A stretch of DNA of 58,692 nt from a virus. Below the pieces are notes generated by a model. That model did no database searches and had not been told where the DNA came from. It saw only the letters and a list, made by a program, of their open reading frames with translations. Below, one piece after another: positions 1 through 58,692 of the stretch. How positions within the stretch are numbered: position 1 is the first letter of the stretch; every line of letters begins with the position of its first letter. Location: the IMG/VR virus record IMGVR_UViG_3300030102_006279, positions 1 to 58,692 of that record; one strand, 5' to 3'. A program made the position numbers and the translations under genes.

Positions 1-100
1 GATCGTTTGGAAAAACATTTTCATACTGTATTTGAGGCATTTCAGCTTGCGCCGTTTGTGTCGCTGCCGGTTCACCAATTTGCACAGGCGCACTTGGCTC
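1..100. repeat. Terminal overlap, left copy
   Basis: These 100 bases recur at the right end of the window with a single difference (a at base 2 here, g in the other copy). The difference is silent because both versions give an Asp codon in the gene that crosses the join. This is the usual sign of a circular or circularly permuted genome assembled once around, giving a unique length near 58,592 bp. It could instead be a short true terminal repeat, but the overlap lies inside a coding sequence and stays in frame, which favours a simple assembly overlap. Confidence 0.93.
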
Positions 101-3100
101 TGGTGCAGATGCTTCAGGTTGTGTTTCCTGCATCGCTACAGTTTGATCTTGTCCCATTTTTAAATCTTTTTGTTCAGTGAATGTTCTGCCTGCGTATGTT
201 CTTTCTACACCTTCATTTAAACCTGTAAAATAAGAGGTAATGTTTTCTTTTTGTTCCATTGGAGTTTTTTCAAGAGCTGTTTCAACAGGCATAAAAGTAT
301 CTTTAAACTTAGAATTATAGTCTTCAGGTTTAATATCATCTGTGTTTGGAACTAACATTCTACCACTAGTTAAATACTCCACTAACTGTTCTTCAGTAAC
401 ATCTGGCGCATAATCACCATTAAATGCTGCTGGATCATCTTCTCTAATTTGATTGATTAATCTAATTAAAGCTTGTCGTCTTTTTGGAGTAGGTACTATA
501 CCAAGCTTACCGCCAAAAAATTTATCTAGTTGTGCAGCCTTCGCCACTCTCTCTTCAGGTGACGCTAAATCCAACAATGTTTTCGTAAATTTAGGACTCA
601 TAATAGCTCGTCCAAACCCCCAAAAAAGTGCAAGTAAGGTTAAAGTGGTTCCACCACCCATGGTTGCAAATCCACCAGCTAATGCACCACCACCAGCTAT
701 TGAACCTAAACCTCCAAGTTGTAACCTTCTTGATAAGAATGTGCTCACATCACCATATGAAATTTCACTTTTGGTTCTTAATAACATCATGAGTTTGTTA
801 AAGTCATCATATTGTTTTGCGCCTTGTTTACCACCACCAAAAATTTCAATCCATCTTTCTTTTGCACCAGCTTGGTTAAAACCTAAAGCCTCTTCAAAAT
901 TAGCATAATTAAATATTCCATTCTTGTGCGCACTTGCATCTTTAATCATTAAATTTTCTGCTGCTTCTCCACCAGCTTCTGCAAAAGTTTGACCTGGTGC
1001 TTTTTTAGCAAGTTCTTTTCTCATACCCTTACCAAATGCCTCTCCTCCAACGAAATTTGGTAAATGTTTATCAATATAATCGTCATCATAAACTTTGTTT
1101 ATCATCTTATTACGATTTGCCTCAGTGATTTGTTTGATACCAACAGTATTCTTTAAAGTGCTAAAAGTCTCTCTGTTGATTTTTTCAAATGAACTTAAAA
1201 ATGCGTCTGTAACACTGCGGCCAACCATTCTGTCCCACAGCGTATCTGCTCCAATATTTTGTTTTTCAGCAGCGACTTTTAAATCTTGAGGATTAAATAC
1301 AACGCCATCTTCTCTAGTGAAAGATTTTTTTAGATCCAAAGGTTTTGCGCCACGAGTTGTCTGCTGTACGGCTATTTTTCCTGCAGCTCTTTGTAAAGTA
1401 ATATCACCTGACACTTTTTTTGATTGACCAAATATTAATTTGGTTTCGGCAACATCCTCTGCAGCTCCATTTCTAACTGTCATATTCATGATACGGTTAT
1501 GCATTTTACTTAAAGCTTCTTTTTGTCCCCCTTGAAAACCTTGTAAAGAAGCCACCGTCAACAAATTTTCATCATATAATCTTAAACCTTCTTTTATGGC
1601 AGTTTGACCTTCAACCGCACCAGTTACATCAGCAAAATATTTATTTGCATAATTTAAATGTTCACCCCAATTTGCTAGATCCTCTGATGTTTTTGTTAAA
1701 TAAGCTTGTGCTGCTTCAGCTCCTTCACTGCTTAAAATAGAGTCATATTCTTTTTTGATAGCTTGATTGGTTTCAAGAAACTCTTTACTGTAATTTCTGC
1801 CACCAACAAGACCTAAATCGACCTCCATAGCACCCCTAAGTAAGCTATAATACTGTATGTTTCTGTCATTCGGGTTTTTTAATGTCGCTTCAAGTATAGT
1901 TTCATTTAGATTTTCGATAGTGCCTAAAAATTGTTTTGGCGTTAAATAACCATCGTTTGCATAACCTCCAATATTTTTAAGCTCATCTATTTTTGCGATG
2001 ATATCGCTCTGTATGTTAGATATATTTGGAGCACGCATATCATCTCTTTTGTTAATAATATTTTCTGCTACCTCTTTTAAATTTGTTGTTGGAATAATTG
2101 CAGGATTACCAATTAAATCAGCTCTATTCATTAGTTGTTCATAGTTTGCGTGTATAGTGTTTCTAAACAATCGATGATTTTGTAAGATGGTTGAATACAT
2201 CTCTTTACTTAAAATATGCTGATGATAAATAGGACCAAAATTCTTAGTTAAATGTTTTAACATTTGTTGTGTCATGCCGGTTTGTTGTTTTTCTCTTTGT
2301 TTCAAAAGAGACGAACTTATGATTGGCACTTGTCCTAAAGTGGTGGGAAAACCACTCACAAGTTTTCTAAAAACACCTGGTCCACTTATGGAAGCCAGTT
2401 CAACAGCATTTAATTCAATACCTTGTTCAACACCAGTTTTTGCGGCTTGATAAGCCTCTTTGCCATTTATACCAAAAAGTGGTTTACCAATGGTTTTTAA
2501 AGATTTCGCTAAAATAGGCATGATTGCAGTTCCTGCTACATTGTAAAAAGCAGCATTAGCCATTTCAGATAACACAGCGGTAGTTCCTCTTTCCATTGGA
2601 CTCATTTGATCTATGTCTCTTTTTGATAATTGACTTAAATCAAAAAATGCGCTTTTAGTCAAACCATCTTTATATTGTTCATATTCAAAAGCAGCTGCTC
2701 CTGCACCCGCCCCAAGTGTGCCTCCTCCAATAGATTTAAGTTCAGTTTTACCAGCTTGACTAAAAACAAATTTTCTCGCTCCATCCGCATTTCTTGAAAA
2801 GAAGTCAGCTGTATTTTTAAATAAACTTCTAACTCCTTTTAATTTTCTACCCACTACTCTTTCTGTTATACCACCAATAAGTTTTCCAAACTTTGATTGA
2901 GATACTCTATAGTTTTCAGTATCTTTAAAATTTTCCGCAGCCTTAATTAACTTTTTACGATCCGTAACATAAGGCACTGTAGAGCCTATTAAATCACCTG
3001 TAATGACATAACCAAAATTAGTTTTACCACCTGGGTTACGTTGTTCCTCTGCATCAGAGATAAGTTTTTCTTTTGCGTCATCACGCTCTTGAGCTATACC

Positions 3101-3244
3101 GAGAACGCTATCGTAACCTTTAAGTTTGCCGGATTGAAAATATGAATCTAATACTCTAACTTGTTGTTCATTTAAAGTATTAGGATTGAGTTTCTTCTCA
3201 TCCAAAAGTTGTTGTATTCTTGCTAATTCTTGTTGTTCACTCAT
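1..3244 (-). CDS. Large internal-virion/ejection-type protein (N-terminal 1,081 codons; continues at right end)
   Basis: Open from an ATG whose last bases overlap the stop of nothing further downstream, and whose first base is shared with the stop of the 859-aa gene upstream, down to the window edge. Joined through the terminal overlap it gives about 1,097 residues. Visible features are a Gln/Glu-rich N-terminus, a Gly/Ala-rich hydrophobic stretch near residue 180 (GGGTLGAGAGAAAF), long Lys/Glu-rich helical regions, a second Gly-rich hydrophobic stretch near residues 855-880, and a Pro/Ala/Gln-rich tail. Size, composition and position after two other large coupled genes match the DNA-ejection (internal virion) proteins of podoviruses, but I see no enzymatic motif. 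Function is inferred from context only. Confidence 0.8.
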   Translation of the reverse strand, partial: MSEQQELARIQQLLDEKKLNPNTLNEQQVRVLDSYFQSGKLKGYDSVLGIAQERDDAKEKLISDAEEQRNPGGKTNFGYVITGDLIGSTVPYVTDRKKLIKAAENFKDTENYRVSQSKFGKLIGGITERVVGRKLKGVRSLFKNTADFFSRNADGARKFVFSQAGKTELKSIGGGTLGAGAGAAAFEYEQYKDGLTKSAFFDLSQLSKRDIDQMSPMERGTTAVLSEMANAAFYNVAGTAIMPILAKSLKTIGKPLFGINGKEAYQAAKTGVEQGIELNAVELASISGPGVFRKLVSGFPTTLGQVPIISSSLLKQREKQQTGMTQQMLKHLTKNFGPIYHQHILSKEMYSTILQNHRLFRNTIHANYEQLMNRADLIGNPAIIPTTNLKEVAENIINKRDDMRAPNISNIQSDIIAKIDELKNIGGYANDGYLTPKQFLGTIENLNETILEATLKNPNDRNIQYYSLLRGAMEVDLGLVGGRNYSKEFLETNQAIKKEYDSILSSEGAEAAQAYLTKTSEDLANWGEHLNYANKYFADVTGAVEGQTAIKEGLRLYDENLLTVASLQGFQGGQKEALSKMHNRIMNMTVRNGAAEDVAETKLIFGQSKKVSGDITLQRAAGKIAVQQTTRGAKPLDLKKSFTREDGVVFNPQDLKVAAEKQNIGADTLWDRMVGRSVTDAFLSSFEKINRETFSTLKNTVGIKQITEANRNKMINKVYDDDYIDKHLPNFVGGEAFGKGMRKELAKKAPGQTFAEAGGEAAENLMIKDASAHKNGIFNYANFEEALGFNQAGAKERWIEIFGGGKQGAKQYDDFNKLMMLLRTKSEISYGDVSTFLSRRLQLGGLGSIAGGGALAGGFATMGGGTTLTLLALFWGFGRAIMSPKFTKTLLDLASPEERVAKAAQLDKFFGGKLGIVPTPKRRQALIRLINQIREDDPAAFNGDYAPDVTEEQLVEYLTSGRMLVPNTDDIKPEDYNSKFKDTFMPVETALEKTPMEQKENITSYFTGLNEGVERTYAGRTFTEQKDLKMGQDQTVAMQETQPEASAPEPSAPVQIGEPAATQTAQAEMPQIQYENVFPND

Positions 3245-5823
3245 TAGCCCAATCCTCCGATTGATTTAAGTGTATCTAATTTAAAACCTTCATCTTGTAA
3301 GAATTTATCACTCTCTAACTGTTTCAATTTCTCTTGATATCTAATGATTGATCTAGCTCTTGGGTATCTTGCTATAAATTTTGAAACTTGATCACCGGTA
3401 CCATTTTCTAATAAAATATCCATTGCTTCATTGAATTTTACATTAAGATCTAATCCAAGATCTTCATACTTTCTTTTTATAAGATCTGGATCTTCAAAGA
3501 CTTTCGAAATTTGAGTTATTTCTGCAGCGCTGTCAATATCTTTTTGTGTTAATCTATCTTCAGCTTTGTTTGCATTAGCAATAATATATTTCATTTTTAC
3601 TTGAATAATATTGTATTTTGCCAAAGCAGCTTTCACTGCATTTATTTGCTCTTTGTTTTGTATTTTCTGATCACCACTATAAAGCGATCTATAGAGTCTA
3701 CTGAATACAGCTGGTAAAACATCGCCTTTTCTGGCAACTTCCATCTCTTTGTTGTACTTTTCTCTAATCGCAGCTCTTTCTTCAGGGTCGGCCTCTTTTG
3801 CAATTAATTCTTCAATATTAGCTCCATAATAAAAATCACTTCCCATTAAATTTTGAAGGTTTTCTGCATAAGATCCACCTTGTTTAGGAGCAGCGGGACT
3901 TAAGTCTAAGCCCATTATATTTCTTATGGCTAATTCAAGACCAACACCTTTACTTATACCCTGTGCTATTGCAACTTTATTACCTGGTTCAAGGTTTTTT
4001 GCTAATTGAACAAAGTCCTGTGTTAACTTAATTCCAGCGTAAGCATAATCAATTTTTGTTTGTGCTTTACTTCTTGCCTTTGAATCAATTTTAAATTCTG
4101 AATAAGCCATGTCGGTGCCAAACAAAGAAGTAAATGGAACATACTTTCCTTTATGCTCTATAAATAAAATACCGCTATCTTTTTGTCTTTTACCCACAAA
4201 GTTTTGCACTCCTCGGTAAAAATTAGGATTTCTAATTTGAATATTTAAAGTTTCATTAAGTAAACCTAGATTAACACCAGTTTCTGTTTCTTGTTTATTT
4301 AATAACGATTTGTAATACAGCTCATCTATGGTAAATTCTGCATCATATTGTTTTTGATACGCATCTAAAGTGGCTCTATTTTTGTCTTGTAAATTTGAAA
4401 TTTGTGCATTTATGATTTCTTTATCTTGTGTAAGTAGGTAACGGTCCATATCTTTCTCGTATTCCATGAACTTTAAGGCTAAACCTTCATTTAAAGCTTT
4501 TTCACTTTCAAGAACTTCTGTCGCTGCATCTACAGCGGTGCCACCTGCTCTGCCTAATATATCTAAAAATCCAGCAGTTCCAGACTCATAACTTTTACCT
4601 GACATTAAATCTAAACCTAGTTTCAACATTATGTAATTCATTTGTTTTTCATTACCGTCATAACCTGACATTTCTCTGAACTCATTTTTAAATTCTTCAA
4701 ATGTTTTTACTTGTGTTTCATCTAGCCTTGCTTTTAACTGTGAAATTTTATCTTCAGTAGCGGCATAATTTTTATCAATTGTTTCTTTAATAGCATGAAA
4801 ATTACTTGGAGGTATTTTTTTCATACTATCTCTTAAAGCTGCTGTAGTAATGGTGTTACTATTTAAAAGGTTGTTAAGATTGTTTTGAACTGCATTACGG
4901 TCATTATCTGTTGCTTTTTCTATATTAGTAATAGAAACATCATTATCATCAATCAAACTTAAATCAGTGGATCTAGAATCAGTGCCGACTGGGCCTGCAT
5001 CACCTGGCATACCACCTTTGAATTTTGTCATGTCAACATTGCCAATATTACCTTCAGGAATTAAATCTTGATTGACCTGATTATCATCTAATTGCTCATC
5101 TAGCTTTTTATCGTCTGTTATATCTTTTGCGTTATTAGCTAATGTGTCATCTTGTACTGTGTCTGTTGTTTTCTTTTGACTTAAATCTTGTTTTATCTTA
5201 TTGTCGCGTAACTCAGGATCTGGGTCTGTGGTCATCGCTAAAGCTTGTCCTCCAACTAAAGTACCACCTACACCAAGTATTTTCTTACCAACATTTTTAC
5301 CTGGTTTTGTTACTTTGGCTACCATATCACCTGATTTATCAAGTAACACAGGAATTCCTGATTTTGTGCCCGCGCCTGGTAAAAGTTTTGATTTACTTCC
5401 TGTTTTTAAAACAGAAGGTAAAAGCAAAGTTTCCATCGCCAACATTGCAGTGTCTGCAATAGCACCGCCGTATTCACCTTTTTGTATTTGTTCTGGTATA
5501 GATGTAATTCTATCAGGCGCATCTCGAGCTATTATCCCTAAACCTAGAACATTAGCTGTAGGAGAGTCAATGACATTTCCTACTCTGCCTCCAAATTTAC
5601 TCTTTGTTAATTTGTTATAAACACTTCCAGCAAATGGGGCAAATTTACCTAGTATACCCATACCTAATTTAGCTTGACCTATACCTGGAATAAAATTAGA
5701 AGCAGTGCCTATACCTTTTTTAAAAGCTGCTTGTCCTTCTGGATTTTTAATACCAGCTTGTCTTTCAGCATCTAGTGTCTGTTGTATGGTAGATCGTCCA
5801 TATCTTCCAAAATCAAGCGCCAT
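3244..5823 (-). CDS. Large virion protein, putative internal/ejection protein (859 aa)
   Basis: Second of three large coupled genes. Starts at the ATG overlapping the stop of the 351-aa gene upstream, and its own stop overlaps the next ATG. The first ~170 residues are Gly-rich with short hydrophobic stretches. Residues ~190-300 are an Asp/Asn/Gln/Lys-rich low-complexity linker that includes FKGGMPGDAGPVG. The rest is mostly charged helix. No catalytic motif is recognised. In podoviruses, blocks of long helical proteins between the tail genes and the genome end are typically injected with the DNA; that role is inferred here. Confidence 0.8.
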   Translation of the reverse strand: MALDFGRYGRSTIQQTLDAERQAGIKNPEGQAAFKKGIGTASNFIPGIGQAKLGMGILGKFAPFAGSVYNKLTKSKFGGRVGNVIDSPTANVLGLGIIARDAPDRITSIPEQIQKGEYGGAIADTAMLAMETLLLPSVLKTGSKSKLLPGAGTKSGIPVLLDKSGDMVAKVTKPGKNVGKKILGVGGTLVGGQALAMTTDPDPELRDNKIKQDLSQKKTTDTVQDDTLANNAKDITDDKKLDEQLDDNQVNQDLIPEGNIGNVDMTKFKGGMPGDAGPVGTDSRSTDLSLIDDNDVSITNIEKATDNDRNAVQNNLNNLLNSNTITTAALRDSMKKIPPSNFHAIKETIDKNYAATEDKISQLKARLDETQVKTFEEFKNEFREMSGYDGNEKQMNYIMLKLGLDLMSGKSYESGTAGFLDILGRAGGTAVDAATEVLESEKALNEGLALKFMEYEKDMDRYLLTQDKEIINAQISNLQDKNRATLDAYQKQYDAEFTIDELYYKSLLNKQETETGVNLGLLNETLNIQIRNPNFYRGVQNFVGKRQKDSGILFIEHKGKYVPFTSLFGTDMAYSEFKIDSKARSKAQTKIDYAYAGIKLTQDFVQLAKNLEPGNKVAIAQGISKGVGLELAIRNIMGLDLSPAAPKQGGSYAENLQNLMGSDFYYGANIEELIAKEADPEERAAIREKYNKEMEVARKGDVLPAVFSRLYRSLYSGDQKIQNKEQINAVKAALAKYNIIQVKMKYIIANANKAEDRLTQKDIDSAAEITQISKVFEDPDLIKRKYEDLGLDLNVKFNEAMDILLENGTGDQVSKFIARYPRARSIIRYQEKLKQLESDKFLQDEGFKLDTLKSIGGLG

Positions 5824-6878
5824 TACGCACCTCCTACACCAGTGCCACCAAGTATATTGTATGCTCTAGAGGCGGTTAAACCTAAACCTGCAGCTTGTGC
5901 TAATGGATTGGTTCCTGGGGCCGTGGTTTGTGTAACCTGACTCGCCGCTGTTGGTAATGCAGTCATAATGCCTTTTTGGAACTCTGCTCGTTGATATGGC
6001 TCATACGCCCTTGCTATATCAGTTTGACGCTGTGCTTGTAACGCTTGTTGTGCTAAATTCCTTTGTGACTGACCCACTGCCATTTGTGTTTGTAAGTCTT
6101 GAGCCTGCATTGCCTGTTGTTGTGCACCAAAAGAGCCTAATTGTGCTGCTACATTCATATCGGTTTGTATGCCTAACCCTTGTTGTTGCTGTGCCGCTTG
6201 TAACGCTCGTTGATAGTTATCAGCTTGTGCTTGACCTACAGCTCGTTGAGTTGCGCCCATAAGTTCTGCTTGTTGCACACCTTCTCGGCCACCACCAAAA
6301 GCACCTGATCTTACAGCATCAGCACTTATACGATCGGCTTGCATTTTAGATTGTCTGTTGATTTCATCTATAACAAATTGATTGTAAGGGTTTAAAAAAG
6401 ACTGTACGTCTGGTAAAGCTTGAGCTCTTTGTTGTGCAGATAAGGCAGATGCTATACCTTGCTCAACTGCCGTTGTACCTGTTCCTGTCATGCCTGCAGT
6501 TTGAAAAGCTTGTTGTTCAAGAGCCGAGGGTCCTGCAACTTGAAACTCTGGTATTTCAATTGGTTTACTAGTTAAATCAGCCACTGTGTCATATAGTGCT
6601 AGTTTACGCGCCTCTATTTCAGGTGCTTCACGGGTAAAAGTTGTTTGTGTTTCTGCTGGAGAAGATCCTCCACCACCACCACCAAAATACTGAGTTAATC
6701 CTGTTTCATCGTTGACTGTGCCACAACCACCATGTTGAATCAAAAGTTGACGCTCAAAGTCATTAATGTGAGCTAAATGGATATCACCATTTTTACCTTT
6801 TTCAGCAAGGTCCTGATAAAGCTTCTTAAATAACTTTACCTTTTCTAGTGTACTTAACTTATCAATATTTATACTCAT
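5823..6878 (-). CDS. Gln/Ala-rich internal virion protein (351 aa)
   Basis: Begins at an ATG (M-S-I-N-I-D-K) that overlaps the GNAT-like gene's stop as ATGA. A longer in-frame start at 6941 would overlap that gene by 67 bp and is less likely. The N-terminal third has a Gly run (about residues 69-74). The rest is extremely rich in Gln and Ala, with heptad-like helices around SGAFGGGREGVQQAEL, a motif I associate with ejection-type proteins of marine phages. It is translationally coupled on both sides, which suggests fixed stoichiometry with the neighbouring large virion proteins. No enzymatic residues are evident. Confidence 0.78.
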   Translation of the reverse strand: MSINIDKLSTLEKVKLFKKLYQDLAEKGKNGDIHLAHINDFERQLLIQHGGCGTVNDETGLTQYFGGGGGGSSPAETQTTFTREAPEIEARKLALYDTVADLTSKPIEIPEFQVAGPSALEQQAFQTAGMTGTGTTAVEQGIASALSAQQRAQALPDVQSFLNPYNQFVIDEINRQSKMQADRISADAVRSGAFGGGREGVQQAELMGATQRAVGQAQADNYQRALQAAQQQQGLGIQTDMNVAAQLGSFGAQQQAMQAQDLQTQMAVGQSQRNLAQQALQAQRQTDIARAYEPYQRAEFQKGIMTALPTAASQVTQTTAPGTNPLAQAAGLGLTASRAYNILGGTGVGGA

Positions 6879-7288
6879 AATTCTTTCTCTATTTGCACAT
6901 GTGTTTTTTTGTAACCTTTTGGTTTCATCACTTTCTCCCAACCTGGTCTAGCAAACAATTCCATTTTTTTACAACCCTGATCCTTAGCCCATGCTTCTAA
7001 ATCCTCTACATGATGTACCCAATCTTTCATTCTACGGCCTGTTACAATTCTTGCATCACAGACTTTGTAGTTTGGGTAGCTTCTAATCTCAGTCACAACG
7101 GTTGCTAATACTGTATCGGATTCTGACACAACCAACCAAAGTTGCATGGCTCCTTGTTTACAGAACTCTTTAATATCATTTGCATCAAAAGCTCCGTTGG
7201 TATCACAAGCCAGTTGGACTAAGTCTTTTGCTAAGGGCCATATTTTATCTACTTCAAACTTTGTAAACTTAATAAATTTAGTTTCCAT
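6875..7288 (-). CDS. GNAT-like acetyltransferase-fold protein (137 aa)
   Basis: The length and layout fit a single small GNAT domain. A central beta region (LWLVVSESDTVLATVVTEI) is followed by RIVTGRRMKDWVHHVEDLEAWA, where the helix after the acetyl-CoA loop would lie, and a C-terminal strand-helix with GYKKTHVQIEKEL. The canonical Q/RxxGxG/A loop is not clean, so catalysis is uncertain. Similar proteins sit beside internal virion genes in marine podoviruses, where they may be virion parts rather than enzymes. Coupled to the next gene by ATGA and overlapping the previous gene by 11 bp. Confidence 0.65.
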   Translation of the reverse strand: METKFIKFTKFEVDKIWPLAKDLVQLACDTNGAFDANDIKEFCKQGAMQLWLVVSESDTVLATVVTEIRSYPNYKVCDARIVTGRRMKDWVHHVEDLEAWAKDQGCKKMELFARPGWEKVMKPKGYKKTHVQIEKEL

Positions 7289-8216
7289 TTACTAGATCAA
7301 ATACTCGTTTAAATTGATCCTGTTGATTGTAAAAAAATGCAGCGCCTTTCTTACGCATATCTTTAAAGTCCTCAGGATTTGCACCTGCCATAATGCCAGC
7401 TCCGAGGATGGCATCTGCACGAGACACAAACTCACCATCGGCAAGTTGTGCTAACATGGTATCTTCGTCTTTATCACCTATCCCAGAGCCGTCTTCCACA
7501 TAACCTCTTGCTCTAACATAGTTATTAACATCTTTTTCGTCATTCTCTAATTTACTTGGTAGATAGTTTACTCCACCTGTTGCATACTGTGCTATACCTT
7601 CAACAAAAGCACCTTCTTTTGCATAAAGCATAGAATCAAAATCATAAGGGTCCACTTGTTCTTGTGGTGCTGCAGCATAGTCAAACTTCTTTAATAATCC
7701 ACTTACTTTATCTTTTTGAGTTGAATACATTGCTTCTTGTTGTTGCGGACTTAAATTGTATGGATTGTTTGCATCGATTTTTCGTCCAGTTGGTTCATTA
7801 AGCTTATCCATTACATAACTGCCACTTATACCAATACCGGAGGCAAATTGTTTACTTGGGTCAGATAGATAAGTACCTGCTTTCTGCATAGCTGTAGTAA
7901 AAAAACTTGGTTTTACACTTTGGTAATTTGCTAAATTATAAACTCCAGTACCTGCCATATCAAAAGCACCAGAACCAGCAGCAGCTGCATCAACTCCAGT
8001 TTTTAAAAGCTCACCAGACCCAGCTTTTAATGTTTCTTTCAAAGCTGTATCTGTTGCTGTTTTAGACAACCCTGCGCCTAAAGCACCAGTAGCATAAGAT
8101 CCTAGTCCACCTAGAATTGCTGATTTGAAAGAGTCACTTGTGGATGCACCTGATAATTTAGCTAATGCGAAACTTAAACCACCTGCCATTAAAGCTGTTG
8201 TTAAAAAAGCGGGCAT
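7278..8216 (-). CDS. Putative tail/internal virion protein with DGEFV motif (312 aa)
   Basis: ATG at 8216 (M-P-A-F-L) is chosen because AGGA lies about 5 nt upstream; the 15-nt longer reading would need TTG. The N-terminal ~110 residues are Gly/Ala-rich and weakly hydrophobic. The C-terminus contains LADGEFVSRADAILGAG, a short motif I recognise from many marine phage structural proteins of unknown role. Lies between the glycosyltransferase genes and the GNAT-like gene. Likely a virion component from location; no enzyme motif seen. Confidence 0.68.
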   Translation of the reverse strand: MPAFLTTALMAGGLSFALAKLSGASTSDSFKSAILGGLGSYATGALGAGLSKTATDTALKETLKAGSGELLKTGVDAAAAGSGAFDMAGTGVYNLANYQSVKPSFFTTAMQKAGTYLSDPSKQFASGIGISGSYVMDKLNEPTGRKIDANNPYNLSPQQQEAMYSTQKDKVSGLLKKFDYAAAPQEQVDPYDFDSMLYAKEGAFVEGIAQYATGGVNYLPSKLENDEKDVNNYVRARGYVEDGSGIGDKDEDTMLAQLADGEFVSRADAILGAGIMAGANPEDFKDMRKKGAAFFYNQQDQFKRVFDLVNGN

Positions 8217-8254
8217 ATGTCCTATCTCCAATTACTATTAGAATAAGTTTACCT

Positions 8255-9037
8255 TTATTCTTCAGTGCTATCAACACTGTTAGGACACAGTTCGTCCCAC
8301 AAACGACCTGTATATTGAAATTCACCTACATGAGTGATGTAATCCATGATATAACAGTAGCATTTGCCACCTAATTTACGCCATAGTCGACAAAAAGCAA
8401 AGTCTTCACCTAGAAAATGTTCAGTTTCTTTGTCGTGATAAGTATCAAAAAGGTTATATAAATACGGTTTTTTCTGCAATCTACCGTCAACAATAGTTTC
8501 TTGCGTGATCCGTGTGTCAGGGTACGCCTCAATCATTTGTTCAAAGACATTGCGTTTGATTAACATACAGCCAGTTGGTGCATGAGTTACCTCAATCACA
8601 CCCTCACCTTCAACTTTAATATCTTCTTCATCCTCTAATCGCAAAGGATAAGTATTACAATTGACATGAGCTTGTTTAGCTGTGGTCACATCACCTGCTT
8701 GGATCTTGGCAATGAGTCGGTCAAACTTTATATGTTTGAGTGGGTAAGGAACAGAAATGACATCCTTGTCAGCCTCAAGCATTTTCCATATGCTATCACA
8801 GGTAAAAGCAATATCACTATCAACAAACAACAAATGTGACATACCACTTTCTAAAAAACTAGCCACACATAAGTTACGCCCTTGAGTGACTAATGACGAT
8901 TTCATCATGTGAACTGAAATATCAATGTTCCTGTCTAAACACTCTTTTTGAAAGTCTAATACACTTTGAGCATAGTGTATAGATACTTCGCTATGCACAG
9001 GCGTAGCTAAATAAATACTTATCTTTTGGCTTGACAT
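8255..9037 (-). CDS. Glycosyltransferase, GT-A fold (260 aa)
   Basis: N-terminal Rossmann-like strand (ISIYLATPVHSE), then SSLVTQGRNLCVASFL and the metal/nucleotide-sugar motif LLFVDSDIAF (DxD type). Further on THAPTGCMLIKR and GEDFAFCRLWRKLGG resemble the acceptor-side motifs of GT-A enzymes of the Anp1/GT2-like superfamily. The substrate cannot be read from sequence. Paired with the next upstream gene, a GT-B-like enzyme, so together they could modify host surface glycans or a virion protein. The location inside the tail/virion operon favours a late role. Confidence 0.78.
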   Translation of the reverse strand: MSSQKISIYLATPVHSEVSIHYAQSVLDFQKECLDRNIDISVHMMKSSLVTQGRNLCVASFLESGMSHLLFVDSDIAFTCDSIWKMLEADKDVISVPYPLKHIKFDRLIAKIQAGDVTTAKQAHVNCNTYPLRLEDEEDIKVEGEGVIEVTHAPTGCMLIKRNVFEQMIEAYPDTRITQETIVDGRLQKKPYLYNLFDTYHDKETEHFLGEDFAFCRLWRKLGGKCYCYIMDYITHVGEFQYTGRLWDELCPNSVDSTEE

Positions 9038-9957
9038 CCTCTAGCCCCAATCAAAAAGTTTGTCCATTGTATTTTTCTTTTTTGCCAATCGTAAAAGTAT
9101 TTCATGTAAGCTTGTTGTAAATCTAAATGTTTTTGTATGTGGTCATTATGTAACTGACACATTGACTGTTTAATAGCATGAGCGAAGTGACTGGCTAATT
9201 TTTTGTAATTTTTACTATAATTGATATAGACCGGAAAATCAGCACAGGTTTCAAACAATGCTCCATAATTGGTAGAAATTGTTAATAACCCAGCCGACAT
9301 ACATTCAATAGCAGAAATACATGAAGTTTCCTCCCAAATACAAGGGTAGGCAAACATATGATAATTTTTTAATTTATCTAGAATAAAAGCATTAGAGCGG
9401 TTACCAATATAATTAACATTAGGTAATGCTTTTGCTTGGTCATATAAAGCCTCCCAAGCACTATCATTATTTTTTGCAAATTCACTCCCGTATAAATCAC
9501 AGCTACTGTAAACATCTAATTCAATGTTTTCATCTCGTAAAAGTTCCATAGCTCCTAATAATACATTTAATCCTCGCCAAGGAGTTGGTTGAAAAATAAG
9601 CCTCAAAGTGTCGCCTTTATTGTAGGGTACTCGTTTTGGAAAATGTTCAACTGCATTTTTTATCACATGACATTTATCTGTAGGTAGCCCAAACATCATA
9701 CGATATTTCTCTGCACTCCAATGAGAATTGAATACATACCAATCGTATTGATCATGGTTCTTTTTATCACTAAACCAAGGTTGTATGTTCGGTTGATTAT
9801 AATTATTCTTCTGCCACAGAATATTTATTTTATTTGGATCAATAGGAACTTTGTTTGGTATAGAGGTGCAGATTTGAAAGTGATCAAGTAGCTCACTGTC
9901 TACATGTTTTTGTAAAAGCTCTAGTTGTAATTCAGTGCCACCTTTAGGCTCACTCAT
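9019..9957 (-). CDS. Glycosyltransferase, GT-B/family 4-like (312 aa)
   Basis: Start set at the ATG within ATGAGTGA, which overlaps the stop of the 63-aa gene upstream and has GGGGAG just before it; a start at 9990 would overlap more. The sequence has PKGGTELQLELL near the N-terminus, YVFNSHWSAEKY, a central LIFQPTPWRGLNVLLGAMELL (the RGLxxLL segment of GT-B enzymes) and SCISAIECMSAGLLTISTNYGALFE (the Ex7E-type donor-site region, with sAIEcMsaG). This matches glycogen-synthase-like GT4 folds. It overlaps the GT-A gene by 19 bp, so both are probably made together. Donor and acceptor are unknown. Confidence 0.8.
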   Translation of the reverse strand: MSEPKGGTELQLELLQKHVDSELLDHFQICTSIPNKVPIDPNKINILWQKNNYNQPNIQPWFSDKKNHDQYDWYVFNSHWSAEKYRMMFGLPTDKCHVIKNAVEHFPKRVPYNKGDTLRLIFQPTPWRGLNVLLGAMELLRDENIELDVYSSCDLYGSEFAKNNDSAWEALYDQAKALPNVNYIGNRSNAFILDKLKNYHMFAYPCIWEETSCISAIECMSAGLLTISTNYGALFETCADFPVYINYSKNYKKLASHFAHAIKQSMCQLHNDHIQKHLDLQQAYMKYFYDWQKRKIQWTNFLIGARGCQAKR

Positions 9958-10141
9958 TTGTCTCCCCAAATAAGTCCATCTTTGGCACAATGATAGTTAC
10001 ATCCCTTTGTATATCTTCTTCTGTAGTAGAAGTGCTTGGGTCGTTTATATCTTCTTGTGCTTGTTCTTCTGAAGCATACTGAAGACCAGATTTCTTATTG
10101 GTTATTTTTACTTTAGATTCACAATCTATGGTAATAGTCAT
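9950..10141 (-). CDS. Small hypothetical protein (63 aa)
   Basis: Short acidic protein starting MTITIDCESKV, with a Ser/Thr/Glu-rich middle and ending in VPKMDLFGETNE. It lies 9 nt after the 113-aa gene and its stop overlaps the glycosyltransferase start, so it is in the operon by position. No motif recognised. Confidence 0.55.
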   Translation of the reverse strand: MTITIDCESKVKITNKKSGLQYASEEQAQEDINDPSTSTTEEDIQRDVTIIVPKMDLFGETNE

Positions 10142-10150
10142 GGCCGTATT

Positions 10151-10492
10151 TTAACCATTTTCTTGAGAACGGTCAATTTGAGCGTATGAGATAACTCCTG
10201 ATATTTTTGCTGCTGTTTCTGCGGTCATTTTAAGTATATCACTTTCTTCTAATACAAGCGTATTGGTGATGATATCGGTAGTGCTTGTAGCCGCTATATC
10301 TTGGTTGCCGATCGTATGTGTGGCTGAGGCTGAAGTGTCGGTAAGTTTTGTAGTAAGCGTACACGCACTGCTATCAATGTTGACTGCTTGTATCTGTTTA
10401 ATTAACAACCTAGCATTACTAGGTGCTGTTAACACTGAGGTTTCATTAGTGTTAGCTAAAGTAAAGCCTTGGTTTTTATATTGTATTGTCAT
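10151..10492 (-). CDS. Hypothetical virion-type protein (113 aa)
   Basis: Thr/Ser/Ala-rich beta-type sequence (SVLTAPSNARLLIKQIQAV, KISGVISYAQID). The pattern resembles small structural or decoration proteins found among marine phage tail genes. Start ATG overlaps the stop of the small GTG-initiated gene upstream (ATGA). No specific function assigned. Confidence 0.6.
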   Translation of the reverse strand: MTIQYKNQGFTLANTNETSVLTAPSNARLLIKQIQAVNIDSSACTLTTKLTDTSASATHTIGNQDIAATSTTDIITNTLVLEESDILKMTAETAAKISGVISYAQIDRSQENG

Positions 10493-10653
10493 GAGATAAA
10501 CCAGTTAAATGTATTTTGTTCGTTTTTAAAATCAGCTTGAAATGAAAAATTAAGTTGATTTTTTAAAGTGTCCAAAGCCTCAAGTATTTGTCTTTGGTTA
10601 CTGACATCATACTCTGGTCTTGGTTCAGGTATATTAACAATTATTTTAGCCAC
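10489..10653 (-). CDS. Small conserved-type phage protein, GTG start (54 aa)
   Basis: A short gene that fills an otherwise empty gap: GTG at 10653 overlaps the stop of the 99-aa basic protein, and its TGA overlaps the next ATG. The product begins MAKIIVNIPEPRPEYDVSNQ and continues QILEALDTLKNQLNFSFQ, a short strand followed by an amphipathic helix. Coupling on both sides and fully sense composition support it. Small proteins of this style occur beside gp10-like tail genes in marine phages; function unknown. Confidence 0.7.
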   Translation of the reverse strand: MAKIIVNIPEPRPEYDVSNQRQILEALDTLKNQLNFSFQADFKNEQNTFNWFIS

Positions 10654-10945
10654 GTTTTACCCCTCTTTGTTTACGAATAGCTTCTTTACCTTTTTTGGCT
10701 ATGTTAGCTACTTGTGTTTTACCCATAACTTTAGCCCGTTGTTCCATTACTGTCAAAATCTGTATTTTTCGAGCATATGGTTTATTAATTTTTTTCACTT
10801 TTGCCACAGTAGCTCGTGCGTCCGCAGGCGTTGCAAACTTTATTTTTACAGTATCTTTAGGATTTTCATCCGTGTATAACCTACGACCACTGCCTTTTGG
10901 TTTTTTACCAGTGCCTTTTTTGGGGTCTCTTTTTTTTACTGTCAT
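10646..10945 (-). CDS. Small Lys/Arg-rich protein (99 aa)
   Basis: Very basic at both ends (MTVKKRDPKKGTGKKPKGSG; KKGKEAIRKQRGVKRG) with a middle helix DARATVAKVKKINKPYARKI. ATG overlaps the stop of the gp10-like gene. Possibly DNA-binding or a virion-packaged basic protein like others in this genome; no recognised domain. Confidence 0.6.
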   Translation of the reverse strand: MTVKKRDPKKGTGKKPKGSGRRLYTDENPKDTVKIKFATPADARATVAKVKKINKPYARKIQILTVMEQRAKVMGKTQVANIAKKGKEAIRKQRGVKRG

Positions 10946-13110
10946 TATCTTCTACCATCTGGTTGCACATCTGCTCTAAATGAACCAAATCGCCAATTTT
11001 CGCCAGTTGTGGTATTTTCTATTCTTAAAGCCACTAATCTACCTCGTGTTCTAGTATCTATTTTTGTGGTTGATGAGGTTACCGTAAATGGTCCAAGTAA
11101 TGAACTTGCTTTTGTTTCACTTGGAAAATCTTTAATTTTTAAAGTCACTGTTGCATTACCACTTAAAGCTTTAAAGTCAGGTATAAATCTTTTTATCTTC
11201 ATCAAAAACTCACCTTCTCCACCATCAACAAAAGCAAAATCACCAGACTCAATAAAAGCATCAATGCTTGAAGTGGCATTACCACTTTCATCAGCTTCAT
11301 CTACACCCACTTCATGTTCATAGACTTGAGATGCACCATTGGTGTTACTTACACCCTGTATGGTTGGAAAAGTTGGCGTTGCGTTTGTGGTAAATTCAGA
11401 TGCCAATGGTTTTTCAAATAGTGTTTTATCTAAATAAGCAGACCTTGCAAGACTGCTGGTTGTCCATACATTCTCACGATAGTTATAAGTGACACAGCGA
11501 TCTATTTGAGAAGAACCTGCTTTTGGATAAAACCAATTTATCTCAGTGAATAAAGAATTGTAATTACAATATATAATCTCACCTGCGTCATAATTAAGAC
11601 CTAAGTCGTTTGTACCAACATTAGTGAATACAAAGTCCTCTACACTACAAGGTATGCGTTTAACTGTTCCGTCATAAGCATAAAAACCTCCACCTTGTCC
11701 CATCCAATAAACAACACCATCCACATGCACAATCGCATGTTGTCCAATCAAACCACAGTTTGAACCCACCTGTTGAATACTAAAAGTAAAAGGTGGTCCC
11801 ACAAACTGCATAATGTAAGCAGAAGTATCTGTTAATATAATAATATAGTCTTTACCTCTTGTAGCACCTTCTATTTTTGTACCTGAGTCTAATCTAAAAG
11901 TACCTGCTGTGTTGGTAGATAGCGGGGTAAAATCAGTTCTATCTTCTTGGTCACTAAATCTTATAAACATTCTGTCTTGACTTGATGTGGTACCAATGGT
12001 CGTTTCTGTACCAAAATGTATGAAGTGTCGGTCACGGCCTGATACTAAAGTTGTGACTGAAGCAGTAGGATTGTTAGTCATGGCTGTTGCTCTGGTGGTA
12101 ACACCATCACTTGGATTCCATTCAAACGATTTTCCATTTTTAATAGTGGCAGTCAGTATAGTGCCAAAATTATCTAATGCCCAGTTAGCTGGTTCCAGAG
12201 TAACATCAGTAACAGAGGCTGCCTCATTCCATGCAACAAAATTAGTAGCATCTTTAACCACTGCGGCATCATCGTGTGCTGAACGGGTTGATCCCAAAGC
12301 ACCTCTAGTAATGCCAGTCAAATCATTACTAGAAATACCTGTATAGGTAATAAGTTCAGAACCCACTAATATAGTTCCCGCAGAACTAAATCCAGAGGTA
12401 GAAGTCAAAGTCACGCTAGTGCCTGAACCTCCTGTACCTGCGGTATTGTCACCCAGTGCACCATCTAAATCATTTTGTGTTACTGTTCTTGTTTCACCAC
12501 CCCATTGAGCTACACCCCAACCAAAAGATGGTGTTGCATCGACAGGACCTGGCTTTACATAAGGATTAACAGTTGCAGATCCTCCAGCTGTAAGTCCAGA
12601 ACCTGACTCGCTACTTGGCATGGTAACCGTAAAAGTGTCTGAGGTTGCAGTGACTATCTCAAAAGTGTTGGTCGTAAAATCAGCATCGGTATATCCTGTA
12701 CCACTGCCTGGTATAGTCATTGAACTAAAGGTAAACAGATCTCCAGCTTCTAATTGATGAGCAACTTTATTGACAGTTAATGTTGCTGAACCGTTAGTGG
12801 TAGTTAAAGTACAAGAAGTTAATGCAGTGTCTAAAGGAGTGATGTCGTAGTAAACACCACCTAGATAAATTGCTAATAATTTATGTGATGCCACAGCAAG
12901 ATATCTTGTGCCATCTAAATCTGCCCAGTTATGTATGTCACGGGTTACGCCAACAACAGTGTCTGCGGTGGTTTTTTGCCAACCACCCATCTTTTCAGGC
13001 TCACCATATCTAAATCTAACAAAATCACCGTCCACCCAAGTGCTTTCAGCGACAGATTCTGAGATTTGTTTGTTAAACCCTGGTCTAAATGGTACTTTTA
13101 TTAATGGCAT
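10945..13110 (-). CDS. P22 gp10-like tail/stabilisation protein (721 aa)
   Basis: N-terminus MPLIKVPFRPGFNKQISES followed by WVDGDFVRFRYGEPEKMGGW matches the podovirus packaged-DNA stabilisation (gp10-like) family, a beta-propeller-rich tail hub protein. Repeated WxxxG- and beta-strand-rich segments continue to the end. An insertion at about residues 95-290 is Ser/Thr/Gly-rich and fibre-like, with ITYTGISSNDLTGITRG. Preceded by a 38-nt leader that shares AAACAGGACA with the leader of another tail gene. It probably forms the tail tube distal to the adaptors, with those genes encoded upstream. Confidence 0.8.
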   Translation of the reverse strand: MPLIKVPFRPGFNKQISESVAESTWVDGDFVRFRYGEPEKMGGWQKTTADTVVGVTRDIHNWADLDGTRYLAVASHKLLAIYLGGVYYDITPLDTALTSCTLTTTNGSATLTVNKVAHQLEAGDLFTFSSMTIPGSGTGYTDADFTTNTFEIVTATSDTFTVTMPSSESGSGLTAGGSATVNPYVKPGPVDATPSFGWGVAQWGGETRTVTQNDLDGALGDNTAGTGGSGTSVTLTSTSGFSSAGTILVGSELITYTGISSNDLTGITRGALGSTRSAHDDAAVVKDATNFVAWNEAASVTDVTLEPANWALDNFGTILTATIKNGKSFEWNPSDGVTTRATAMTNNPTASVTTLVSGRDRHFIHFGTETTIGTTSSQDRMFIRFSDQEDRTDFTPLSTNTAGTFRLDSGTKIEGATRGKDYIIILTDTSAYIMQFVGPPFTFSIQQVGSNCGLIGQHAIVHVDGVVYWMGQGGGFYAYDGTVKRIPCSVEDFVFTNVGTNDLGLNYDAGEIIYCNYNSLFTEINWFYPKAGSSQIDRCVTYNYRENVWTTSSLARSAYLDKTLFEKPLASEFTTNATPTFPTIQGVSNTNGASQVYEHEVGVDEADESGNATSSIDAFIESGDFAFVDGGEGEFLMKIKRFIPDFKALSGNATVTLKIKDFPSETKASSLLGPFTVTSSTTKIDTRTRGRLVALRIENTTTGENWRFGSFRADVQPDGRR

Positions 13111-13148
13111 AAATAGTGTCCTGTTTTGATTAAGTATAATAGAAGGGA
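13111..13148 (-). promoter_or_regulatory. AT-rich leader with TATTATAC and ACAGGACA
   Basis: Intergenic leader before the gp10-like gene. On the coding strand it reads TATTATACTTAATC, then AAAACAGGACA close to the ATG. The leader in front of the 233-aa tail fibre gene has TTATATAATTAAAC and then AAACAGGACA in the same arrangement. GGA near the start is the likely ribosome-binding part; the upstream block could be a weak -10 element. No convincing -35 is seen. Confidence 0.35.
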
Positions 13149-13829
13149 CTATGTGTTGACAATAGGAGCATTACTAGCTTCCCAGTTATAAAAATGCGTA
13201 ATACAGTATCTACCGTGGCCAAATTTTATGTCATCTTTAGACTTGACCTCTGTTACTTCATGTTCTAAGTAGCTTGGAAAAAACACCATTCTATTATTAA
13301 TACACTCTATTGTAGCCTTTGCCGCACTTAATTTTAAGTTACCACCAAAAAACTGTTTTGGCTCTTTATACATCCAGATCAAGCAAGTAAATTGTACGCT
13401 ATCGCAATGAGGTTTATAGTATTTAGACTTATCATAATAACTAATAAAAGTTGAATCTACATTAGTATTTATAAAATTATTATGGTGTAAAGGCATAGCA
13501 TCTAAAACAATATCGTGAAAAGCTTTACTTGTTTGTTTGTACATGGCTCTTAAAATTGGTGAAATAATTCTACCTTTTTGTGTGTAATAATCCCACACAT
13601 AAAATCTAAAAGCGTTAGATTTTGCTACACCCTTTAAATTTTTTGCAACGACTGTATTTTCTGCTTTTTCATAAATAGGTTGAGTTGCATACATGTCAAG
13701 CTCATGCCATACAGCGTTTATTTCTTCTTGTGTATACCAATTATCAATAACTAAATAAGGAGCTTCTTTTTTTTGATTGTTTATTTTTATATCCCAATCT
13801 TGTTTTACTTCTTTTACTACTATAGTCAT
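13149..13829 (-). CDS. 2-oxoglutarate/Fe(II)-dependent oxygenase (226 aa)
   Basis: Prolyl-4-hydroxylase-like double-stranded beta-helix. The iron ligands are visible as YKPHCDS (H141, D143) and YLEHEVTEV (H190), with the 2OG-binding Arg in GRYCI (R207), all at normal spacing. N-terminal helices include WYTQEEINAVWHEL. Such enzymes hydroxylate protein side chains or nucleobases; the target is unknown. It sits in the tail-fibre cluster next to a cupin and the Gly-rich adhesin-like protein, so hydroxylation of a virion protein is a reasonable but unproved idea. Confidence 0.85.
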   Translation of the reverse strand: MTIVVKEVKQDWDIKINNQKKEAPYLVIDNWYTQEEINAVWHELDMYATQPIYEKAENTVVAKNLKGVAKSNAFRFYVWDYYTQKGRIISPILRAMYKQTSKAFHDIVLDAMPLHHNNFINTNVDSTFISYYDKSKYYKPHCDSVQFTCLIWMYKEPKQFFGGNLKLSAAKATIECINNRMVFFPSYLEHEVTEVKSKDDIKFGHGRYCITHFYNWEASNAPIVNT

Positions 13830-14290
13830 CCTAATGTGCCATCATCTCTTCCGCCCATGGTAAATAGTCTTTTATGAGGGTATATTCTATTATTAATTTT
13901 TACCATGACTTTATCATCTCTAAAAAAACCAGCTTGTATTGACCATACATAATCATCACATTTTATTCTATGAAATGTACTTTTCTTAACATAGTTAAAC
14001 CACTTTCTTTTCTTTACGATAATTTTACCATTGTCGTTTATTTCTTCTGTATATTTGCCTTTAAATATAAATGATATGAAATTAGTTTCATGACTATGAT
14101 AAATAACTCTTGCATTTGATTTAGTGTTGGCAAATTGTTTATCATGATCAATAGGATGTATTTTCGATACTAAAACTGTAAGCGGTTTAGTCCAAAAACC
14201 CCATCTTGATATTGCTCTGATACCATTGTTTGCTACAACATGACTTGCACCAAAACCAATATTACAGGTCTTTAAGAAGGACTTTATCAT
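13826..14290 (-). CDS. Cupin-like protein (154 aa)
   Basis: ATG at 14290 is preferred over the GTG 9 nt upstream. Cupin signature pieces are VIYHSHETNFISFIFKGKYTEEI (HxHx-type first motif with the Gly-turn) and STFHRI (second motif His). The N-terminal ~45 residues are basic and may be an extension. It overlaps the 275-aa gene by 29 bp and the oxygenase start by 4 bp (ATGA), so it is coupled to both. Cupins of this small form bind a metal and can be sugar isomerases or dioxygenases; the reaction is unknown. Confidence 0.65.
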   Translation of the reverse strand: MIKSFLKTCNIGFGASHVVANNGIRAISRWGFWTKPLTVLVSKIHPIDHDKQFANTKSNARVIYHSHETNFISFIFKGKYTEEINDNGKIIVKKRKWFNYVKKSTFHRIKCDDYVWSIQAGFFRDDKVMVKINNRIYPHKRLFTMGGRDDGTLG

Positions 14291-15089
14291 AGCCACCACT
14301 GCCGTCAGATTTTGGTACTTTTACATATTCCTTTATGTTTTCTTTGCTTTGATTTGAAGCGATGCGATTACCATGATTGTCATATTGAGATACAACTATT
14401 TCAGTATCAGCTAAGTTAGTAAGTTCGTCTGCGTAATCCGATGAGTATTCCTCATACAAATTAGTGCCTTCTCCATAAACCATATAGCGTTCTAAATGTG
14501 CAACTAAAATAACTTCAACTAACTCTTTTGCATTATTAAATTGAAACTTAAACATATCATCCGCATGTGCTAATTTTTTACTTTTTGAAATAGGCATTTC
14601 TACATCTGATTTTAATGATTCAGCCCAAGCCCAAATATTGTCATTAGTGCCAGTCACATATATGGCTTGTGTGCCTTGCATTTCAAAAGAAGCGTTACAT
14701 ATATCGGTGATATATTCTACTGTTAGTTCACTAGGAACTGTAACTACTGGCATCGCAGCTCCTTTTTTGTAAACTACTTCCATCGTTTTTGTTGTGGTAT
14801 CTAAATCATAAAAATATTTTATAAAGTCATGATTTAGTAAAATGCTGTTTTGTATTTTACTACTGTCTTTGTAATTAGGAGGGCAACTACAACCATGTAG
14901 ACTATATTTATTTGCTCCCATTTTCACACCCCACACATTTGGTTCATGCGGCCATGTTTCATCAGGAAATTTTTTTGCTATTTCAGCTTTAATTTTTTTA
15001 ACTTCATCGTCATCAGTTCCTGCCCAATAAGTACGATGCACAACTGCTTTGTTTTGAATCCATGCTCTATATAAAACTGGGTTACTCAT
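14262..15089 (-). CDS. Hypothetical protein in tail-fibre cluster (275 aa)
   Basis: Starts at an ATG overlapping the stop of the Gly-rich protein. Notable stretch HGCSCPPNYKDS near residue 65 (two Cys) and acidic C-terminal half (YEEYSSDYADELTNLADTE) followed by a Lys/Gly tail. I do not recognise the family. Location between the putative adhesin and the cupin suggests a tail or tail-assembly role. Confidence 0.6.
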   Translation of the reverse strand: MSNPVLYRAWIQNKAVVHRTYWAGTDDDEVKKIKAEIAKKFPDETWPHEPNVWGVKMGANKYSLHGCSCPPNYKDSSKIQNSILLNHDFIKYFYDLDTTTKTMEVVYKKGAAMPVVTVPSELTVEYITDICNASFEMQGTQAIYVTGTNDNIWAWAESLKSDVEMPISKSKKLAHADDMFKFQFNNAKELVEVILVAHLERYMVYGEGTNLYEEYSSDYADELTNLADTEIVVSQYDNHGNRIASNQSKENIKEYVKVPKSDGSGGYDKVLLKDL

Positions 15090-16072
15090 TATGATACTGC
15101 TCCTTGGACATTTCCACTTCCATCTTCGTATGTTACCGAATTACCGTTTAAATTTATAGCTTTTCCTGCTGCACCACCAGCTCCACCTGCTCTGTGGTCT
15201 GTGCTTTGTGGAGAACCACCAGTCGTTGACCCAGCTTGACCAGTTGTTCCACTTTGACCAAAGCCACCGCCACCGCCACCGTTTCCTCCTTTCACACTAT
15301 TACCGCCATTACTATTAGTTGCACCACCTCCACCAGCACCCCCTCCAGAAATAGAACCAGCTTGTCCAGCTTGACCATTTATATTAGTCACCCCTCCAGC
15401 ACCAGCAGCACCACCATTTTGACCAGCACCGCCGCCACCGCCGCCACCGCCACCTCTAAGGGTTATTTGTTGGCTTTTATCAAGTACAAATACACCTTCA
15501 GCAAAACCGCCACCACCACCGCCACCACCAGCACCTCTAATGAATCCGCCGTTGTTTTGTATGGTTGTGTCAATACCTAAATTAATAGCACTACCTCCAG
15601 CACCACCTGCAGCACCAGCCTGTTGACTACCACCTCCAGCACCAGCAGCGCCACCAGCTCCAACAATTTGACTGTTATTAATAATTTTTACAGTATCTCC
15701 AGTTGTCCATTGATTACCTGTATCAATCGCATATTGTCCAGTGCCTGCTGAACCCACAATGGCTTGTACGGTTAGTGTTACATCAGAAATACCAGCAGAG
15801 TATGTACCACCTCTGTTGGCGTAAATGTTGTAGTTTTGTGTTGTGCTTGATATTTGTAAGGCGATAGCTATACGAGCTGTACTACCATAAAATTGTGACA
15901 TAGAAATAGTGCCACTCGTTGGTATAGACCCTGATTGACCTGTTGTACCTGACGGAACATTTTGACCACCAGCATAGTATTCGGATAAAGAGTCAGAACC
16001 ACCTGCAGCATCACCAAACTCTGCTACAATTTCTGATATTGCTAATGGTGAGCCGCTGTCTTTGACTGCCAT
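15089..16072 (-). CDS. Gly-rich tail fibre/adhesin-like protein (327 aa)
   Basis: N-terminal ~70 residues carry the marine tail-fibre signature SGTISMSQFYGS. From about residue 130 the protein is dominated by long Gly runs (blocks such as AGGGGGGGGFAEG and several GGGGG stretches) separated by short polar loops. That arrangement resembles the polyglycine-sandwich adhesins at T-even fibre tips, though without alignment I cannot claim homology. Likely a receptor-binding element. The repeats also produce long false open frames on the opposite strand. Confidence 0.72.
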   Translation of the reverse strand: MAVKDSGSPLAISEIVAEFGDAAGGSDSLSEYYAGGQNVPSGTTGQSGSIPTSGTISMSQFYGSTARIAIALQISSTTQNYNIYANRGGTYSAGISDVTLTVQAIVGSAGTGQYAIDTGNQWTTGDTVKIINNSQIVGAGGAAGAGGGSQQAGAAGGAGGSAINLGIDTTIQNNGGFIRGAGGGGGGGGFAEGVFVLDKSQQITLRGGGGGGGGGAGQNGGAAGAGGVTNINGQAGQAGSISGGGAGGGGATNSNGGNSVKGGNGGGGGGFGQSGTTGQAGSTTGGSPQSTDHRAGGAGGAAGKAINLNGNSVTYEDGSGNVQGAVS

Positions 16073-16080
16073 AAGTACCC

Positions 16081-16647
16081 CTAAATTTTAATCATAAATT
16101 TAAGACACAAATACGGTTGTAAATTAGCATTGGTTGCACTAGAACCTGCATTTGCAATAGTTGTAGATACAGAAATACCTGTGGTTTTTGTTTCAGTATT
16201 ACCTTGACCATCAGTTCTTTGTCCATCTGGTCCATTTACACTTCCACTCTCACCATATTGAGGAAACTCAACACCTTGTGGAGATAAGTGAAAATGACCT
16301 GGATCTGTCACAGAAGAAGATGCGGTATGATTGTGTTGCACCAATGTAGCATCAGCACTACCACCTGTAGCTGCTAAAGACACACTGCTTGATTTACCAT
16401 ATATCACTCGGTCTTTTAGATCAGGTAGAGTAAAGGTACTTGAACCATCTCCAGATCCATAAGTTGTACCAATAACTCCAAATAATACTGAGTAAGTAGT
16501 CCTAGATACAGCAGAGCCATCACACTCTAAATAACCTGTTGGAGCAGATGAAACTGTCCATGGCACAATAGTGCCCGTTGCGACAACAAGTGAACCCGTT
16601 AAACTATCACTGGTAAAATTATATTTTGTTGCTTCATATGTAGCCAT
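16081..16647 (-). CDS. Tail collar domain protein (188 aa)
   Basis: Contains the phage tail-collar motif as VPWTVSSAPTGYLECDGSAVSR then YSVLFGVIGTTYGSGDGSSTFTLPDLKDR: W...P.GwL.CDG, the G.tyG.gDG and the F.LPDL signature. C-terminus ends LQPYLCLKFMIKI, also typical of the family. Its ATG overlaps the stop of the 233-aa fibre gene. A distal tail fibre or collar protein involved in host attachment. Confidence 0.88.
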   Translation of the reverse strand: MATYEATKYNFTSDSLTGSLVVATGTIVPWTVSSAPTGYLECDGSAVSRTTYSVLFGVIGTTYGSGDGSSTFTLPDLKDRVIYGKSSSVSLAATGGSADATLVQHNHTASSSVTDPGHFHLSPQGVEFPQYGESGSVNGPDGQRTDGQGNTETKTTGISVSTTIANAGSSATNANLQPYLCLKFMIKI

Positions 16648-17348
16648 TATTTATCCCTAAATGTCCATCCAACTGTTGCGTCACCTGAATATACCAAAGT
16701 AAATCCAGCACCTTCTGTAGCCACGGTAAGATCCGCAGCTGCATTAACAATGTTAGAACTGTTACGACCAACTGTTAAATTATTTGAATCAAATGTATAT
16801 TTTGCATCTAAAAAAGTAACTTCATCTCCAGCTGCGGGAGAGGCAGGCAAGGTAATCGTTCTCGCACCACCTGAAGTATCAACTAAAAGTTGTGCTCCTG
16901 CTTGTACTGTTTCGTTAGCAGATACTGCTCTCCATACTCTAGTTTCTTGATCTTTAACAATATCAGTGCCATTGGCATGACAGATGTAATGATTACCTTC
17001 ACAAAGTAAAAATCCTGTTTGACTGGTTACTTTAAAAGTAAGAGTATTTCCATCATGGTTGGTGCCATCAATAATGTTAAAAAACTTTTCAATAGAAGCA
17101 GGCATATTGACCGTTCTATTAGCTCCAAGTGTGCCTGTAAATTTCAAAGACATATTACGAGCATTGGATATCGCTGCATTAGACATTACTAATGTAACAT
17201 CGGATGAGGCTACATCTATCTCTTGGTAACCTGCGATTGCTTGTTGTACTAGATTTAAATTAGTATTGGTCTTATCACCCCAAGTTCCAGAGTTTTCCCC
17301 TGTTGCCATAAGTTCTATTTTTAAATCACTTGAAAATGTTGATGCCAT
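16647..17348 (-). CDS. Tail fibre protein (233 aa)
   Basis: N-terminus MASTFSSDLKIELMATGENSGTWG, then TNTNLNLVQQAIAGY, is a hallmark of a tail-fibre family common in marine phages. The rest is beta-rich with two copies of TITLPAS/TVNMPAS-type strands, suggesting repeated beta-prism-like units. Directly coupled to the tail-collar gene, so the two may form one fibre. Confidence 0.8.
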   Translation of the reverse strand: MASTFSSDLKIELMATGENSGTWGDKTNTNLNLVQQAIAGYQEIDVASSDVTLVMSNAAISNARNMSLKFTGTLGANRTVNMPASIEKFFNIIDGTNHDGNTLTFKVTSQTGFLLCEGNHYICHANGTDIVKDQETRVWRAVSANETVQAGAQLLVDTSGGARTITLPASPAAGDEVTFLDAKYTFDSNNLTVGRNSSNIVNAAADLTVATEGAGFTLVYSGDATVGWTFRDK

Positions 17349-17381
17349 AATTTTGTCCTGTTTGTTTAATTATATAAGTAC
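17349..17381 (-). promoter_or_regulatory. Leader with TTATATAATTAAAC and ACAGGACA
   Basis: Short intergenic leader before the 233-aa fibre gene. The coding strand reads TTATATAATTAAAC followed by AAACAGGACAAAATT and the ATG. It shares the order and spacing of an AT block and AAACAGGACA with the leader before the gp10-like gene. A local late promoter or a shared ribosome-binding context are both possible. Confidence 0.35.
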
Positions 17382-17771
17382 TTAGGCTACCTTTTCAACC
17401 TCATCAACTTTTTTCCATGTCTGAGCTGTGCCTGTGCTTACATCAGTCCATGTCTGAGAAGAGCCTGTGCTCACATCTGAATAAGTTTGCGCCGTTCCAA
17501 TGTCTACTGTTTCCCAGGCTACTGCGTTTGCAATGCCTTGACTTAAAGTTAAGGCTGAGCCTGTTACTGCAAAACTTACATCAGTAACAACCACTACTGA
17601 TCCTATTGAGGATGTTGCTGCAATACCTGTAACAGTTATATCTGCATCTGCTGTAATTGAAACTGAACCAATACTTGATGTTAAAGAACTTCCTGTGACA
17701 AGAACTCCGGTTACAGGTGACTGCATAGAAGCAAAAGGTGATTCTGAAAAAGCAAATATACCAAAGCTCAT
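17382..17771 (-). CDS. Repeat-containing tail protein (129 aa)
   Basis: Two imperfect repeats of a beta motif (SSLTSSIGSVSITAD and AATSSIGSVVVVTD), then three short copies of the form TAQTYSDVSTG / SSQTWTDVSTG / TAQTWKKVDE. Small Thr/Ser-rich proteins of this style accompany marine phage fibre genes. Starts 2 nt before the end of the chaperone-bearing fibre gene's spacer, so it is co-transcribed. Likely a structural accessory; no catalytic motif. Confidence 0.65.
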   Translation of the reverse strand: MSFGIFAFSESPFASMQSPVTGVLVTGSSLTSSIGSVSITADADITVTGIAATSSIGSVVVVTDVSFAVTGSALTLSQGIANAVAWETVDIGTAQTYSDVSTGSSQTWTDVSTGTAQTWKKVDEVEKVA

Positions 17772-17773
17772 CT

Positions 17774-19894
17774 TTATCTCCTATTTTTTAGTTCATCAAC
17801 TTCTTCTTTTAGTTCTTTAATAGCCTCAATAAGTACACCTACTAAATTACCATACGCTACAGACATATATTCACTTTTATCATGCACAACTTCTGGCATA
17901 ACTTTTTGCATCTCTTGAGCTATTACACCTGTGCCTTCTCTACCATCTCTGGTAAAGGTAACACCTCTCATATTCATTACTTTATCTAAAGCATTTGTAA
18001 TTGTTTCAATATCACTCTTTAATCGTTCATCAGAAAATGCGGTTACATCATTATTGAAGGTAGCAGCTCCAGCTGCACTCATATCTAATGTCAAAGCTGT
18101 AATTTCTGAGCCACCATCATTACCTTTAAAAATCATGTCTTTATCACTAACAGCACTTTTAATTACTAAATCACTACTACTGTTTGTTAGTCTACCAATT
18201 TCAGTGCCTGCATCTTTAAAAATAACATCTCCGCCATCAGCGTCTAAATTAATATCTCCAGCTACATCTATTGTTAAGTCGCCACTCGATAAGTCTATTT
18301 CTGTACCATCAATAGTTATATTATCTACTATAACTCCAGCGTTTGCGGTTATTGCTCCATTGAAAGCTGCTGCACCTGCTTCTGAACCATCTAATGTTAA
18401 AAATGTAGTATCAACTCCTCCATCTGTACCTTTGAGTATTATGTCAGAATTATTTGCTACAGCGTCAATCGTGATATTTCCAGATGATGTGGAGATAGTA
18501 ACTGCCGCATCTCCTTCAGTTAAATCATCACAAGCCAATGAACTAGCTGAGGCTGCCGCAAAAGATAGCGTCCCACTGCCGTTTGTTTTTAAAAAGTGTC
18601 CATCGCTGCCATCAGCTGTTGGCATGTTAAAGGTAACATTGTTAGATTTTAAAATTAATTTAGAACCATCTGAAGCTATACTTTCGTTGGCATCATGAAA
18701 CTGTAATGTTGGTGTGCCTCCACTATCCTCTAACAAAAGACCTGTGTCATGCACATGAGTTAAAGTTATCTCTGAGTTTGCACCAAAAGAAAGAACTGAA
18801 GCATCTGATAAAAGTTTTACATCATCACCAAAGACTGCATCAAGAACTACTGACAAACCGCCATCAGTCTGTAACGAGCCATCTGTTGTAGAGGTTGCAT
18901 TAGTTGTGTCATCAGTTTTGATAATACCACTTGCTGTCACTGTTGCTGCCTCTAAACTAGCAACAAGTGTACCTGTTGTAATTGACAAGTTACCAGTTGA
19001 AGCCCCTGTAAATGTACCTGTACCCACTATAAACTTATCAGCACTTTCGTCAAAACCAATAAAAGCATTGTTTTGATCGCCTCTTTCTATGACCATACCA
19101 GCATCATTAGTTGGAGTGCCTGTGGTTCCATTCGCTAATTCAATGATAGCGTCGGTTAAAACTTTGTTTGTGGTGTTAATCGTTGTTGTGTCACCGTTTA
19201 CAGTGAAATCACCTGTTACTGTCAAATCATTTGTCACAGTAGCATCGTTTTTAAAAGTTACATCACCACTAGAGTTTACAACCATCGCATCAAGAGTTGA
19301 AGCTGAACCTATTTGACCACCATCAGCAATAGTGATACCAGCTGAATGAACATCTCTTTGGCTAAAAGTTACTGCTCCACCTGAAGCTATGCTTATTGCG
19401 TCTGTGTCAGAAGCTGAACCTATTTGACCACCATTTGCTATGGTAATACCACCTGAGTGAATATCTCTTTGACTAAAAGTTACCACTCCGCCTGATGATA
19501 TAGCTATGGCATCAGTATCACTGGTATGCCCTATATTTGCTCCATTTATGATTATACTACTGACTGTAAGATTACCACTTGCATCAAGAACTGCAGCTTT
19601 GCTTGCTGGTAATGTACAAAATACGAATTTACTCCCTGCCGAAAAATTAACTGCATTATCACTATTAGAGCTTGATATAACTGTAGTTCTAGCCATAGTA
19701 GAACTATCAGCAGATAAAGTACCTAAACCTATTTCAAATTCATCATTTAAAACAATACAGTAATAAGTGGTATTATTGTTTCCAATTCCAGCTGCAAAAG
19801 TTTCAAACCCTGTTTCTGCACCTTCAAAAGTAATTGTACCAGTGCCTGTGGTTGCGGTGGTTTCTTTTACACGGTCATTGATTACTAACGCCAT
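17774..19894 (-). CDS. Tail fibre/spike with C-terminal S74 intramolecular chaperone (706 aa)
   Basis: Long Asp/Gly/Thr/Ser-rich beta-repeat protein. The last ~95 residues form a peptidase S74 (endosialidase-type) chaperone domain: FSDERLKSDIETI marks the self-cleavage start (catalytic Ser of FSDxRLK), followed by TGVIAQEMQKVMPEVV and a coiled-coil end KELKEEVDELKNRR. By family knowledge the domain trimerises the fibre and cuts itself off. The middle contains a three-fold ~37-residue repeat. Confidence 0.9.
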   Translation of the reverse strand: MALVINDRVKETTATTGTGTITFEGAETGFETFAAGIGNNNTTYYCIVLNDEFEIGLGTLSADSSTMARTTVISSSNSDNAVNFSAGSKFVFCTLPASKAAVLDASGNLTVSSIIINGANIGHTSDTDAIAISSGGVVTFSQRDIHSGGITIANGGQIGSASDTDAISIASGGAVTFSQRDVHSAGITIADGGQIGSASTLDAMVVNSSGDVTFKNDATVTNDLTVTGDFTVNGDTTTINTTNKVLTDAIIELANGTTGTPTNDAGMVIERGDQNNAFIGFDESADKFIVGTGTFTGASTGNLSITTGTLVASLEAATVTASGIIKTDDTTNATSTTDGSLQTDGGLSVVLDAVFGDDVKLLSDASVLSFGANSEITLTHVHDTGLLLEDSGGTPTLQFHDANESIASDGSKLILKSNNVTFNMPTADGSDGHFLKTNGSGTLSFAAASASSLACDDLTEGDAAVTISTSSGNITIDAVANNSDIILKGTDGGVDTTFLTLDGSEAGAAAFNGAITANAGVIVDNITIDGTEIDLSSGDLTIDVAGDINLDADGGDVIFKDAGTEIGRLTNSSSDLVIKSAVSDKDMIFKGNDGGSEITALTLDMSAAGAATFNNDVTAFSDERLKSDIETITNALDKVMNMRGVTFTRDGREGTGVIAQEMQKVMPEVVHDKSEYMSVAYGNLVGVLIEAIKELKEEVDELKNRR
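19270..19545 (-). repeat. ~111-bp in-gene tandem repeat of the S74 fibre
   Basis: Two units start 111 bp apart (TTTGACCACCA near 19312 and 19423) and a third diverged unit follows. Each encodes DTDAISIASGGAVTFSQRD-type text followed by GITIANGGQIG. The repeats extend a beta shaft and are a likely site of length variation by slippage or recombination. Confidence 0.75.
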
Positions 19895-19903
19895 GTGTCA
19901 CCT

Positions 19904-20341
19904 CTATGCTATTCGTATGATTGCAGCAGATGAAGAAAAAGCAGGAAACTGTATAGTAAATGTGCCTGAAGTTGCTGTTTTATCGGCACCAAAATTCAAA
20001 ACACATACTGCTGGATCACCAGAAGCTGTGTCGTTATAAATTAATGCACCTCGTGCTGTCAGACTCACGCCTGTAAATGACAGATCTGCAAAATCAACCA
20101 AAGCTGTATCAGAAGATAACGATGTACCGCCATTAGTTAATGCACTTCCTCCAGAAGCATATTGACCTGTAGCTCCTACCTGATTATCTGTAGTAAATGA
20201 TGTGGTTGATTTACCTAAAGTAGCACTACTAGTATACAGCGCTAATTTAAATGAATTACCACCACTTGATTTAAAATTGTGTGTTCCTTCCAATAATTCT
20301 TTTTTGAAGGAATTACATATTGCATTAGTTGTTATCGCCAT
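19904..20341 (-). CDS. Virion structural protein (145 aa)
   Basis: Beta-rich Ser/Thr/Gly protein with SFKLALYTSSATLGKSTTSF and LTARGALIYND, a pattern I recognise from small structural proteins beside marine phage fibre genes. Coupled to the adaptor gene upstream (stop overlaps the ATG region). Probably a fibre attachment or tail component. Confidence 0.65.
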   Translation of the reverse strand: MAITTNAICNSFKKELLEGTHNFKSSGGNSFKLALYTSSATLGKSTTSFTTDNQVGATGQYASGGSALTNGGTSLSSDTALVDFADLSFTGVSLTARGALIYNDTASGDPAVCVLNFGADKTATSGTFTIQFPAFSSSAAIIRIA

Positions 20342-21009
20342 TATCCTGCTCCTTTGACATTTGGTGAAACTGATGGGATTGGCATCCTTGGCACTCCATC
20401 TTCATACTGCCCACGCTTGCGTTGTCCCATTTGTTGCATCGCAAACTGTTGTATCTCTTCATTATACTTTTGTTTGTATAAACTGTACATATCAGCAGGG
20501 CCTTTTAAATAGCTAAAACACTCTGTTAAAACACCATGTAATAACAAACTTTCTTGATTATTAGATAAAAAAGTAGCCGTTGAGCTATTAAAATGTGGTG
20601 GATCAATAATGTAATTAAGCTGAATCGTAAAAGTCGTACTTGGTACAGGGGCAATGACAATAGTGGAGTCATCCCAATTTGCATAATATTTAGGTGTGCC
20701 AGTCGAATCCCCTGGATTAAACTCAGAAATAAAACTAGTATCTCTTTTCTCTAAAAACACACGATTACTACTACTAGTTATTTGCACTGACCTTAAATAA
20801 ATTAAGTCTTCAGGCATACTCACATATCTTTGTGAAGCAACTGTAGTTGATGTTTTGTAAGCTCTTAAATCGTCATACTCAACTTTACCTGCAATATCTA
20901 ACTCAATATTACGAATAAATTGATCAATTAAAGTATCTGACAACACATTAGAGTCTACCTCTGTGTAGTTTCTAACTTGTGTTAAAAAATTTGCATGTGT
21001 AATACTCAT
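20341..21009 (-). CDS. Tail adaptor protein, SU10/gp11-like (222 aa)
   Basis: N-terminus with FLTQVRNYTEVDSNVLSDTLIDQFIRNIELDI, a mid section YVSMPEDLIYLRSVQI and IQLNYIIDPPHF, then an acidic/Gln C-terminus, matches the podovirus/SU10-type adaptor family that docks on the portal and binds the tail. Coupled by ATGA to the 113-aa gene. Works with the gp4-like adaptor and gp10-like protein. Confidence 0.75.
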   Translation of the reverse strand: MSITHANFLTQVRNYTEVDSNVLSDTLIDQFIRNIELDIAGKVEYDDLRAYKTSTTVASQRYVSMPEDLIYLRSVQITSSSNRVFLEKRDTSFISEFNPGDSTGTPKYYANWDDSTIVIAPVPSTTFTIQLNYIIDPPHFNSSTATFLSNNQESLLLHGVLTECFSYLKGPADMYSLYKQKYNEEIQQFAMQQMGQRKRGQYEDGVPRMPIPSVSPNVKGAG

Positions 21010-21347
21010 GATATACTCACCGTTACTTCGCCAACTTTCATATTCATTTGACGGCGTTTGTTTTGTTCATCTGCACTATCCGGCACACTTTGCGAGTTTG
21101 TATCAAAACTTACAAAAAGTGCTGGGTCTAAATTAACATCTGTAGGCGAACTTCTTAAAGGTCTAGGATTTCTCAATGCAATACGATCTGATTGATGATG
21201 CTTACGCCTTATCTGTGGATGCTTAGCTTCGTACTCCGACTTATGCACAAATGATCCATTCCACTCTTTGACCATCTCATTATATGGAAACTCCATACCT
21301 GACCTATCAGATATTGCTTTTGCGTATTTACCTTTTGCGTATGCCAT
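21006..21347 (-). CDS. Hypothetical protein in head-tail cluster (113 aa)
   Basis: Basic N-terminus (MAYAKGKYAKAISDRSGMEFPYNEMVKEW) followed by LDPALFVSFDTNSQSVPDS. Similar small proteins with an ERSGFEFPYxEMVxEWNG-like start occur between adaptor genes of marine podoviruses. Its location between the two adaptors suggests a head-tail joining role. Confidence 0.65.
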   Translation of the reverse strand: MAYAKGKYAKAISDRSGMEFPYNEMVKEWNGSFVHKSEYEAKHPQIRRKHHQSDRIALRNPRPLRSSPTDVNLDPALFVSFDTNSQSVPDSADEQNKRRQMNMKVGEVTVSIS

Positions 21348-21349
21348 AA

Positions 21350-22039
21350 TTAATTACCTGAAGGATAAAAACTTTGCGGTGTAATATACACAGAAGTTCT
21401 TTGTCCGTCTTCATCTAAAGCTCTTTTAAGCTCATCTTCATAAATCATTTTATTCTGTTGTGTTAGCTGTGGATTTATCTTCATACTTAAATAGTAAGCT
21501 AAACCAGCCACCATGCAAGGAATAAACCTAAAAGCAACATCTGCCTGATTAGTATAGGCACCTGCATCTTCAATACGCTCCATAAAGTAATATTTAAGAT
21601 GAGTAAATGTACTTGCATCTGGTGTTTGATACAAAGTGATGGTTGGTGTGGTTTGTCGATCCACATAATACTCAGAAGGTTGTCCTTGTGCTCCCTTGTT
21701 GTTTTTAGAAGCATAGTCACTTCTTGATATTTTAGTTAAGGATACATCACTAGTGGTGCTTGTAATTGCACTTGAACTACTAATATACGCCTCTAAAATA
21801 TCACTGGTGTTTGAAGGAGCTGTATAAGTCGCAGTTCCTGCAGTTAAAGCTTGAGTATGTAAAGCAACTTTCCATAAATGCACACCGCGATTGCCCCACT
21901 CAGAAAACAAAATGTTAAGACTACGACGAGCAGACTTAAGGTCACGACCGCTATTAGTTCTAACAGCGCAACGCTCATATGCCTCCTCAATGATGTCATC
22001 GATATCAAGATCAAATGTGGTTGTGCCTGATGTTGCCAT
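21350..22039 (-). CDS. Head completion/adaptor protein, P22 gp4-like (229 aa)
   Basis: Helical N-terminus IDDIIEEAYERCAVRTNSGRD, then SARRSLNILFSEWGNRGVHLWKV and the later VAFRFIPCMVAGLAYYLSMKINPQL. This combination is characteristic of the gp4-like tail accessory/adaptor family. The protein attaches to the portal dodecamer and seals the head. No enzyme residues looked for or seen. Confidence 0.75.
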   Translation of the reverse strand: MATSGTTTFDLDIDDIIEEAYERCAVRTNSGRDLKSARRSLNILFSEWGNRGVHLWKVALHTQALTAGTATYTAPSNTSDILEAYISSSSAITSTTSDVSLTKISRSDYASKNNKGAQGQPSEYYVDRQTTPTITLYQTPDASTFTHLKYYFMERIEDAGAYTNQADVAFRFIPCMVAGLAYYLSMKINPQLTQQNKMIYEDELKRALDEDGQRTSVYITPQSFYPSGN

Positions 22040-22047
22040 TTAGCCTC

Positions 22048-22413
22048 CTAAAAATGACCTTTAAATTTTGTACCTCTAATTGCAGCACCCTGTCCTTTAG
22101 TCATAAAACCTCCATTAAATTTTTTTGCTTTCTTTAATTGACCTCTTGTTTTATTTTTGGGTTTTTTTGATGAGCTACCAACAACGACACCCGCACCAGC
22201 AGCAGTACCGATTTTGGTTTTTTCTGAAGTTAATAAATCTTTCATATGTTGCTTAGCTACTTTTCTTTGACCTGCACGCTTAAACTTTTTTGGTATTGGA
22301 GTTGCTTGATCTTTATAAATTAAAAAATCAACTTTTTTTTCAGGATTTGCTTTAGTTGACAATTTTTTTATAAAAATATCATCTAAAGCTTTTATAGCTT
22401 TTAATATTCCCAT
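22048..22413 (-). CDS. Basic protein with C-terminal AIRGTKFKG tag (121 aa)
   Basis: Strongly Lys-rich; N-terminus MGILKAIKALDDIFIKKL, a helical middle, and the end GGFMTKGQGAAIRGTKFKGHF. The final 12 residues closely match the end of the next gene (GGAAIKGMNFKGVL) and weakly that of the 121-aa protein at 31.3-31.7 kb. Function unknown; the shared tail suggests a common targeting or packaging signal. Confidence 0.65.
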   Translation of the reverse strand: MGILKAIKALDDIFIKKLSTKANPEKKVDFLIYKDQATPIPKKFKRAGQRKVAKQHMKDLLTSEKTKIGTAAGAGVVVGSSSKKPKNKTRGQLKKAKKFNGGFMTKGQGAAIRGTKFKGHF

Positions 22414-22421
22414 CTAAACTC

Positions 22422-23627
22422 CTATAAAACGCCTTTAAAGTTCATGCCTTTGATTGCAGCACCACCACCGCGTTTTTTGATAACACCTCTACCCATTAAA
22501 ATATCTTTTTTGGTTATTTTACCATCACCAGATAAATCAGGAAAACCGCCATTTTTGGCTTTCATCATACCGCCAGCGCGTCTACCTGTTTTAGAACCCT
22601 TACCAATGATGTCTGCTTGAGATACTTTATCTTCTTTACGCTTTGGTTTTGTGGTTTTTTTCTTTTTATCAAGTAACATTGCACCAAAACCAATAGTTCC
22701 TACTGCAGCAATCTTTTTCTTACTTGATTTACGCTTTTGTATTAACCTTTTTTTTAATTTACTCTCATCAAGCAATTTCATAAACTCTCCTTGTTTTTGA
22801 GGAGTCATTTTAGTTAACTCTGCTACTTCTCTTTTGGTGTAATTTCCAAGATCTTTTGACGCTTTCTTAGAAATTAAATCTAAAGCAAGTTTACCAAATC
22901 TAGCTTTCATAACACCGCCTTTGCGTTTACCTACTAATTTTTTAGCATTTTTAACATCTGTCACCGTCATTTTACCCGCACCAGAATTTCTTTTTTCTTT
23001 AGCTAATTTATAACCCAACACTGAGGCAGCTTCTCTTAAATCTGTCAATGTCACTTTATCTTCACCAGCTTGTTTTTTTGCTCGTGTGTAAACAGCTGTG
23101 CTACCAGCTATATCACCATCTTTAGCTTTCATCATACCACCAGCTTTACGCTGACCAAATCTACCTGAAGCAGGTGTAGGTGCTTTAGCTTTAACTTTTT
23201 TAACAGCAGCTGTAAGACTTGAATCTTTTGTATTTGTAGTATCACGCTTACCTTTAACCATAGTAGCTTTAGATACTTTATCTTCGACTCTACTAGCTGA
23301 TGGACCTTTGCCTTCATGCTTTTTGATGGCTTTATATTTTTTACCTTGATAGGTAAACAATGTGCCAGGGCCTTTTGCAAGAGCAATAGAAAATGCTTTA
23401 CCAAAACCGCTTAATTGTTTTGCTTTACCGGAAAAACCTGCATCACCTTTTTGACCACCAATTCTTGGGTCTATTGTAGTTCTGCCTCTAGAACCACCTA
23501 AGGTTCCAGGTCCTTTTGAACCAGCTTTGCCTGCAAAACCAGCATCACCTTTAGTTCCACCTATACGAGGATCTATTGTTGTCCTTTTAAGTTTACCGCT
23601 ACCTTTATTACTTGGTCCTACTGCCAT
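22422..23627 (-). CDS. Basic repeat protein with GGMMKAK repeats and EF-hand-like loops (401 aa)
   Basis: N-terminal duplication of RTTIDPRIGG, then KGDAGFAGKA/KGDAGFSGKA. Three copies of a GGMMKAK/GGVMKAR motif lie near residues 165, 237 and 355. Dockerin/EF-hand-like acidic loops are DLSGDGKITKKD near residue 370 and degenerate GEDKVTLTDL and GAGKMTVTDV. It ends GGGAAIKGMNFKGVL. Very Lys-rich overall. The acidic loops may bind Ca2+; the role is unknown and it could be packaged in the virion. No hydrophobic core domain is evident. Confidence 0.7.
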   Translation of the reverse strand: MAVGPSNKGSGKLKRTTIDPRIGGTKGDAGFAGKAGSKGPGTLGGSRGRTTIDPRIGGQKGDAGFSGKAKQLSGFGKAFSIALAKGPGTLFTYQGKKYKAIKKHEGKGPSASRVEDKVSKATMVKGKRDTTNTKDSSLTAAVKKVKAKAPTPASGRFGQRKAGGMMKAKDGDIAGSTAVYTRAKKQAGEDKVTLTDLREAASVLGYKLAKEKRNSGAGKMTVTDVKNAKKLVGKRKGGVMKARFGKLALDLISKKASKDLGNYTKREVAELTKMTPQKQGEFMKLLDESKLKKRLIQKRKSSKKKIAAVGTIGFGAMLLDKKKKTTKPKRKEDKVSQADIIGKGSKTGRRAGGMMKAKNGGFPDLSGDGKITKKDILMGRGVIKKRGGGAAIKGMNFKGVL

Positions 23628-23636
23628 GATTGCCTC

Positions 23637-23915
23637 CTAAATATCGATTAATCCACCATAGTATTTTTTATCTATGGTTCTCACATTTGTTGGTTTACCT
23701 CCAACTCCTTGAGCTTTCGCTCTTTTTCTAGTCACAGCAGAGCGAATTTGACTTTTGCTCATGCTTGCAGCTTTTGAAGCTGGAACACATTTTGGATACT
23801 TACGCTTTGAGCCTTTCGCACTTTTACGCCCACACTTTTTGTATCCTCCGCCTTTTTTGGGAGCACCTATGTCTACCCAATTTTCAGAGAACCATTTTTT
23901 AAGACCGCTACTCAT
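23637..23915 (-). CDS. DUF5872-like small protein (92 aa)
   Basis: WVDIGAPKKGGGYKKCGRK, then YPKCVPASKAASMSKSQIRSAV and KRAKAQGVGGKP reproduce the pattern I know as DUF5872, found in marine phages and large DNA viruses. Two Cys residues could form a small metal or disulfide site. Lies in a run of small basic genes between the capsid and head-completion genes. Confidence 0.78.
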   Translation of the reverse strand: MSSGLKKWFSENWVDIGAPKKGGGYKKCGRKSAKGSKRKYPKCVPASKAASMSKSQIRSAVTRKRAKAQGVGGKPTNVRTIDKKYYGGLIDI

Positions 23916-24205
23916 TACATCAAATCTTTGTAATATGCTGCAGCAGAAGGATTTGACATACTTACACCGTCAATATCAGAGTTAATTGCTGAACCTAATG
24001 TATCACCTGACTCAACAAATGTTCCCTCTTTTGCAGGTTTTGGACCTCTAAAATCTTTACGCTTTTTACCGCCTGGACCTTTGACTTTACCCGCACAAAC
24101 TTTACTTGCATACGCATTAGCATAAGCGCTTGGGTACACGTCAAATTTAGCCTTAGCAGCTGCTTTACCTCTTGGGCAAAGCTTTTGTCCTTTTTTCTTA
24201 GCCAT
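23915..24205 (-). CDS. Small CPRGKAAAKAKF-type phage protein (96 aa)
   Basis: KLCPRGKAAAKAKFDVYPSAYANAYASKVCAGK is a signature I recognise from cyanophages and pelagiphages. The C-terminal half is acidic (GTFVESGDTLGSAINSDIDG). Its stop shares a base with the DUF5872-like start. Function unknown. Confidence 0.75.
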   Translation of the reverse strand: MAKKKGQKLCPRGKAAAKAKFDVYPSAYANAYASKVCAGKVKGPGGKKRKDFRGPKPAKEGTFVESGDTLGSAINSDIDGVSMSNPSAAAYYKDLM

Positions 24206-24244
24206 AACTTTCTCCTATTTAAAGTCTAGCAGTTTAAGTCTATT

Positions 24245-24385
24245 CTATCTAGACCTAGCTCTTTTTTTGCGTCCAGCACAATGTGCCTTTTCACTAAAAC
24301 CTTTTGGGTTTTTACAATTTACACTTGCCTTTCGTTTCTTAGACCACTTCTTTTTTTGAGGTGGTTTTGAAACTTGCTGTGACAT
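24245..24385 (-). CDS. Tiny basic protein, NCKNPKGFSEKAHCAG motif (46 aa)
   Basis: Unbroken ATG-to-TAG reading frame filling the 191-nt gap after the endolysin gene. The product starts MSQQVSKPPQKKKW and carries VNCKNPKGFSEKAHCAGRKK, a Cys-containing motif I associate with small proteins of cyanophages and other marine viruses. Its neighbours are also Cys-containing basic proteins (DUF5872-like, CPRGK-type, DUF6321-like), so the group may be functionally linked. Confidence 0.72.
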   Translation of the reverse strand: MSQQVSKPPQKKKWSKKRKASVNCKNPKGFSEKAHCAGRKKRARSR

Positions 24386-24396
24386 TTGGGATCTTC

Positions 24397-24858
24397 CTAT
24401 GGGCATCTACTGTACCTCACTTTACCGTTTTCATCTTTTTCAGCTAACAAATACTCTCTCCTATTTGTTTCGCCTACATAAGATGCATGAACCCATCCTG
24501 AATTTATTTCATCAGGGTTATGAAATTCAAGAATGACTTGATCGTAATCTAAATTTTCGTCAATAAAGTCAGCTAATTCTTTATTAGAAACACCAGGCAC
24601 TTCAAAATCTGCAGCCTCGCCTTTGCAATGTTGTGACCTTGAAGAAGAACCAATTTTTTGACTTAATTCTGGCGATCTATACCCAGAACTAATGGTTACA
24701 GGTTTTTGAAAATAATCTCGTACAGGCTGTAACACATTGTCACAAAGCTTTTGTAAGTTTTCGATGTGTTCCTTGTCGGGTGTATTATCTATATTACATC
24801 GTTCAGCTGTCTGTGACTTAGTAAGTTCGGCTAGAGTAAAATTATCACTTAATCTCAT
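24397..24858 (-). CDS. Endolysin, peptidase M15-like (153 aa)
   Basis: Small zinc peptidase of the M15 (DD-/LD-carboxypeptidase) type. VTISSGYRSPELSQ precedes the zinc ligands SQHCKGEAADF (H77, D84) and GWVHASYVG (H124). Length matches single-domain phage endolysins. It would cleave peptidoglycan cross-links at lysis. Immediately upstream, overlapping by ATGA, lies a 44-residue membrane protein. No signal peptide, so release presumably needs a holin. Confidence 0.88.
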   Translation of the reverse strand: MRLSDNFTLAELTKSQTAERCNIDNTPDKEHIENLQKLCDNVLQPVRDYFQKPVTISSGYRSPELSQKIGSSSRSQHCKGEAADFEVPGVSNKELADFIDENLDYDQVILEFHNPDEINSGWVHASYVGETNRREYLLAEKDENGKVRYSRCP

Positions 24859-24989
24859 AATACTAAAAGTAAAAAAACAAGTGAAATAATAACAAGATCT
24901 CTAATTTTACAACTTTCACAAGTCCAACTATCTTGATATTTTCTCCACAGTTTATCTACAGATTTAAACATTTTTGTTAACATTTCCAT
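24855..24989 (-). CDS. Small membrane protein with CxxC, upstream of endolysin (44 aa)
   Basis: Reading frame of 45 codons that overlaps the start of the endolysin gene as ATGA. Sequence runs MEMLTKMFKSVDKLW, then SWTCESCKIRDL and a strongly hydrophobic C-terminus VIISLVFLLLVL. The CESC pair followed by a single membrane segment is unusual for a holin. A start two codons downstream (24983) is also possible. Coupling to the lysis gene suggests a role in lysis, as a holin or release factor, but this is inference. Confidence 0.62.
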   Translation of the reverse strand: MEMLTKMFKSVDKLWRKYQDSWTCESCKIRDLVIISLVFLLLVL

Positions 24990-25300
24990 CTTCTCCTCGC
25001 TTGGCATATGCGCTTGTTAGGTGTTTTACGACAGTTTACATTGTGCATTTTTGCTTGACCAGCACTTCTTGCACAAAATGATTTTCTTCGTTTTGCCGCT
25101 TTACTACCTTTTTTTACATCACCTGTAACAGCAGTTTTTAATTTACTGCCAGGATTCATACGACGGTACGCTTTGACACCAGCTTGTGTCATTCCGGCAC
25201 CTGATTTAGTAGGTCTGTAGTTTCGTTTATTACGAGCAGGCATGCCCCCTTTTGAGAAGCCTACTAACTCATTTGTATACTGTTCAACACTAATTTCCAT
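24977..25300 (-). CDS. DUF6321-like basic protein (107 aa)
   Basis: AGMTQAGVKAYRRMNPGSKLKTAV, then KKGSKAAKRRKSFCARSAGQ and the Cys-rich end MHNVNCRKTPNKRICQARRRWKC match the DUF6321-type family seen in cyanophages. Four Cys in the C-terminal half could bind metal. The last 13 bases overlap the small membrane protein's start region. Confidence 0.75.
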   Translation of the reverse strand: MEISVEQYTNELVGFSKGGMPARNKRNYRPTKSGAGMTQAGVKAYRRMNPGSKLKTAVTGDVKKGSKAAKRRKSFCARSAGQAKMHNVNCRKTPNKRICQARRRWKC

Positions 25301-25302
25301 AA

Positions 25303-25725
25303 TTAATCGTAGTTTTTAATAAACTCTGCAATGACTGTGTAAGTATTTCCTGAATCAGCTGCTCCTGGAACCACAAAGTTAACATCGCTCTGATTAGAGT
25401 TAGATGAAGTATTTGCTGGAATACCACCAAACTCTCTAAAGTCCCAATAACCTGAATCTACCAATGTTACGATCGGTATATCACCATCTGAGTCTTCAAA
25501 ATCTAATCTTGCAAATGAGTCGCCACCATCACCATTAGCACATGACCACCATATTCTTTGTGGACTTACTGTTGTGACGGATTGTCCGTTTGAGTTTGCT
25601 GCAAGAGCTGATACATCAGCAAAAACTGTTGTACCGCCTGTGCCATCGGATTCATTTACGATTTTGATCACTACCCTCTTATCATTTTCTTGTAAGATTG
25701 TAGGTCCTGTTACTGTATCTGCCAT
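25303..25725 (-). CDS. Putative virion structural protein (140 aa)
   Basis: Beta-rich sequence with QRIWWSCANGDGGDSFARLDFEDSDGDI and YWDFREFGGIPA, ending NTYTVIAEFIKNYD. No enzyme motif. It has a strong AGGAGGGA ribosome-binding site 5 nt before the ATG, and a terminator and a parS-type site lie upstream. Location beside the capsid genes suggests a minor capsid or decoration protein. Confidence 0.68.
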   Translation of the reverse strand: MADTVTGPTILQENDKRVVIKIVNESDGTGGTTVFADVSALAANSNGQSVTTVSPQRIWWSCANGDGGDSFARLDFEDSDGDIPIVTLVDSGYWDFREFGGIPANTSSNSNQSDVNFVVPGAADSGNTYTVIAEFIKNYD

Positions 25726-25751
25726 AGTTTCCCTCCTTAATTAAGAAACAA

Positions 25752-25767
25752 TGTTCCACGTGGAACA
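25752..25767. promoter_or_regulatory. Perfect 16-bp parS-type palindrome
   Basis: TGTTCCACGTGGAACA is an exact match to the chromosomal parS consensus TGTTNCACGTGNAACA bound by ParB. No other CACGTG in the window is embedded in such arms. It lies between the T-run of a terminator and the ribosome-binding site of the 140-aa gene. It might recruit host ParB, or be a coincidental palindrome. There is no parA or parB in the genome. Confidence 0.6.
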
Positions 25768-25790
25768 AAAAGTGCCTCCGAAGAGGCACT
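25766..25790 (-). terminator. Rho-independent terminator with UUCG loop
   Basis: On the minus strand AGTGCCTC, TTCG, GAGGCACT form a perfect 8-bp stem with a stable UUCG tetraloop, followed by TTTTT. It ends transcription of the 169-aa gene (stop at 25798). The parS-type site begins within the T tract. Confidence 0.88.
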
Positions 25791-25797
25791 ATAAATA

Positions 25798-26307
25798 TTA
25801 CTGATCTGCAAAAGCAGGTGCTGTTGTTGATGTAACATTTCCAAAAATTTGGTAATTAGTTGTATCTATACCCATTATGGTAACATCAAAACCAGCAGGG
25901 ACATTCATTTGAATACTGCTATTTGAGTTGCCATCTGAAAATACTGAACTTATTGCATTTCCATCAGTGTCTAAAAATGTTACTCCACCAATGTAAAAGT
26001 TTGTATTACCTGGTGTAACGATTAAAGCATCTGTTGCATCAGCGGCTCCACCAGCGTAAACAAATCTAAACATAGATCCAGCTATTGGTGCAGGTAAAGT
26101 GTATGTATTATCTTGTCCTCCATCAGGTACAAGTAATACTCTACCACTATGGGTTGCATTTGTTAAAGTTACATCTCCATCAGATAAACTAACTGGTGCA
26201 CCACCAAGAGTTGTTACTTCTGTTATAGCTCCAGTTGTTGAGTTTTTACTGATAGTTTTAATTGTGCTTTCAGATCTAATAGGACCTTGAAATGTTGAAT
26301 TTGCCAT
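25798..26307 (-). CDS. Putative capsid accessory/structural protein (169 aa)
   Basis: Beta-rich with GRVLLVPDGGQDNTYTLPAP and MFRFVYAGGAADATDALIVTPG, resembling small decoration or fibre proteins. Isolated between two strong terminators, with a palindromic leader just upstream, so it forms a monocistronic unit. No catalytic residues recognised. Confidence 0.68.
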   Translation of the reverse strand: MANSTFQGPIRSESTIKTISKNSTTGAITEVTTLGGAPVSLSDGDVTLTNATHSGRVLLVPDGGQDNTYTLPAPIAGSMFRFVYAGGAADATDALIVTPGNTNFYIGGVTFLDTDGNAISSVFSDGNSNSSIQMNVPAGFDVTIMGIDTTNYQIFGNVTSTTAPAFADQ

Positions 26308-26326
26308 AATTATCTCCTAAATAAAA

Positions 26327-26367
26327 GAATACAGTCTTTAGGTCGTCGACTATAGGCGTCTGTATTC
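26327..26367 (-). promoter_or_regulatory. Leader hairpin upstream of the 169-aa gene
   Basis: Perfect 8-bp inverted repeat GAATACAG / CTGTATTC enclosing 25 nt that includes the palindrome GTCGAC. On the coding strand it lies in the 5' leader of the isolated 169-aa gene, after the capsid terminator and TTATAATAAATTTACTATAG. Could stabilise the message, act in regulation, or be a processing site. No proven promoter hexamers beyond TATAAT. Confidence 0.5.
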
Positions 26368-26397
26368 ATGTTTTTCTATAGTAAATTTATTATAACC

Positions 26398-26424
26398 AAA
26401 AAAAAGGGGGCCCGAAAGCCCCCC
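26398..26424 (-). terminator. Strong terminator after major capsid gene
   Basis: On the minus strand GGGGGC, a short loop, GCCCCC (with an extra G/C step available) precede eight T residues. It lies 23 nt past the major capsid stop codon and separates the capsid operon from the next transcript. Confidence 0.9.
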
Positions 26425-26446
26425 TCTGTTTCCTCCAAAGAACTCC

Positions 26447-27358
26447 TTACGCAGCTCCAGGTGAACCAAATATTCCTCTTGGATCTGAGAATCCAAATGA
26501 ATATCTTTCTCTTGCTTTGAACCTCACATTACCTGTATCGAAGTCACCTTCCATAGCAGTTTTGATTGGTGCTCTAACAAACTGTTTTAGTCCATTAGGT
26601 GCATCAGTCATAATGAAGAAAGCATCTGTGTCAGTTAGATAATGGTTAACTCTATAACCTTGAGGGATCATACCCATAGAAGCCATAGCGTTGATATCAT
26701 TATCTGATGTGCCAACACGCTGTGGTGATTTAAGAATTCTTTCCGCTGTGAACTGAAGTTCTTTAGGAATAATTAACTTAACACCTTGTAAAGAGACTTT
26801 TAAACCTCTTTCATCAACAAATGCAGCAATGTCAATCATTGACTGCTCTAGTGATGTTTCAGACAAATCTGAAGCAGTTGAAAGCTCGTTACGGAAAGTA
26901 CCTCCAACAGTTAGTGGATGGTCTGTAGCACAAAGCTCTTTTCCATCACCACCAGTGAAGCTACTGTTAAAAGCATTGTTTAGAACGTTCGCAGCTTTCA
27001 CTTGTTTTGTGTTAGCCATAGAACGAGCTAATGCTCTTGTGTAACGGCCTGCTAGCCTGTCATATAAATTATCTTCAATTGCTTCTTCTGTAATAGCAAA
27101 AGCCATTGCGATAGTTTCGTGTGTATATCTCGCTGTGTAAGATTCTTGCGCATCGTCGAACTGCACGCCTGCACCTTCACTTTTCACAGGAGCCGATCCG
27201 AAACCGGACAACATCACTTCTTCTTCAAAAGCTCTATCAGAACCTTCCGAAGTAAAAATTTCCGCATGTTCGTTCTCGTAACGGTTGTACTCTAAGCCAA
27301 AGAGAGCGTTAAGACCAGGCTCTAGCTCTTTGACCAATTGTGCTCTTGAAATAGCCAT
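26447..27358 (-). CDS. Major capsid protein, Mu gpT-like (303 aa)
   Basis: The length and text match the Mu-type major head subunit (gpT) family of the HK97 fold. N-terminal ELEPGLNALFGLEYNRYENEHAEIF is followed by AFEEEVMLSGFGSAP, YTHETIAMAFAITEEAIEDNLYDR, ALARSMANTKQVKAANVLNNAF and GVKLIIPKELQFTAERIL. Preceded by a putative decoration protein, a ~296-aa scaffold and GroES, the usual order for head genes. Starts after a 12-nt gap. A strong terminator follows, consistent with a high-abundance transcript. Confidence 0.9.
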   Translation of the reverse strand: MAISRAQLVKELEPGLNALFGLEYNRYENEHAEIFTSEGSDRAFEEEVMLSGFGSAPVKSEGAGVQFDDAQESYTARYTHETIAMAFAITEEAIEDNLYDRLAGRYTRALARSMANTKQVKAANVLNNAFNSSFTGGDGKELCATDHPLTVGGTFRNELSTASDLSETSLEQSMIDIAAFVDERGLKVSLQGVKLIIPKELQFTAERILKSPQRVGTSDNDINAMASMGMIPQGYRVNHYLTDTDAFFIMTDAPNGLKQFVRAPIKTAMEGDFDTGNVRFKARERYSFGFSDPRGIFGSPGAA

Positions 27359-27369
27359 AATTAACCTCC

Positions 27370-27951
27370 TTAAGCTAAGCCGGCCCCTTTTTGACCGAAT
27401 ATGTGATTTTGAATTACTACAAGTACATTTGTAGCGTCTGAACTTACATCATCGTTATTGACATTTTTAGAAATATCAATCGCTTTGAGAGGTAATCCAG
27501 CTGTTGTTGCACCAGTGGTTACATCTAATTCAGCACCAGAAATGCCTGTTGTGGTGCTTCCAGAAGAAGTATACACAATATCAAAGTTACCGAATAAATC
27601 AGCAACTGGGAAAGCAGCATCCGCTTGAATTTCGAATATAGCCATTGGGTCATCAATAACAAAAGCTTCAATATCTGAAGCATTAGTACTTGCAGGATAA
27701 AAATTGGAAAAGGTTTCTTTTCCAGTGGTAGGGTCTGTATAACGACAACCATTAAAAACACCTACTATAGGAACTGTACCGCCATCAGCATGTTGCTCTA
27801 CACCTCCACCTGTGACTTGGGCTACCATGTCACCTTTGAAAATTGCAGTTCCGTAGTTAGCAGCTATTCTATATGTATTTTGCACGTTAGTAGCAGGTCC
27901 GCCTATGCGACCCACTAGACGCATACCAAATGCAGCATCTGTGTTTGCCAT
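27370..27951 (-). CDS. Putative capsid/decoration protein (193 aa)
   Basis: N-terminus DAAFGMRLVGRIGGPATNVQNTYRIAANYG followed by GDMVAQVTGGGVEQHADGGTVPIVGVFNGCRY, a pattern shared by small head proteins beside marine phage capsid genes. Beta-rich; no enzymatic signature. Adjacent to the major capsid protein and upstream of it in transcription. Confidence 0.75.
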   Translation of the reverse strand: MANTDAAFGMRLVGRIGGPATNVQNTYRIAANYGTAIFKGDMVAQVTGGGVEQHADGGTVPIVGVFNGCRYTDPTTGKETFSNFYPASTNASDIEAFVIDDPMAIFEIQADAAFPVADLFGNFDIVYTSSGSTTTGISGAELDVTTGATTAGLPLKAIDISKNVNNDDVSSDATNVLVVIQNHIFGQKGAGLA

Positions 27952-28003
27952 AATAATAACTCCATAAAAATGTTAAACAAATGTGGTTACATAAGCTAAA
28001 AAA

Positions 28004-28480
28004 TTAAGACTTTCTGTTACCACCAAAAGTTACACGAGACTGTCTGTCAACATTGACAGGCATCTCTGGTCGTTGTTCCCTTAGAATATCTTGATCAACG
28101 GCTTTTACTTGGTCAGAAGTAATATTCATAAAATACTTCTTGCGCTGCTCTACAATCTCTTCAGGTATCCTTGCCAACACAAGGCCTCCAACCCCGATTA
28201 ACCCCTGATACTTGCCTTCATGGATTACTGGGTATTCATGGTCACCAATTTCATTCGTAATTTCTTCAGCACGAACAAATTCCCAACCTTCTCTGAGTTT
28301 TTTAGATACGTTACCTGTATCCATAAAACCAGCACTTTCTACCCTAATCCACCTATGACAAAAACCTTGCGGTGCAGGTGGTGCATCCAGACTGGATGGT
28401 GGCGTCCAAGGTTTACTACTACGTAAATCTTTCTTTTCTTGGCTCGCGCGTGAGGTTTTCTTAATAGTACTTTTACTCAT
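28004..28480 (-). CDS. Conserved phage protein in head operon (158 aa)
   Basis: PQGFCHRWIRVESAGFMDTGNVSKKLREGWEFVRAEE and YQGLIGVGGLVLARIPEEIVEQRKKYF match a family of phage proteins of unknown function found next to the capsid and scaffold genes. Strongly basic N-terminus, Arg-rich C-terminus. Role inferred from context only. Confidence 0.75.
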   Translation of the reverse strand: MSKSTIKKTSRASQEKKDLRSSKPWTPPSSLDAPPAPQGFCHRWIRVESAGFMDTGNVSKKLREGWEFVRAEEITNEIGDHEYPVIHEGKYQGLIGVGGLVLARIPEEIVEQRKKYFMNITSDQVKAVDQDILREQRPEMPVNVDRQSRVTFGGNRKS

Positions 28481-28483
28481 AAT

Positions 28484-29374
28484 CTACTCCTTCACGAATT
28501 TCGCGTATTCTTCTAGTGGCACCCCTAATTTTTTAGCTATTGCTACTTGTGAACGGGTGAGTTTCACTGTTCTGCGTCCTTGCTGTTTACGCCCCGCCGA
28601 GGCAACAGTTTGTACGGGTTTTTTCTCTTCGACAAATTTCTGAGGAAAATATTCCCTCATAGATCTATCTATTTCATCATAATATTCATCAGAGGTTGGG
28701 TCAACACCCTGTTGAACAAGTTCTTTATGTTTTTCAACAGCAGCACTTGTCATGATTGAATCTGTATTAAACCAAGTATTTTTTTCCATCCACTTTTCTG
28801 CTTTTGGATCTACTTGAGGTGCTTCAGGAGCTGTTTCTTCCGCTTCTGGTGCTTTTGCTGCTTCTTCTCTCTGCGCAAGTCGCACTCTAGCTTTTTCCTT
28901 TTCAACCGCTAACTTAGTAAGTTCATCATTTGCTTCAACAATTTTTTCAACATCACCATCTGCAGTAGCTGATGCAAGCTTAGCTTTTACCTGCTCTCTT
29001 TGAGAGTCAACTCTAGCATCAAACTCTTTTAAATGATTATCTTCTATTGCATTGTATTCTTTCTGAACATTAGAATATTTTTCTTGAAGACCTTTAGCAT
29101 AATCAAGAGCCGCTTTTTCTCTTCTTTCCGCTTCTCTCATCTTTCGTGTTAATTTGTCTATACGCTTTTGTGTCTTTTCAGAAACATCTTGTAGGTTATC
29201 CTGAGTATCCTCTTCAACAACCTTTGCTTCTTCTTTAGAAACTGGTTCGGTATAGCCTAAATCAACTTCGGGAGTCGCAGAAGACTCTTCTGCAACAGGT
29301 TCTTCAACACTAATTGAGCTTTCTTCAACTCCATCTGTATCTAATTCAACATCTTTAACTTGTACTTCTGACAT
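28484..29374 (-). CDS. Putative capsid scaffold protein (296 aa)
   Basis: Acidic N-terminal third (many Glu, as in EEPVAEESSATPEVD), then a long Lys/Glu/Arg coiled coil (about residues 65-175) and a C-terminal GRKQQGRRTVKLTRSQVAIAKKLGVPLEEYAKFV, a short helix-turn resembling a capsid-binding end. This layout and position just upstream of the head genes are typical of scaffolding proteins. No protease motif. Confidence 0.78.
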   Translation of the reverse strand: MSEVQVKDVELDTDGVEESSISVEEPVAEESSATPEVDLGYTEPVSKEEAKVVEEDTQDNLQDVSEKTQKRIDKLTRKMREAERREKAALDYAKGLQEKYSNVQKEYNAIEDNHLKEFDARVDSQREQVKAKLASATADGDVEKIVEANDELTKLAVEKEKARVRLAQREEAAKAPEAEETAPEAPQVDPKAEKWMEKNTWFNTDSIMTSAAVEKHKELVQQGVDPTSDEYYDEIDRSMREYFPQKFVEEKKPVQTVASAGRKQQGRRTVKLTRSQVAIAKKLGVPLEEYAKFVKE

Positions 29375-29383
29375 ATTTTACTC

Positions 29384-29818
29384 CTAAAATAGTGCGAGGA
29401 TATCCTCGGGTTTTTCAATAGTGCCGATGATTTCATCATCATTAATGATTCTGTGTTCACCAAATTTGGTTTTAAATCTAGCTCCAGCATATCGACCAAT
29501 CACTACAAATTGTCCTACCTTACACCAAGGACTGATAAATTTATCTTTATCTTTGTAACACATGTCACCCATTTTTATTACATAGCCAACAACTGAGGTC
29601 ATTTCTGATGTCTCTAAAGTTTGCTCAGCAAGAGCAATACCACCATCTGTCATCTCAGACATTTTCCACATTTTGATAAGTAAACGATAACCGACTGGGT
29701 CAGGTAAACTATTTATTTGATCAATGTAACTTTGGGTTAATTTAGGGGTATCTTTTTGCGATGAAGATGTATCATCTGAAAGATAATCTGGTTTAATAAT
29801 ATTTGACTTACTTGTCAT
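29384..29818 (-). CDS. GroES-like co-chaperonin (144 aa)
   Basis: PVGYRLLIKMWKMSEMTDGGIAL (the Cpn10 start and GGIxL loop), VVGYVIKMGDMCYKDKDKF, then GQFVVIGRYAGARFKTKFGEHRIINDDEIIGTI are recognisable Cpn10 signatures. The phage form has an extra ~35-residue N-terminal extension. Expected to cap host GroEL to fold the capsid protein. Encoded upstream of the scaffold, overlapping the 65-aa gene by 11 bp. Confidence 0.88.
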   Translation of the reverse strand: MTSKSNIIKPDYLSDDTSSSQKDTPKLTQSYIDQINSLPDPVGYRLLIKMWKMSEMTDGGIALAEQTLETSEMTSVVGYVIKMGDMCYKDKDKFISPWCKVGQFVVIGRYAGARFKTKFGEHRIINDDEIIGTIEKPEDILALF

Positions 29819-30005
29819 CTACTAACTCTCCTTTTTTTTGCAGGTCTTTTAAATCCTGAAGCAGTGCTTCCAATGCACCGATCTTGCCCTTAGCATATTG
29901 CAATTGTTCGAGATTGTCTACCCCATATACAATATGATCTTTGGTATCATCAATTCTTTTTCTAATAAAATGAACTAAACTTTGAATCGTATCTGGATCG
30001 TACAT
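29808..30005 (-). CDS. Small helical protein (65 aa)
   Basis: Predicted mostly helix with heptad-like spacing (LVHFIRKRIDDTKDHIVYGVDNLEQLQYAKGKI; LQDLKDLQKKGELV). Coupled on both sides, the stop overlapping the GroES start. Could be a short oligomeric head or chaperone partner; no family recognised. Confidence 0.65.
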   Translation of the reverse strand: MYDPDTIQSLVHFIRKRIDDTKDHIVYGVDNLEQLQYAKGKIGALEALLQDLKDLQKKGELVDDK

Positions 30006-30685
30006 TATTTTTTCTTATCTGGTGCGTATAAATTATCAAAAGTATATTCCCAATCCATGTAACTATCATGACTCTCTGCTGAATGTGTCCACTGTGATGG
30101 AATAAAGTCAGGAGGTCCATTACCGGTTACCCACATAGCAGGAGAAGTCACTCGTACTCTGTTATTAGGTAAGGCTACAAAACACCCTTTCCACGGTCCT
30201 TCGGTTAATGCCAAAACATGTGATTGTTTATGTTGAGCTGGATCATCTGCAATCTCACTACCTGTGTAGTCTACAGTAAAATAATACTTTGCTGTATAAA
30301 ATTCACCTTCAATACGAGCTAACCAAGGGCTTGAACTAGTGCGATCAAATCTCACAATTGAATGTTCTCTTGAAGATACATCCCAAGGTTGAGCAAGATG
30401 AGTCGGTATTGGTGGTGGCATTTCATCTAAAGGCTCATCTTCCACCAATGCTGTGATTGGCATACGAGCCCACATAGCACCACCATGTGGATTCTCTAAA
30501 CGGTTTTCTTCATCTTCACAACCCGTAAAGATAACTTGAAAACTTAAACAACGGTCTGGTATACAATTAACTGCGATGACATAGCAGTGTAGGAACTCAC
30601 CGTGATAAGCACGATGATTGTGTGTAAATTCCTTTCTTACCCACGCCTTTAAAACTAAAGGTATGTTTGATATTAAATGTGACAA
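30005..30685 (-). CDS. Conserved phage protein of unknown function (226 aa)
   Basis: Contains EFLHCYVIAVNCIPDRCLSFQVIF and GGAMWARMPITALV followed by LAQPWDVSSREHSIVRF. I recognise this as a family conserved next to GroES and head genes in marine phages, without a known role. Pro/Trp-rich C-terminus (FIPSQWTHSAESHDSYMDW). Confidence 0.75.
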   Translation of the reverse strand: MSHLISNIPLVLKAWVRKEFTHNHRAYHGEFLHCYVIAVNCIPDRCLSFQVIFTGCEDEENRLENPHGGAMWARMPITALVEDEPLDEMPPPIPTHLAQPWDVSSREHSIVRFDRTSSSPWLARIEGEFYTAKYYFTVDYTGSEIADDPAQHKQSHVLALTEGPWKGCFVALPNNRVRVTSPAMWVTGNGPPDFIPSQWTHSAESHDSYMDWEYTFDNLYAPDKKK

Positions 30686-30688
30686 ATT

Positions 30689-30916
30689 TTAAGCCTTGGT
30701 TATTTTATACCCTTTTTTCTTAGCTGCTGCTCTTAACTGAGCGACTGTCATAGTTTTCATTTTAGCTCCGCCTTTAGCGTATCCTTTAGCCATCTTACCG
30801 CCCATGGCTTTCATCATTTTAGCACCACCTTTAGAGTAACCCTTAGCCATTTTACCACCTCTGGCTCTCATCATCTTGGCTCCGCCTTTAGCATACCCTT
30901 TGCTTTTCATTTTCAT
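30689..30916 (-). CDS. Tandem-repeat Lys/Gly/Met-rich protein (75 aa)
   Basis: Three tandem copies of a ~20-residue unit of the form KGYAKGGAKMM-RA-GGKMA, then MTVAQLRAAAKKKGYKITKA, a SAP-like or short helix-turn end. The unit resembles the GGMMKAK motif of the 401-aa basic protein. Such highly basic repeats could bind DNA or RNA or be virion-packaged. Good ribosome-binding context just upstream (GAGGTAAAT). Confidence 0.7.
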   Translation of the reverse strand: MKMKSKGYAKGGAKMMRARGGKMAKGYSKGGAKMMKAMGGKMAKGYAKGGAKMKTMTVAQLRAAAKKKGYKITKA

Positions 30917-30923
30917 ATTTACC

Positions 30924-31304
30924 TCACTTAGTAAATTTACCGATTGATTTTAACCCAAAACTAGCAGCAATAGAAGCCATAATTGACCACTGTAACCACT
31001 CTGGGAAAGTTCCTAAAAATTCTATACCTCTAGCAACATAAGGTTGAAAATAAGGTATAAAACTAAAAATTATAATAGCTATGAACGTGAGGGTCCAAGC
31101 CTCGTCTTTCCAGGAATCCTCAGAAGCCTTTGCCATAGCGGTTTCCCACTCGACCTTACCTTCCGCCACCTTTTTCTGCACAGCTGTTTGTGCATCAATC
31201 TCAGCGATTTTAAGATCAGATTTAGCTTTAGCTTTCTTTGCACTATGCTCAAAATAACCACCCACAGCTTTTGATAATCCGTTGACTATTAAACCTATCA
31301 TCAT
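30924..31304 (-). CDS. Putative holin, GTA-type 3-TM family (126 aa)
   Basis: MMIGLIVNGLSKAVGGYFEHSAKK followed by a charged helix and the C-terminal hydrophobic part WTLTFIAIIIFSFIPYF and LQWSIMASIAASFGLKSIGKF, which matches the gene-transfer-agent 3-TM holin pattern (WTxxW then xxSFGxKSxGK). Overlaps the next gene by ATGA. Probably makes the membrane hole for the M15 endolysin, though the two genes are about 6 kb apart. Confidence 0.72.
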   Translation of the reverse strand: MMIGLIVNGLSKAVGGYFEHSAKKAKAKSDLKIAEIDAQTAVQKKVAEGKVEWETAMAKASEDSWKDEAWTLTFIAIIIFSFIPYFQPYVARGIEFLGTFPEWLQWSIMASIAASFGLKSIGKFTK

Positions 31305-31666
31305 TTGACTCCTATAAATTTATGACCTTTAACCTGTATATTGCTTATACCTTTAATCGGACTTTTCACACCATTTTCACGGTGAGGACAACCACCGTTT
31401 TTTAAACCTTGTGGCACCGGTCCTCTTTCAGGGGGTATGGTTTTTGTGAGTTTTTTGACACCTTTCTTAGCGGTCTTGTAACCATATTTAATTGCTTTAG
31501 CAGCAGGTCCATACGCAGCTGATTCTAATGCAAATAGTGCGCCACCTAATAAATCTTCAGAGAAATTTTTGTAACCTTCAGGATCTTTGCGCTTGGCTTT
31601 ACGCTTCTGCTCTAAAGTAACTTTTGTTGGTGATTTACCGCGTCTTTTTCCGATATTTTGTGCCAT
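31301..31666 (-). CDS. Basic protein with C-terminal tag-like end (121 aa)
   Basis: Lys-rich N-terminus (RRGKSPTKVTLEQKRKAKRK) and C-terminus PIKGISNIQVKGHKFIGVK, a diverged form of the AIxGxxFKGxx endings of two other proteins here. The middle has a short weakly hydrophobic stretch (GGALFALESAAYGPAAKAI). Ends 4 nt into the holin-like gene. No known function. Confidence 0.65.
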   Translation of the reverse strand: MAQNIGKRRGKSPTKVTLEQKRKAKRKDPEGYKNFSEDLLGGALFALESAAYGPAAKAIKYGYKTAKKGVKKLTKTIPPERGPVPQGLKNGGCPHRENGVKSPIKGISNIQVKGHKFIGVK

Positions 31667-34029
31667 TATTTATCTTCCTTACCAGTGTCTTGTTTCAACT
31701 TATCACGCATAACATCAAGTTTTTCATCTGCAACACGAATACGTTCTTTTCCTGCTTCTTCAGAATCTTCACGTATCATTTTATCTAAATCTATGCGTTG
31801 GTCAAACTCATCTACTTTTCTTTGTTCTTGCACTAAGAACTCTTCTGCTTTTCGTTGCATATCTGCAGCACGCATATCTAGTTCTTGTTGTTTTAATCTT
31901 ACCAACGGATCATCAGCAGGTTGCTCTTGTTTGACTAATTCCTCTGTCAACAATTGTATTCTTTCTGCATGCACACCATCAAACACTTGTTTAAAACCTT
32001 CTGGATTAGTTTGTTGTAAATCCATAATTTCAGGTCTTTGTTGTTGAATTTGAATCAACGCTTGTGCTCTTGCTTTAAAGGATATGTGTTCACTAATGTG
32101 AGCTTGCAATAAAGCATACACTTGAGGGTTCATTTGCACCATTCTAGTTTGAATAAATGCCATGTGACTAAAGATATGTGCATCATGGTTTTGTATTTCA
32201 AATGCTTTGAGTGGTTTCAAAGCTAAAGCCTCCGAATTTTCAATTGCTGGGTCTTTTGGTTGCGGTTCTTGTTGTGGTTTTAACAAGGTATTTACATCTT
32301 TTGTCCCTAAAGCTACATAAACTCTACGATAAGCCTCGTGAATGTTGTGCATTTGTGGGTTTGACATAGCAATTTGTAATTGTGTCTGCGCTAAAGTCAC
32401 TCTTTGCGTCATTGAGAAGATATTTGGGTCTGCAATTGGTATTACATCAACTTCTTCACTAAAATCGGCTTGTTTTACCATACGATCGCCACCATAAACC
32501 GCATATGGATACACTGGTGGTAAATAACTAGCAAAAACATTGTTCAAAAGCCTAAATTCTTGCTTCATAGCATAATAACAACGCTTATGAATGGCACTCA
32601 TGACCCTTGAACCACGCTCTAAGAGGGCTACAGTCGTGCCAACCGCTCTATTTTTGCCATCTTCGCCGACTTGCATGTCAGCAATCGCTGCAAAACGCTG
32701 TCCTGCTTGAACCACAAACCCTAAAAGTTGAAATAATGTCTGACTTGGCTCTTTAAATGGCAATTGCATAAAAGAATCTTGTATTTTTCCACCCACAATG
32801 TCGACATCTCTGAACTCACCAGGCTGAAATGGTTGATCATCGTCACGAATTCTCATACCTCTAGTCTTAAATCCAGCAGGTAAGTTAGCTAAAGTACCTG
32901 CATCAAGTAATTGACGCAGTGCAGCAGTGGCAGTTTTACTTAAACCACCAATCATGTGTATTAAACCAAAGCCATAAAAGCCTAAACCAGGTAAAAATTT
33001 GTAGTGCACAAAGTATTCTTTGCGTTTTAACAAAGGATCATCAGGTTCAAAGTTACGATAAATAGATAAAATCTCTCTTGAGCCTTCATCTAGCGTTACC
33101 ACATAAGGTATCTTAATATTTTTTTCATCACTTTTATTTTCTGGGTCAATAAGATCAAGGTCTACATGCATTTCTAAAATGTTAAATTGATAATCGCCTT
33201 CAGCATCACCTGAACGGCTTACACCACTTAGTTGACTGTATTTGTCTTCAACTTCACTTTCGTCCATACGGCTTGGTATAATTTCAATATCGCGATAAAA
33301 ACCAATCTGTTGTTTTTTCAATATTTCATTTTCGCTCATGCGAACAAGATGTGTAATTCTTTCACAATCTTTTAGATCCGTTGCATAATAAGGTACAACT
33401 AAATCTTCAGCAGGAACAAACTTTGATACCGCCCTTTGCATCACATCATCAAAATAAACTTTTTTAAATGCAGAACCTGCAAGTGGTAAATAAAATAATA
33501 ATTGATCAAATTCAGGAGTGTACTCCTCCATCTCTTCAGTAATCATGTAATTCATAAATTCTTGCACACGCTGAGCCTGTGCCATCTTTTCTGGTGTAAG
33601 AGCGCCAACAACCTGTGCGCTGACTGGACCATCTGAAGGCAATAGCTCTCGGTAAGCTTGTGCTTGGAATTGTGTAACTGATTCTGCAAGCATCGGATGT
33701 GTCACCGAACTTGCTCCTTGAAAAGGACCACCATCATTATTGTATTTAAAACCTAACAGGTCTAAACCATTTGTATATGATTTTTCCCAATCAGAACGGC
33801 TTTCTTTATCTTTTTTATAATCTGCCAATAAGTCATTTGCCAAACGGCTAAGTAAAACCTCATCCATATCTTCGGCAAGGTTTTCATAAAAATTTTCTTG
33901 AGGGTTTTGAGTTTCTTGAGTTTCTTCAATACTACCTTCGTCATCTTCTGGCTTAATTTCAACATCCACAGGCTCAAGCTCATTTATCTCAACTTCAGGA
34001 GTTTCTATATTATTTTCTTCAACTGCCAT
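31666..34029 (-). CDS. Portal protein, podovirus type (787 aa)
   Basis: Length and motifs fit podovirus portals. An acidic N-terminus (~70 residues) is followed by SDWEKSYTNGLDLLGFKYNNDGGPFQGASSVTHPMLAESVTQF, VVGALTPEKMAQAQRVQEFMNYMI, IPYVVTLDEGSREILSIYRNF, YKFLPGLGFYGFGLIHMIG and AIADMQVGEDGKNRAVGTTVALLERG. The long C-terminal coiled coil (~600-787) is the barrel region. It forms the dodecameric vertex through which TerL packages DNA. Confidence 0.9.
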   Translation of the reverse strand: MAVEENNIETPEVEINELEPVDVEIKPEDDEGSIEETQETQNPQENFYENLAEDMDEVLLSRLANDLLADYKKDKESRSDWEKSYTNGLDLLGFKYNNDGGPFQGASSVTHPMLAESVTQFQAQAYRELLPSDGPVSAQVVGALTPEKMAQAQRVQEFMNYMITEEMEEYTPEFDQLLFYLPLAGSAFKKVYFDDVMQRAVSKFVPAEDLVVPYYATDLKDCERITHLVRMSENEILKKQQIGFYRDIEIIPSRMDESEVEDKYSQLSGVSRSGDAEGDYQFNILEMHVDLDLIDPENKSDEKNIKIPYVVTLDEGSREILSIYRNFEPDDPLLKRKEYFVHYKFLPGLGFYGFGLIHMIGGLSKTATAALRQLLDAGTLANLPAGFKTRGMRIRDDDQPFQPGEFRDVDIVGGKIQDSFMQLPFKEPSQTLFQLLGFVVQAGQRFAAIADMQVGEDGKNRAVGTTVALLERGSRVMSAIHKRCYYAMKQEFRLLNNVFASYLPPVYPYAVYGGDRMVKQADFSEEVDVIPIADPNIFSMTQRVTLAQTQLQIAMSNPQMHNIHEAYRRVYVALGTKDVNTLLKPQQEPQPKDPAIENSEALALKPLKAFEIQNHDAHIFSHMAFIQTRMVQMNPQVYALLQAHISEHISFKARAQALIQIQQQRPEIMDLQQTNPEGFKQVFDGVHAERIQLLTEELVKQEQPADDPLVRLKQQELDMRAADMQRKAEEFLVQEQRKVDEFDQRIDLDKMIREDSEEAGKERIRVADEKLDVMRDKLKQDTGKEDK

Positions 34030-34030
34030 A

Positions 34031-34279
34031 TTAAGTTACCTTTGTTTTTTTATTACGACCGAGTTTACATTTAACAGAAACATATTTTCCTGTTTTTGCA
34101 GACATAGGAATTGCTGTTGGAATAGGCCCTACTTTTTGCAAAGGGTTGAACCTATTTGTGGTTTTTGCCAGTAATCTTTGTAATGCTCTATTTTTAGATG
34201 CAATCTCTCTGACTCCCGCAGTGGCTTTTTTTCTACTGCGTTCACTTAAAAACTTTTTTAATTTTTTCTCTTGACTCAT
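34031..34279 (-). CDS. Small basic protein (82 aa)
   Basis: Highly Lys/Arg-rich (MSQEKKLKKFLSERSRKKAT; VSVKCKLGRNKKTKVT). Lies between the LPD-like protein and the portal gene, with 1-9 nt spacers, so it is in the head operon. Possibly DNA-binding; no domain recognised. Confidence 0.6.
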   Translation of the reverse strand: MSQEKKLKKFLSERSRKKATAGVREIASKNRALQRLLAKTTNRFNPLQKVGPIPTAIPMSAKTGKYVSVKCKLGRNKKTKVT

Positions 34280-34288
34280 AGCAAAATT

Positions 34289-36550
34289 CTACCATTTAAA
34301 TATATCAACTACTAGACCACCTGTTTTCTTATAAAGTTTAAAAGGTTTTGCTTTCATTTCAGGTGATATTTTTAAACCAAATGCCGGATAATACAAATCA
34401 GGATCATCAGGACCCATTTGTACGAGCTTTGAATCAAAATCAAGCATACCTTTGGCGTTTTCAGCTTCTATTTTAGTTTTAAAAGCTGCAAAGTGTTCTG
34501 TGCTAGTGTAATGAAAAGTTTCATTGCCATAGGTTCCCTGTGTTTTATATCTTACAAGTTTAAACGGTTTGGTCGGATCTGATTTGGCCACCTGTATTAC
34601 TTTTGCTTCTGTATTATATTCTTTTGCTAATCTCTTTAGGATACTAGGTAAGATGGCAGTTTGTTTGGGATTGGTTGGCTCGCCTTTTATAGCAAAACCT
34701 TCAAAACCTGCTTTACCTTTTGCATTACCATAGAAACGCGGTGTAAATTTTTTTACATCTCCACCTCTTTTACCTATAGCCACCATTTCTACTGGATTGA
34801 TTGCGATGTACTCTACATCATTTTTAGCAGCAATATTGGCTAAATATTTCATACCATGCGCGGCATATCCTCTTTCTGTATCAAACAAAGGTTGAAAATC
34901 TCCTAATGCTGAGTTATACCTTGCTCTCAATTCATTTCGTGTAGCTATACTAGTTGAGTTATTTTTTGTGTCTTTTACAACTTGTGCATACTCTTCAAAT
35001 AATTTTTTACTTTTTTTATAGTCGTCTTCATCAAAACGACCTTTTACTTGAATAGTTTCTCTTAAGTGATCGTCAATCTCTTGAAATTTACTGATTCGTT
35101 TGTCTTTAAATAAAGGTAAAACATAATTCATATTGGTAGGATTAAGTCGTACATCACGGTCTCCTTTCGCTTGTCTTACCTTATCTCGCATACCTTGTTG
35201 TATATCTGCCTGCATTTCATCAAGCACATAAGCTTTTTCATCTGGTGCACCTTTTACTGCTCGAGTACCATAACGGACATGGTATAGTTGGTTTTGATAC
35301 TCCTTAAAATGAGCAGCTGTAGGCACTTTAAAATCTTCACCGAAAATACTTTTTTCAAATTTTCCCTCAATATCTTTTAATACAACAATATCCTCGTGAT
35401 AATCTTCTGCGCCAAACAATCGATACCCATCTTCTCTTCCATAGTGGATCCTTCTTGCGTAGGGCGTGTTTTCTATTTGTTTTACAAGATTATCATTAAA
35501 TGCTGCTCCTTTTCTTAGCAACGGAGCCATCATTTCACTGTAGGGTATCCCTGCATTTTCCAACACTACTTTTGGATCAACATTTACTTCTGCTTTTAAA
35601 AGATCTTCTAATTTGCGAGCAAAATTAGCAAACTCATAATCATCATCTGAGTTTACCTCTTTGGTGTGCCCATAATTTCTTAATCCAAAATTAGCTTTTT
35701 TTTCATAGTAATCTCTACTGATTTTATCAATACCTCTTCTTAACTCAGTAAGTTTCGCAAGTTCCGTAGTATCAGTGCTTTGTACTTTATCAGCGGTGGA
35801 TACAACCGATGAGCGTAAGCGCCCCATGGTATCTTCAAACTCATCAAAAAAATCATCACTGACTGTACGCAGTGACTTTTGGTCATAACCCATTCTAATA
35901 GAGGCGGTGTTGTTAGCTGGTGCTCTGGCCACCATCTCAAGTAAGGTTTTGGCACTTACTGGAATATTGTTGTCCATCGCCACTTTTAAGTAGCCACCTC
36001 TTAGATTTTGATCCTTATCAAACAAAGCAATATTAGTATCTGCTAATTCATCGCGAGTGACGCCTGTTTTCTTTGAAGCTGTTTTAAAATAATCAGCCCA
36101 AGCTTGAGCAGGTGCCATGTACCCTTTTTTACGGCCCATGTTTGGAAAAGTCGCTATGGTGTCAAATAAAACTGAACCTTGCACACTAGGGTCCACATTA
36201 GGTCCTGTGTTTCGTCCAGCAAGAGTCAGTGGATTGTCTTTTACCCTTTGCTGAATCTCTTCTACTACTTTGATGTTTTCCTCTAATTCAGCTTTATTGA
36301 TAGCAAATTCTTTTTGAATTTTTTGTGCATCATCAGGGGTGGTCGTGTCCGGTAATTTATCTGAAGCTATTTGAGGTTCTTCTTCCGGCTTGGGTCCTTT
36401 TTTAAAACCTTTGATACCTTGAAAAATTTTTTTACCCGCACGAGCTAATGGTGTTCTGGCTAGAATACCTGTGGCTATACCCGCACCGATACCTAAAGTC
36501 GTTAGATCATCACTGCGCTCTTCTCGTACATTTTTGTCTGTTTCGGCCAT
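34289..36550 (-). CDS. Large protein with polyvalent-protein (LPD)-like C-terminal domain (753 aa)
   Basis: N-terminal Gly/hydrophobic stretch (LGIGAGIATGILA). In the C-terminal third, YHVRYGTRAVKGAPDEKAYVLDEMQADIQQ and YLANIAAKNDVEYIAINPVEMVAIGKRG reproduce the pattern of domains associated with large polyvalent proteins (HVRF...vLFIEEiQSDWH, then k.llryAaengyd.iaw.tgeqqa). Here D-E-x-Q-x-D replaces the usual E-E-x-Q-S-D. Polyvalent proteins are often injected with the DNA and bear several activities. Located between TerL and portal. The enzymatic role is unknown. Confidence 0.75.
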   Translation of the reverse strand: MAETDKNVREERSDDLTTLGIGAGIATGILARTPLARAGKKIFQGIKGFKKGPKPEEEPQIASDKLPDTTTPDDAQKIQKEFAINKAELEENIKVVEEIQQRVKDNPLTLAGRNTGPNVDPSVQGSVLFDTIATFPNMGRKKGYMAPAQAWADYFKTASKKTGVTRDELADTNIALFDKDQNLRGGYLKVAMDNNIPVSAKTLLEMVARAPANNTASIRMGYDQKSLRTVSDDFFDEFEDTMGRLRSSVVSTADKVQSTDTTELAKLTELRRGIDKISRDYYEKKANFGLRNYGHTKEVNSDDDYEFANFARKLEDLLKAEVNVDPKVVLENAGIPYSEMMAPLLRKGAAFNDNLVKQIENTPYARRIHYGREDGYRLFGAEDYHEDIVVLKDIEGKFEKSIFGEDFKVPTAAHFKEYQNQLYHVRYGTRAVKGAPDEKAYVLDEMQADIQQGMRDKVRQAKGDRDVRLNPTNMNYVLPLFKDKRISKFQEIDDHLRETIQVKGRFDEDDYKKSKKLFEEYAQVVKDTKNNSTSIATRNELRARYNSALGDFQPLFDTERGYAAHGMKYLANIAAKNDVEYIAINPVEMVAIGKRGGDVKKFTPRFYGNAKGKAGFEGFAIKGEPTNPKQTAILPSILKRLAKEYNTEAKVIQVAKSDPTKPFKLVRYKTQGTYGNETFHYTSTEHFAAFKTKIEAENAKGMLDFDSKLVQMGPDDPDLYYPAFGLKISPEMKAKPFKLYKKTGGLVVDIFKW

Positions 36551-36555
36551 AGATC

Positions 36556-38031
36556 TTAGTAGTAGTTATATGTCTTTTCAGGAAGATCATCCTCGTCCTT
36601 ATAGTCTGAGTATAACTCAACAAAGTTGCCTTGACGATACCTTAGTAGAGCTTGACTCATCGAATCGACATAATCATCATTAGCACCATGCGGAAATGCG
36701 GCACATTCATCAATCACATCTTCGGCAAATTTTTCACCATACGGATACCACACGGACCCACTTTCAAAGATAGGGGCTACCGAGTTGACTCGAGTGTGCT
36801 TGTCATTGCCTCTTGTCGGAGTGAATGGGACCACCGGTATGCCCATGCGTCTGAACTCTTGGGTCAGTGGTTCACCGGACGCCTTCTGCTCAACAATAAT
36901 TGTTTCTGGCTCCCAGTACCGTTGAGCGTCCATCGCCACAGCTTTGAGCTCTGGAAAATCAAACTTACCACGCAAAGCATCTAACAAAATAACATTTGGC
37001 GCACCGCCTTCGTCTGGAAAAAATATACCCCAAGTCGTAATAGCACTATAGTCCGCCGTTTCTTTTTTCGAAAACGCCGTATCATAACTTTGAATGACAT
37101 GTTGTAACATAGGTAAACTTTCTTTCTCCCAAGGTTGCCACCACTCACGCTTGATGATCGCACCTTCCTCTGAAGTAGGCTCTTGCATGTACTGTGCCGA
37201 CCAGTTTCTGATTGGAATCGAGGCTTTGATTTTTTCTAGCTCTTCAATGTCCCAGTACTCAGGCCACACAGGGTTCCCTGAGTCAAGGATCGCTGGAAAA
37301 GATATCTGTCGCCAAGTGTCAGCTTTGGGTTCGGTCTGTGCTCGTAAGAGTCTACCGGTCAAATCATCTTCGGCCCAGCGGGTCATAACTACTAGTATCG
37401 AACCGCCAGGTTGTAAACGCTGACGAGGACCAGAAGTGTACCACTCGTACGCACGCTCCATGGCAGTGTCTGACATAGAATCTTGTTCTGTATGAGGGTC
37501 ATCGATAATCAGTAAGTCTGCACCACGGCCCGTGATTGACGAACCAACGCCAGCAGCATAGTATTCACCACCATGATTCGTTTCCCATCTACCTTTGGCT
37601 TTGGAATCCTCACGCAACTTTACATCACCAAAAATCTGTTTGTATTCCGGTGAGTCAATGATGTTACGAACCTTGGCTCCGAACCTTGCTGCAAGTTCGG
37701 TATTGTGTGACACCTGCATAATTTTTAATTTAGGGAACTTACCAATAATCCAAGCAGGAAAGTAAACAGAAGCAAACTCTGATTTGGTATGCCTAGGAGG
37801 CATATTTATGATGAGCCTCCCTTTTCTTTGGTCTGCAATATCAGTAAATTCTTTAGCTATGATCTGGTGGTGTCCCCACTCACTCATAACTTTTGATTTT
37901 CTACAAATAAAATCGGGCCAAACTTCTTGCACAAAAGCTAAAAAATTATCCTGACAAAGCTTTACATGCTGTATCCAAAGCCTTTCGACTTCGAGCCTCA
38001 TCTGTTCTGTGGTCATTAGATCGGTCTGCAT
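36556..38031 (-). CDS. terL: Terminase large subunit (about 491 aa)
   Basis: Walker A-type motif NMPPRHTKSEF near residue 90, Walker B LLIIDDPHTEQDS, ATPase motif III region MTRWAEDDLTG, and a C-terminal RNase H-like nuclease with SYDTAFSKKETADYS and later VEQKASGEPL and GANDDYVDS acidic residues. Packages DNA with TerS, encoded 4.4 kb away, through the portal encoded downstream. Start uncertain: ATGs at 38031, 38016 and 38001 are all possible and the region has TATAAT at 38039-38044; an ATG at 38031 would be nearly leaderless, so 38016 (MTTEQ) may be used. Confidence 0.93.
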   Translation of the reverse strand: MQTDLMTTEQMRLEVERLWIQHVKLCQDNFLAFVQEVWPDFICRKSKVMSEWGHHQIIAKEFTDIADQRKGRLIINMPPRHTKSEFASVYFPAWIIGKFPKLKIMQVSHNTELAARFGAKVRNIIDSPEYKQIFGDVKLREDSKAKGRWETNHGGEYYAAGVGSSITGRGADLLIIDDPHTEQDSMSDTAMERAYEWYTSGPRQRLQPGGSILVVMTRWAEDDLTGRLLRAQTEPKADTWRQISFPAILDSGNPVWPEYWDIEELEKIKASIPIRNWSAQYMQEPTSEEGAIIKREWWQPWEKESLPMLQHVIQSYDTAFSKKETADYSAITTWGIFFPDEGGAPNVILLDALRGKFDFPELKAVAMDAQRYWEPETIIVEQKASGEPLTQEFRRMGIPVVPFTPTRGNDKHTRVNSVAPIFESGSVWYPYGEKFAEDVIDECAAFPHGANDDYVDSMSQALLRYRQGNFVELYSDYKDEDDLPEKTYNYY

Positions 38032-38038
38032 ACAAATT

Positions 38039-38067
38039 ATTATAACGATAACTAGACTTTTTGCTAG
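38039..38067 (-). promoter_or_regulatory. Possible late promoter before terL
   Basis: Perfect TATAAT on the minus strand 8 nt before the first terL ATG, after a terminator that would block upstream read-through. The -35 position at 17-nt spacing reads CTAGCA, a poor match to TTGACA, so a phage or host activator would be needed. Confidence 0.38.
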
Positions 38068-38191
38068 TATGTGCATCTATGAAATAGGATTTATAGGCCA
38101 GTTTGCAAAATCGTACGGCTGTGCGTGGGAATGGCAATTTTTTTAAAAGAATGGATTTTGTATTTTGATATGAGCCTTGTAGATTATAGAC

Positions 38192-38220
38192 AAAAAAAAG
38201 AGGCACAATCCTTGTGCCTC
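38192..38220 (-). terminator. Rho-independent terminator between small genes and terL
   Basis: On the minus strand GAGGCACAA, GGA, TTGTGCCTC form a perfect 9-bp stem followed by eight T residues. Downstream of the 84-aa gene and upstream of terL. It separates the accessory transcripts from the late operon. Confidence 0.92.
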
Positions 38221-38243
38221 AAATCTAGCAAGTAATTTATCTA

Positions 38244-38498
38244 TTACTCTAATTCAAGATTGCCTTGAAGTTTTTCTGCAAGAGGTTGCAAAAGAATTGC
38301 TATGTGAGTTTTTAAATCACTTGATTGAGCTGTGCCTTGATACTTAATTAGATTTTCTAAAAGTATCTTTTCTAATTGACTAGCATAAAGTTGATAGTCT
38401 ATTTGCTCATTGACAAGTACACCCTCTACCCTTTCCCTCTCTTGAGGTGTTAGTTGACTTTCCACAAATTGCATTAAGTTAAAATTATTATTAGGCAT
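38244..38498 (-). CDS. Small hypothetical protein (84 aa)
   Basis: Mostly helical, amphipathic (FVESQLTPQERERVEGVLVNEQIDYQLYASQLEKILLENLI). Starts 2 nt after the 124-aa gene's stop and ends before a strong terminator. No family recognised. Confidence 0.6.
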   Translation of the reverse strand: MPNNNFNLMQFVESQLTPQERERVEGVLVNEQIDYQLYASQLEKILLENLIKYQGTAQSSDLKTHIAILLQPLAEKLQGNLELE

Positions 38499-38500
38499 TA

Positions 38501-38875
38501 TTATTCCCCCTTTAAGTTTAATTCGTCATAAGATGTAACTGTTGTATTATCCTTAATAACTTCCTCTATATGATGCAAAGGAATTGAATAATTTACAGCT
38601 AATGAATTAATAACATTTTTATAATCTACTACTTTTCTTTTTTTAGGTGTAAGAAAAAAATAGGTATAAGCATTGTTAGTTTTTACAGCAACAGTTTTTC
38701 TGATTAGTTTATTAAGAATAGATAAAACATTTTTTCTACTTTTGTTATATAAATCCTTATCACTATCAAATTGCTGTTTAAAGGTTGCAAAAGATTTCAA
38801 TAATACCCTTTCGTCTTTTGTAAGTTTTTTATCTGTTGATAAGATAAAGTTGTCATTTAGTTTTTGTAAGTTCAT
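38501..38875 (-). CDS. Hypothetical protein (124 aa)
   Basis: Lys-rich helical protein (LSTDKKLTKDERVLLKSFATFKQQFD; RKNVLSILNKLIRKTVAV), with YFFLTPKKRKVVDYKNVINSL in its C-terminal part. ATG follows a GAGAGGTAAAAAT leader. First gene after the GC-rich repeat array in transcription order. No recognised domain. Confidence 0.6.
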   Translation of the reverse strand: MNLQKLNDNFILSTDKKLTKDERVLLKSFATFKQQFDSDKDLYNKSRKNVLSILNKLIRKTVAVKTNNAYTYFFLTPKKRKVVDYKNVINSLAVNYSIPLHHIEEVIKDNTTVTSYDELNLKGE

Positions 38876-39005
38876 ATTTTTACCTCTCTTGATTAATTAA
38901 TATTGTCTTACCCTTTTAATTATAAGGAATTTTTATCCCATATCAACCTATATATGCATATATATAGAAAATAATTTTGCTTGACTTTTTTTCACGAAAA
39001 CTATG

Positions 39006-39341
39006 CTGGGGTTTTTTTTATATGCCCACACCCACTCGTGCCTCGTCCAAACGGGACGGCGTGGTAAAGACTCCTGGGCTTTTTTCATATAACGACACGG
39101 ATCGAAATCTTTCTGCAAACGGCGGGACTGACCAGGTTCTCGCCCCCCAGCCAGAAAAGTATTGACTAAAGAACCGAATGAGCTTCTTGCAAACGGCGGG
39201 ACTGCCGATGAAACCCCAGCAGAAAAGTATTTACCAAGAGAACACAATAAGCTTCTTGCAAACGGCGGGACTGACCAGGACCCCAGTGCCCAGCAGAATA
39301 AACTATATAGCTTACAGACCACGAACGGCGGAACGGCGGGA
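39006..39341. repeat. GC-rich composite repeat array (five to six units)
   Basis: The gene-free stretch from 38876 to 39472 is dominated by this array. GC blocks with core CGGGACGGCG or ACGGCGGGAC occur near 39051, 39119, 39192, 39261 and 39322-39340, spaced ~64-73 nt. Three central copies are close tandem repeats (TTGCAAACGGCGGGACTG at 39187 and 39256, and a diverged copy at 39113). Each unit pairs a CC(T/A)GG or CCAGCAG segment, an AT block (TTTTTTATATG, TTTTTTCATATAA, ACTATATAG) and the GC block. The units also create long false reading frames (LLANGGT repeats). No protein gene is supported here. Confidence 0.75.
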
Positions 39342-39349
39342 CAACAGAC

Positions 39350-39385
39350 AAAAAAAACCCCGAGCACGCGTTAGTATACTCGGGG
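39350..39385 (-). terminator. Terminator after the 199-aa gene
   Basis: On the minus strand CCCCGAG and CTCGGGG pair over a 14-nt loop and are followed by eight T residues. It lies 88 nt past the stop of the 199-aa gene and before the composite repeat array. Confidence 0.85.
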
Positions 39386-39472
39386 AAAGTAGGTCGCTAA
39401 TGAATTAAAAAACTAAAACTAAAAAAATTCATTGACCTCGAGGACGGCGAGGGTTTCTCGCCTATATGCCTA

Positions 39473-40072
39473 TCAGCATATTTCAAAACCTCCAGAGTGT
39501 CTACAAAAATTTGCAAATCTTTGCACATTGTCAACATCAAAAGGGTAACTATCTTCCCAGCTTCTTTGTTTATAAAGCTTGTCCCATTTCTTTTTCTGCA
39601 CTTCTGGATAGTTAGCAGGTGCAAGGTTGTCCTTACCTGTTAGCTTTATAACTTCTTGCTTTAATGCTTCCATTTTCTTTTCTACCTTAGCATTATGCTC
39701 TTGAGCTACTTTCATAGCTTCCTTGACTTCCTTTTCTTTTTTAGCAGTATGCCCTTTATGAATAAGTAAATCTAAAGAGTTAGCAATTCTGATTGCTGTA
39801 TCTTCGTCAACTTGATGACCTGAATTCATATGCCATTCGTCATAATCTTTTTCAGCAATCTCGCCCGTAAACTCATACACATAATGAGCTAACTGTCGCC
39901 ACCACCAAACATTGTTGCGAAAATACTCGCCAACATTTTCTTCTTGATATTTTTCCTTTGCTTCAAAATATGCTTTCTGCTCTTCTTTTGAAGGTTTACT
40001 TTCCCAATCAATCGTTGGCTCAACACTACCTTCTTTTATTGTCGGATTTAATCCGTATACATCAAAACCCAT
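39473..40072 (-). CDS. Conserved phage protein, MGFDVYGLNP type (199 aa)
   Basis: MGFDVYGLNPTIKEG, GEYFRNNVWWWRQLAHYVYEF and MNSGHQVDEDTAIRIANSL form a pattern I know from many phages as a conserved protein of unknown function. The C-terminal part is a coiled coil. Gene is monocistronic by the terminator after it and a repeat unit upstream. Confidence 0.75.
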   Translation of the reverse strand: MGFDVYGLNPTIKEGSVEPTIDWESKPSKEEQKAYFEAKEKYQEENVGEYFRNNVWWWRQLAHYVYEFTGEIAEKDYDEWHMNSGHQVDEDTAIRIANSLDLLIHKGHTAKKEKEVKEAMKVAQEHNAKVEKKMEALKQEVIKLTGKDNLAPANYPEVQKKKWDKLYKQRSWEDSYPFDVDNVQRFANFCRHSGGFEIC

Positions 40073-40238
40073 TTTTCTATCCTCACTTTTTTAATTAATA
40101 GTATCTCCCATATTAGCAAATATTCAAGATATTGCAATTTTTTTTAGCTCCTTATTTGCGATATTTCAATCTGCCCTATACTAGAGTACCCCCAAAATTG
40201 ATTAAAAGGATGAGTTGTGTACCATCTGCGAACTGAAA

Positions 40239-40322
40239 TTACCAGGGGACTGGTAACCAGCCTGGGTTTTTATATAAGAGCAAAGCTGTCGCGGGACGGC
40301 GCGGCGCGGCGGGGCCAGCAAC
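40239..40322. repeat. Composite repeat unit with hairpin
   Basis: Perfect 7-bp hairpin TTACCAG-GGGA-CTGGTAA (40239-40256), then CCTGGGTTTTTATATAAG and, 15 nt later, a GC block CGGGACGGCG with CGGCGCGG extension. On the plus strand CCAGG/CCTGG followed by T5 looks terminator-like. Same order of elements as the other repeats in 39.0-41.5 kb. The rest of the 250-nt gap between genes (40073-40238) is AT-rich without recognisable features. Confidence 0.65.
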
Positions 40323-40427
40323 TTAGAACCAAAGACTTGCCAAGTAGATGGCAAGCAGCAACGAGACTCCAGGCATTAAGAAGATGAAGAGCAGCATGGC
40401 CAGCAGGGCCCCAGACAACAAACCCAA
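40323..40427 (-). CDS. Tiny hydrophobic peptide, TTG start (34 aa)
   Basis: Reads M-GLLSGALLAMLLFIFLMPG-VSLLLAIYLASLWF, two hydrophobic segments joined by Pro-Gly, from TTG. GGAGG lies 9 nt before the TTG, formed by the end of the 61-aa gene. Size and two membrane segments are holin-like, and GC content is high as in the surrounding repeats, so it could also be a repeat artefact. Ends before a GC block. Confidence 0.45.
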   Translation of the reverse strand: MGLLSGALLAMLLFIFLMPGVSLLLAIYLASLWF

Positions 40428-40429
40428 GT

Positions 40430-40615
40430 CTACTCGCCTCCATCTGAGTCACCGGCGGCGGGATCCTGGGCTTCATATTGTTCCTGCTCTTCCAGCTGCT
40501 GAGCCCACTCGGCGTGGGGATCAGGATCCAGAGATGGTATATCTATAGCCACATGATCTTCATGGACTTCGGCACGAGCGGCGGGATTCAATTGTAATAA
40601 CATATCTACTAACAT
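40430..40615 (-). CDS. Small acidic protein (61 aa)
   Basis: ATG preceded by AGGAGAAG with good spacing. Acidic, Gln/Glu-rich (EWAQQLEEQEQYEAQDPAAGD), with NPAARAE near the start. Two GGCGGGAT-type GC units of the repeat family fall inside this gene and specify the PAA stretches, so the repeats are partly coding. Function unknown. Confidence 0.6.
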   Translation of the reverse strand: MLVDMLLQLNPAARAEVHEDHVAIDIPSLDPDPHAEWAQQLEEQEQYEAQDPAAGDSDGGE

Positions 40616-40623
40616 AGCTTCTC

Positions 40624-40920
40624 CTAATTTGTAATTTTATTGGCATAAGTAACGTCTTGTTCATTCGTGTGAAACGAAACTCTTTCATCCAACGAAAACT
40701 CTGCGTGTGCAGGTACATTTTGTACTGTGCCCACACCTTTGTTTCTGTCCCCATCGGTGATCAACACCCACATCTTTTCTGTTACACCGTCAGGGGCTTT
40801 TGGAAAAACGCAGTATATGTATTCACTTGGCACATCAGGGTTGTTCTTGACTTCGTGATACAAGTCTTTTCCGTGTTCGCTACAGCTATAAACCACATTG
40901 CCTTTTTCTTTCTCATTCAT
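40624..40920 (-). CDS. Small hypothetical protein (98 aa)
   Basis: Acidic protein with CSEHGKDLYHEV near residue 12 and the later segment EYIYCVFPKAPDGVTEKMWVLITDGD. Ends EQDVTYANKITN. Coupled by overlap to the small basic gene upstream (8 bp). No family recognised, although a short conserved beta core is likely. Confidence 0.6.
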   Translation of the reverse strand: MNEKEKGNVVYSCSEHGKDLYHEVKNNPDVPSEYIYCVFPKAPDGVTEKMWVLITDGDRNKGVGTVQNVPAHAEFSLDERVSFHTNEQDVTYANKITN

Positions 40921-41068
40921 CTTTTTTCACCTCTGCTTTTTCCATTAATTTTTTTTCCAGGTCGTTGTAAAAGTTTTCCCATATATTTCTAGGTACACTT
41001 GAAAGACGCATATCCTTTTTTTTCTTTGCAATATATCTTTTTATTTTCTTTTTTTCTTTCTCGTCCAT
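40913..41068 (-). CDS. Small basic protein (51 aa)
   Basis: Lys-rich, MDEKEKKKIKRYIAKKKKD, then LSSVPRNIWENFYNDLEKKLM. AGAGGACAAA precedes the ATG as a ribosome-binding site, and the stop lies inside the next gene's start (ATGAATGA). Not previously delimited because of its short length. First gene after the 41.2-41.4 kb repeats. Confidence 0.6.
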   Translation of the reverse strand: MDEKEKKKIKRYIAKKKKDMRLSSVPRNIWENFYNDLEKKLMEKAEVKKDE

Positions 41069-41154
41069 TTTGTCCTCTCTTATTGTTTTAATGTACTCCC
41101 ACCTTATCCCATATTAAATAGTATTGCAACCTTTTTCTTCAGATGAAACGCTCA

Positions 41155-41535
41155 CCCGAACTTCCTGGCTGGGCTTAGCTTTATATATACCCTGCTTTCT
41201 GATCCATTGTTGAACGGGACGGCGGGGCAAAAGCTTCGCATCACCGAGCCCAGGAACTAGCTGGTTACGCCAGCTGGTTCCTGATGGTATAGAGAAACAG
41301 CGCGCGACGGCGCGGCGCGGGACGGCGGGACTAGAACTTCTCAGGAGAAAGGATCCTGGCTGGGATGGCCAGCAGGATCTTTATATGACTTAGGTCCCAG
41401 CGGGACGGGGCGCGGCGGGACGGGACTTCAGGAGTGATGATGCACGTGGCGTGGATCAGCAGCCTGGGAAGCCAGCAGGATCATATGATATAAAGTTTCG
41501 GGGTCAGCGCGGGACGGCGCGGCGCGGGACAAGGA
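41155..41535. repeat. GC-rich composite repeat cluster with hairpins
   Basis: The gene-free 41069-41427 region carries four GC blocks of the CGGGACGGCG family (near 41213, 41301, 41400 and 41506), a 14-bp hairpin CAGGAACTAGCTGG / CCAGCTGGTTCCTG (41251-41283, one wobble) and CCTGGCTGG/CCAGCAGG arms (41354-41376). AT blocks CTTTATATATA, CTTTATATGA and TCATATGATATAAAG precede the GC blocks by 12-30 nt. The cluster continues into the 3' end of the nuclease gene. Elsewhere in the gap I see only AT-rich sequence. Confidence 0.72.
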
Positions 41536-41844
41536 TTCTATGACGCTCGGTGCACGGACCTCTAGAAGTTCTAGCCTTGACTCCGAGGTACCTACATTGA
41601 GAATACGAACAGTTCCACCTGCTTGTTGATAATTTAAATGCCAGTTAATCTGAAACTTTGACAACCCACAATTCTTAACATCTGTGGCTTTGAGTTCTAA
41701 CCAAAAAGACCTGCCTTCAATACACCCAAAAACATCAGGTATTCCGTTGATTGTAGAGGATTCTATACGAGTTAAATGCCAGTCTTTACGCCCTTTCTGA
41801 AGCTGGTTAATCTTCTTCCATAATTTTGACTCTTTGGTGGACAT
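41428..41844 (-). CDS. VRR-NUC-like nuclease with repeat-derived C-terminus (138 aa)
   Basis: The core carries a PD-(D/E)xK nuclease of VRR-NUC type: ESSTINGIPDVFG, then SFWLELKATDV (E-x-K) and LSKFQINWHLNYQQAGG. After about residue 105 the reading continues SLSRAAPSRADPETLYHMILLASQAADPRHVHHHS, encoded by composite repeats. The normal domain would end near residue 100, so the tail looks like repeat invasion with readthrough to a new stop. Role could be recombination, packaging or defence. Confidence 0.75.
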   Translation of the reverse strand: MSTKESKLWKKINQLQKGRKDWHLTRIESSTINGIPDVFGCIEGRSFWLELKATDVKNCGLSKFQINWHLNYQQAGGTVRILNVGTSESRLELLEVRAPSVIESLSRAAPSRADPETLYHMILLASQAADPRHVHHHS

Positions 41845-41871
41845 TTAATTAATTTGATATACGATATTATT

Positions 41872-42177
41872 ATGGATCAAAAAATAGACAAATATGGTAA
41901 TTTAACTATATCACTCTTTGACATAAATGACAAAAGTGATGAGGACAAATTTTTTTATTTTTATATGGGTCTTGACCGACCTAATAAAAAAATAATTGAA
42001 AATGCTTTTTACCAAGCTTATTCAAAAAAATTACTTAACAAAAAAGACCCAGACATCATTCATCACGAAGAAAATGGTGTAACTCACATTGAAGTACACC
42101 CTTCAAATATTTTAGCAAATATAGAAATTATTAAGAGGATTTTAGCGACCGATGTGTTTGAAGATGAAAACGAGTAA
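41872..42177 (+). CDS. Small hypothetical protein (101 aa)
   Basis: Rightward gene divergent from the nuclease gene. Start taken at the ATG MDQKIDKYGNLTI; an upstream ATG at 41854 gives six more residues. Hydrophilic, with FYFYMGLDRPNKKIIENAFYQAY and HEENGVTHIEVHPSNILANIEI. Overlaps the next gene's start by 26 bp. No family recognised. Confidence 0.6.
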   Translation: MDQKIDKYGNLTISLFDINDKSDEDKFFYFYMGLDRPNKKIIENAFYQAYSKKLLNKKDPDIIHHEENGVTHIEVHPSNILANIEIIKRILATDVFEDENE

Positions 42178-42415
42178 ACACCCACTGTATATTGTGGTAT
42201 GGAAAGACCATACCGGAGATGCAGGTTGGAAGAGTGAAGAAGAAGTCAAAAAAGAAAAATACATACTGGCTTACAGTATTGGTTACCTAGTACATCAAGA
42301 CAAAGAATGTGTAAAATTATGTAATACTTACACCTCTGATGACGCTCATGGTGGCTTAGATCTAATTCTTAAATGCTGTATTGTTGAAATGTATGAAATT
42401 GAAATACTAGACTAA
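42152..42415 (+). CDS. Small conserved-type protein (87 aa)
   Basis: YIVVWKDHTGDAGWKSEEEV and ILAYSIGYLVHQDKECVKL have the look of a widespread phage and bacterial small family (vxWxDHxGDxGWxSxEE). Contains CCIVEMYEIEIL at the end. Start at 42152 or an ATG at 42164 are both possible. Its stop and the TerS stop are convergent, overlapping by 4 nt. Confidence 0.62.
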   Translation: MCLKMKTSKHPLYIVVWKDHTGDAGWKSEEEVKKEKYILAYSIGYLVHQDKECVKLCNTYTSDDAHGGLDLILKCCIVEMYEIEILD

Positions 42416-42909
42416 TCATTTTCACCCTGAACAATTATAGTGTTGGCACCAATCTTTTGTTCTAATTCTTGAAGTCTTTGTTCAAGCTGGTCTCTACTCA
42501 TTCCCTCTAAAGTATTGTGTGTTATTTCTTTTTTATCTACATATTGACCTGCCAGCTGTCCTGATCTAAATTCAGCGTTAATAGCAGCAGTGTATTGACC
42601 TTTTCTTTCACTACCATCTCTAAGTCTTTCCAATATCTTATAGCGTCTTAACTTATCTTTTTCGTATTTTGCTTGTTCCTCACTTAATCGCATCTCAAGA
42701 TAGCGACATACATGTGGGTTTATTTCAGGATTTGTTAGTCTACTACCCAAAACCATAGCTGAATTTTCTGTTTTATAACTATATCCAGCTTTAATTACAG
42801 CATCTTTTTTAGATATTACACCCCAGTCTTCAACTAAAGCATCTACAAATGCTTTCTGTTTATCGGTTAAATCAGCTGTTGTTTTTAATGTATTTGCTTT
42901 ACTTGGCAC
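42412..42909 (-). CDS. terS: Terminase small subunit (165 aa)
   Basis: TDKQKAFVDALVEDWGVISKKDAVIKAGYSYKTENSAMVLGSRLTNPEINPHV is the HTH region of the Terminase_2 family (LTxKQxxFVxEYLxxxNAxxAAxxAGYS). Then a helical oligomerisation part with RRYKILERLRDG and a C-terminal coiled coil. Separated from terL by about 4.4 kb that contains the composite repeats. Would recognise the packaging site; the site itself is unknown. Confidence 0.85.
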   Translation of the reverse strand: MPSKANTLKTTADLTDKQKAFVDALVEDWGVISKKDAVIKAGYSYKTENSAMVLGSRLTNPEINPHVCRYLEMRLSEEQAKYEKDKLRRYKILERLRDGSERKGQYTAAINAEFRSGQLAGQYVDKKEITHNTLEGMSRDQLEQRLQELEQKIGANTIIVQGEND

Positions 42910-42983
42910 CTATGCACTCCCTTAGAAACATTTTTTTAAAAAAATAATCGCATAGTCGCCTCCTCTGTATTCCATAGTTTTTA

Positions 42984-42995
42984 AGGAATATTCCT
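42984..42995. repeat. 12-bp palindrome AGGAATATTCCT
   Basis: Perfect palindrome in the 190-nt intergenic region between TerS and the fusion nuclease. With the 11-bp inverted repeat at 43059-43094 it could be an operator or a protein-binding site such as a packaging or regulatory element. Sequence is common enough by chance that it is reported as weak. Confidence 0.3.
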
Positions 42996-43058
42996 AGTAA
43001 GCTATTGTCTATAATCCTATTCATACAGTGTTTTCCATACTTTCCTTAATTCCTGGTA

Positions 43059-43094
43059 CTATACAAACATATTTTTTAAAAAGTGTTTGTATAG
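43059..43094. repeat. 11-bp inverted repeat with AT-rich loop
   Basis: CTATACAAACA and TGTTTGTATAG are exact reverse complements separated by 14 nt (TATTTTTTAAAAAG). It lies just after the fusion nuclease stop and before TerS in transcription order. Candidate operator, attachment-like site for the integrase-type domain upstream, or weak terminator. Confidence 0.5.
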
Positions 43095-43100
43095 AGGTGC

Positions 43101-43733
43101 TTATGAGTAAATTTCACTTTTTTGGAACCTCATTAGCTCAACTAAACGATTATCAGTAATATTATACACAATCGCTTGTGTAATTAATTCTTTTATGTAC
43201 CCATCTTGGTCCGAAAAGTACTCAGTTCCTGATTGTCGGTACCTAGAATACAAATCATGAAGCTTATTTTCATTGACTTTATTTGTTTCTGGCCGTACGC
43301 CGATGAGCCGTAGTCCTTTGGTTGACAGCACCAAATCATTAATGCGACTTAGCCAGTTGGTACTGTGACCGATCTTAATAAAACCCTCTAGGTTCTCAAT
43401 GAAATAAATGTGACTGGCAGTCCTTGTAATCTCAAACAAATCATCATAATCCATACCTGCATTGGCTTTAATTTTCAGTTCTGCCGCTTTGAGCCGTGCT
43501 TCACTGATTGACATGAGCGGATAGAAACCAAATACCTTTGACTTATGTACATTTTTAGCTCGGTAATCAAACGCAAAAGAATGAGTGCCTTTTTTACTTG
43601 CATTACAAAGTAAATTAGGTTCTTTTGTGTCACGCACATAGACGCTTCGTTTCAGGCCAAACTTAGGTTTCCAATTTTTGAGAAACTCATCCGTCAACTC
43701 TACATAGTGACTTTTGTCTGTTCTCCTCGCCAT
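43101..43733 (-). CDS. Integrase arm-domain (DUF4102-like)/T5orf172 GIY-YIG fusion (210 aa)
   Basis: Residues ~10-96 match the arm-type DNA-binding N-terminus of tyrosine integrases (DUF4102): LTDEFLKNWKP, SFAFDYRAK, FGFYPLMSISEARLKAAELK, NAGMD. Residues ~108-178 match T5orf172/MUG113 GIY-YIG nucleases: HIYFIENLEG, FIKIGHS, LSRINDL (R130) and NENKLHDLYSRYRQSG (E155), then TEYFS. The catalytic Arg and Glu are present. The tyrosine recombinase catalytic domain is absent. ATG at 43733 preferred to an upstream TTG at 43769. Confidence 0.8.
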   Translation of the reverse strand: MARRTDKSHYVELTDEFLKNWKPKFGLKRSVYVRDTKEPNLLCNASKKGTHSFAFDYRAKNVHKSKVFGFYPLMSISEARLKAAELKIKANAGMDYDDLFEITRTASHIYFIENLEGFIKIGHSTNWLSRINDLVLSTKGLRLIGVRPETNKVNENKLHDLYSRYRQSGTEYFSDQDGYIKELITQAIVYNITDNRLVELMRFQKSEIYS

Positions 43734-43765
43734 ATCCCATAAAAATACCTGAATATGCTTTAAAA

Positions 43766-44236
43766 TCAAGTTAAAACGGACAAAAACACAGTGCTCACGT
43801 ACTCAGTAGAGGTCAAAAACACATTTTCACGCATTTGTTTGACTCTTTTTCTCAAAAACCGTTGTTTTTCTTTATCAGGTAAGTTTTTCATGCGATTGTA
43901 CATGCGATCATATCGCAACCACATGAGCTGCCGTTTCGTAAACCGAATGTTCTTCTCTCTTAATGCTCTGGTATAAGCTTCTTTAACCAATATTGGATCT
44001 AATTCAGCACACATACAAACGTTTTTAAAATCATCACACATGGAAATAATCCAATTATGTGCTGCTAACTTTTTTAATGAATTTTTACGGTCGGAGTGAG
44101 TGACAAACGCATCTTCAAATGCATTTAAAATAACACAACGCCAAAGTTTCGCTTCAGGTTTTAAATCGTCCTGCTCAACTATGTTTCGCGCCAAGTTAAT
44201 TCCAATGGCTCTAAGTAAATCTGTAGATGCTTTCAT
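43766..44236 (-). CDS. Conserved phage protein (156 aa)
   Basis: LWRCVILNAFEDAF and NWIISMCDDFKNVCMCAELDPILVKEAYTRAL match a phage family with helical core and an LWxxVxxxAxxDA pattern, often found in regulatory regions. C-terminus is rich in Arg/Lys (TKRQLMWLRYDRMYNRMKNL). Its ATG overlaps the stop of the 76-aa gene. Function unknown. Confidence 0.7.
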   Translation of the reverse strand: MKASTDLLRAIGINLARNIVEQDDLKPEAKLWRCVILNAFEDAFVTHSDRKNSLKKLAAHNWIISMCDDFKNVCMCAELDPILVKEAYTRALREKNIRFTKRQLMWLRYDRMYNRMKNLPDKEKQRFLRKRVKQMRENVFLTSTEYVSTVFLSVLT

Positions 44237-44466
44237 TAGTGCCCATGTGCTCTTATTAAATAGCCGATGATCTTCTCATAAACCACCAAAACACTTTTAT
44301 CACAGTTTATTTGCTTTTGAAAGTTATAATCCGCAATGACACCAGCGATGAATTCATGTTTATCATCGCTAGACATCTCTGCCACATCAGCTAAAGAGAA
44401 ACGAGCAAAATCCATATCCAAGATTTCTTCCCAAGTTAAGCTCACTTTTTCTAATTTTATAGCCAT
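44236..44466 (-). CDS. Small hypothetical protein (76 aa)
   Basis: MAIKLEKVSLTWEEILDMDFARF followed by a helical region and YEKIIGYLIRAHGH. Coupled to the 156-aa gene. No motif. Confidence 0.6.
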   Translation of the reverse strand: MAIKLEKVSLTWEEILDMDFARFSLADVAEMSSDDKHEFIAGVIADYNFQKQINCDKSVLVVYEKIIGYLIRAHGH

Positions 44467-44487
44467 ACTTTAATTGTATGGCTAAAT

Positions 44488-44808
44488 TTACTCTGGGTCT
44501 ATATTACTTTTACCGCCGTCAATAATACTCAACCTAGTTTTACCGTTAGGTTTCAAAGTAACACCTTTCTTAACTTCGTCCACAAAGTTTAAATGATCGC
44601 AATTGCCTTTACTCTGTATGATTTTTGCTTCGTACTTTAACTTTTGTAAATCAACGATCTCGTCATCACTATTTTCCATATAGCCAAACTTATGTCCCAT
44701 AAGTAACTGAGCCACAGTGTTGACATGAAACTGATATTCTTTTTCATCAGTAATCTTTGAAATACAAAGTAAAAGCTCTCGCAAGTCGTTACCTAATTTT
44801 TCATTCAT
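44488..44808 (-). CDS. Small hypothetical protein (106 aa)
   Basis: Helical with LLLCISKITDEKEYQFHVNTV and a C-terminal KLKYEAKIIQSKGNCDHLNFV. Two Cys. Its ATG overlaps the stop of the ribbon-helix-helix gene. No recognised family. Confidence 0.58.
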   Translation of the reverse strand: MNEKLGNDLRELLLCISKITDEKEYQFHVNTVAQLLMGHKFGYMENSDDEIVDLQKLKYEAKIIQSKGNCDHLNFVDEVKKGVTLKPNGKTRLSIIDGGKSNIDPE

Positions 44809-44999
44809 TAGGCTGCCCTGCTTTTCTTAATTTTTTCAATCTTAAGCTTATTCAAGTCCAGATTATGCTTTCTTTCATATTCTTCTATGAAAATAGCCAA
44901 TTGTTCACTGGGAGAACGCCTCTCCAATTTACATATCTTTTTGAAGTTGTCAGATGTTTCTTTACGAACAGCGACACTTTTCCATTTACTTACATCCAT
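44808..44999 (-). CDS. Putative ribbon-helix-helix DNA-binding protein (63 aa)
   Basis: MDVSKWKSVAVRKETSDNF reads as the beta ribbon, followed by a helix (FKKICKLERRS) and second helix PSEQLAIFIEEYERKHNL, the classical ribbon-helix-helix layout with the Ser/Pro turn. Basic C-terminus. Ribosome-binding site GAGGATATTTT. Likely a small transcriptional regulator for this early region. Confidence 0.68.
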   Translation of the reverse strand: MDVSKWKSVAVRKETSDNFKKICKLERRSPSEQLAIFIEEYERKHNLDLNKLKIEKIKKSRAA

Positions 45000-45063
45000 A
45001 AAATATCCTCTAAGTTAATTTAAAGTAACAGTGTGGTTCGTCTTTCGTTGATCTATTTTTTTG

Positions 45064-45183
45064 TTAGTAAAAAAAATTATAAAAAACTATTGCTGAAACA
45101 AATATAAACATTTTTGGAAAAAGAAAAAAAGCCAACACAGCAAGTAGTGCAATAAAAAATACTAGGCTAATAAATCCAAACAT
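45064..45183 (-). CDS. Tiny two-TM membrane protein (39 aa)
   Basis: MFGFISLVFFIALLAVLAFFLFPKMFIFVSAIVFYNFFY: two hydrophobic segments separated by PK. ATG overlaps the stop of the 60-aa gene. Not annotated before because of its length. Could be a holin, a small toxin-type protein or a host-takeover peptide. Confidence 0.58.
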   Translation of the reverse strand: MFGFISLVFFIALLAVLAFFLFPKMFIFVSAIVFYNFFY

Positions 45184-45365
45184 TAATCATTCCCTCTCTC
45201 TAACATTACATCACTGGTCACATGCACCGAGATCCAATACTTGCCGCTTGAGTTATACACATCATCTTCATTCGCAGGTCGCTCAACCACTGCCACATTT
45301 TCCGGACATTGATCTAACCATTGATTGAATAATATAGCTCTACATTCTTTCTCATTTTCATTCAT
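45183..45365 (-). CDS. Small hypothetical protein (60 aa)
   Basis: Acidic, with ECRAILFNQWLDQCPENVAVVERPANEDD and WISVHVTSDVML. ATG preceded by AGAGGATATGAACG. First gene after the structured leader at 45366-45541. No family recognised. Confidence 0.58.
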   Translation of the reverse strand: MNENEKECRAILFNQWLDQCPENVAVVERPANEDDVYNSSGKYWISVHVTSDVMLERGND

Positions 45366-45541
45366 CGTTCATATCCTCTATAAAAGAAACAAGGCCTCGT
45401 TTCTCGCATTTACAGCTTAGGTAAGTCGCGTGTCTGTTTACTCACATTTTCACTTACTACCTTGAATTGTTAGCGGTTTAAGGTCTTCGCTTCAGACCAT
45501 CTCACCTAGTGAAATTCAAACTCACGCTCGGTAATTGAGGA
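45366..45541 (-). ncRNA. Candidate structured leader RNA with attenuator-like hairpin
   Basis: The 5' leader predicted to begin near 45536 contains a 7-bp closing helix (TTGAATT at 45513-45519 with AATTCAA at 45462-45468), a short hairpin TCAC/GTGA and a GGTCT-7nt-AGACC hairpin (45482-45498), giving a three-way junction that resembles a truncated cloverleaf. Downstream AGAAAC...GTTTCT followed by TTTT (45381-45404) is terminator-like. No known riboswitch family is recognised. A regulatory leader is a candidate only. Confidence 0.42.
45381..45404 (-). terminator. Attenuator-like hairpin
   Basis: On the minus strand AGAAACG and TGTTTCT form a 6-bp stem plus one wobble pair, with loop AGGCCT, followed by TTTT. 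It lies only 15-20 nt before the 60-aa gene's start, so it could attenuate transcription of this operon. Stem is weak. Confidence 0.4.
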
Positions 45542-45542
45542 T

Positions 45543-45571
45543 ATTATCTGATATTATATGGGATAAGTCAA
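45543..45571 (-). promoter_or_regulatory. Sigma70-type promoter for small-gene operon
   Basis: TTGACT (45566-45571), 17 nt, GATAAT (45543-45548) on the minus strand. The -35 differs from TTGACA at one position and the -10 from TATAAT at one. Located after the DNA polymerase stop and before the leader, so it would drive the genes from 45365 leftward. Confidence 0.65.
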
Positions 45572-45576
45572 CTAAT

Positions 45577-47445
45577 TTATAAGGCTTCACCAAAATTATT
45601 ACCAAGAGCAACATCTACAACACTGGGAACCTTTAATTTTATGCAGTGTTCCATGGCATTTTTGATAATTTCTACATCTTTTTCATCTTTAATACTAAAA
45701 CAAAGCTCATCATGGATTTGCAACATAGGTAAATAGCCCAATTTATAACAATCCACCACGGCTTGTTTCGTCTGGTCAGCAGCACTGCCTTGGATTAAAC
45801 GGTTGAGTGCCTTATAAGTGAAAGCACGCTTAATATTATCAGCACCATACTTGGCTGAGGCATTGTCAAATCGCTCTGCTGTGTGTATTCCAAAATCTTT
45901 TGGCTCCCATAGGTCAAAACGACATTTACGGCCTAATTTCGTGCGAATAACGCCCTCTGAGGACGCTTTTTGCATACATTTATCAGATAATGCCTTCACA
46001 AAAGGTGCTTTGGTGTTGTATTTGTTGATCAAACCATGAGCTTCATCCGCATCAACCCCTAACATTGTGGCTAATTTGTTCTTACCCATGCCGTACATAA
46101 GTCCCAGTCCAATAGTTTTTGCTTGCTTACGCTCTATACCAATCAAATCGGCGACCGTTTGATGAAAGTCAGCATCTGCGTTGGTGTACGCTTCAACCAG
46201 TTCCTGTGAGCCCTCGTACCCTTCACCGATAGATGCAGCATAATGCACCACAAGTCGTGGTTCTTGTTGCGAGTAGTCAAAGCTACCCCACTGCTCTCCT
46301 TCTTCCGGTAAAAACAAACCCCTAATGAGTGGACCGAACTCTTTAGATCTTGCCGGTAACTGTTGTAGGTTCGGATGTGACATAGACAAACGACCACTTA
46401 TGGTGCCACCTCGGTCGTTCTTGATCTGCCTGATCTCTGCGTGAATACGACCTTTATGTTCAAACTTCATGATAGAGCTCAAGAAGGTATTATGAAATTT
46501 ATTTATCTCTCTTGCCTGGACAATGTACTTGCTGATCTCCTCTTTACTATTCATCAACCAGTTTTGCGTAAAGCTGGGTTCGTCAGTCTTGGTGCGTGGA
46601 TATTCAATCCCTAATCTGTCAAACGCATGACCGATTTGTCGTGCTGCCCAGATATCAATATCTTGTCCCACTAGTTTTTTTATCTTATTCAATAATGCTT
46701 TTTCTTGTTTAACAAAGTATACCTGCAAATGTTCACACTTCTCGGTATCTACCCGAATACCTTTGGCACGCATCTCTATGGTAATTGGCAACAGTGTTTT
46801 TTCTAACTCCCAAATGGTGGTCAAACTTTGTTGATGTAATTCAACTTTAAATCTTTGCCACAGTTGATACGTGAGCCGTGCATCTTGTTCAGCATAGAAA
46901 CCAACATGTTCTGCCGGTAACTTCCACATCTCACCTTTGGGGTCTACCCCGTGCTGTTGCGCAGCTTCAACCAACTCTGTTTCAGCTTTGAGTTCACCTA
47001 AATATTCTTTGGATAAAGCATTTAAACTTTGACTAAATCTGTTTTCGTCTAATAAAGCACCCACCACCATGGTATCTACGATCTCACCTTGCACTTCAAT
47101 ACCCATCGCTTTGAGCCAGCCAACATCATACTGTGCATTGTGAAAAATTTTAGTGCAGGGTAATGCACAAATATCTTTCATGTATTTGATCACTTGCTCT
47201 TTAATTAAATTACCGCCCCCAAAATGTGCAAATGGATAGTAACCTTGCCACCCTTCTACCGCAACTGCAAAACCTATGACCTCACCGTGGTTCGTGGCCC
47301 AGCCTGCGCCAAGACCTGCATTTAATCCTTCGTCACGTGTTTCTAAATCTATGGCGATCTCGTCGTAACCACTTAAATCTTTATATTCACTGGGAGCTGA
47401 CCAAATATTCTTTTTAAAATTAAATGTCATTTGCAGGTTAGCCAT
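45577..47445 (-). CDS. polA: DNA polymerase, family A with 3'-5' exonuclease (622 aa)
   Basis: ATG at 47445 (MANLQMTF) follows GGAGAAAAAGA and overlaps the helicase stop by 8 bp. The exonuclease has IAIDLETRDE, HNAQYDVGW and YAEQDARLTYQ. The polymerase has motif A FDYSQQEPR (D390), motif B RKQAKTIGLGLMYG with Leu447 where E. coli Pol I has Phe762, and motif C IHDEL (578-581). No DnaJ-like or 5'-3' exonuclease insertion is seen. The Leu at that position is known in phage polymerases of slower, often temperate, phages. Confidence 0.92.
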   Translation of the reverse strand: MANLQMTFNFKKNIWSAPSEYKDLSGYDEIAIDLETRDEGLNAGLGAGWATNHGEVIGFAVAVEGWQGYYPFAHFGGGNLIKEQVIKYMKDICALPCTKIFHNAQYDVGWLKAMGIEVQGEIVDTMVVGALLDENRFSQSLNALSKEYLGELKAETELVEAAQQHGVDPKGEMWKLPAEHVGFYAEQDARLTYQLWQRFKVELHQQSLTTIWELEKTLLPITIEMRAKGIRVDTEKCEHLQVYFVKQEKALLNKIKKLVGQDIDIWAARQIGHAFDRLGIEYPRTKTDEPSFTQNWLMNSKEEISKYIVQAREINKFHNTFLSSIMKFEHKGRIHAEIRQIKNDRGGTISGRLSMSHPNLQQLPARSKEFGPLIRGLFLPEEGEQWGSFDYSQQEPRLVVHYAASIGEGYEGSQELVEAYTNADADFHQTVADLIGIERKQAKTIGLGLMYGMGKNKLATMLGVDADEAHGLINKYNTKAPFVKALSDKCMQKASSEGVIRTKLGRKCRFDLWEPKDFGIHTAERFDNASAKYGADNIKRAFTYKALNRLIQGSAADQTKQAVVDCYKLGYLPMLQIHDELCFSIKDEKDVEIIKNAMEHCIKLKVPSVVDVALGNNFGEAL

Positions 47446-49054
47446 TCTTTTTCTCCTGTATGTAAACGAAATAATCTTCTCCAATAGGATAGTTATATCT
47501 GTAATCTGTTGATAGGATGTGCAAAGTGTCCTTTGCTCGTGTCACCCCTGTATAAAAAACTCTTCTCTCGTCTGATCGCTCATCTATATTTTTGTGTGCA
47601 TACGATGACGGATAGTTACCCTTAGAGCATAACAATACATTGTTTGCCTCTCCTCCTTTCACTGAATGTATAGTGTCAATAATAATGTCAGGTTCAGCAT
47701 CTAATGATGACTGACCATAACGCTGTAAAATTCTTTTAAAATATAAAACCTGTGGTTCTTTAAAATTTCTTTTTAAAATATCAAACCAAGGTAAGAACTG
47801 ATCCATGGGTTTTAAATCAAGACCACAGTAATCCACCAAGTCTTCAAACGATAGTTCTGTAAAGTTATCTGTCTTTAACCAAAATTTTTGCGTACGAAAG
47901 TCAGGATGTTTTAATTCTCTAATGTACCGATACATGTGTTCAGCTTCTTTGTTGGTAATTGTTTTTTTGTTGCTAAGTTTGGTCCAAGTTTTTATCGCAT
48001 CCCATTGTCTACGATCAAAGGATTTATTGCCTTTGTTATCTGAAAAATATAACCCTGAATTTTTTGCAAAACCTCTAAGTTCATTTACCACTGTGTTAAC
48101 TCTTCCAAGTATGTACCAAGTGCCAGGTATTTCTCCAATCGGTATCTCATTAAAATTTAAGTAACGTTTGACAATACCTTCTTTATGTTCATGTTCATAT
48201 TCTTTTTCTACGCTATCTAGTATACCACTTCTTATAACTTGTGAAAAATCATGTATTTCTTTGCCAAACCTTCTAGTTTTTCTTAAAATAACTTTGCGAC
48301 CAGGAAAATAAGTTGTAAAGTATTTTGGATCTGCTCCGTTCCAACGATAGATGCCTTGATCATCATCACCCGCTAAATAAATACGTTCCACATTGTCTAC
48401 CATTTTATAAATGACTGACCATTGTAGTGGTGTAAAGTCTTGTGCTTCGTCTAATATTAAAAGTTTTAATGGTGGAAAGTTGACTTCATCAATCGCTCTC
48501 ATAATCATGTCAGTAAAATCAATAAACGAATCTTTTTTGTAATGTTCATAAGTCGCAATCTTTCTAAAGTAAACATCTAACGAATCTTTTTGATAAGACT
48601 CTAGTTTCCAAACTAATTCTGGGTCAAGCATCATGTTACGTGCTTTGTCGTACACACCAAGCGACCAGTCTTTATACATGTAATTGTCGTCTGCTAATCT
48701 TTCATCAGAACTTTTTAATATGTTTGCGTTTAATGCGTAATCCAACATACAGTTTTTAGGATCAAATACTTCTTCATCAAAGTATTGCCTACAGTATTTA
48801 TGTAATGTTTTAAAACGAGTAAAGTCTTCTACCTTAAACTGCGGAAAAGCTTTTATGGCTCTTTCAATTGCTGTGTTTACTGCTTTATTAGTAAACGATA
48901 TAAATGCAATCTCGTTAGGGTGCACTCCCTTGTTAAGGTAACCTTTTAAAACCCTTTCTATCAAAGTGTAAGTCTTACCTGTACCTGGTGGTCCAAATAT
49001 TTTTATAGTCTTCCTATGTAGACTTTTGGTTTTCTGGTTTTCTAAATTTGTCAT
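47438..49054 (-). CDS. UvrD/PcrA-like SF1A helicase (538 aa)
   Basis: Walker A GPPGTGKTYT near residue 21, motif Ia AFISFTNKAV, motif II LLILDEAQDFTPLQW, motif III GDDDQGIYRWNGA, motif V TIHSVKGGEA and motif VI FYTGVTRAKDTLHIL. Shorter than UvrD (about 720 aa) so it lacks parts of 1B/2B. Coupled to the primase upstream and the polymerase downstream, forming the replication unit. Confidence 0.9.
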   Translation of the reverse strand: MTNLENQKTKSLHRKTIKIFGPPGTGKTYTLIERVLKGYLNKGVHPNEIAFISFTNKAVNTAIERAIKAFPQFKVEDFTRFKTLHKYCRQYFDEEVFDPKNCMLDYALNANILKSSDERLADDNYMYKDWSLGVYDKARNMMLDPELVWKLESYQKDSLDVYFRKIATYEHYKKDSFIDFTDMIMRAIDEVNFPPLKLLILDEAQDFTPLQWSVIYKMVDNVERIYLAGDDDQGIYRWNGADPKYFTTYFPGRKVILRKTRRFGKEIHDFSQVIRSGILDSVEKEYEHEHKEGIVKRYLNFNEIPIGEIPGTWYILGRVNTVVNELRGFAKNSGLYFSDNKGNKSFDRRQWDAIKTWTKLSNKKTITNKEAEHMYRYIRELKHPDFRTQKFWLKTDNFTELSFEDLVDYCGLDLKPMDQFLPWFDILKRNFKEPQVLYFKRILQRYGQSSLDAEPDIIIDTIHSVKGGEANNVLLCSKGNYPSSYAHKNIDERSDERRVFYTGVTRAKDTLHILSTDYRYNYPIGEDYFVYIQEKKNG

Positions 49055-50606
49055 GATAAGCTTCGTCCATTTCGCTAATGGTGTCTTTTATTTTTGGTTT
49101 TGGTTTTCTATAACTTACAAACTCAGGCATCTGCACCGACCAAATATTTCTTTTATCAGATTTTGGCACATCAGGATGACCAGTCAAATAATCAGAATGT
49201 ACACACCCTAACATTTTCAAAGCTTGTGATGCACTTTTGAATAGACCATTGTTCTTTTTTGCTAAAAACTTTTCTAAGGTTTCTTTTTTGAAATAGCACA
49301 TGTTTGTTTTAGAATCTATCACAACATAGTTGTCTTTTAATTTATCAAACTTATCTTGTTCTATGTGCGCCTCAAAGAAATCTTTCAGTAATCCATACTT
49401 CTTCTCTTCAACGGTGTCTTTATATAAATGTCTTTTATCTTCTATTGCACTTTCTACTAATCTTTGCATCAGTAAGTCAAATGGGTTTGGACCTTTTCTA
49501 GATGGTTTCAGTTCCATCCAATATATTTGTTCGTATGCAAGTCTAACCTTAAATGACTTTTGATCTTTAATATCTTCAGGAGTTACCGTTATCTCTTTAC
49601 CTTTAAACTTAAAGGTATACTCCATTGTTTTAATACCTTTGACAAAGGTCACATCTTCAAAATCATCAATGATCTCTGGTATTGCCGCACCTATACCAAG
49701 TCGTCTTTGCTGACATAACTCTTTATTGCAAATAGGTTGTAACTCAGGGTGTTTTGGAGGACATTGATAATCATAATTACCCTTATGTACAGACTTACAA
49801 AGATTTATAACTTCGTTCTGCCCTAATGGATTATGAAATATTTGATTGTTTCTTTGTATACCAATCTCTTGTATCTGTTGTATGCTCAATGCAGAATTCT
49901 TTTTACCTTCTAAGACCAAAATATTAAATAAATAATTATTTCTATTGTTACCTGCCCAACCTTCTTGAATGAGTTTTTGAGCACATGGCGGGTAATGTCG
50001 CCACTCTGATTCAAGATCATATTCTTGTACCTTTAAATTATAAAAATCCTCTGGTGCTATTTTCTTCTGTTCTGCAAGTTTTAAAAATCTTCCTACAAGT
50101 AACGCGTTATTGTTATCATCATACGCATGTTCCATGGTGGCTTCTTGATCATTATATGGCATGTTTAACATTTTGTTACATGGAAATACTTCCTGAGCTT
50201 GAAAATATTCATTGTTTATTTTTGATAGAACTTTAGATACTTTTTTTGTATCAGCCCAGTCTGTAAAGAATACAAAAATATGTAATCCACCTGATTTTGA
50301 TTTAACAGCAATTAAAGGGAGATTAAATTTTTTTATAATATCTACATACTTTTTTGATGAGAATGATGTGTAACTGTGTGGGTCAACGTCAATACAACCC
50401 CACAGACATCTACCGTCCAGCTCAGGCTTAAGGCCTATACGGATCTTCCCGTCTAAGTGTTCTTGCCATAACTCTGGTGTCAGTGGTTCGTGTATCGTTT
50501 GATACTCTGTCCCTTTCTTACCCCTCTCGTCGTCCTTGCCGGTGAGCAAGGACTTGAGGTAACGGGTGTTGTCACCCGCAAAAAGTGTAAACAACTTTTC
50601 GTGCAT
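49014..50606 (-). CDS. Archaeo-eukaryotic-type (AEP) primase (530 aa)
   Basis: Contains CIDVD (D73, D75) with a downstream SKSGGLHIFVF (S103, H109) about 30 residues later, the AEP catalytic motifs. The C-terminal half includes a Cys pattern CPPKHPELQPICNKELC that may bind zinc, and an alpha-helical C-terminus. No canonical DnaG-type zinc/TOPRIM. It resembles primase-polymerases found in TOTE-type systems and phages. The primase likely serves the adjacent helicase and polymerase. Confidence 0.82.
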   Translation of the reverse strand: MHEKLFTLFAGDNTRYLKSLLTGKDDERGKKGTEYQTIHEPLTPELWQEHLDGKIRIGLKPELDGRCLWGCIDVDPHSYTSFSSKKYVDIIKKFNLPLIAVKSKSGGLHIFVFFTDWADTKKVSKVLSKINNEYFQAQEVFPCNKMLNMPYNDQEATMEHAYDDNNNALLVGRFLKLAEQKKIAPEDFYNLKVQEYDLESEWRHYPPCAQKLIQEGWAGNNRNNYLFNILVLEGKKNSALSIQQIQEIGIQRNNQIFHNPLGQNEVINLCKSVHKGNYDYQCPPKHPELQPICNKELCQQRRLGIGAAIPEIIDDFEDVTFVKGIKTMEYTFKFKGKEITVTPEDIKDQKSFKVRLAYEQIYWMELKPSRKGPNPFDLLMQRLVESAIEDKRHLYKDTVEEKKYGLLKDFFEAHIEQDKFDKLKDNYVVIDSKTNMCYFKKETLEKFLAKKNNGLFKSASQALKMLGCVHSDYLTGHPDVPKSDKRNIWSVQMPEFVSYRKPKPKIKDTISEMDEAYHDKFRKPENQKST

Positions 50607-50609
50607 GAC

Positions 50610-51431
50610 TTAAAAAACTTCTGTTTCTTTAGCTTCAAGAGACTTTACAGAAGAACCCTCAGGGTTACTACTGGTCATGTCCATCTCTTTAAAAGTTTCA
50701 TGAAGTTTTTTAGCCTTAGAGTAGAGCTCACATTCTTTTTCACTGGTAGTGTCAACAATGCGGTCAAAACTTACTCTGTAGTTATGATATATGTCTCCTG
50801 CTTTTGATTTTTCGGCTTGAGATCCAAAATCATAAATCTGACCAAAACTTGCTGGATTGTATGTGCCAGTCCCACTTGCTTTTGGTGCCCTTTGATTTTT
50901 AATCAAAGTATTCCAAGCATCGGAAACTTTCTTTTTAGATATGGCCATAGTAATTACAGCATGCCCAACTTCATTGTAACCATCATCCAATAAAAGACAG
51001 AAATGATTACCTGTGTTTTCTATAACACGATATGGGTCATCTTTTAAAATATCTTTTGTACCTTGTTTGGTAGTTAGGTGCATGATATTTTGAGTGTGAA
51101 TAATTGGCGCAGGTAATTTTGACTCTGCAGGAGCCTCTCTGGTGCTCCACTCGTTGAATGTATTCAGGTACATAACACAAATAACCTTGATACCTTGATC
51201 GCCCTTGAAGAGTTGTCCAGTTGATTCAATATACAAATCACCAGGCTCTGCATTTGGAATATGTTTATCTGAACCTTTTTTTGTTTCATCACTGCTACTT
51301 TGTAATAGTTTCATGTATGGAACTTTAAGTTCGTCAGATTTAATATTTTCAGTGCCAAGTCCTGCATCTTCTTCAAGATTTACAACATTGGTGCTTACTT
51401 TTGTTTCGTTTTTCTTTGCTACTTTCGTCAT
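50610..51431 (-). CDS. Putative ssDNA-binding/replication accessory protein (273 aa)
   Basis: Pattern VPYMKLLQSSSDETKKGSDKHIPNAEPGDLYI followed by IKVICVMYLNTFNEWSTRE and GYNEVGHAVITMAISKKK belongs to a phage family often annotated as ssDNA-binding or recombination accessory. Contains an OB-like beta-rich centre. C-terminus acidic (SSVKSLEAKETEVF), as in SSB-type proteins. Follows the coiled-coil gene with 3 nt between. Confidence 0.62.
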   Translation of the reverse strand: MTKVAKKNETKVSTNVVNLEEDAGLGTENIKSDELKVPYMKLLQSSSDETKKGSDKHIPNAEPGDLYIESTGQLFKGDQGIKVICVMYLNTFNEWSTREAPAESKLPAPIIHTQNIMHLTTKQGTKDILKDDPYRVIENTGNHFCLLLDDGYNEVGHAVITMAISKKKVSDAWNTLIKNQRAPKASGTGTYNPASFGQIYDFGSQAEKSKAGDIYHNYRVSFDRIVDTTSEKECELYSKAKKLHETFKEMDMTSSNPEGSSVKSLEAKETEVF

Positions 51432-51434
51432 AGT

Positions 51435-51998
51435 TTAGTTCTCCGGTAAAATTAATTTTGTTTGCTTCGCTTGATAAACGCCCAACAACTTAGTGTCCAC
51501 CATGCGACCATTACGAAATTCCTCTCGTACGTATGCGCTTAGTGTATTAGCATGAACGCCTTGTTTTTGCTTGCAGTTAAAGTTTCTTGCCTGTAGATCA
51601 GATACAAAGTTTTGAGCTTCTGCATCTTCACTTGTATCAAAATCCACTGACACCGTGTTTTTAATTAAATGACCAGCGCCGTTTTCACGAAGCCAATTTA
51701 ATGCTTCTTCTTGGTCTGATACTTTAATTCTTGCTGAAATAAAATCACTAACTTTAACACGAGCACCTCCGTACTCTTCTGAACATTTAAAGTCTTCCAT
51801 TCCAGCAGCCTGCATGGCCTCAGGTATTAGTACTTCAGAAAATTCCCTTTCAAGGCTCTTAAGTTCTTTGAGCTTTTTTTCAGTTCCTTCTATATCTTTC
51901 TGAGTTTCTAATAGCCTTTGGCAAAGTTGTCCGATCGCATTAGTTTTTGATGGGTCTACATCTATGCTAATGTTTACGGAGTCTTGTTCTAGGTCCAT
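51435..51998 (-). CDS. Conserved phage protein with N-terminal coiled coil (187 aa)
   Basis: A ~40-residue coiled coil (LCQRLLETQKDIEGTEKKLKEL) is followed by EALNWLRENGAGHLIKNTVSVDF, a globular alpha/beta part, and HANTLSAYVREEFRNGR. This combination recurs upstream of phage SSB-like genes. First gene of the replication operon, 31 nt after the -10 region; AGGAGGG ribosome-binding site. Confidence 0.68.
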   Translation of the reverse strand: MDLEQDSVNISIDVDPSKTNAIGQLCQRLLETQKDIEGTEKKLKELKSLEREFSEVLIPEAMQAAGMEDFKCSEEYGGARVKVSDFISARIKVSDQEEALNWLRENGAGHLIKNTVSVDFDTSEDAEAQNFVSDLQARNFNCKQKQGVHANTLSAYVREEFRNGRMVDTKLLGVYQAKQTKLILPEN

Positions 51999-52028
51999 AA
52001 AACCCTCCTATGTAATTTATGAGATTCT

Positions 52029-52057
52029 AGGATAAATATTGTGCCTTGAATTGTCAA
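52029..52057 (-). promoter_or_regulatory. Early promoter of the replication operon
   Basis: On the minus strand TTGACA (52052-52057), 17 nt, TATCCT (52029-52034). The -35 is perfect and the -10 matches at four of six positions. It drives the operon from 51998. The same -35 box, TTGTCA on the plus strand, could also serve the divergent helicase gene. Confidence 0.7.
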
Positions 52058-52079
52058 CAAAAAAATAATATTATATCAA
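52051..52079 (+). promoter_or_regulatory. Possible divergent promoter for SNF2-type gene
   Basis: TTGTCA on the plus strand (overlapping the leftward -35 region) with TATCAA at 17 nt or TTATAT at 14 nt. AGGAGAA precedes the ATG at 52103. Weak -10, but the region upstream of this gene is the only space for its promoter. Confidence 0.4.
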
Positions 52080-52102
52080 TTAAATTATAGGAGAACTATT
52101 AA

Positions 52103-53521
52103 ATGCAATCAACTTACAGTTTTAAGACTGAACCGTATCAATACCAGCTAGAAGCTTTTGAAGAGGGTAAAGATCGCTTACATTATGCTTATTTTATGGA
52201 AATGGGCACAGGAAAAACAAAAGTGACCATTGATAATTTAGGGCATCTGTACCACACAAATAAAATTAATTTTGCTTTGGTTGTTGCTCCAAACACAGTC
52301 TATCAGAACTGGAAGAGAGAATTAAGTGCTCATTGTTCTGTTGATATATCAGTGTTTACTTATAAAGTTGATAAAATAAAAAACTTTGCATTTGATGAGG
52401 ATAAGTTAAATATTTTTTTAATGAATGTAGAAGCCTTCAGTCATAAATCAGGCAAGACTGTTGCTAACATGCTGTTAGGATCATATGGTCATAAGGGTTG
52501 TATGGTCATTGATGAATCAACTACGATTAAAAACAGGACAGCGATTAGAACAAAAAACATTGTTACTTTAGGCCGTAAGGCAAAGTATAGAAGAATCTTA
52601 ACTGGTTCACCGATAACAAAGAGTCCTCTGGATTTATTTAGTCAAGCAACATTCTTACATGATGACCTTTTAGAATGTAAAAATAATTATTATGTTTTTC
52701 AAAACACTTATTGCATCTTACGAAGAGTTACTAATCCTTCTGGCAGAGATTTTAGTATGCCGGTGGGTTACAAAGATTTAGGTCGTCTTGAAAAAATTGT
52801 AAAATCTTTTTCTTATCGTGTAAGAAAAAAAGATTGTCTTGATTTACCTGATAAAGTTTATCAAAAAAGATTAATACCTTTATCCAAAAAACAAAGAGAT
52901 ATTTATGATCAGCTAAAAGAAAATGCTAGAGTCATTATTGAAGATAAAACTGTGCAATATAACACCAAACTTACAGAGATTATCAAACTGCTGCAAGTAA
53001 CTGCAGGTTTTTTAAAGACTGAAGAAGGTGATATAGAAGAATTCGAAAGTGCCAAGATGAAAGAGCTACTTAATGTGATTGATGAAACAGAAGGTAAGGT
53101 TATTATCTGGGCTAACTGGGTGCACAGCTTAGAGATGATTATTAGAGAACTTAAAAAGAAATATGGTGATGATAGCGTGGTTGCTATTTACGGTGATATA
53201 CCAGAACAGCAAAGAGAAGAAGCAGTTTTAGATTTTCAATCAAATAAGAAAGTAAGATTTTTTGTAAGTAACCCACAAACAGGAGGTTATGGTTTGACAT
53301 TGACTGAGGCAAACACTGTAATTTATTTTAGTAACAATTATGATTTAGAACAACGACAGCAGTCTGAAGACAGAGCACACCGTATTGGTCAAAATAATAA
53401 AGTTTTATATATTGATCTTGTTGCAGAAAAAACAGTAGATGAATCTGTAATCAGAGCGTTAAATCAAAAAATTAAGCTTAGCGCTGAGACTTTGGGTGAG
53501 GAGGTCCTTGCATTTTTATGA
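52103..53521 (+). CDS. SNF2-type helicase/ATPase (472 aa)
   Basis: Walker A MEMGTGKTKVT near residues 32-42, motif II VIDESTTIKN (DEAH-box variant), motif III ILTGSPITKSPLDLF, and C-terminal motif V NPQTGGYGLTLTEAN and VI QQSEDRAHRIGQ. About the size of a phage-type minimal SNF2 ATPase, without extra domains. It may remodel DNA-protein complexes, or participate in replication or anti-restriction. Followed by a methyltransferase-like gene with a 4-bp ATGA overlap. Confidence 0.88.
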   Translation: MQSTYSFKTEPYQYQLEAFEEGKDRLHYAYFMEMGTGKTKVTIDNLGHLYHTNKINFALVVAPNTVYQNWKRELSAHCSVDISVFTYKVDKIKNFAFDEDKLNIFLMNVEAFSHKSGKTVANMLLGSYGHKGCMVIDESTTIKNRTAIRTKNIVTLGRKAKYRRILTGSPITKSPLDLFSQATFLHDDLLECKNNYYVFQNTYCILRRVTNPSGRDFSMPVGYKDLGRLEKIVKSFSYRVRKKDCLDLPDKVYQKRLIPLSKKQRDIYDQLKENARVIIEDKTVQYNTKLTEIIKLLQVTAGFLKTEEGDIEEFESAKMKELLNVIDETEGKVIIWANWVHSLEMIIRELKKKYGDDSVVAIYGDIPEQQREEAVLDFQSNKKVRFFVSNPQTGGYGLTLTEANTVIYFSNNYDLEQRQQSEDRAHRIGQNNKVLYIDLVAEKTVDESVIRALNQKIKLSAETLGEEVLAFL

Positions 53522-53973
53522 GAATAGATAGAATTTGGGCTATGCCCTCACACAAAACATTTACGATTAAACCCATAAAAGAGTTGATTCAAGATGAGAT
53601 AGGGGAAGATTATTTAGATCCTTTTCCTTATCCATATGAACAGGATGCAATAGATTACCTTAAAACAATACCTGATTTGTCAGAGGATTATTGTGTTTTT
53701 GATCCACCTTACTCACAACGACAGCTTAAAGAGATGTACCATTCTAATGGTATATCCTTAGAGCATCCAATGAACAATAGCTATTGGGCAAAATGTAGAA
53801 AAGAGATAGGTAGGATCATAAGACCAGGTGGCAAAGTAATATCTTTTGGTTGGAATAGCTCTGGTATAGGAAAAAAGTATAGCTTTGAAATTAGTCGTAT
53901 ATTATTAGTTGCGCATGGAAGTCAACATAATGACACCATATGCACAGTAGAAGTTAAACAGGGTTTATTTTAA
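53518..53973 (+). CDS. DPPY-type methyltransferase-like protein (151 aa)
   Basis: DYCVFDPPYSQRQLKEMY has the catalytic DPPY motif of N6-adenine/N4-cytosine methyltransferases, and RPGGKVISFGW follows as in the AdoMet fold. The protein is short and has no clear FxGxG AdoMet-binding loop at the N-terminus; a DPFPYP stretch may be a partial equivalent. It could be a minimal phage enzyme or an inactive form. ATG overlaps the SNF2-type stop. Tail end overlaps the convergent nuclease gene by 20 bp. Confidence 0.62.
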   Translation: MRIDRIWAMPSHKTFTIKPIKELIQDEIGEDYLDPFPYPYEQDAIDYLKTIPDLSEDYCVFDPPYSQRQLKEMYHSNGISLEHPMNNSYWAKCRKEIGRIIRPGGKVISFGWNSSGIGKKYSFEISRILLVAHGSQHNDTICTVEVKQGLF

Positions 53974-54670
53974 AATAATCATCAACTTTTTTTAACCATA
54001 AGTCCTCATACTTTTTTAGCATGTTTTTATCCATAAAAAATTCTTGAAAATACAAATCTTTGGTGCAAATAAGAACAACACCTTGTTCGATACTTCCATA
54101 CTGTTTTTTATGAGCTAGACTGTACGCTCCTATTTGATAAAAATAATCTTCTATCCATTCTTTTCTTTTTGGTTTATTACTTTGTTTAAAATCACCAATG
54201 GTGGGTCTATCTTTGTACCGACAAATTAAATCAGCTGAACCTGCCCAGCGATCTTCATAGGCTAAACTTACTTCAGTTCCATAAACTTCAGATAAGTCAC
54301 CTAAGTTATTAACAATGGTATGCGCCATCATTCTAGGTAGGTGTCCGCTTTTTCTTAAATTTAAATAGCCAACCCCATTCATATACTGTTCAAGAACATA
54401 GTGCATTTCAGTTCCTCTCGTAGCCGCCTGGGTCGTGATGCGTTGAGCCTCTTGATGTCCGATCCTATTTCTCCACTTATCTAAAGCTTGTTTTTTCTCT
54501 TCAGATTGTGTGCCAGATAAAATGGTTGTTACACTTGGAACTTTATTACCGTCTACATTGTAGGTTCGTGGCCCGTCAGTGTCATTACGGGTGTAGTGCC
54601 TATAATCGTAAGGGCGTGTTTTTTTAAAACCAGTTATCGTAAAACTATTTTCATTTTTAATTATTTTCAT
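53954..54670 (-). CDS. RecB-like PD-(D/E)xK exonuclease (238 aa)
   Basis: VPSVTTILSGT, ATRGTEMHYVLEQYM and the core AGSADLICRYKDRPTIGDFKQSN (D...D-x-K) followed by YFYQIGAYSLAHK reproduce the RecB/Cas4/MGME-type nuclease order. The catalytic Asp and Lys are present. Functions in recombination, end processing or degrading host DNA. Coupled by 14 bp with the UDP-glucose-dehydrogenase-like gene. Confidence 0.82.
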   Translation of the reverse strand: MKIIKNENSFTITGFKKTRPYDYRHYTRNDTDGPRTYNVDGNKVPSVTTILSGTQSEEKKQALDKWRNRIGHQEAQRITTQAATRGTEMHYVLEQYMNGVGYLNLRKSGHLPRMMAHTIVNNLGDLSEVYGTEVSLAYEDRWAGSADLICRYKDRPTIGDFKQSNKPKRKEWIEDYFYQIGAYSLAHKKQYGSIEQGVVLICTKDLYFQEFFMDKNMLKKYEDLWLKKVDDYFKINPV

Positions 54671-55409
54671 TACGAATTTTATTATTATACTTGATAACAG
54701 AGTTTATTATATTTAAGTCTAAGCCATAATACAAAGCGGATAAATATAAAGCAGCGATATCTTTAGGTAGACACTCGCCACCAAAACCACGCTCATCAGA
54801 TACATAGCTATGACTCGGCCCAATACGAGGATCTGCGGTTACATGTTTTCTAATGTTATCAAAATTTAAACCAGATACATGGCAGTAATCATATAGTTGA
54901 TTGAAAAAAGCAACCTTAGTTGCAAGAAAAGCATTTCTAAAATATTTAATCGTAATTAAATCTTTGGGGTCAGTTTCTATAATATGTGGGCAATTTAGAA
55001 AAACTTCTTTGAATATTTTAGTCCAAAATTTTACTTCTTTACCACCAAGCATTATAACTGTTTGCTCTCTTAAATCTTCTAAAGCATTATCCGATCTTAA
55101 AAATTCAGGTGAAAAAGCAATCTTTCTATCAAATCTATCGTTAATGTAAGACCAGCCCTGTAAAGATATAGTGCTTTTAATCAAGATAGGTACATCTGGA
55201 CAGTCTTTAAGAACTTCTGTGACATGTATCATGTTACAAGCGCCGGCTAGTCCTTTTGGTGTAGGCACACAAACAATCACTGCATCAATGGTGTCGTCAA
55301 ATTTTCTGTCATAATGCTTAGGGTCTATAATGACAACTTCATGAAAATTTTGAAATAAAGCAGCATGTGCTCTACCGACAACTCCGTAACCTGCTATGGC
55401 TATCCTCAT
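54657..55409 (-). CDS. Truncated UDP-glucose/GDP-mannose dehydrogenase-like protein (250 aa)
   Basis: ATG at 55409 overlaps the upstream stop as ATGA. Rossmann motif IAGYGVVGRAHAALF, VCVPTPKG, KSTI, FSPEFLR and the catalytic-Cys stretch GFGGECLPKD are all present. The usual ~390-450-residue enzyme continues into a C-terminal UDP-binding domain. This one ends soon after the Cys region, so that domain is missing. May act with host enzyme subunits or on a different substrate. A sugar-nucleotide oxidation role is inferred. Confidence 0.8.
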   Translation of the reverse strand: MRIAIAGYGVVGRAHAALFQNFHEVVIIDPKHYDRKFDDTIDAVIVCVPTPKGLAGACNMIHVTEVLKDCPDVPILIKSTISLQGWSYINDRFDRKIAFSPEFLRSDNALEDLREQTVIMLGGKEVKFWTKIFKEVFLNCPHIIETDPKDLITIKYFRNAFLATKVAFFNQLYDYCHVSGLNFDNIRKHVTADPRIGPSHSYVSDERGFGGECLPKDIAALYLSALYYGLDLNIINSVIKYNNKIRNENN

Positions 55410-56230
55410 AGTCCACACATTCCTTCACATTCTTGATCCATGTTCTCGTCTTCAAATAAATCTAAATTAGGTTGCCCTCTTTCTGCACCTGTCCTTAAAT
55501 CTACATCTTGCATGGGTACACAAGACTTATGTAAAAAAACTTGATCATCGTTTTTCGTGCCAACTCTTATGGCATTGTCAAAATCAATAACACTCTGCCA
55601 TTCATCAGGATAGTTATCCCTTAAATTCTGCCACTCTTTGTTAGTTTTATAAGGACAAAAAGTGCATGCGCTTCTTGGCGGTGTTTTGCTATAATTTTTT
55701 TCAAACCAATCAATACAGCTTTGACGACTCATATTTTTTTCAACTAATGGATATTTATTTTCAATCCATTTGATTTGATTTTCTTTCATTCTACCTTGTT
55801 CGTCAGTGGATATGCCCATCCACAATTCAACATGAGTTCCTTTTTTTCTTTTTTCACCTTTTGCAAGTCCTAACATTTTTCTAATTTGTTGGTGCACAGG
55901 TTGTATTTTATAGTTTGAAGTGCATTGTCTTTTTAACAAACCTTTTTTACCTGTGGTTCCTGATACGGTGAAAACAGGTATGGTAAGAAAGTTCCAACGG
56001 CCTCTGCCATGTGCTGAGTCTATGGTATCTTGTCTTAGATCACCGTAACTAACGATGTGTATTGGGTAGGATACTTGTGTTTGCAGCCATTCAAACCACT
56101 CATAAACTTCTTGTGGCTCTGCTTTAGTATCTGCAAAGATAGCAGCGTCTACCATAGGTAGCTCACCTTTTTCTATCATTAAAGCTAAGGCACTACTTTG
56201 TACACCAGCGCCCAGTGATAATATTTTCAT
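55406..56230 (-). CDS. PAPS reductase-like PP-loop protein (274 aa)
   Basis: PP-loop SLGAGVQSSALAL at residues 5-17, then AIFADTKAEPQEVYEWFEWL and the Cys-containing KRQCTSNYKIQPV and SACTFCPYKTNKEW. C-terminus CEGMCGL adds Cys. This is a phage family related to phosphoadenosine phosphosulfate reductase and to DndC-like thiolation ATPases. The exact chemistry is unknown; possible DNA or RNA thiolation or sulfur metabolism. ATGA overlap with the next gene. Confidence 0.8.
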   Translation of the reverse strand: MKILSLGAGVQSSALALMIEKGELPMVDAAIFADTKAEPQEVYEWFEWLQTQVSYPIHIVSYGDLRQDTIDSAHGRGRWNFLTIPVFTVSGTTGKKGLLKRQCTSNYKIQPVHQQIRKMLGLAKGEKRKKGTHVELWMGISTDEQGRMKENQIKWIENKYPLVEKNMSRQSCIDWFEKNYSKTPPRSACTFCPYKTNKEWQNLRDNYPDEWQSVIDFDNAIRVGTKNDDQVFLHKSCVPMQDVDLRTGAERGQPNLDLFEDENMDQECEGMCGL

Positions 56231-56562
56231 TATTGATTTAACGGATTTCCTTTATTTATTATATCGTATAATTTTTGAAATTCTTTTTCTGCCCACATAG
56301 ACACATTGTGCTCTACGTTTTCAATATCCGTTTTTAGGCTTTCATCCTTGATCTTTAAATTTTTGTTCTCTGCTTCAAGTGTAGCTATTCTTTCTTGAAG
56401 TGCAGAGGTATCAGTTTCTTTAACATTACTAACGGCTTCCTCGGTAACTTGAAGCCTCGTATTGATATCGCTGACCCACCACACTATCCCCCCAGCCGCT
56501 GGTATCACCGATAATACTATCGATAGAAGCACCGCTGGTGATAAAGTCAATGTCTTGTTCAT
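56230..56562 (-). CDS. Small membrane protein with coiled coil (110 aa)
   Basis: N-terminal hydrophobic segment SPAVLLSIVLSVIPAAGGIVWWV, then a coiled coil (LQERIATLEAENKNLKIKDESLKTDIENVE). The layout resembles inner-membrane spanins and other phage TM/coiled-coil proteins. Its start lies 134 nt inside the end of the 488-aa exported protein in a different frame, an unusually long overlap. Confidence 0.68.
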   Translation of the reverse strand: MNKTLTLSPAVLLSIVLSVIPAAGGIVWWVSDINTRLQVTEEAVSNVKETDTSALQERIATLEAENKNLKIKDESLKTDIENVEHNVSMWAEKEFQKLYDIINKGNPLNQ

Positions 56563-57895
56563 AAATAGGCTCCTGTATTAAAGAAATTGTTTCTACTATT
56601 TTAATCGTTTCTTGTATCTTTTGTAAATAGATAGTTGGCAACATTATTTGCTCAATCCCTGAATTTTTCTTAACAGTCCCAGAATCTTTAGATTTAGATT
56701 GTTTAGGCTTCTGTTCAGCCTTAGTTTTAGGCTCATTTTTTGATTCTGCAACCTCTGTTTCTTGTTCAGACTCGGACTTTTCCTCTTTTTCATCGGATTC
56801 TTCTTTTTGCTCTTCCGTATCTTCGGATTCTGCAACTTCTGTTTCTTCGCTAGTGCTTTCATTTGACTCTGTTGTTTCTGCCTCAACTTCTCCTTCTGGC
56901 TCTCCGACATCGTCGATGCTTGCGATTTCTTCGATTTCGGTGATTTCTTCGACTTCGACAACTTCTTCAATTTCGAGGACGGTGTCTTCAATGACGATGG
57001 GCTCTTCGATTTCAATGGTTGGCTCGATGACGATTTCTTCGGTGGTAATTTCATTTGTTTCCTCCTGCATAGTTTGTTCCTGTATTTCAGGTATAGGTTC
57101 AATGACAGCCACAGTTTGCACTGATATCTCCATATTCATGTCTGTTGGTATATCTAAAATAACGTCTGTAATAAGTTCAGTGGATAGATCTAAACCTTCA
57201 ATCAAAGTAATTTCTTCAACCTCTTCAACTATGTCAATAACCTCCACTATGTCCTCAACCTGTGGTAACGAAATTTGTGGCTCAGGTGTGGGTATGACAG
57301 TTTCACTAATAGTTAGATTTAAATTAATGTTGTCTACAATTGGCGCATACCAACCACTCCAATCACCGGTGTCAATACCTGTAATACTAAAATCAATACT
57401 GGTGTTATCCGTGGTCCATGAGTCGAGGGTCTGAGTGGAAAGACTATAGTCTTGCGTGCCATCGTTGTAATCTAGAGTTTGTTCTAGGATCAAGGTCTCT
57501 GTATTAGTGCCATCATAGAGTTCTATGACTGCTTGTACTTTGTCATAGTCTGTGCCTTGACTACACCAAGTGCTGCTATTGGCTTCATTGTTACAACCTA
57601 AAGCAGTAAACGACACATTGATATTGTTAATGTCGTAGCCTTCTTGTAAGTTCGTAATTGTCTGTGAAATGGTTTTACCCAAGTCAGATGACCAACGCAC
57701 TGACTTACATAGACCAGAAGCATCAGTACCACCTGCATAGCAACTATTGTCATGTTTAATTTTAGTTGAGTCTTCTACTGTCCAATCGTTAAGTTGGTTA
57801 GAAAAGTTACCGTTACTTAACAGGTTGTCCGTATTTTCTGCCCACGCTGAACACATCAGCATCAGACCAAGACTTATTGATAGTGCCGTCTTCAT
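56429..57895 (-). CDS. Exported protein with Ca/sugar-binding-like domain and acidic repeat (488 aa)
   Basis: Sec-type signal MKTALSISLGLMLMCSAWA. Residues ~20-195 resemble a jelly-roll carbohydrate-binding domain (NLLSNGNFSNQLNDW). Residues ~220-400 are Glu/Val/Ile/Thr-rich degenerate repeats (EEVVEVEEITEIEEIASIDD, ESNESTSEETEVAESED). A C-terminal Gly/Ser part follows. The 3' end overlaps the TM/coiled-coil gene by 134 bp and the 5' end overlaps the 168-aa gene by 83 bp. Role unknown; secreted, virion-surface or lysis-related. Confidence 0.72.
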   Translation of the reverse strand: MKTALSISLGLMLMCSAWAENTDNLLSNGNFSNQLNDWTVEDSTKIKHDNSCYAGGTDASGLCKSVRWSSDLGKTISQTITNLQEGYDINNINVSFTALGCNNEANSSTWCSQGTDYDKVQAVIELYDGTNTETLILEQTLDYNDGTQDYSLSTQTLDSWTTDNTSIDFSITGIDTGDWSGWYAPIVDNINLNLTISETVIPTPEPQISLPQVEDIVEVIDIVEEVEEITLIEGLDLSTELITDVILDIPTDMNMEISVQTVAVIEPIPEIQEQTMQEETNEITTEEIVIEPTIEIEEPIVIEDTVLEIEEVVEVEEITEIEEIASIDDVGEPEGEVEAETTESNESTSEETEVAESEDTEEQKEESDEKEEKSESEQETEVAESKNEPKTKAEQKPKQSKSKDSGTVKKNSGIEQIMLPTIYLQKIQETIKIVETISLIQEPIYEQDIDFITSGASIDSIIGDTSGWGDSVVGQRYQYEASSYRGSR

Positions 57896-58319
57896 TGAGT
57901 CTTCCTATTTTAATCCATTCTTTCGTTGCCTCTGGTCCTGTTTTACCTAGATAAGGACATGGAGAGCCTGCCATAGTCATGGCCTCGAATATGCGAGAAT
58001 CTTGACATAACAGTGCAGCGGCACTCACTTTGAGCCCTAGTTGTGCCATGGCCCTACTGAGCTTGATGCGCTCGCAATTTAAATCACGCACATGACCACC
58101 ACCTGATAATCCAATAAACGAAGTTTGCACTCCTGCCGATCTGGTCACAATACAAACATCTGCACCAGAGCCAATACTTAAACTAGGACTTACTGCAGTA
58201 GAGGGTGGTTGATTTTTGTAGTTGACCGTGCTGTCTGCCGAATGAGCTACATTGCTTAAGAAAAACAAAAAAAGAATAAGTGCTATCCAATAAAATCGTT
58301 CAATAAATTTTTTGATCAT
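57813..58319 (-). CDS. Exported small protein (168 aa)
   Basis: N-terminal signal peptide MIKKFIERFYWIALILFLFFLSNVAHSAD (hydrophobic core followed by AHSA). Then GADVCIVTRSAGVQTSFIGLSGGG, NCERIKLSRAMAQLGLKVSAAALLCQDSRIFEAMTMAGSPCPYLG, a pattern I recognise from small periplasmic proteins of cyanophages and pelagiphages. Four Cys suggest disulfides. Overlaps the previous and following genes. May act at lysis or at the cell surface. Confidence 0.72.
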   Translation of the reverse strand: MIKKFIERFYWIALILFLFFLSNVAHSADSTVNYKNQPPSTAVSPSLSIGSGADVCIVTRSAGVQTSFIGLSGGGHVRDLNCERIKLSRAMAQLGLKVSAAALLCQDSRIFEAMTMAGSPCPYLGKTGPEATKEWIKIGRLNEDGTINKSWSDADVFSVGRKYGQPVK

Positions 58320-58546
58320 TTCATCTTCTCAAGTATGGTGTCTAATTTATCAGAGTTTTTATTAACCTGCTCTTTAATATATTTTACCTCGACTTCCATT
58401 ACTTGAACTTTTTCTACTTTTTTTCTTAAAACTTCAGTTTCTGCTTGTAGGTCATTAATTGTTGCTGTGGACACTCCCCAGGCAACACCTACTAATATTA
58501 AGGGACTAACAAAATATATTAAATTTTTAGGTTCTATATTCATCAT
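58316..58546 (-). CDS. Small TM/coiled-coil protein (76 aa)
   Basis: N-terminal hydrophobic stretch LIYFVSPLILVGVAWGVSTATI followed by a coiled coil with heptads (LQAETEVLRKKVEKVQVMEVEVKYI). Its ATG overlaps the stop of the large ejection-type gene (ATGA), its stop overlaps the next ATG. Spanin-like or structural membrane protein. Confidence 0.65.
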   Translation of the reverse strand: MMNIEPKNLIYFVSPLILVGVAWGVSTATINDLQAETEVLRKKVEKVQVMEVEVKYIKEQVNKNSDKLDTILEKMK

Positions 58547-58692
58547 ACATTCCTACGAAGTTGATTTCTCTTAGCAATAAGTTCACCAAGAGGGTCGTTT
58601 GGAAAAACATTTTCATACTGTATTTGAGGCATTTCAGCTTGCGCCGTTTGTGTCGCTGCCGGTTCACCAATTTGCACAGGCGCACTTGGCTC
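58543..58692 (-). CDS. C-terminus of the large ejection-type protein (continues at left end)
   Basis: The frame that leaves the left edge at base 1 re-enters here. After the overlap the last codons read D-P-L-G-E-L-I-A-K-R-N-Q-L-R-R-N-V and stop with TGA at 58543-58545. The final TGA overlaps the ATG of the 76-aa gene (ATGA). This continuation confirms circular order of the genome. Confidence 0.85.
   Translation of the reverse strand, partial: EPSAPVQIGEPAATQTAQAEMPQIQYENVFPNDPLGELIAKRNQLRRNV
58593..58692. repeat. Terminal overlap, right copy
   Basis: Second copy of the first 100 bases, with g instead of a at the second base. See the left copy. Supports a circular or permuted genome and tells a user not to count these bases twice. 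Confidence 0.93.

Follow-up and report, generated by a model that had tools for sequence, protein, structure and literature searches.

The stretch of viral DNA analysed here (58,692 nucleotides, referred to throughout as the window) holds a 210-residue open reading frame on its minus strand, which opens with an ATG at 43733 and ends with a stop codon at 43101. A sequence-only reading had described this frame as a fusion of an integrase arm-type domain with a T5orf172 GIY-YIG nuclease; the ORF itself stands as it was drawn, and we refer to it as ArmGIY. In the window, as in most other carriers, ArmGIY lies between a conserved 156-residue ORF and the gene for the terminase small subunit (TerS). 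The features of the locus are as follows.

43766 to 44236, minus strand: ORF of 156 residues, the conserved upstream neighbour, with homologues across the phage clade
43101 to 43733, minus strand: ArmGIY, the integrase arm-type and T5orf172 GIY-YIG fusion (ORF, Pfam, 41 homologous contigs, purifying selection)
43449 to 43697, minus strand: Arm-DNA-bind_3 domain, residues 13-95 (PF13356 above cut-off, predicted fold)
43188 to 43412, minus strand: T5orf172 domain of the GIY-YIG superfamily, residues 108-182 (PF10544, at the cut-off here and 32 bits in L157)
43404 to 43406, minus strand: codon of Tyr110, the GIY-motif tyrosine, invariant in the family
43344 to 43346, minus strand: codon of Arg130, the predicted catalytic arginine, invariant in the family
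43269 to 43271, minus strand: codon of Glu155, the predicted metal-binding glutamate, invariant in the family
About 42910 to 43100, no strand assigned: noncoding element between ArmGIY and TerS, conserved clade-wide, which holds an inverted repeat
42412 to 42909, minus strand: terminase small subunit, the downstream neighbour (PF03592, 34.5 bits)

The window also encodes a large terminase, a portal, a head protein and a tail fibre. Compared with Pelagibacter phage HTVC023P, its DNA polymerase shows 70% identity and its large terminase 72%, from which a SAR11-type host appears likely; the closest cultured relatives of the carrier phages have their hosts in one of the most abundant marine bacterial groups. 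Elsewhere in the window are a primase with an AEP-TOTE match at 49014-50606 (PF22548, 36 bits), beside a UvrD-like helicase and a family A polymerase, and auxiliary genes at 53954-56230 (PAPS-reductase-like, UDP-glucose dehydrogenase-like and exonuclease families) and at 13149-13829 (2OG-Fe(II) oxygenase family).

A Pfam search of each half, proposed as a check in the sequence-only reading, places both at or above the gathering cut-offs. Residues 13-95 match PF13356 at 31.3 bits against a cut-off of 27 (E 2.2e-7). The predicted structure of the protein (mean pLDDT 88) has an N-terminal fold that matches the arm-type domains 3jtz, 3ju0 and 3rmp of P4-like integrases with Z of 10.2-10.6, the value for 3jtz being 10.6. 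Profile score and fold (Z about 10.5) alike thus bear out the arm-type domain claimed for this half. ArmGIY shares fold and Pfam family with the P4-like arm domains, at 22-26% identity, and differs from P4-like integrases in lacking a core-binding or catalytic recombinase domain. The missing catalytic domain had been noticed beforehand, and its absence extends beyond ArmGIY: the tyrosine recombinase domain PF00589 finds no match in ArmGIY, elsewhere in the window record or in any of 37 related ones. Because none of these 38 records, many of them fragments, holds a tyrosine recombinase, the arm has no integrase of its own phage to serve. Among the 30 full-length family members, the arm residues Ser46, Gly49, His51-Ser52, His63-Lys64-Ser65, Val67 and Gly69 are held in common, and the motif SKKGxHS...VHKSKVFG is strongly conserved family-wide, which suggests that all members may read a similar DNA site. 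Phages, plasmids and viral contigs yielded no integrase whose arm domain is close to this one, the best match to an isolate phage reaching 40% over 50 residues.

For the C-terminal half, residues 108-182 barely pass PF10544, at 20.2 bits against a gathering cut-off of 20 (E 8.6e-4), and MUG113 gives 19 bits on the window protein, under its cut-off of 22.3. Of the T5orf172/MUG113 match proposed earlier, the first part is therefore upheld and the second is not. T5orf172 scores in relatives reach 32.0 bits in L157 (E 1.8e-7), 29.8 in L143 and 23.7 in L117; L115 and L145 fall slightly under the cut-off, and L100 and L160 are unlisted at E 0.01. The predicted T5orf172 assignment is thin from the window sequence alone and firm in relatives. 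Inspection of the alignment reveals that the active-site residues Tyr110, Arg130 and Glu155 are invariant across full-length members, where Arg130 and Glu155 occupy the positions first given for them and are kept in every family member reaching those columns. Lys120-Ile-Gly122, Ser124, Glu171 and Phe173 are likewise common to the family. Lys120 takes the position of the second GIY-YIG tyrosine, a replacement that is usual for the T5orf172 family. Modelled alone, the C-terminal half reaches a pLDDT of 89, and GIY-YIG structures head its list of fold matches, albeit weakly (Z 3.7-5.1: 1ywl 5.1, 7wme 4.5, Slx1 4.3, 1zg2 4.1, I-TevI 3.7). Foldseek with the GIY half alone returned no significant match.

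ArmGIY is a genuine fusion of arm-type and T5orf172 domains. The full-length architecture, which the sequence-only reading had suggested seeking elsewhere, recurs in 41 further viral contigs with 33 distinct sequences, so that neither chance nor misassembly accounts for it; dN/dS of 0.07-0.3 indicates purifying selection, and an assembly error joining two genes, named at the outset as a possible refutation, is therefore ruled out. Scanning viral contigs with a nine-member alignment gave 28 loci, and an arm-only scan gave 41, where every new one examined proved once more to join arm and GIY. Of the 37 loci from a GIY-only scan, all except L197 lie in contigs with a fusion already found. Invariance and correlation were analysed with the 33 distinct proteins, 30 of them full-length, and the IMG/VR contigs compared are mostly fragments. 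Pairwise identities of the arm and GIY halves correlate (r 0.85), so both halves travel together, and a recent chimera with domain shuffling within the family is ruled out. In the comparison with L099, the arm half evolves faster than the GIY half. The plasmids and isolate phages searched hold no full-length relative, and pattern scans of 84,980 prokaryotic species genomes, which reach fairly close relatives only, gave no confirmed one. ArmGIY matches no known defence-gene family in PADLOC, and NCBIfam and Rfam searches returned nothing useful. The copy in L113 (3512-4069) has its frame broken near the C-terminus, with the lost part continuing in another frame; either decay or a sequencing error may explain it.

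Carriage of ArmGIY varies among related phages. The gene is absent from HTVC023P, HTVC027P and 023Pt_psg01, and also from L008, which is sister to the window clade in the TerS tree and in which only ~95 bp of noncoding DNA separates the upstream ORF from the conserved element. In phages lacking ArmGIY, the slot upstream of TerS can hold a small ORF of about 107 residues with SET-domain-like motifs, as judged by eye (L011 5678-5998; L013 1419-1739; L029 6936-7271; L038 14250-14639). The surroundings of the gene change as well: L115, L116, L124 and L160-L162 have the upstream operon in inverted orientation with respect to ArmGIY, and other ORFs replace the TerS side in L100 and L104. In one TerS clade, 21 of 22 members carry ArmGIY in a sample biased towards carriers, and its presence and absence on the TerS tree need two changes, carriers being over-sampled there because they had been searched for. 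Judged from these neighbourhoods, ArmGIY is an accessory gene.

Comparison of the window with L106 reveals a replaced allele. Neighbouring genes and noncoding DNA are 76-94% identical between the two, except for a 32-base stub just upstream of ArmGIY at 72%, whereas the ArmGIY ORF is 60-64% identical; identity falls at the start codon and jumps to 97% right past the stop. L106 shares its allele type with L005-L007. When the window is set against L099, the second half of ArmGIY and the 190 bp that follow show 95-98% identity, compared with 76% for the 156-residue ORF. Gene conversion or recombination with ArmGIY at its centre would be compatible with both patterns, and the allele swap in L106 is consistent with homing rather than proof of it.

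ArmGIY also occupies a second locus. In L134, L142, L143, L145, L157, L164 and L165, it comes after lysis and late genes and is followed by a convergent module of RecB-like exonuclease and helicase (gene names assigned by eye). In L198-L201 and L206 it lies between the RecB-like exonuclease and a late gene, and in L202 the same two flanking genes abut with no ArmGIY between them. The corresponding slot of L203 (1471-2580) holds an ORF that resembles a C5 cytosine methyltransferase by eye. Presence and absence at the same site in relatives are thus seen both at the TerS locus (L008) and at the second locus (L202, L203). All second-locus proteins form one clade in the family tree, so a single shift between loci suffices.

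We put at roughly 58% the probability that ArmGIY is a free-standing, homing-type gene for a site-specific DNA endonuclease of lytic marine phages, and rank this ahead of a weapon akin to Odn of Vibrio phage ICP1, a DNA-binding regulator and a packaging cofactor, in that order. The beta-sheet arm domain would dock on a specific DNA sequence, and the C-terminal domain would nick or cut nearby by means of Tyr110, Arg130, Glu155 and a divalent metal. With the gene-bearing phage as template, repair of the break would then carry the gene and the DNA on either side over to a co-infecting relative. Homing ranks first because the modular plan, accessory slots, terminase neighbourhood and exchange boundaries are common to ArmGIY and known T5orf172 genes. 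The sequence-only reading had offered homing among several roles, and the accessory slot, the allele swap, the two loci and the position at module boundaries render it plausible; the terminus-like cut that it also offered is not supported. Against homing, ArmGIY has moved between loci only once, which together with its 21/22 carriage makes it calmer than a typical homing gene. The low fold scores of the nuclease half also count against it, as does the lysine in place of the second GIY-YIG tyrosine, usual though this is for T5orf172 proteins.

Homing-type T5orf172 genes of phages are typically accessory and occur at genetic-exchange boundaries, in 35% of neighbourhoods they adjoin terminase genes, and their nuclease is paired with an N- or C-terminal DNA-binding domain, which is a CapR, DUF723 or DUF4397 zinc finger or RepA_N (PMC10448857). 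The T5orf172 genes of ICP1 and its relatives resemble ArmGIY in joining a nuclease to a separate DNA-binding domain and in being accessory, often beside the terminase and at exchange boundaries. In contrast, the specificity module of ArmGIY is of the integrase arm type, not a zinc finger or RepA_N. The main text of that survey makes no mention of an arm domain (PMC10448857), and the combination of arm-type and T5orf172 domains was not found in the open-licence papers searched; as far as the searched text shows, the arm-type specificity module is new to the T5orf172 list. The homing endonucleases I-TevI and HNH-AP2 likewise join a small nuclease domain to a separate DNA-binding domain, and AP2 and arm domains have similar small beta-sheet folds (6sy0, Z 5.5), but ArmGIY differs in domain order and DNA-binding fold and has no intron. 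T5orf172 nucleases were already known to switch DNA-binding domains for new targets, be it for self-spread or for satellite killing. To their targeting modules, the integrase arm adds a fold whose way of reading DNA is well understood and whose structures have been solved. With the arm conserved, a simple selection for bound DNA should reveal the target, and the empty slots of L008 and L202 are ready substrates for testing cleavage.

A second, unlikely reading holds that a satellite or temperate competitor supplied the arm from its integrase; the nuclease would cut the attP arm-type sites of that element, thereby protecting the lytic phage. The precedent is Odn (Gp88) of ICP1, which cuts satellite origins and whose DNA-binding domain is 42% identical to RepA_N of the target satellite, a parasite's DNA-binding domain having been swapped onto T5orf172 (PMC8263062). 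Like ArmGIY, Odn places an N-terminal DNA-binding domain of mobile-element type before a C-terminal T5orf172 domain in a lytic phage; the two differ in that Odn has a related RepA_N in its target satellite, whereas ArmGIY has no known donor or target. Stable maintenance of ArmGIY under selection agrees with such a role, as does the lack of a tyrosine recombinase in the carriers searched, which leaves the arm no attP of its own phage to serve. However, no integrase in the phages, plasmids and viral contigs searched carries a close arm (40% at best among isolate phages), the arm-only scan yielded fusions only, and the arm is conserved family-wide where an arms race would predict diversification. 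That ArmGIY is specifically an att-site-directed weapon against elements integrating into the same host, be they satellites or temperate rivals, parallel to Odn and independent of it, we regard as less likely still.

In four comparisons, the noncoding element between ArmGIY and TerS is more conserved than the flanking genes, with 86-98% identity where TerS has 80-90%. The inverted repeat reported beforehand at 43059-43094 exists, with 17-nt arms that are 88% complementary and a stem stable on folding (z -2.9); a pattern scan for a canonical terminator gave no match. The element is present clade-wide with or without ArmGIY, phages lacking the gene carry an equivalent AT-rich repeat upstream of TerS, and ArmGIY occurs without the element in L100, L104 and at the second locus. 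In the window, L004 and L005, arm alleles of different type adjoin near-identical repeats. Since its element occurs with or without ArmGIY, the repeat is not supported as the binding site that had been proposed; it is kept where the gene is missing, differing arm alleles accompany the same variant, and co-variation with arm alleles lends no support to it as a cognate site.

A regulatory role, in which the arm would dock on phage DNA (for example this element) with the T5orf172 half as a non-cutting partner, can point to I-TevI, a GIY-YIG homing enzyme that is also a repressor (PMC10448857), and to the adjacency of gene and element in TerS-locus phages. The catalytic positions are nevertheless invariant, and element and gene each occur without the other, which leaves this role more doubtful than either form of weapon. 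Although HNH proteins adjoin some terminases, and ArmGIY adjoins TerS and the conserved noncoding region in most carriers, a nuclease that helps terminase act on a cos or pac site located upstream of TerS is the least probable role and a very improbable one, for ArmGIY is dispensable (L008, HTVC023P and others without it keep TerS and element) and in L100, L104 and at the second locus it is not beside this TerS.

The noncoding element upstream of TerS is itself a candidate origin, pac/cos site or divergent promoter. It was examined for TAGGAA/TTCCTA in the window, at 42910-43106, and upstream of TerS in L008, L027, L095, L115, L117, L124 and L126. In many members of the HTVC023P-type clade, the element holds five to seven copies whose spacing is nearly fixed, and inverted repeats of about 20-30 bp, facing outward, mark its limits. 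In the window clade, TAGGAA is down to one or two copies.
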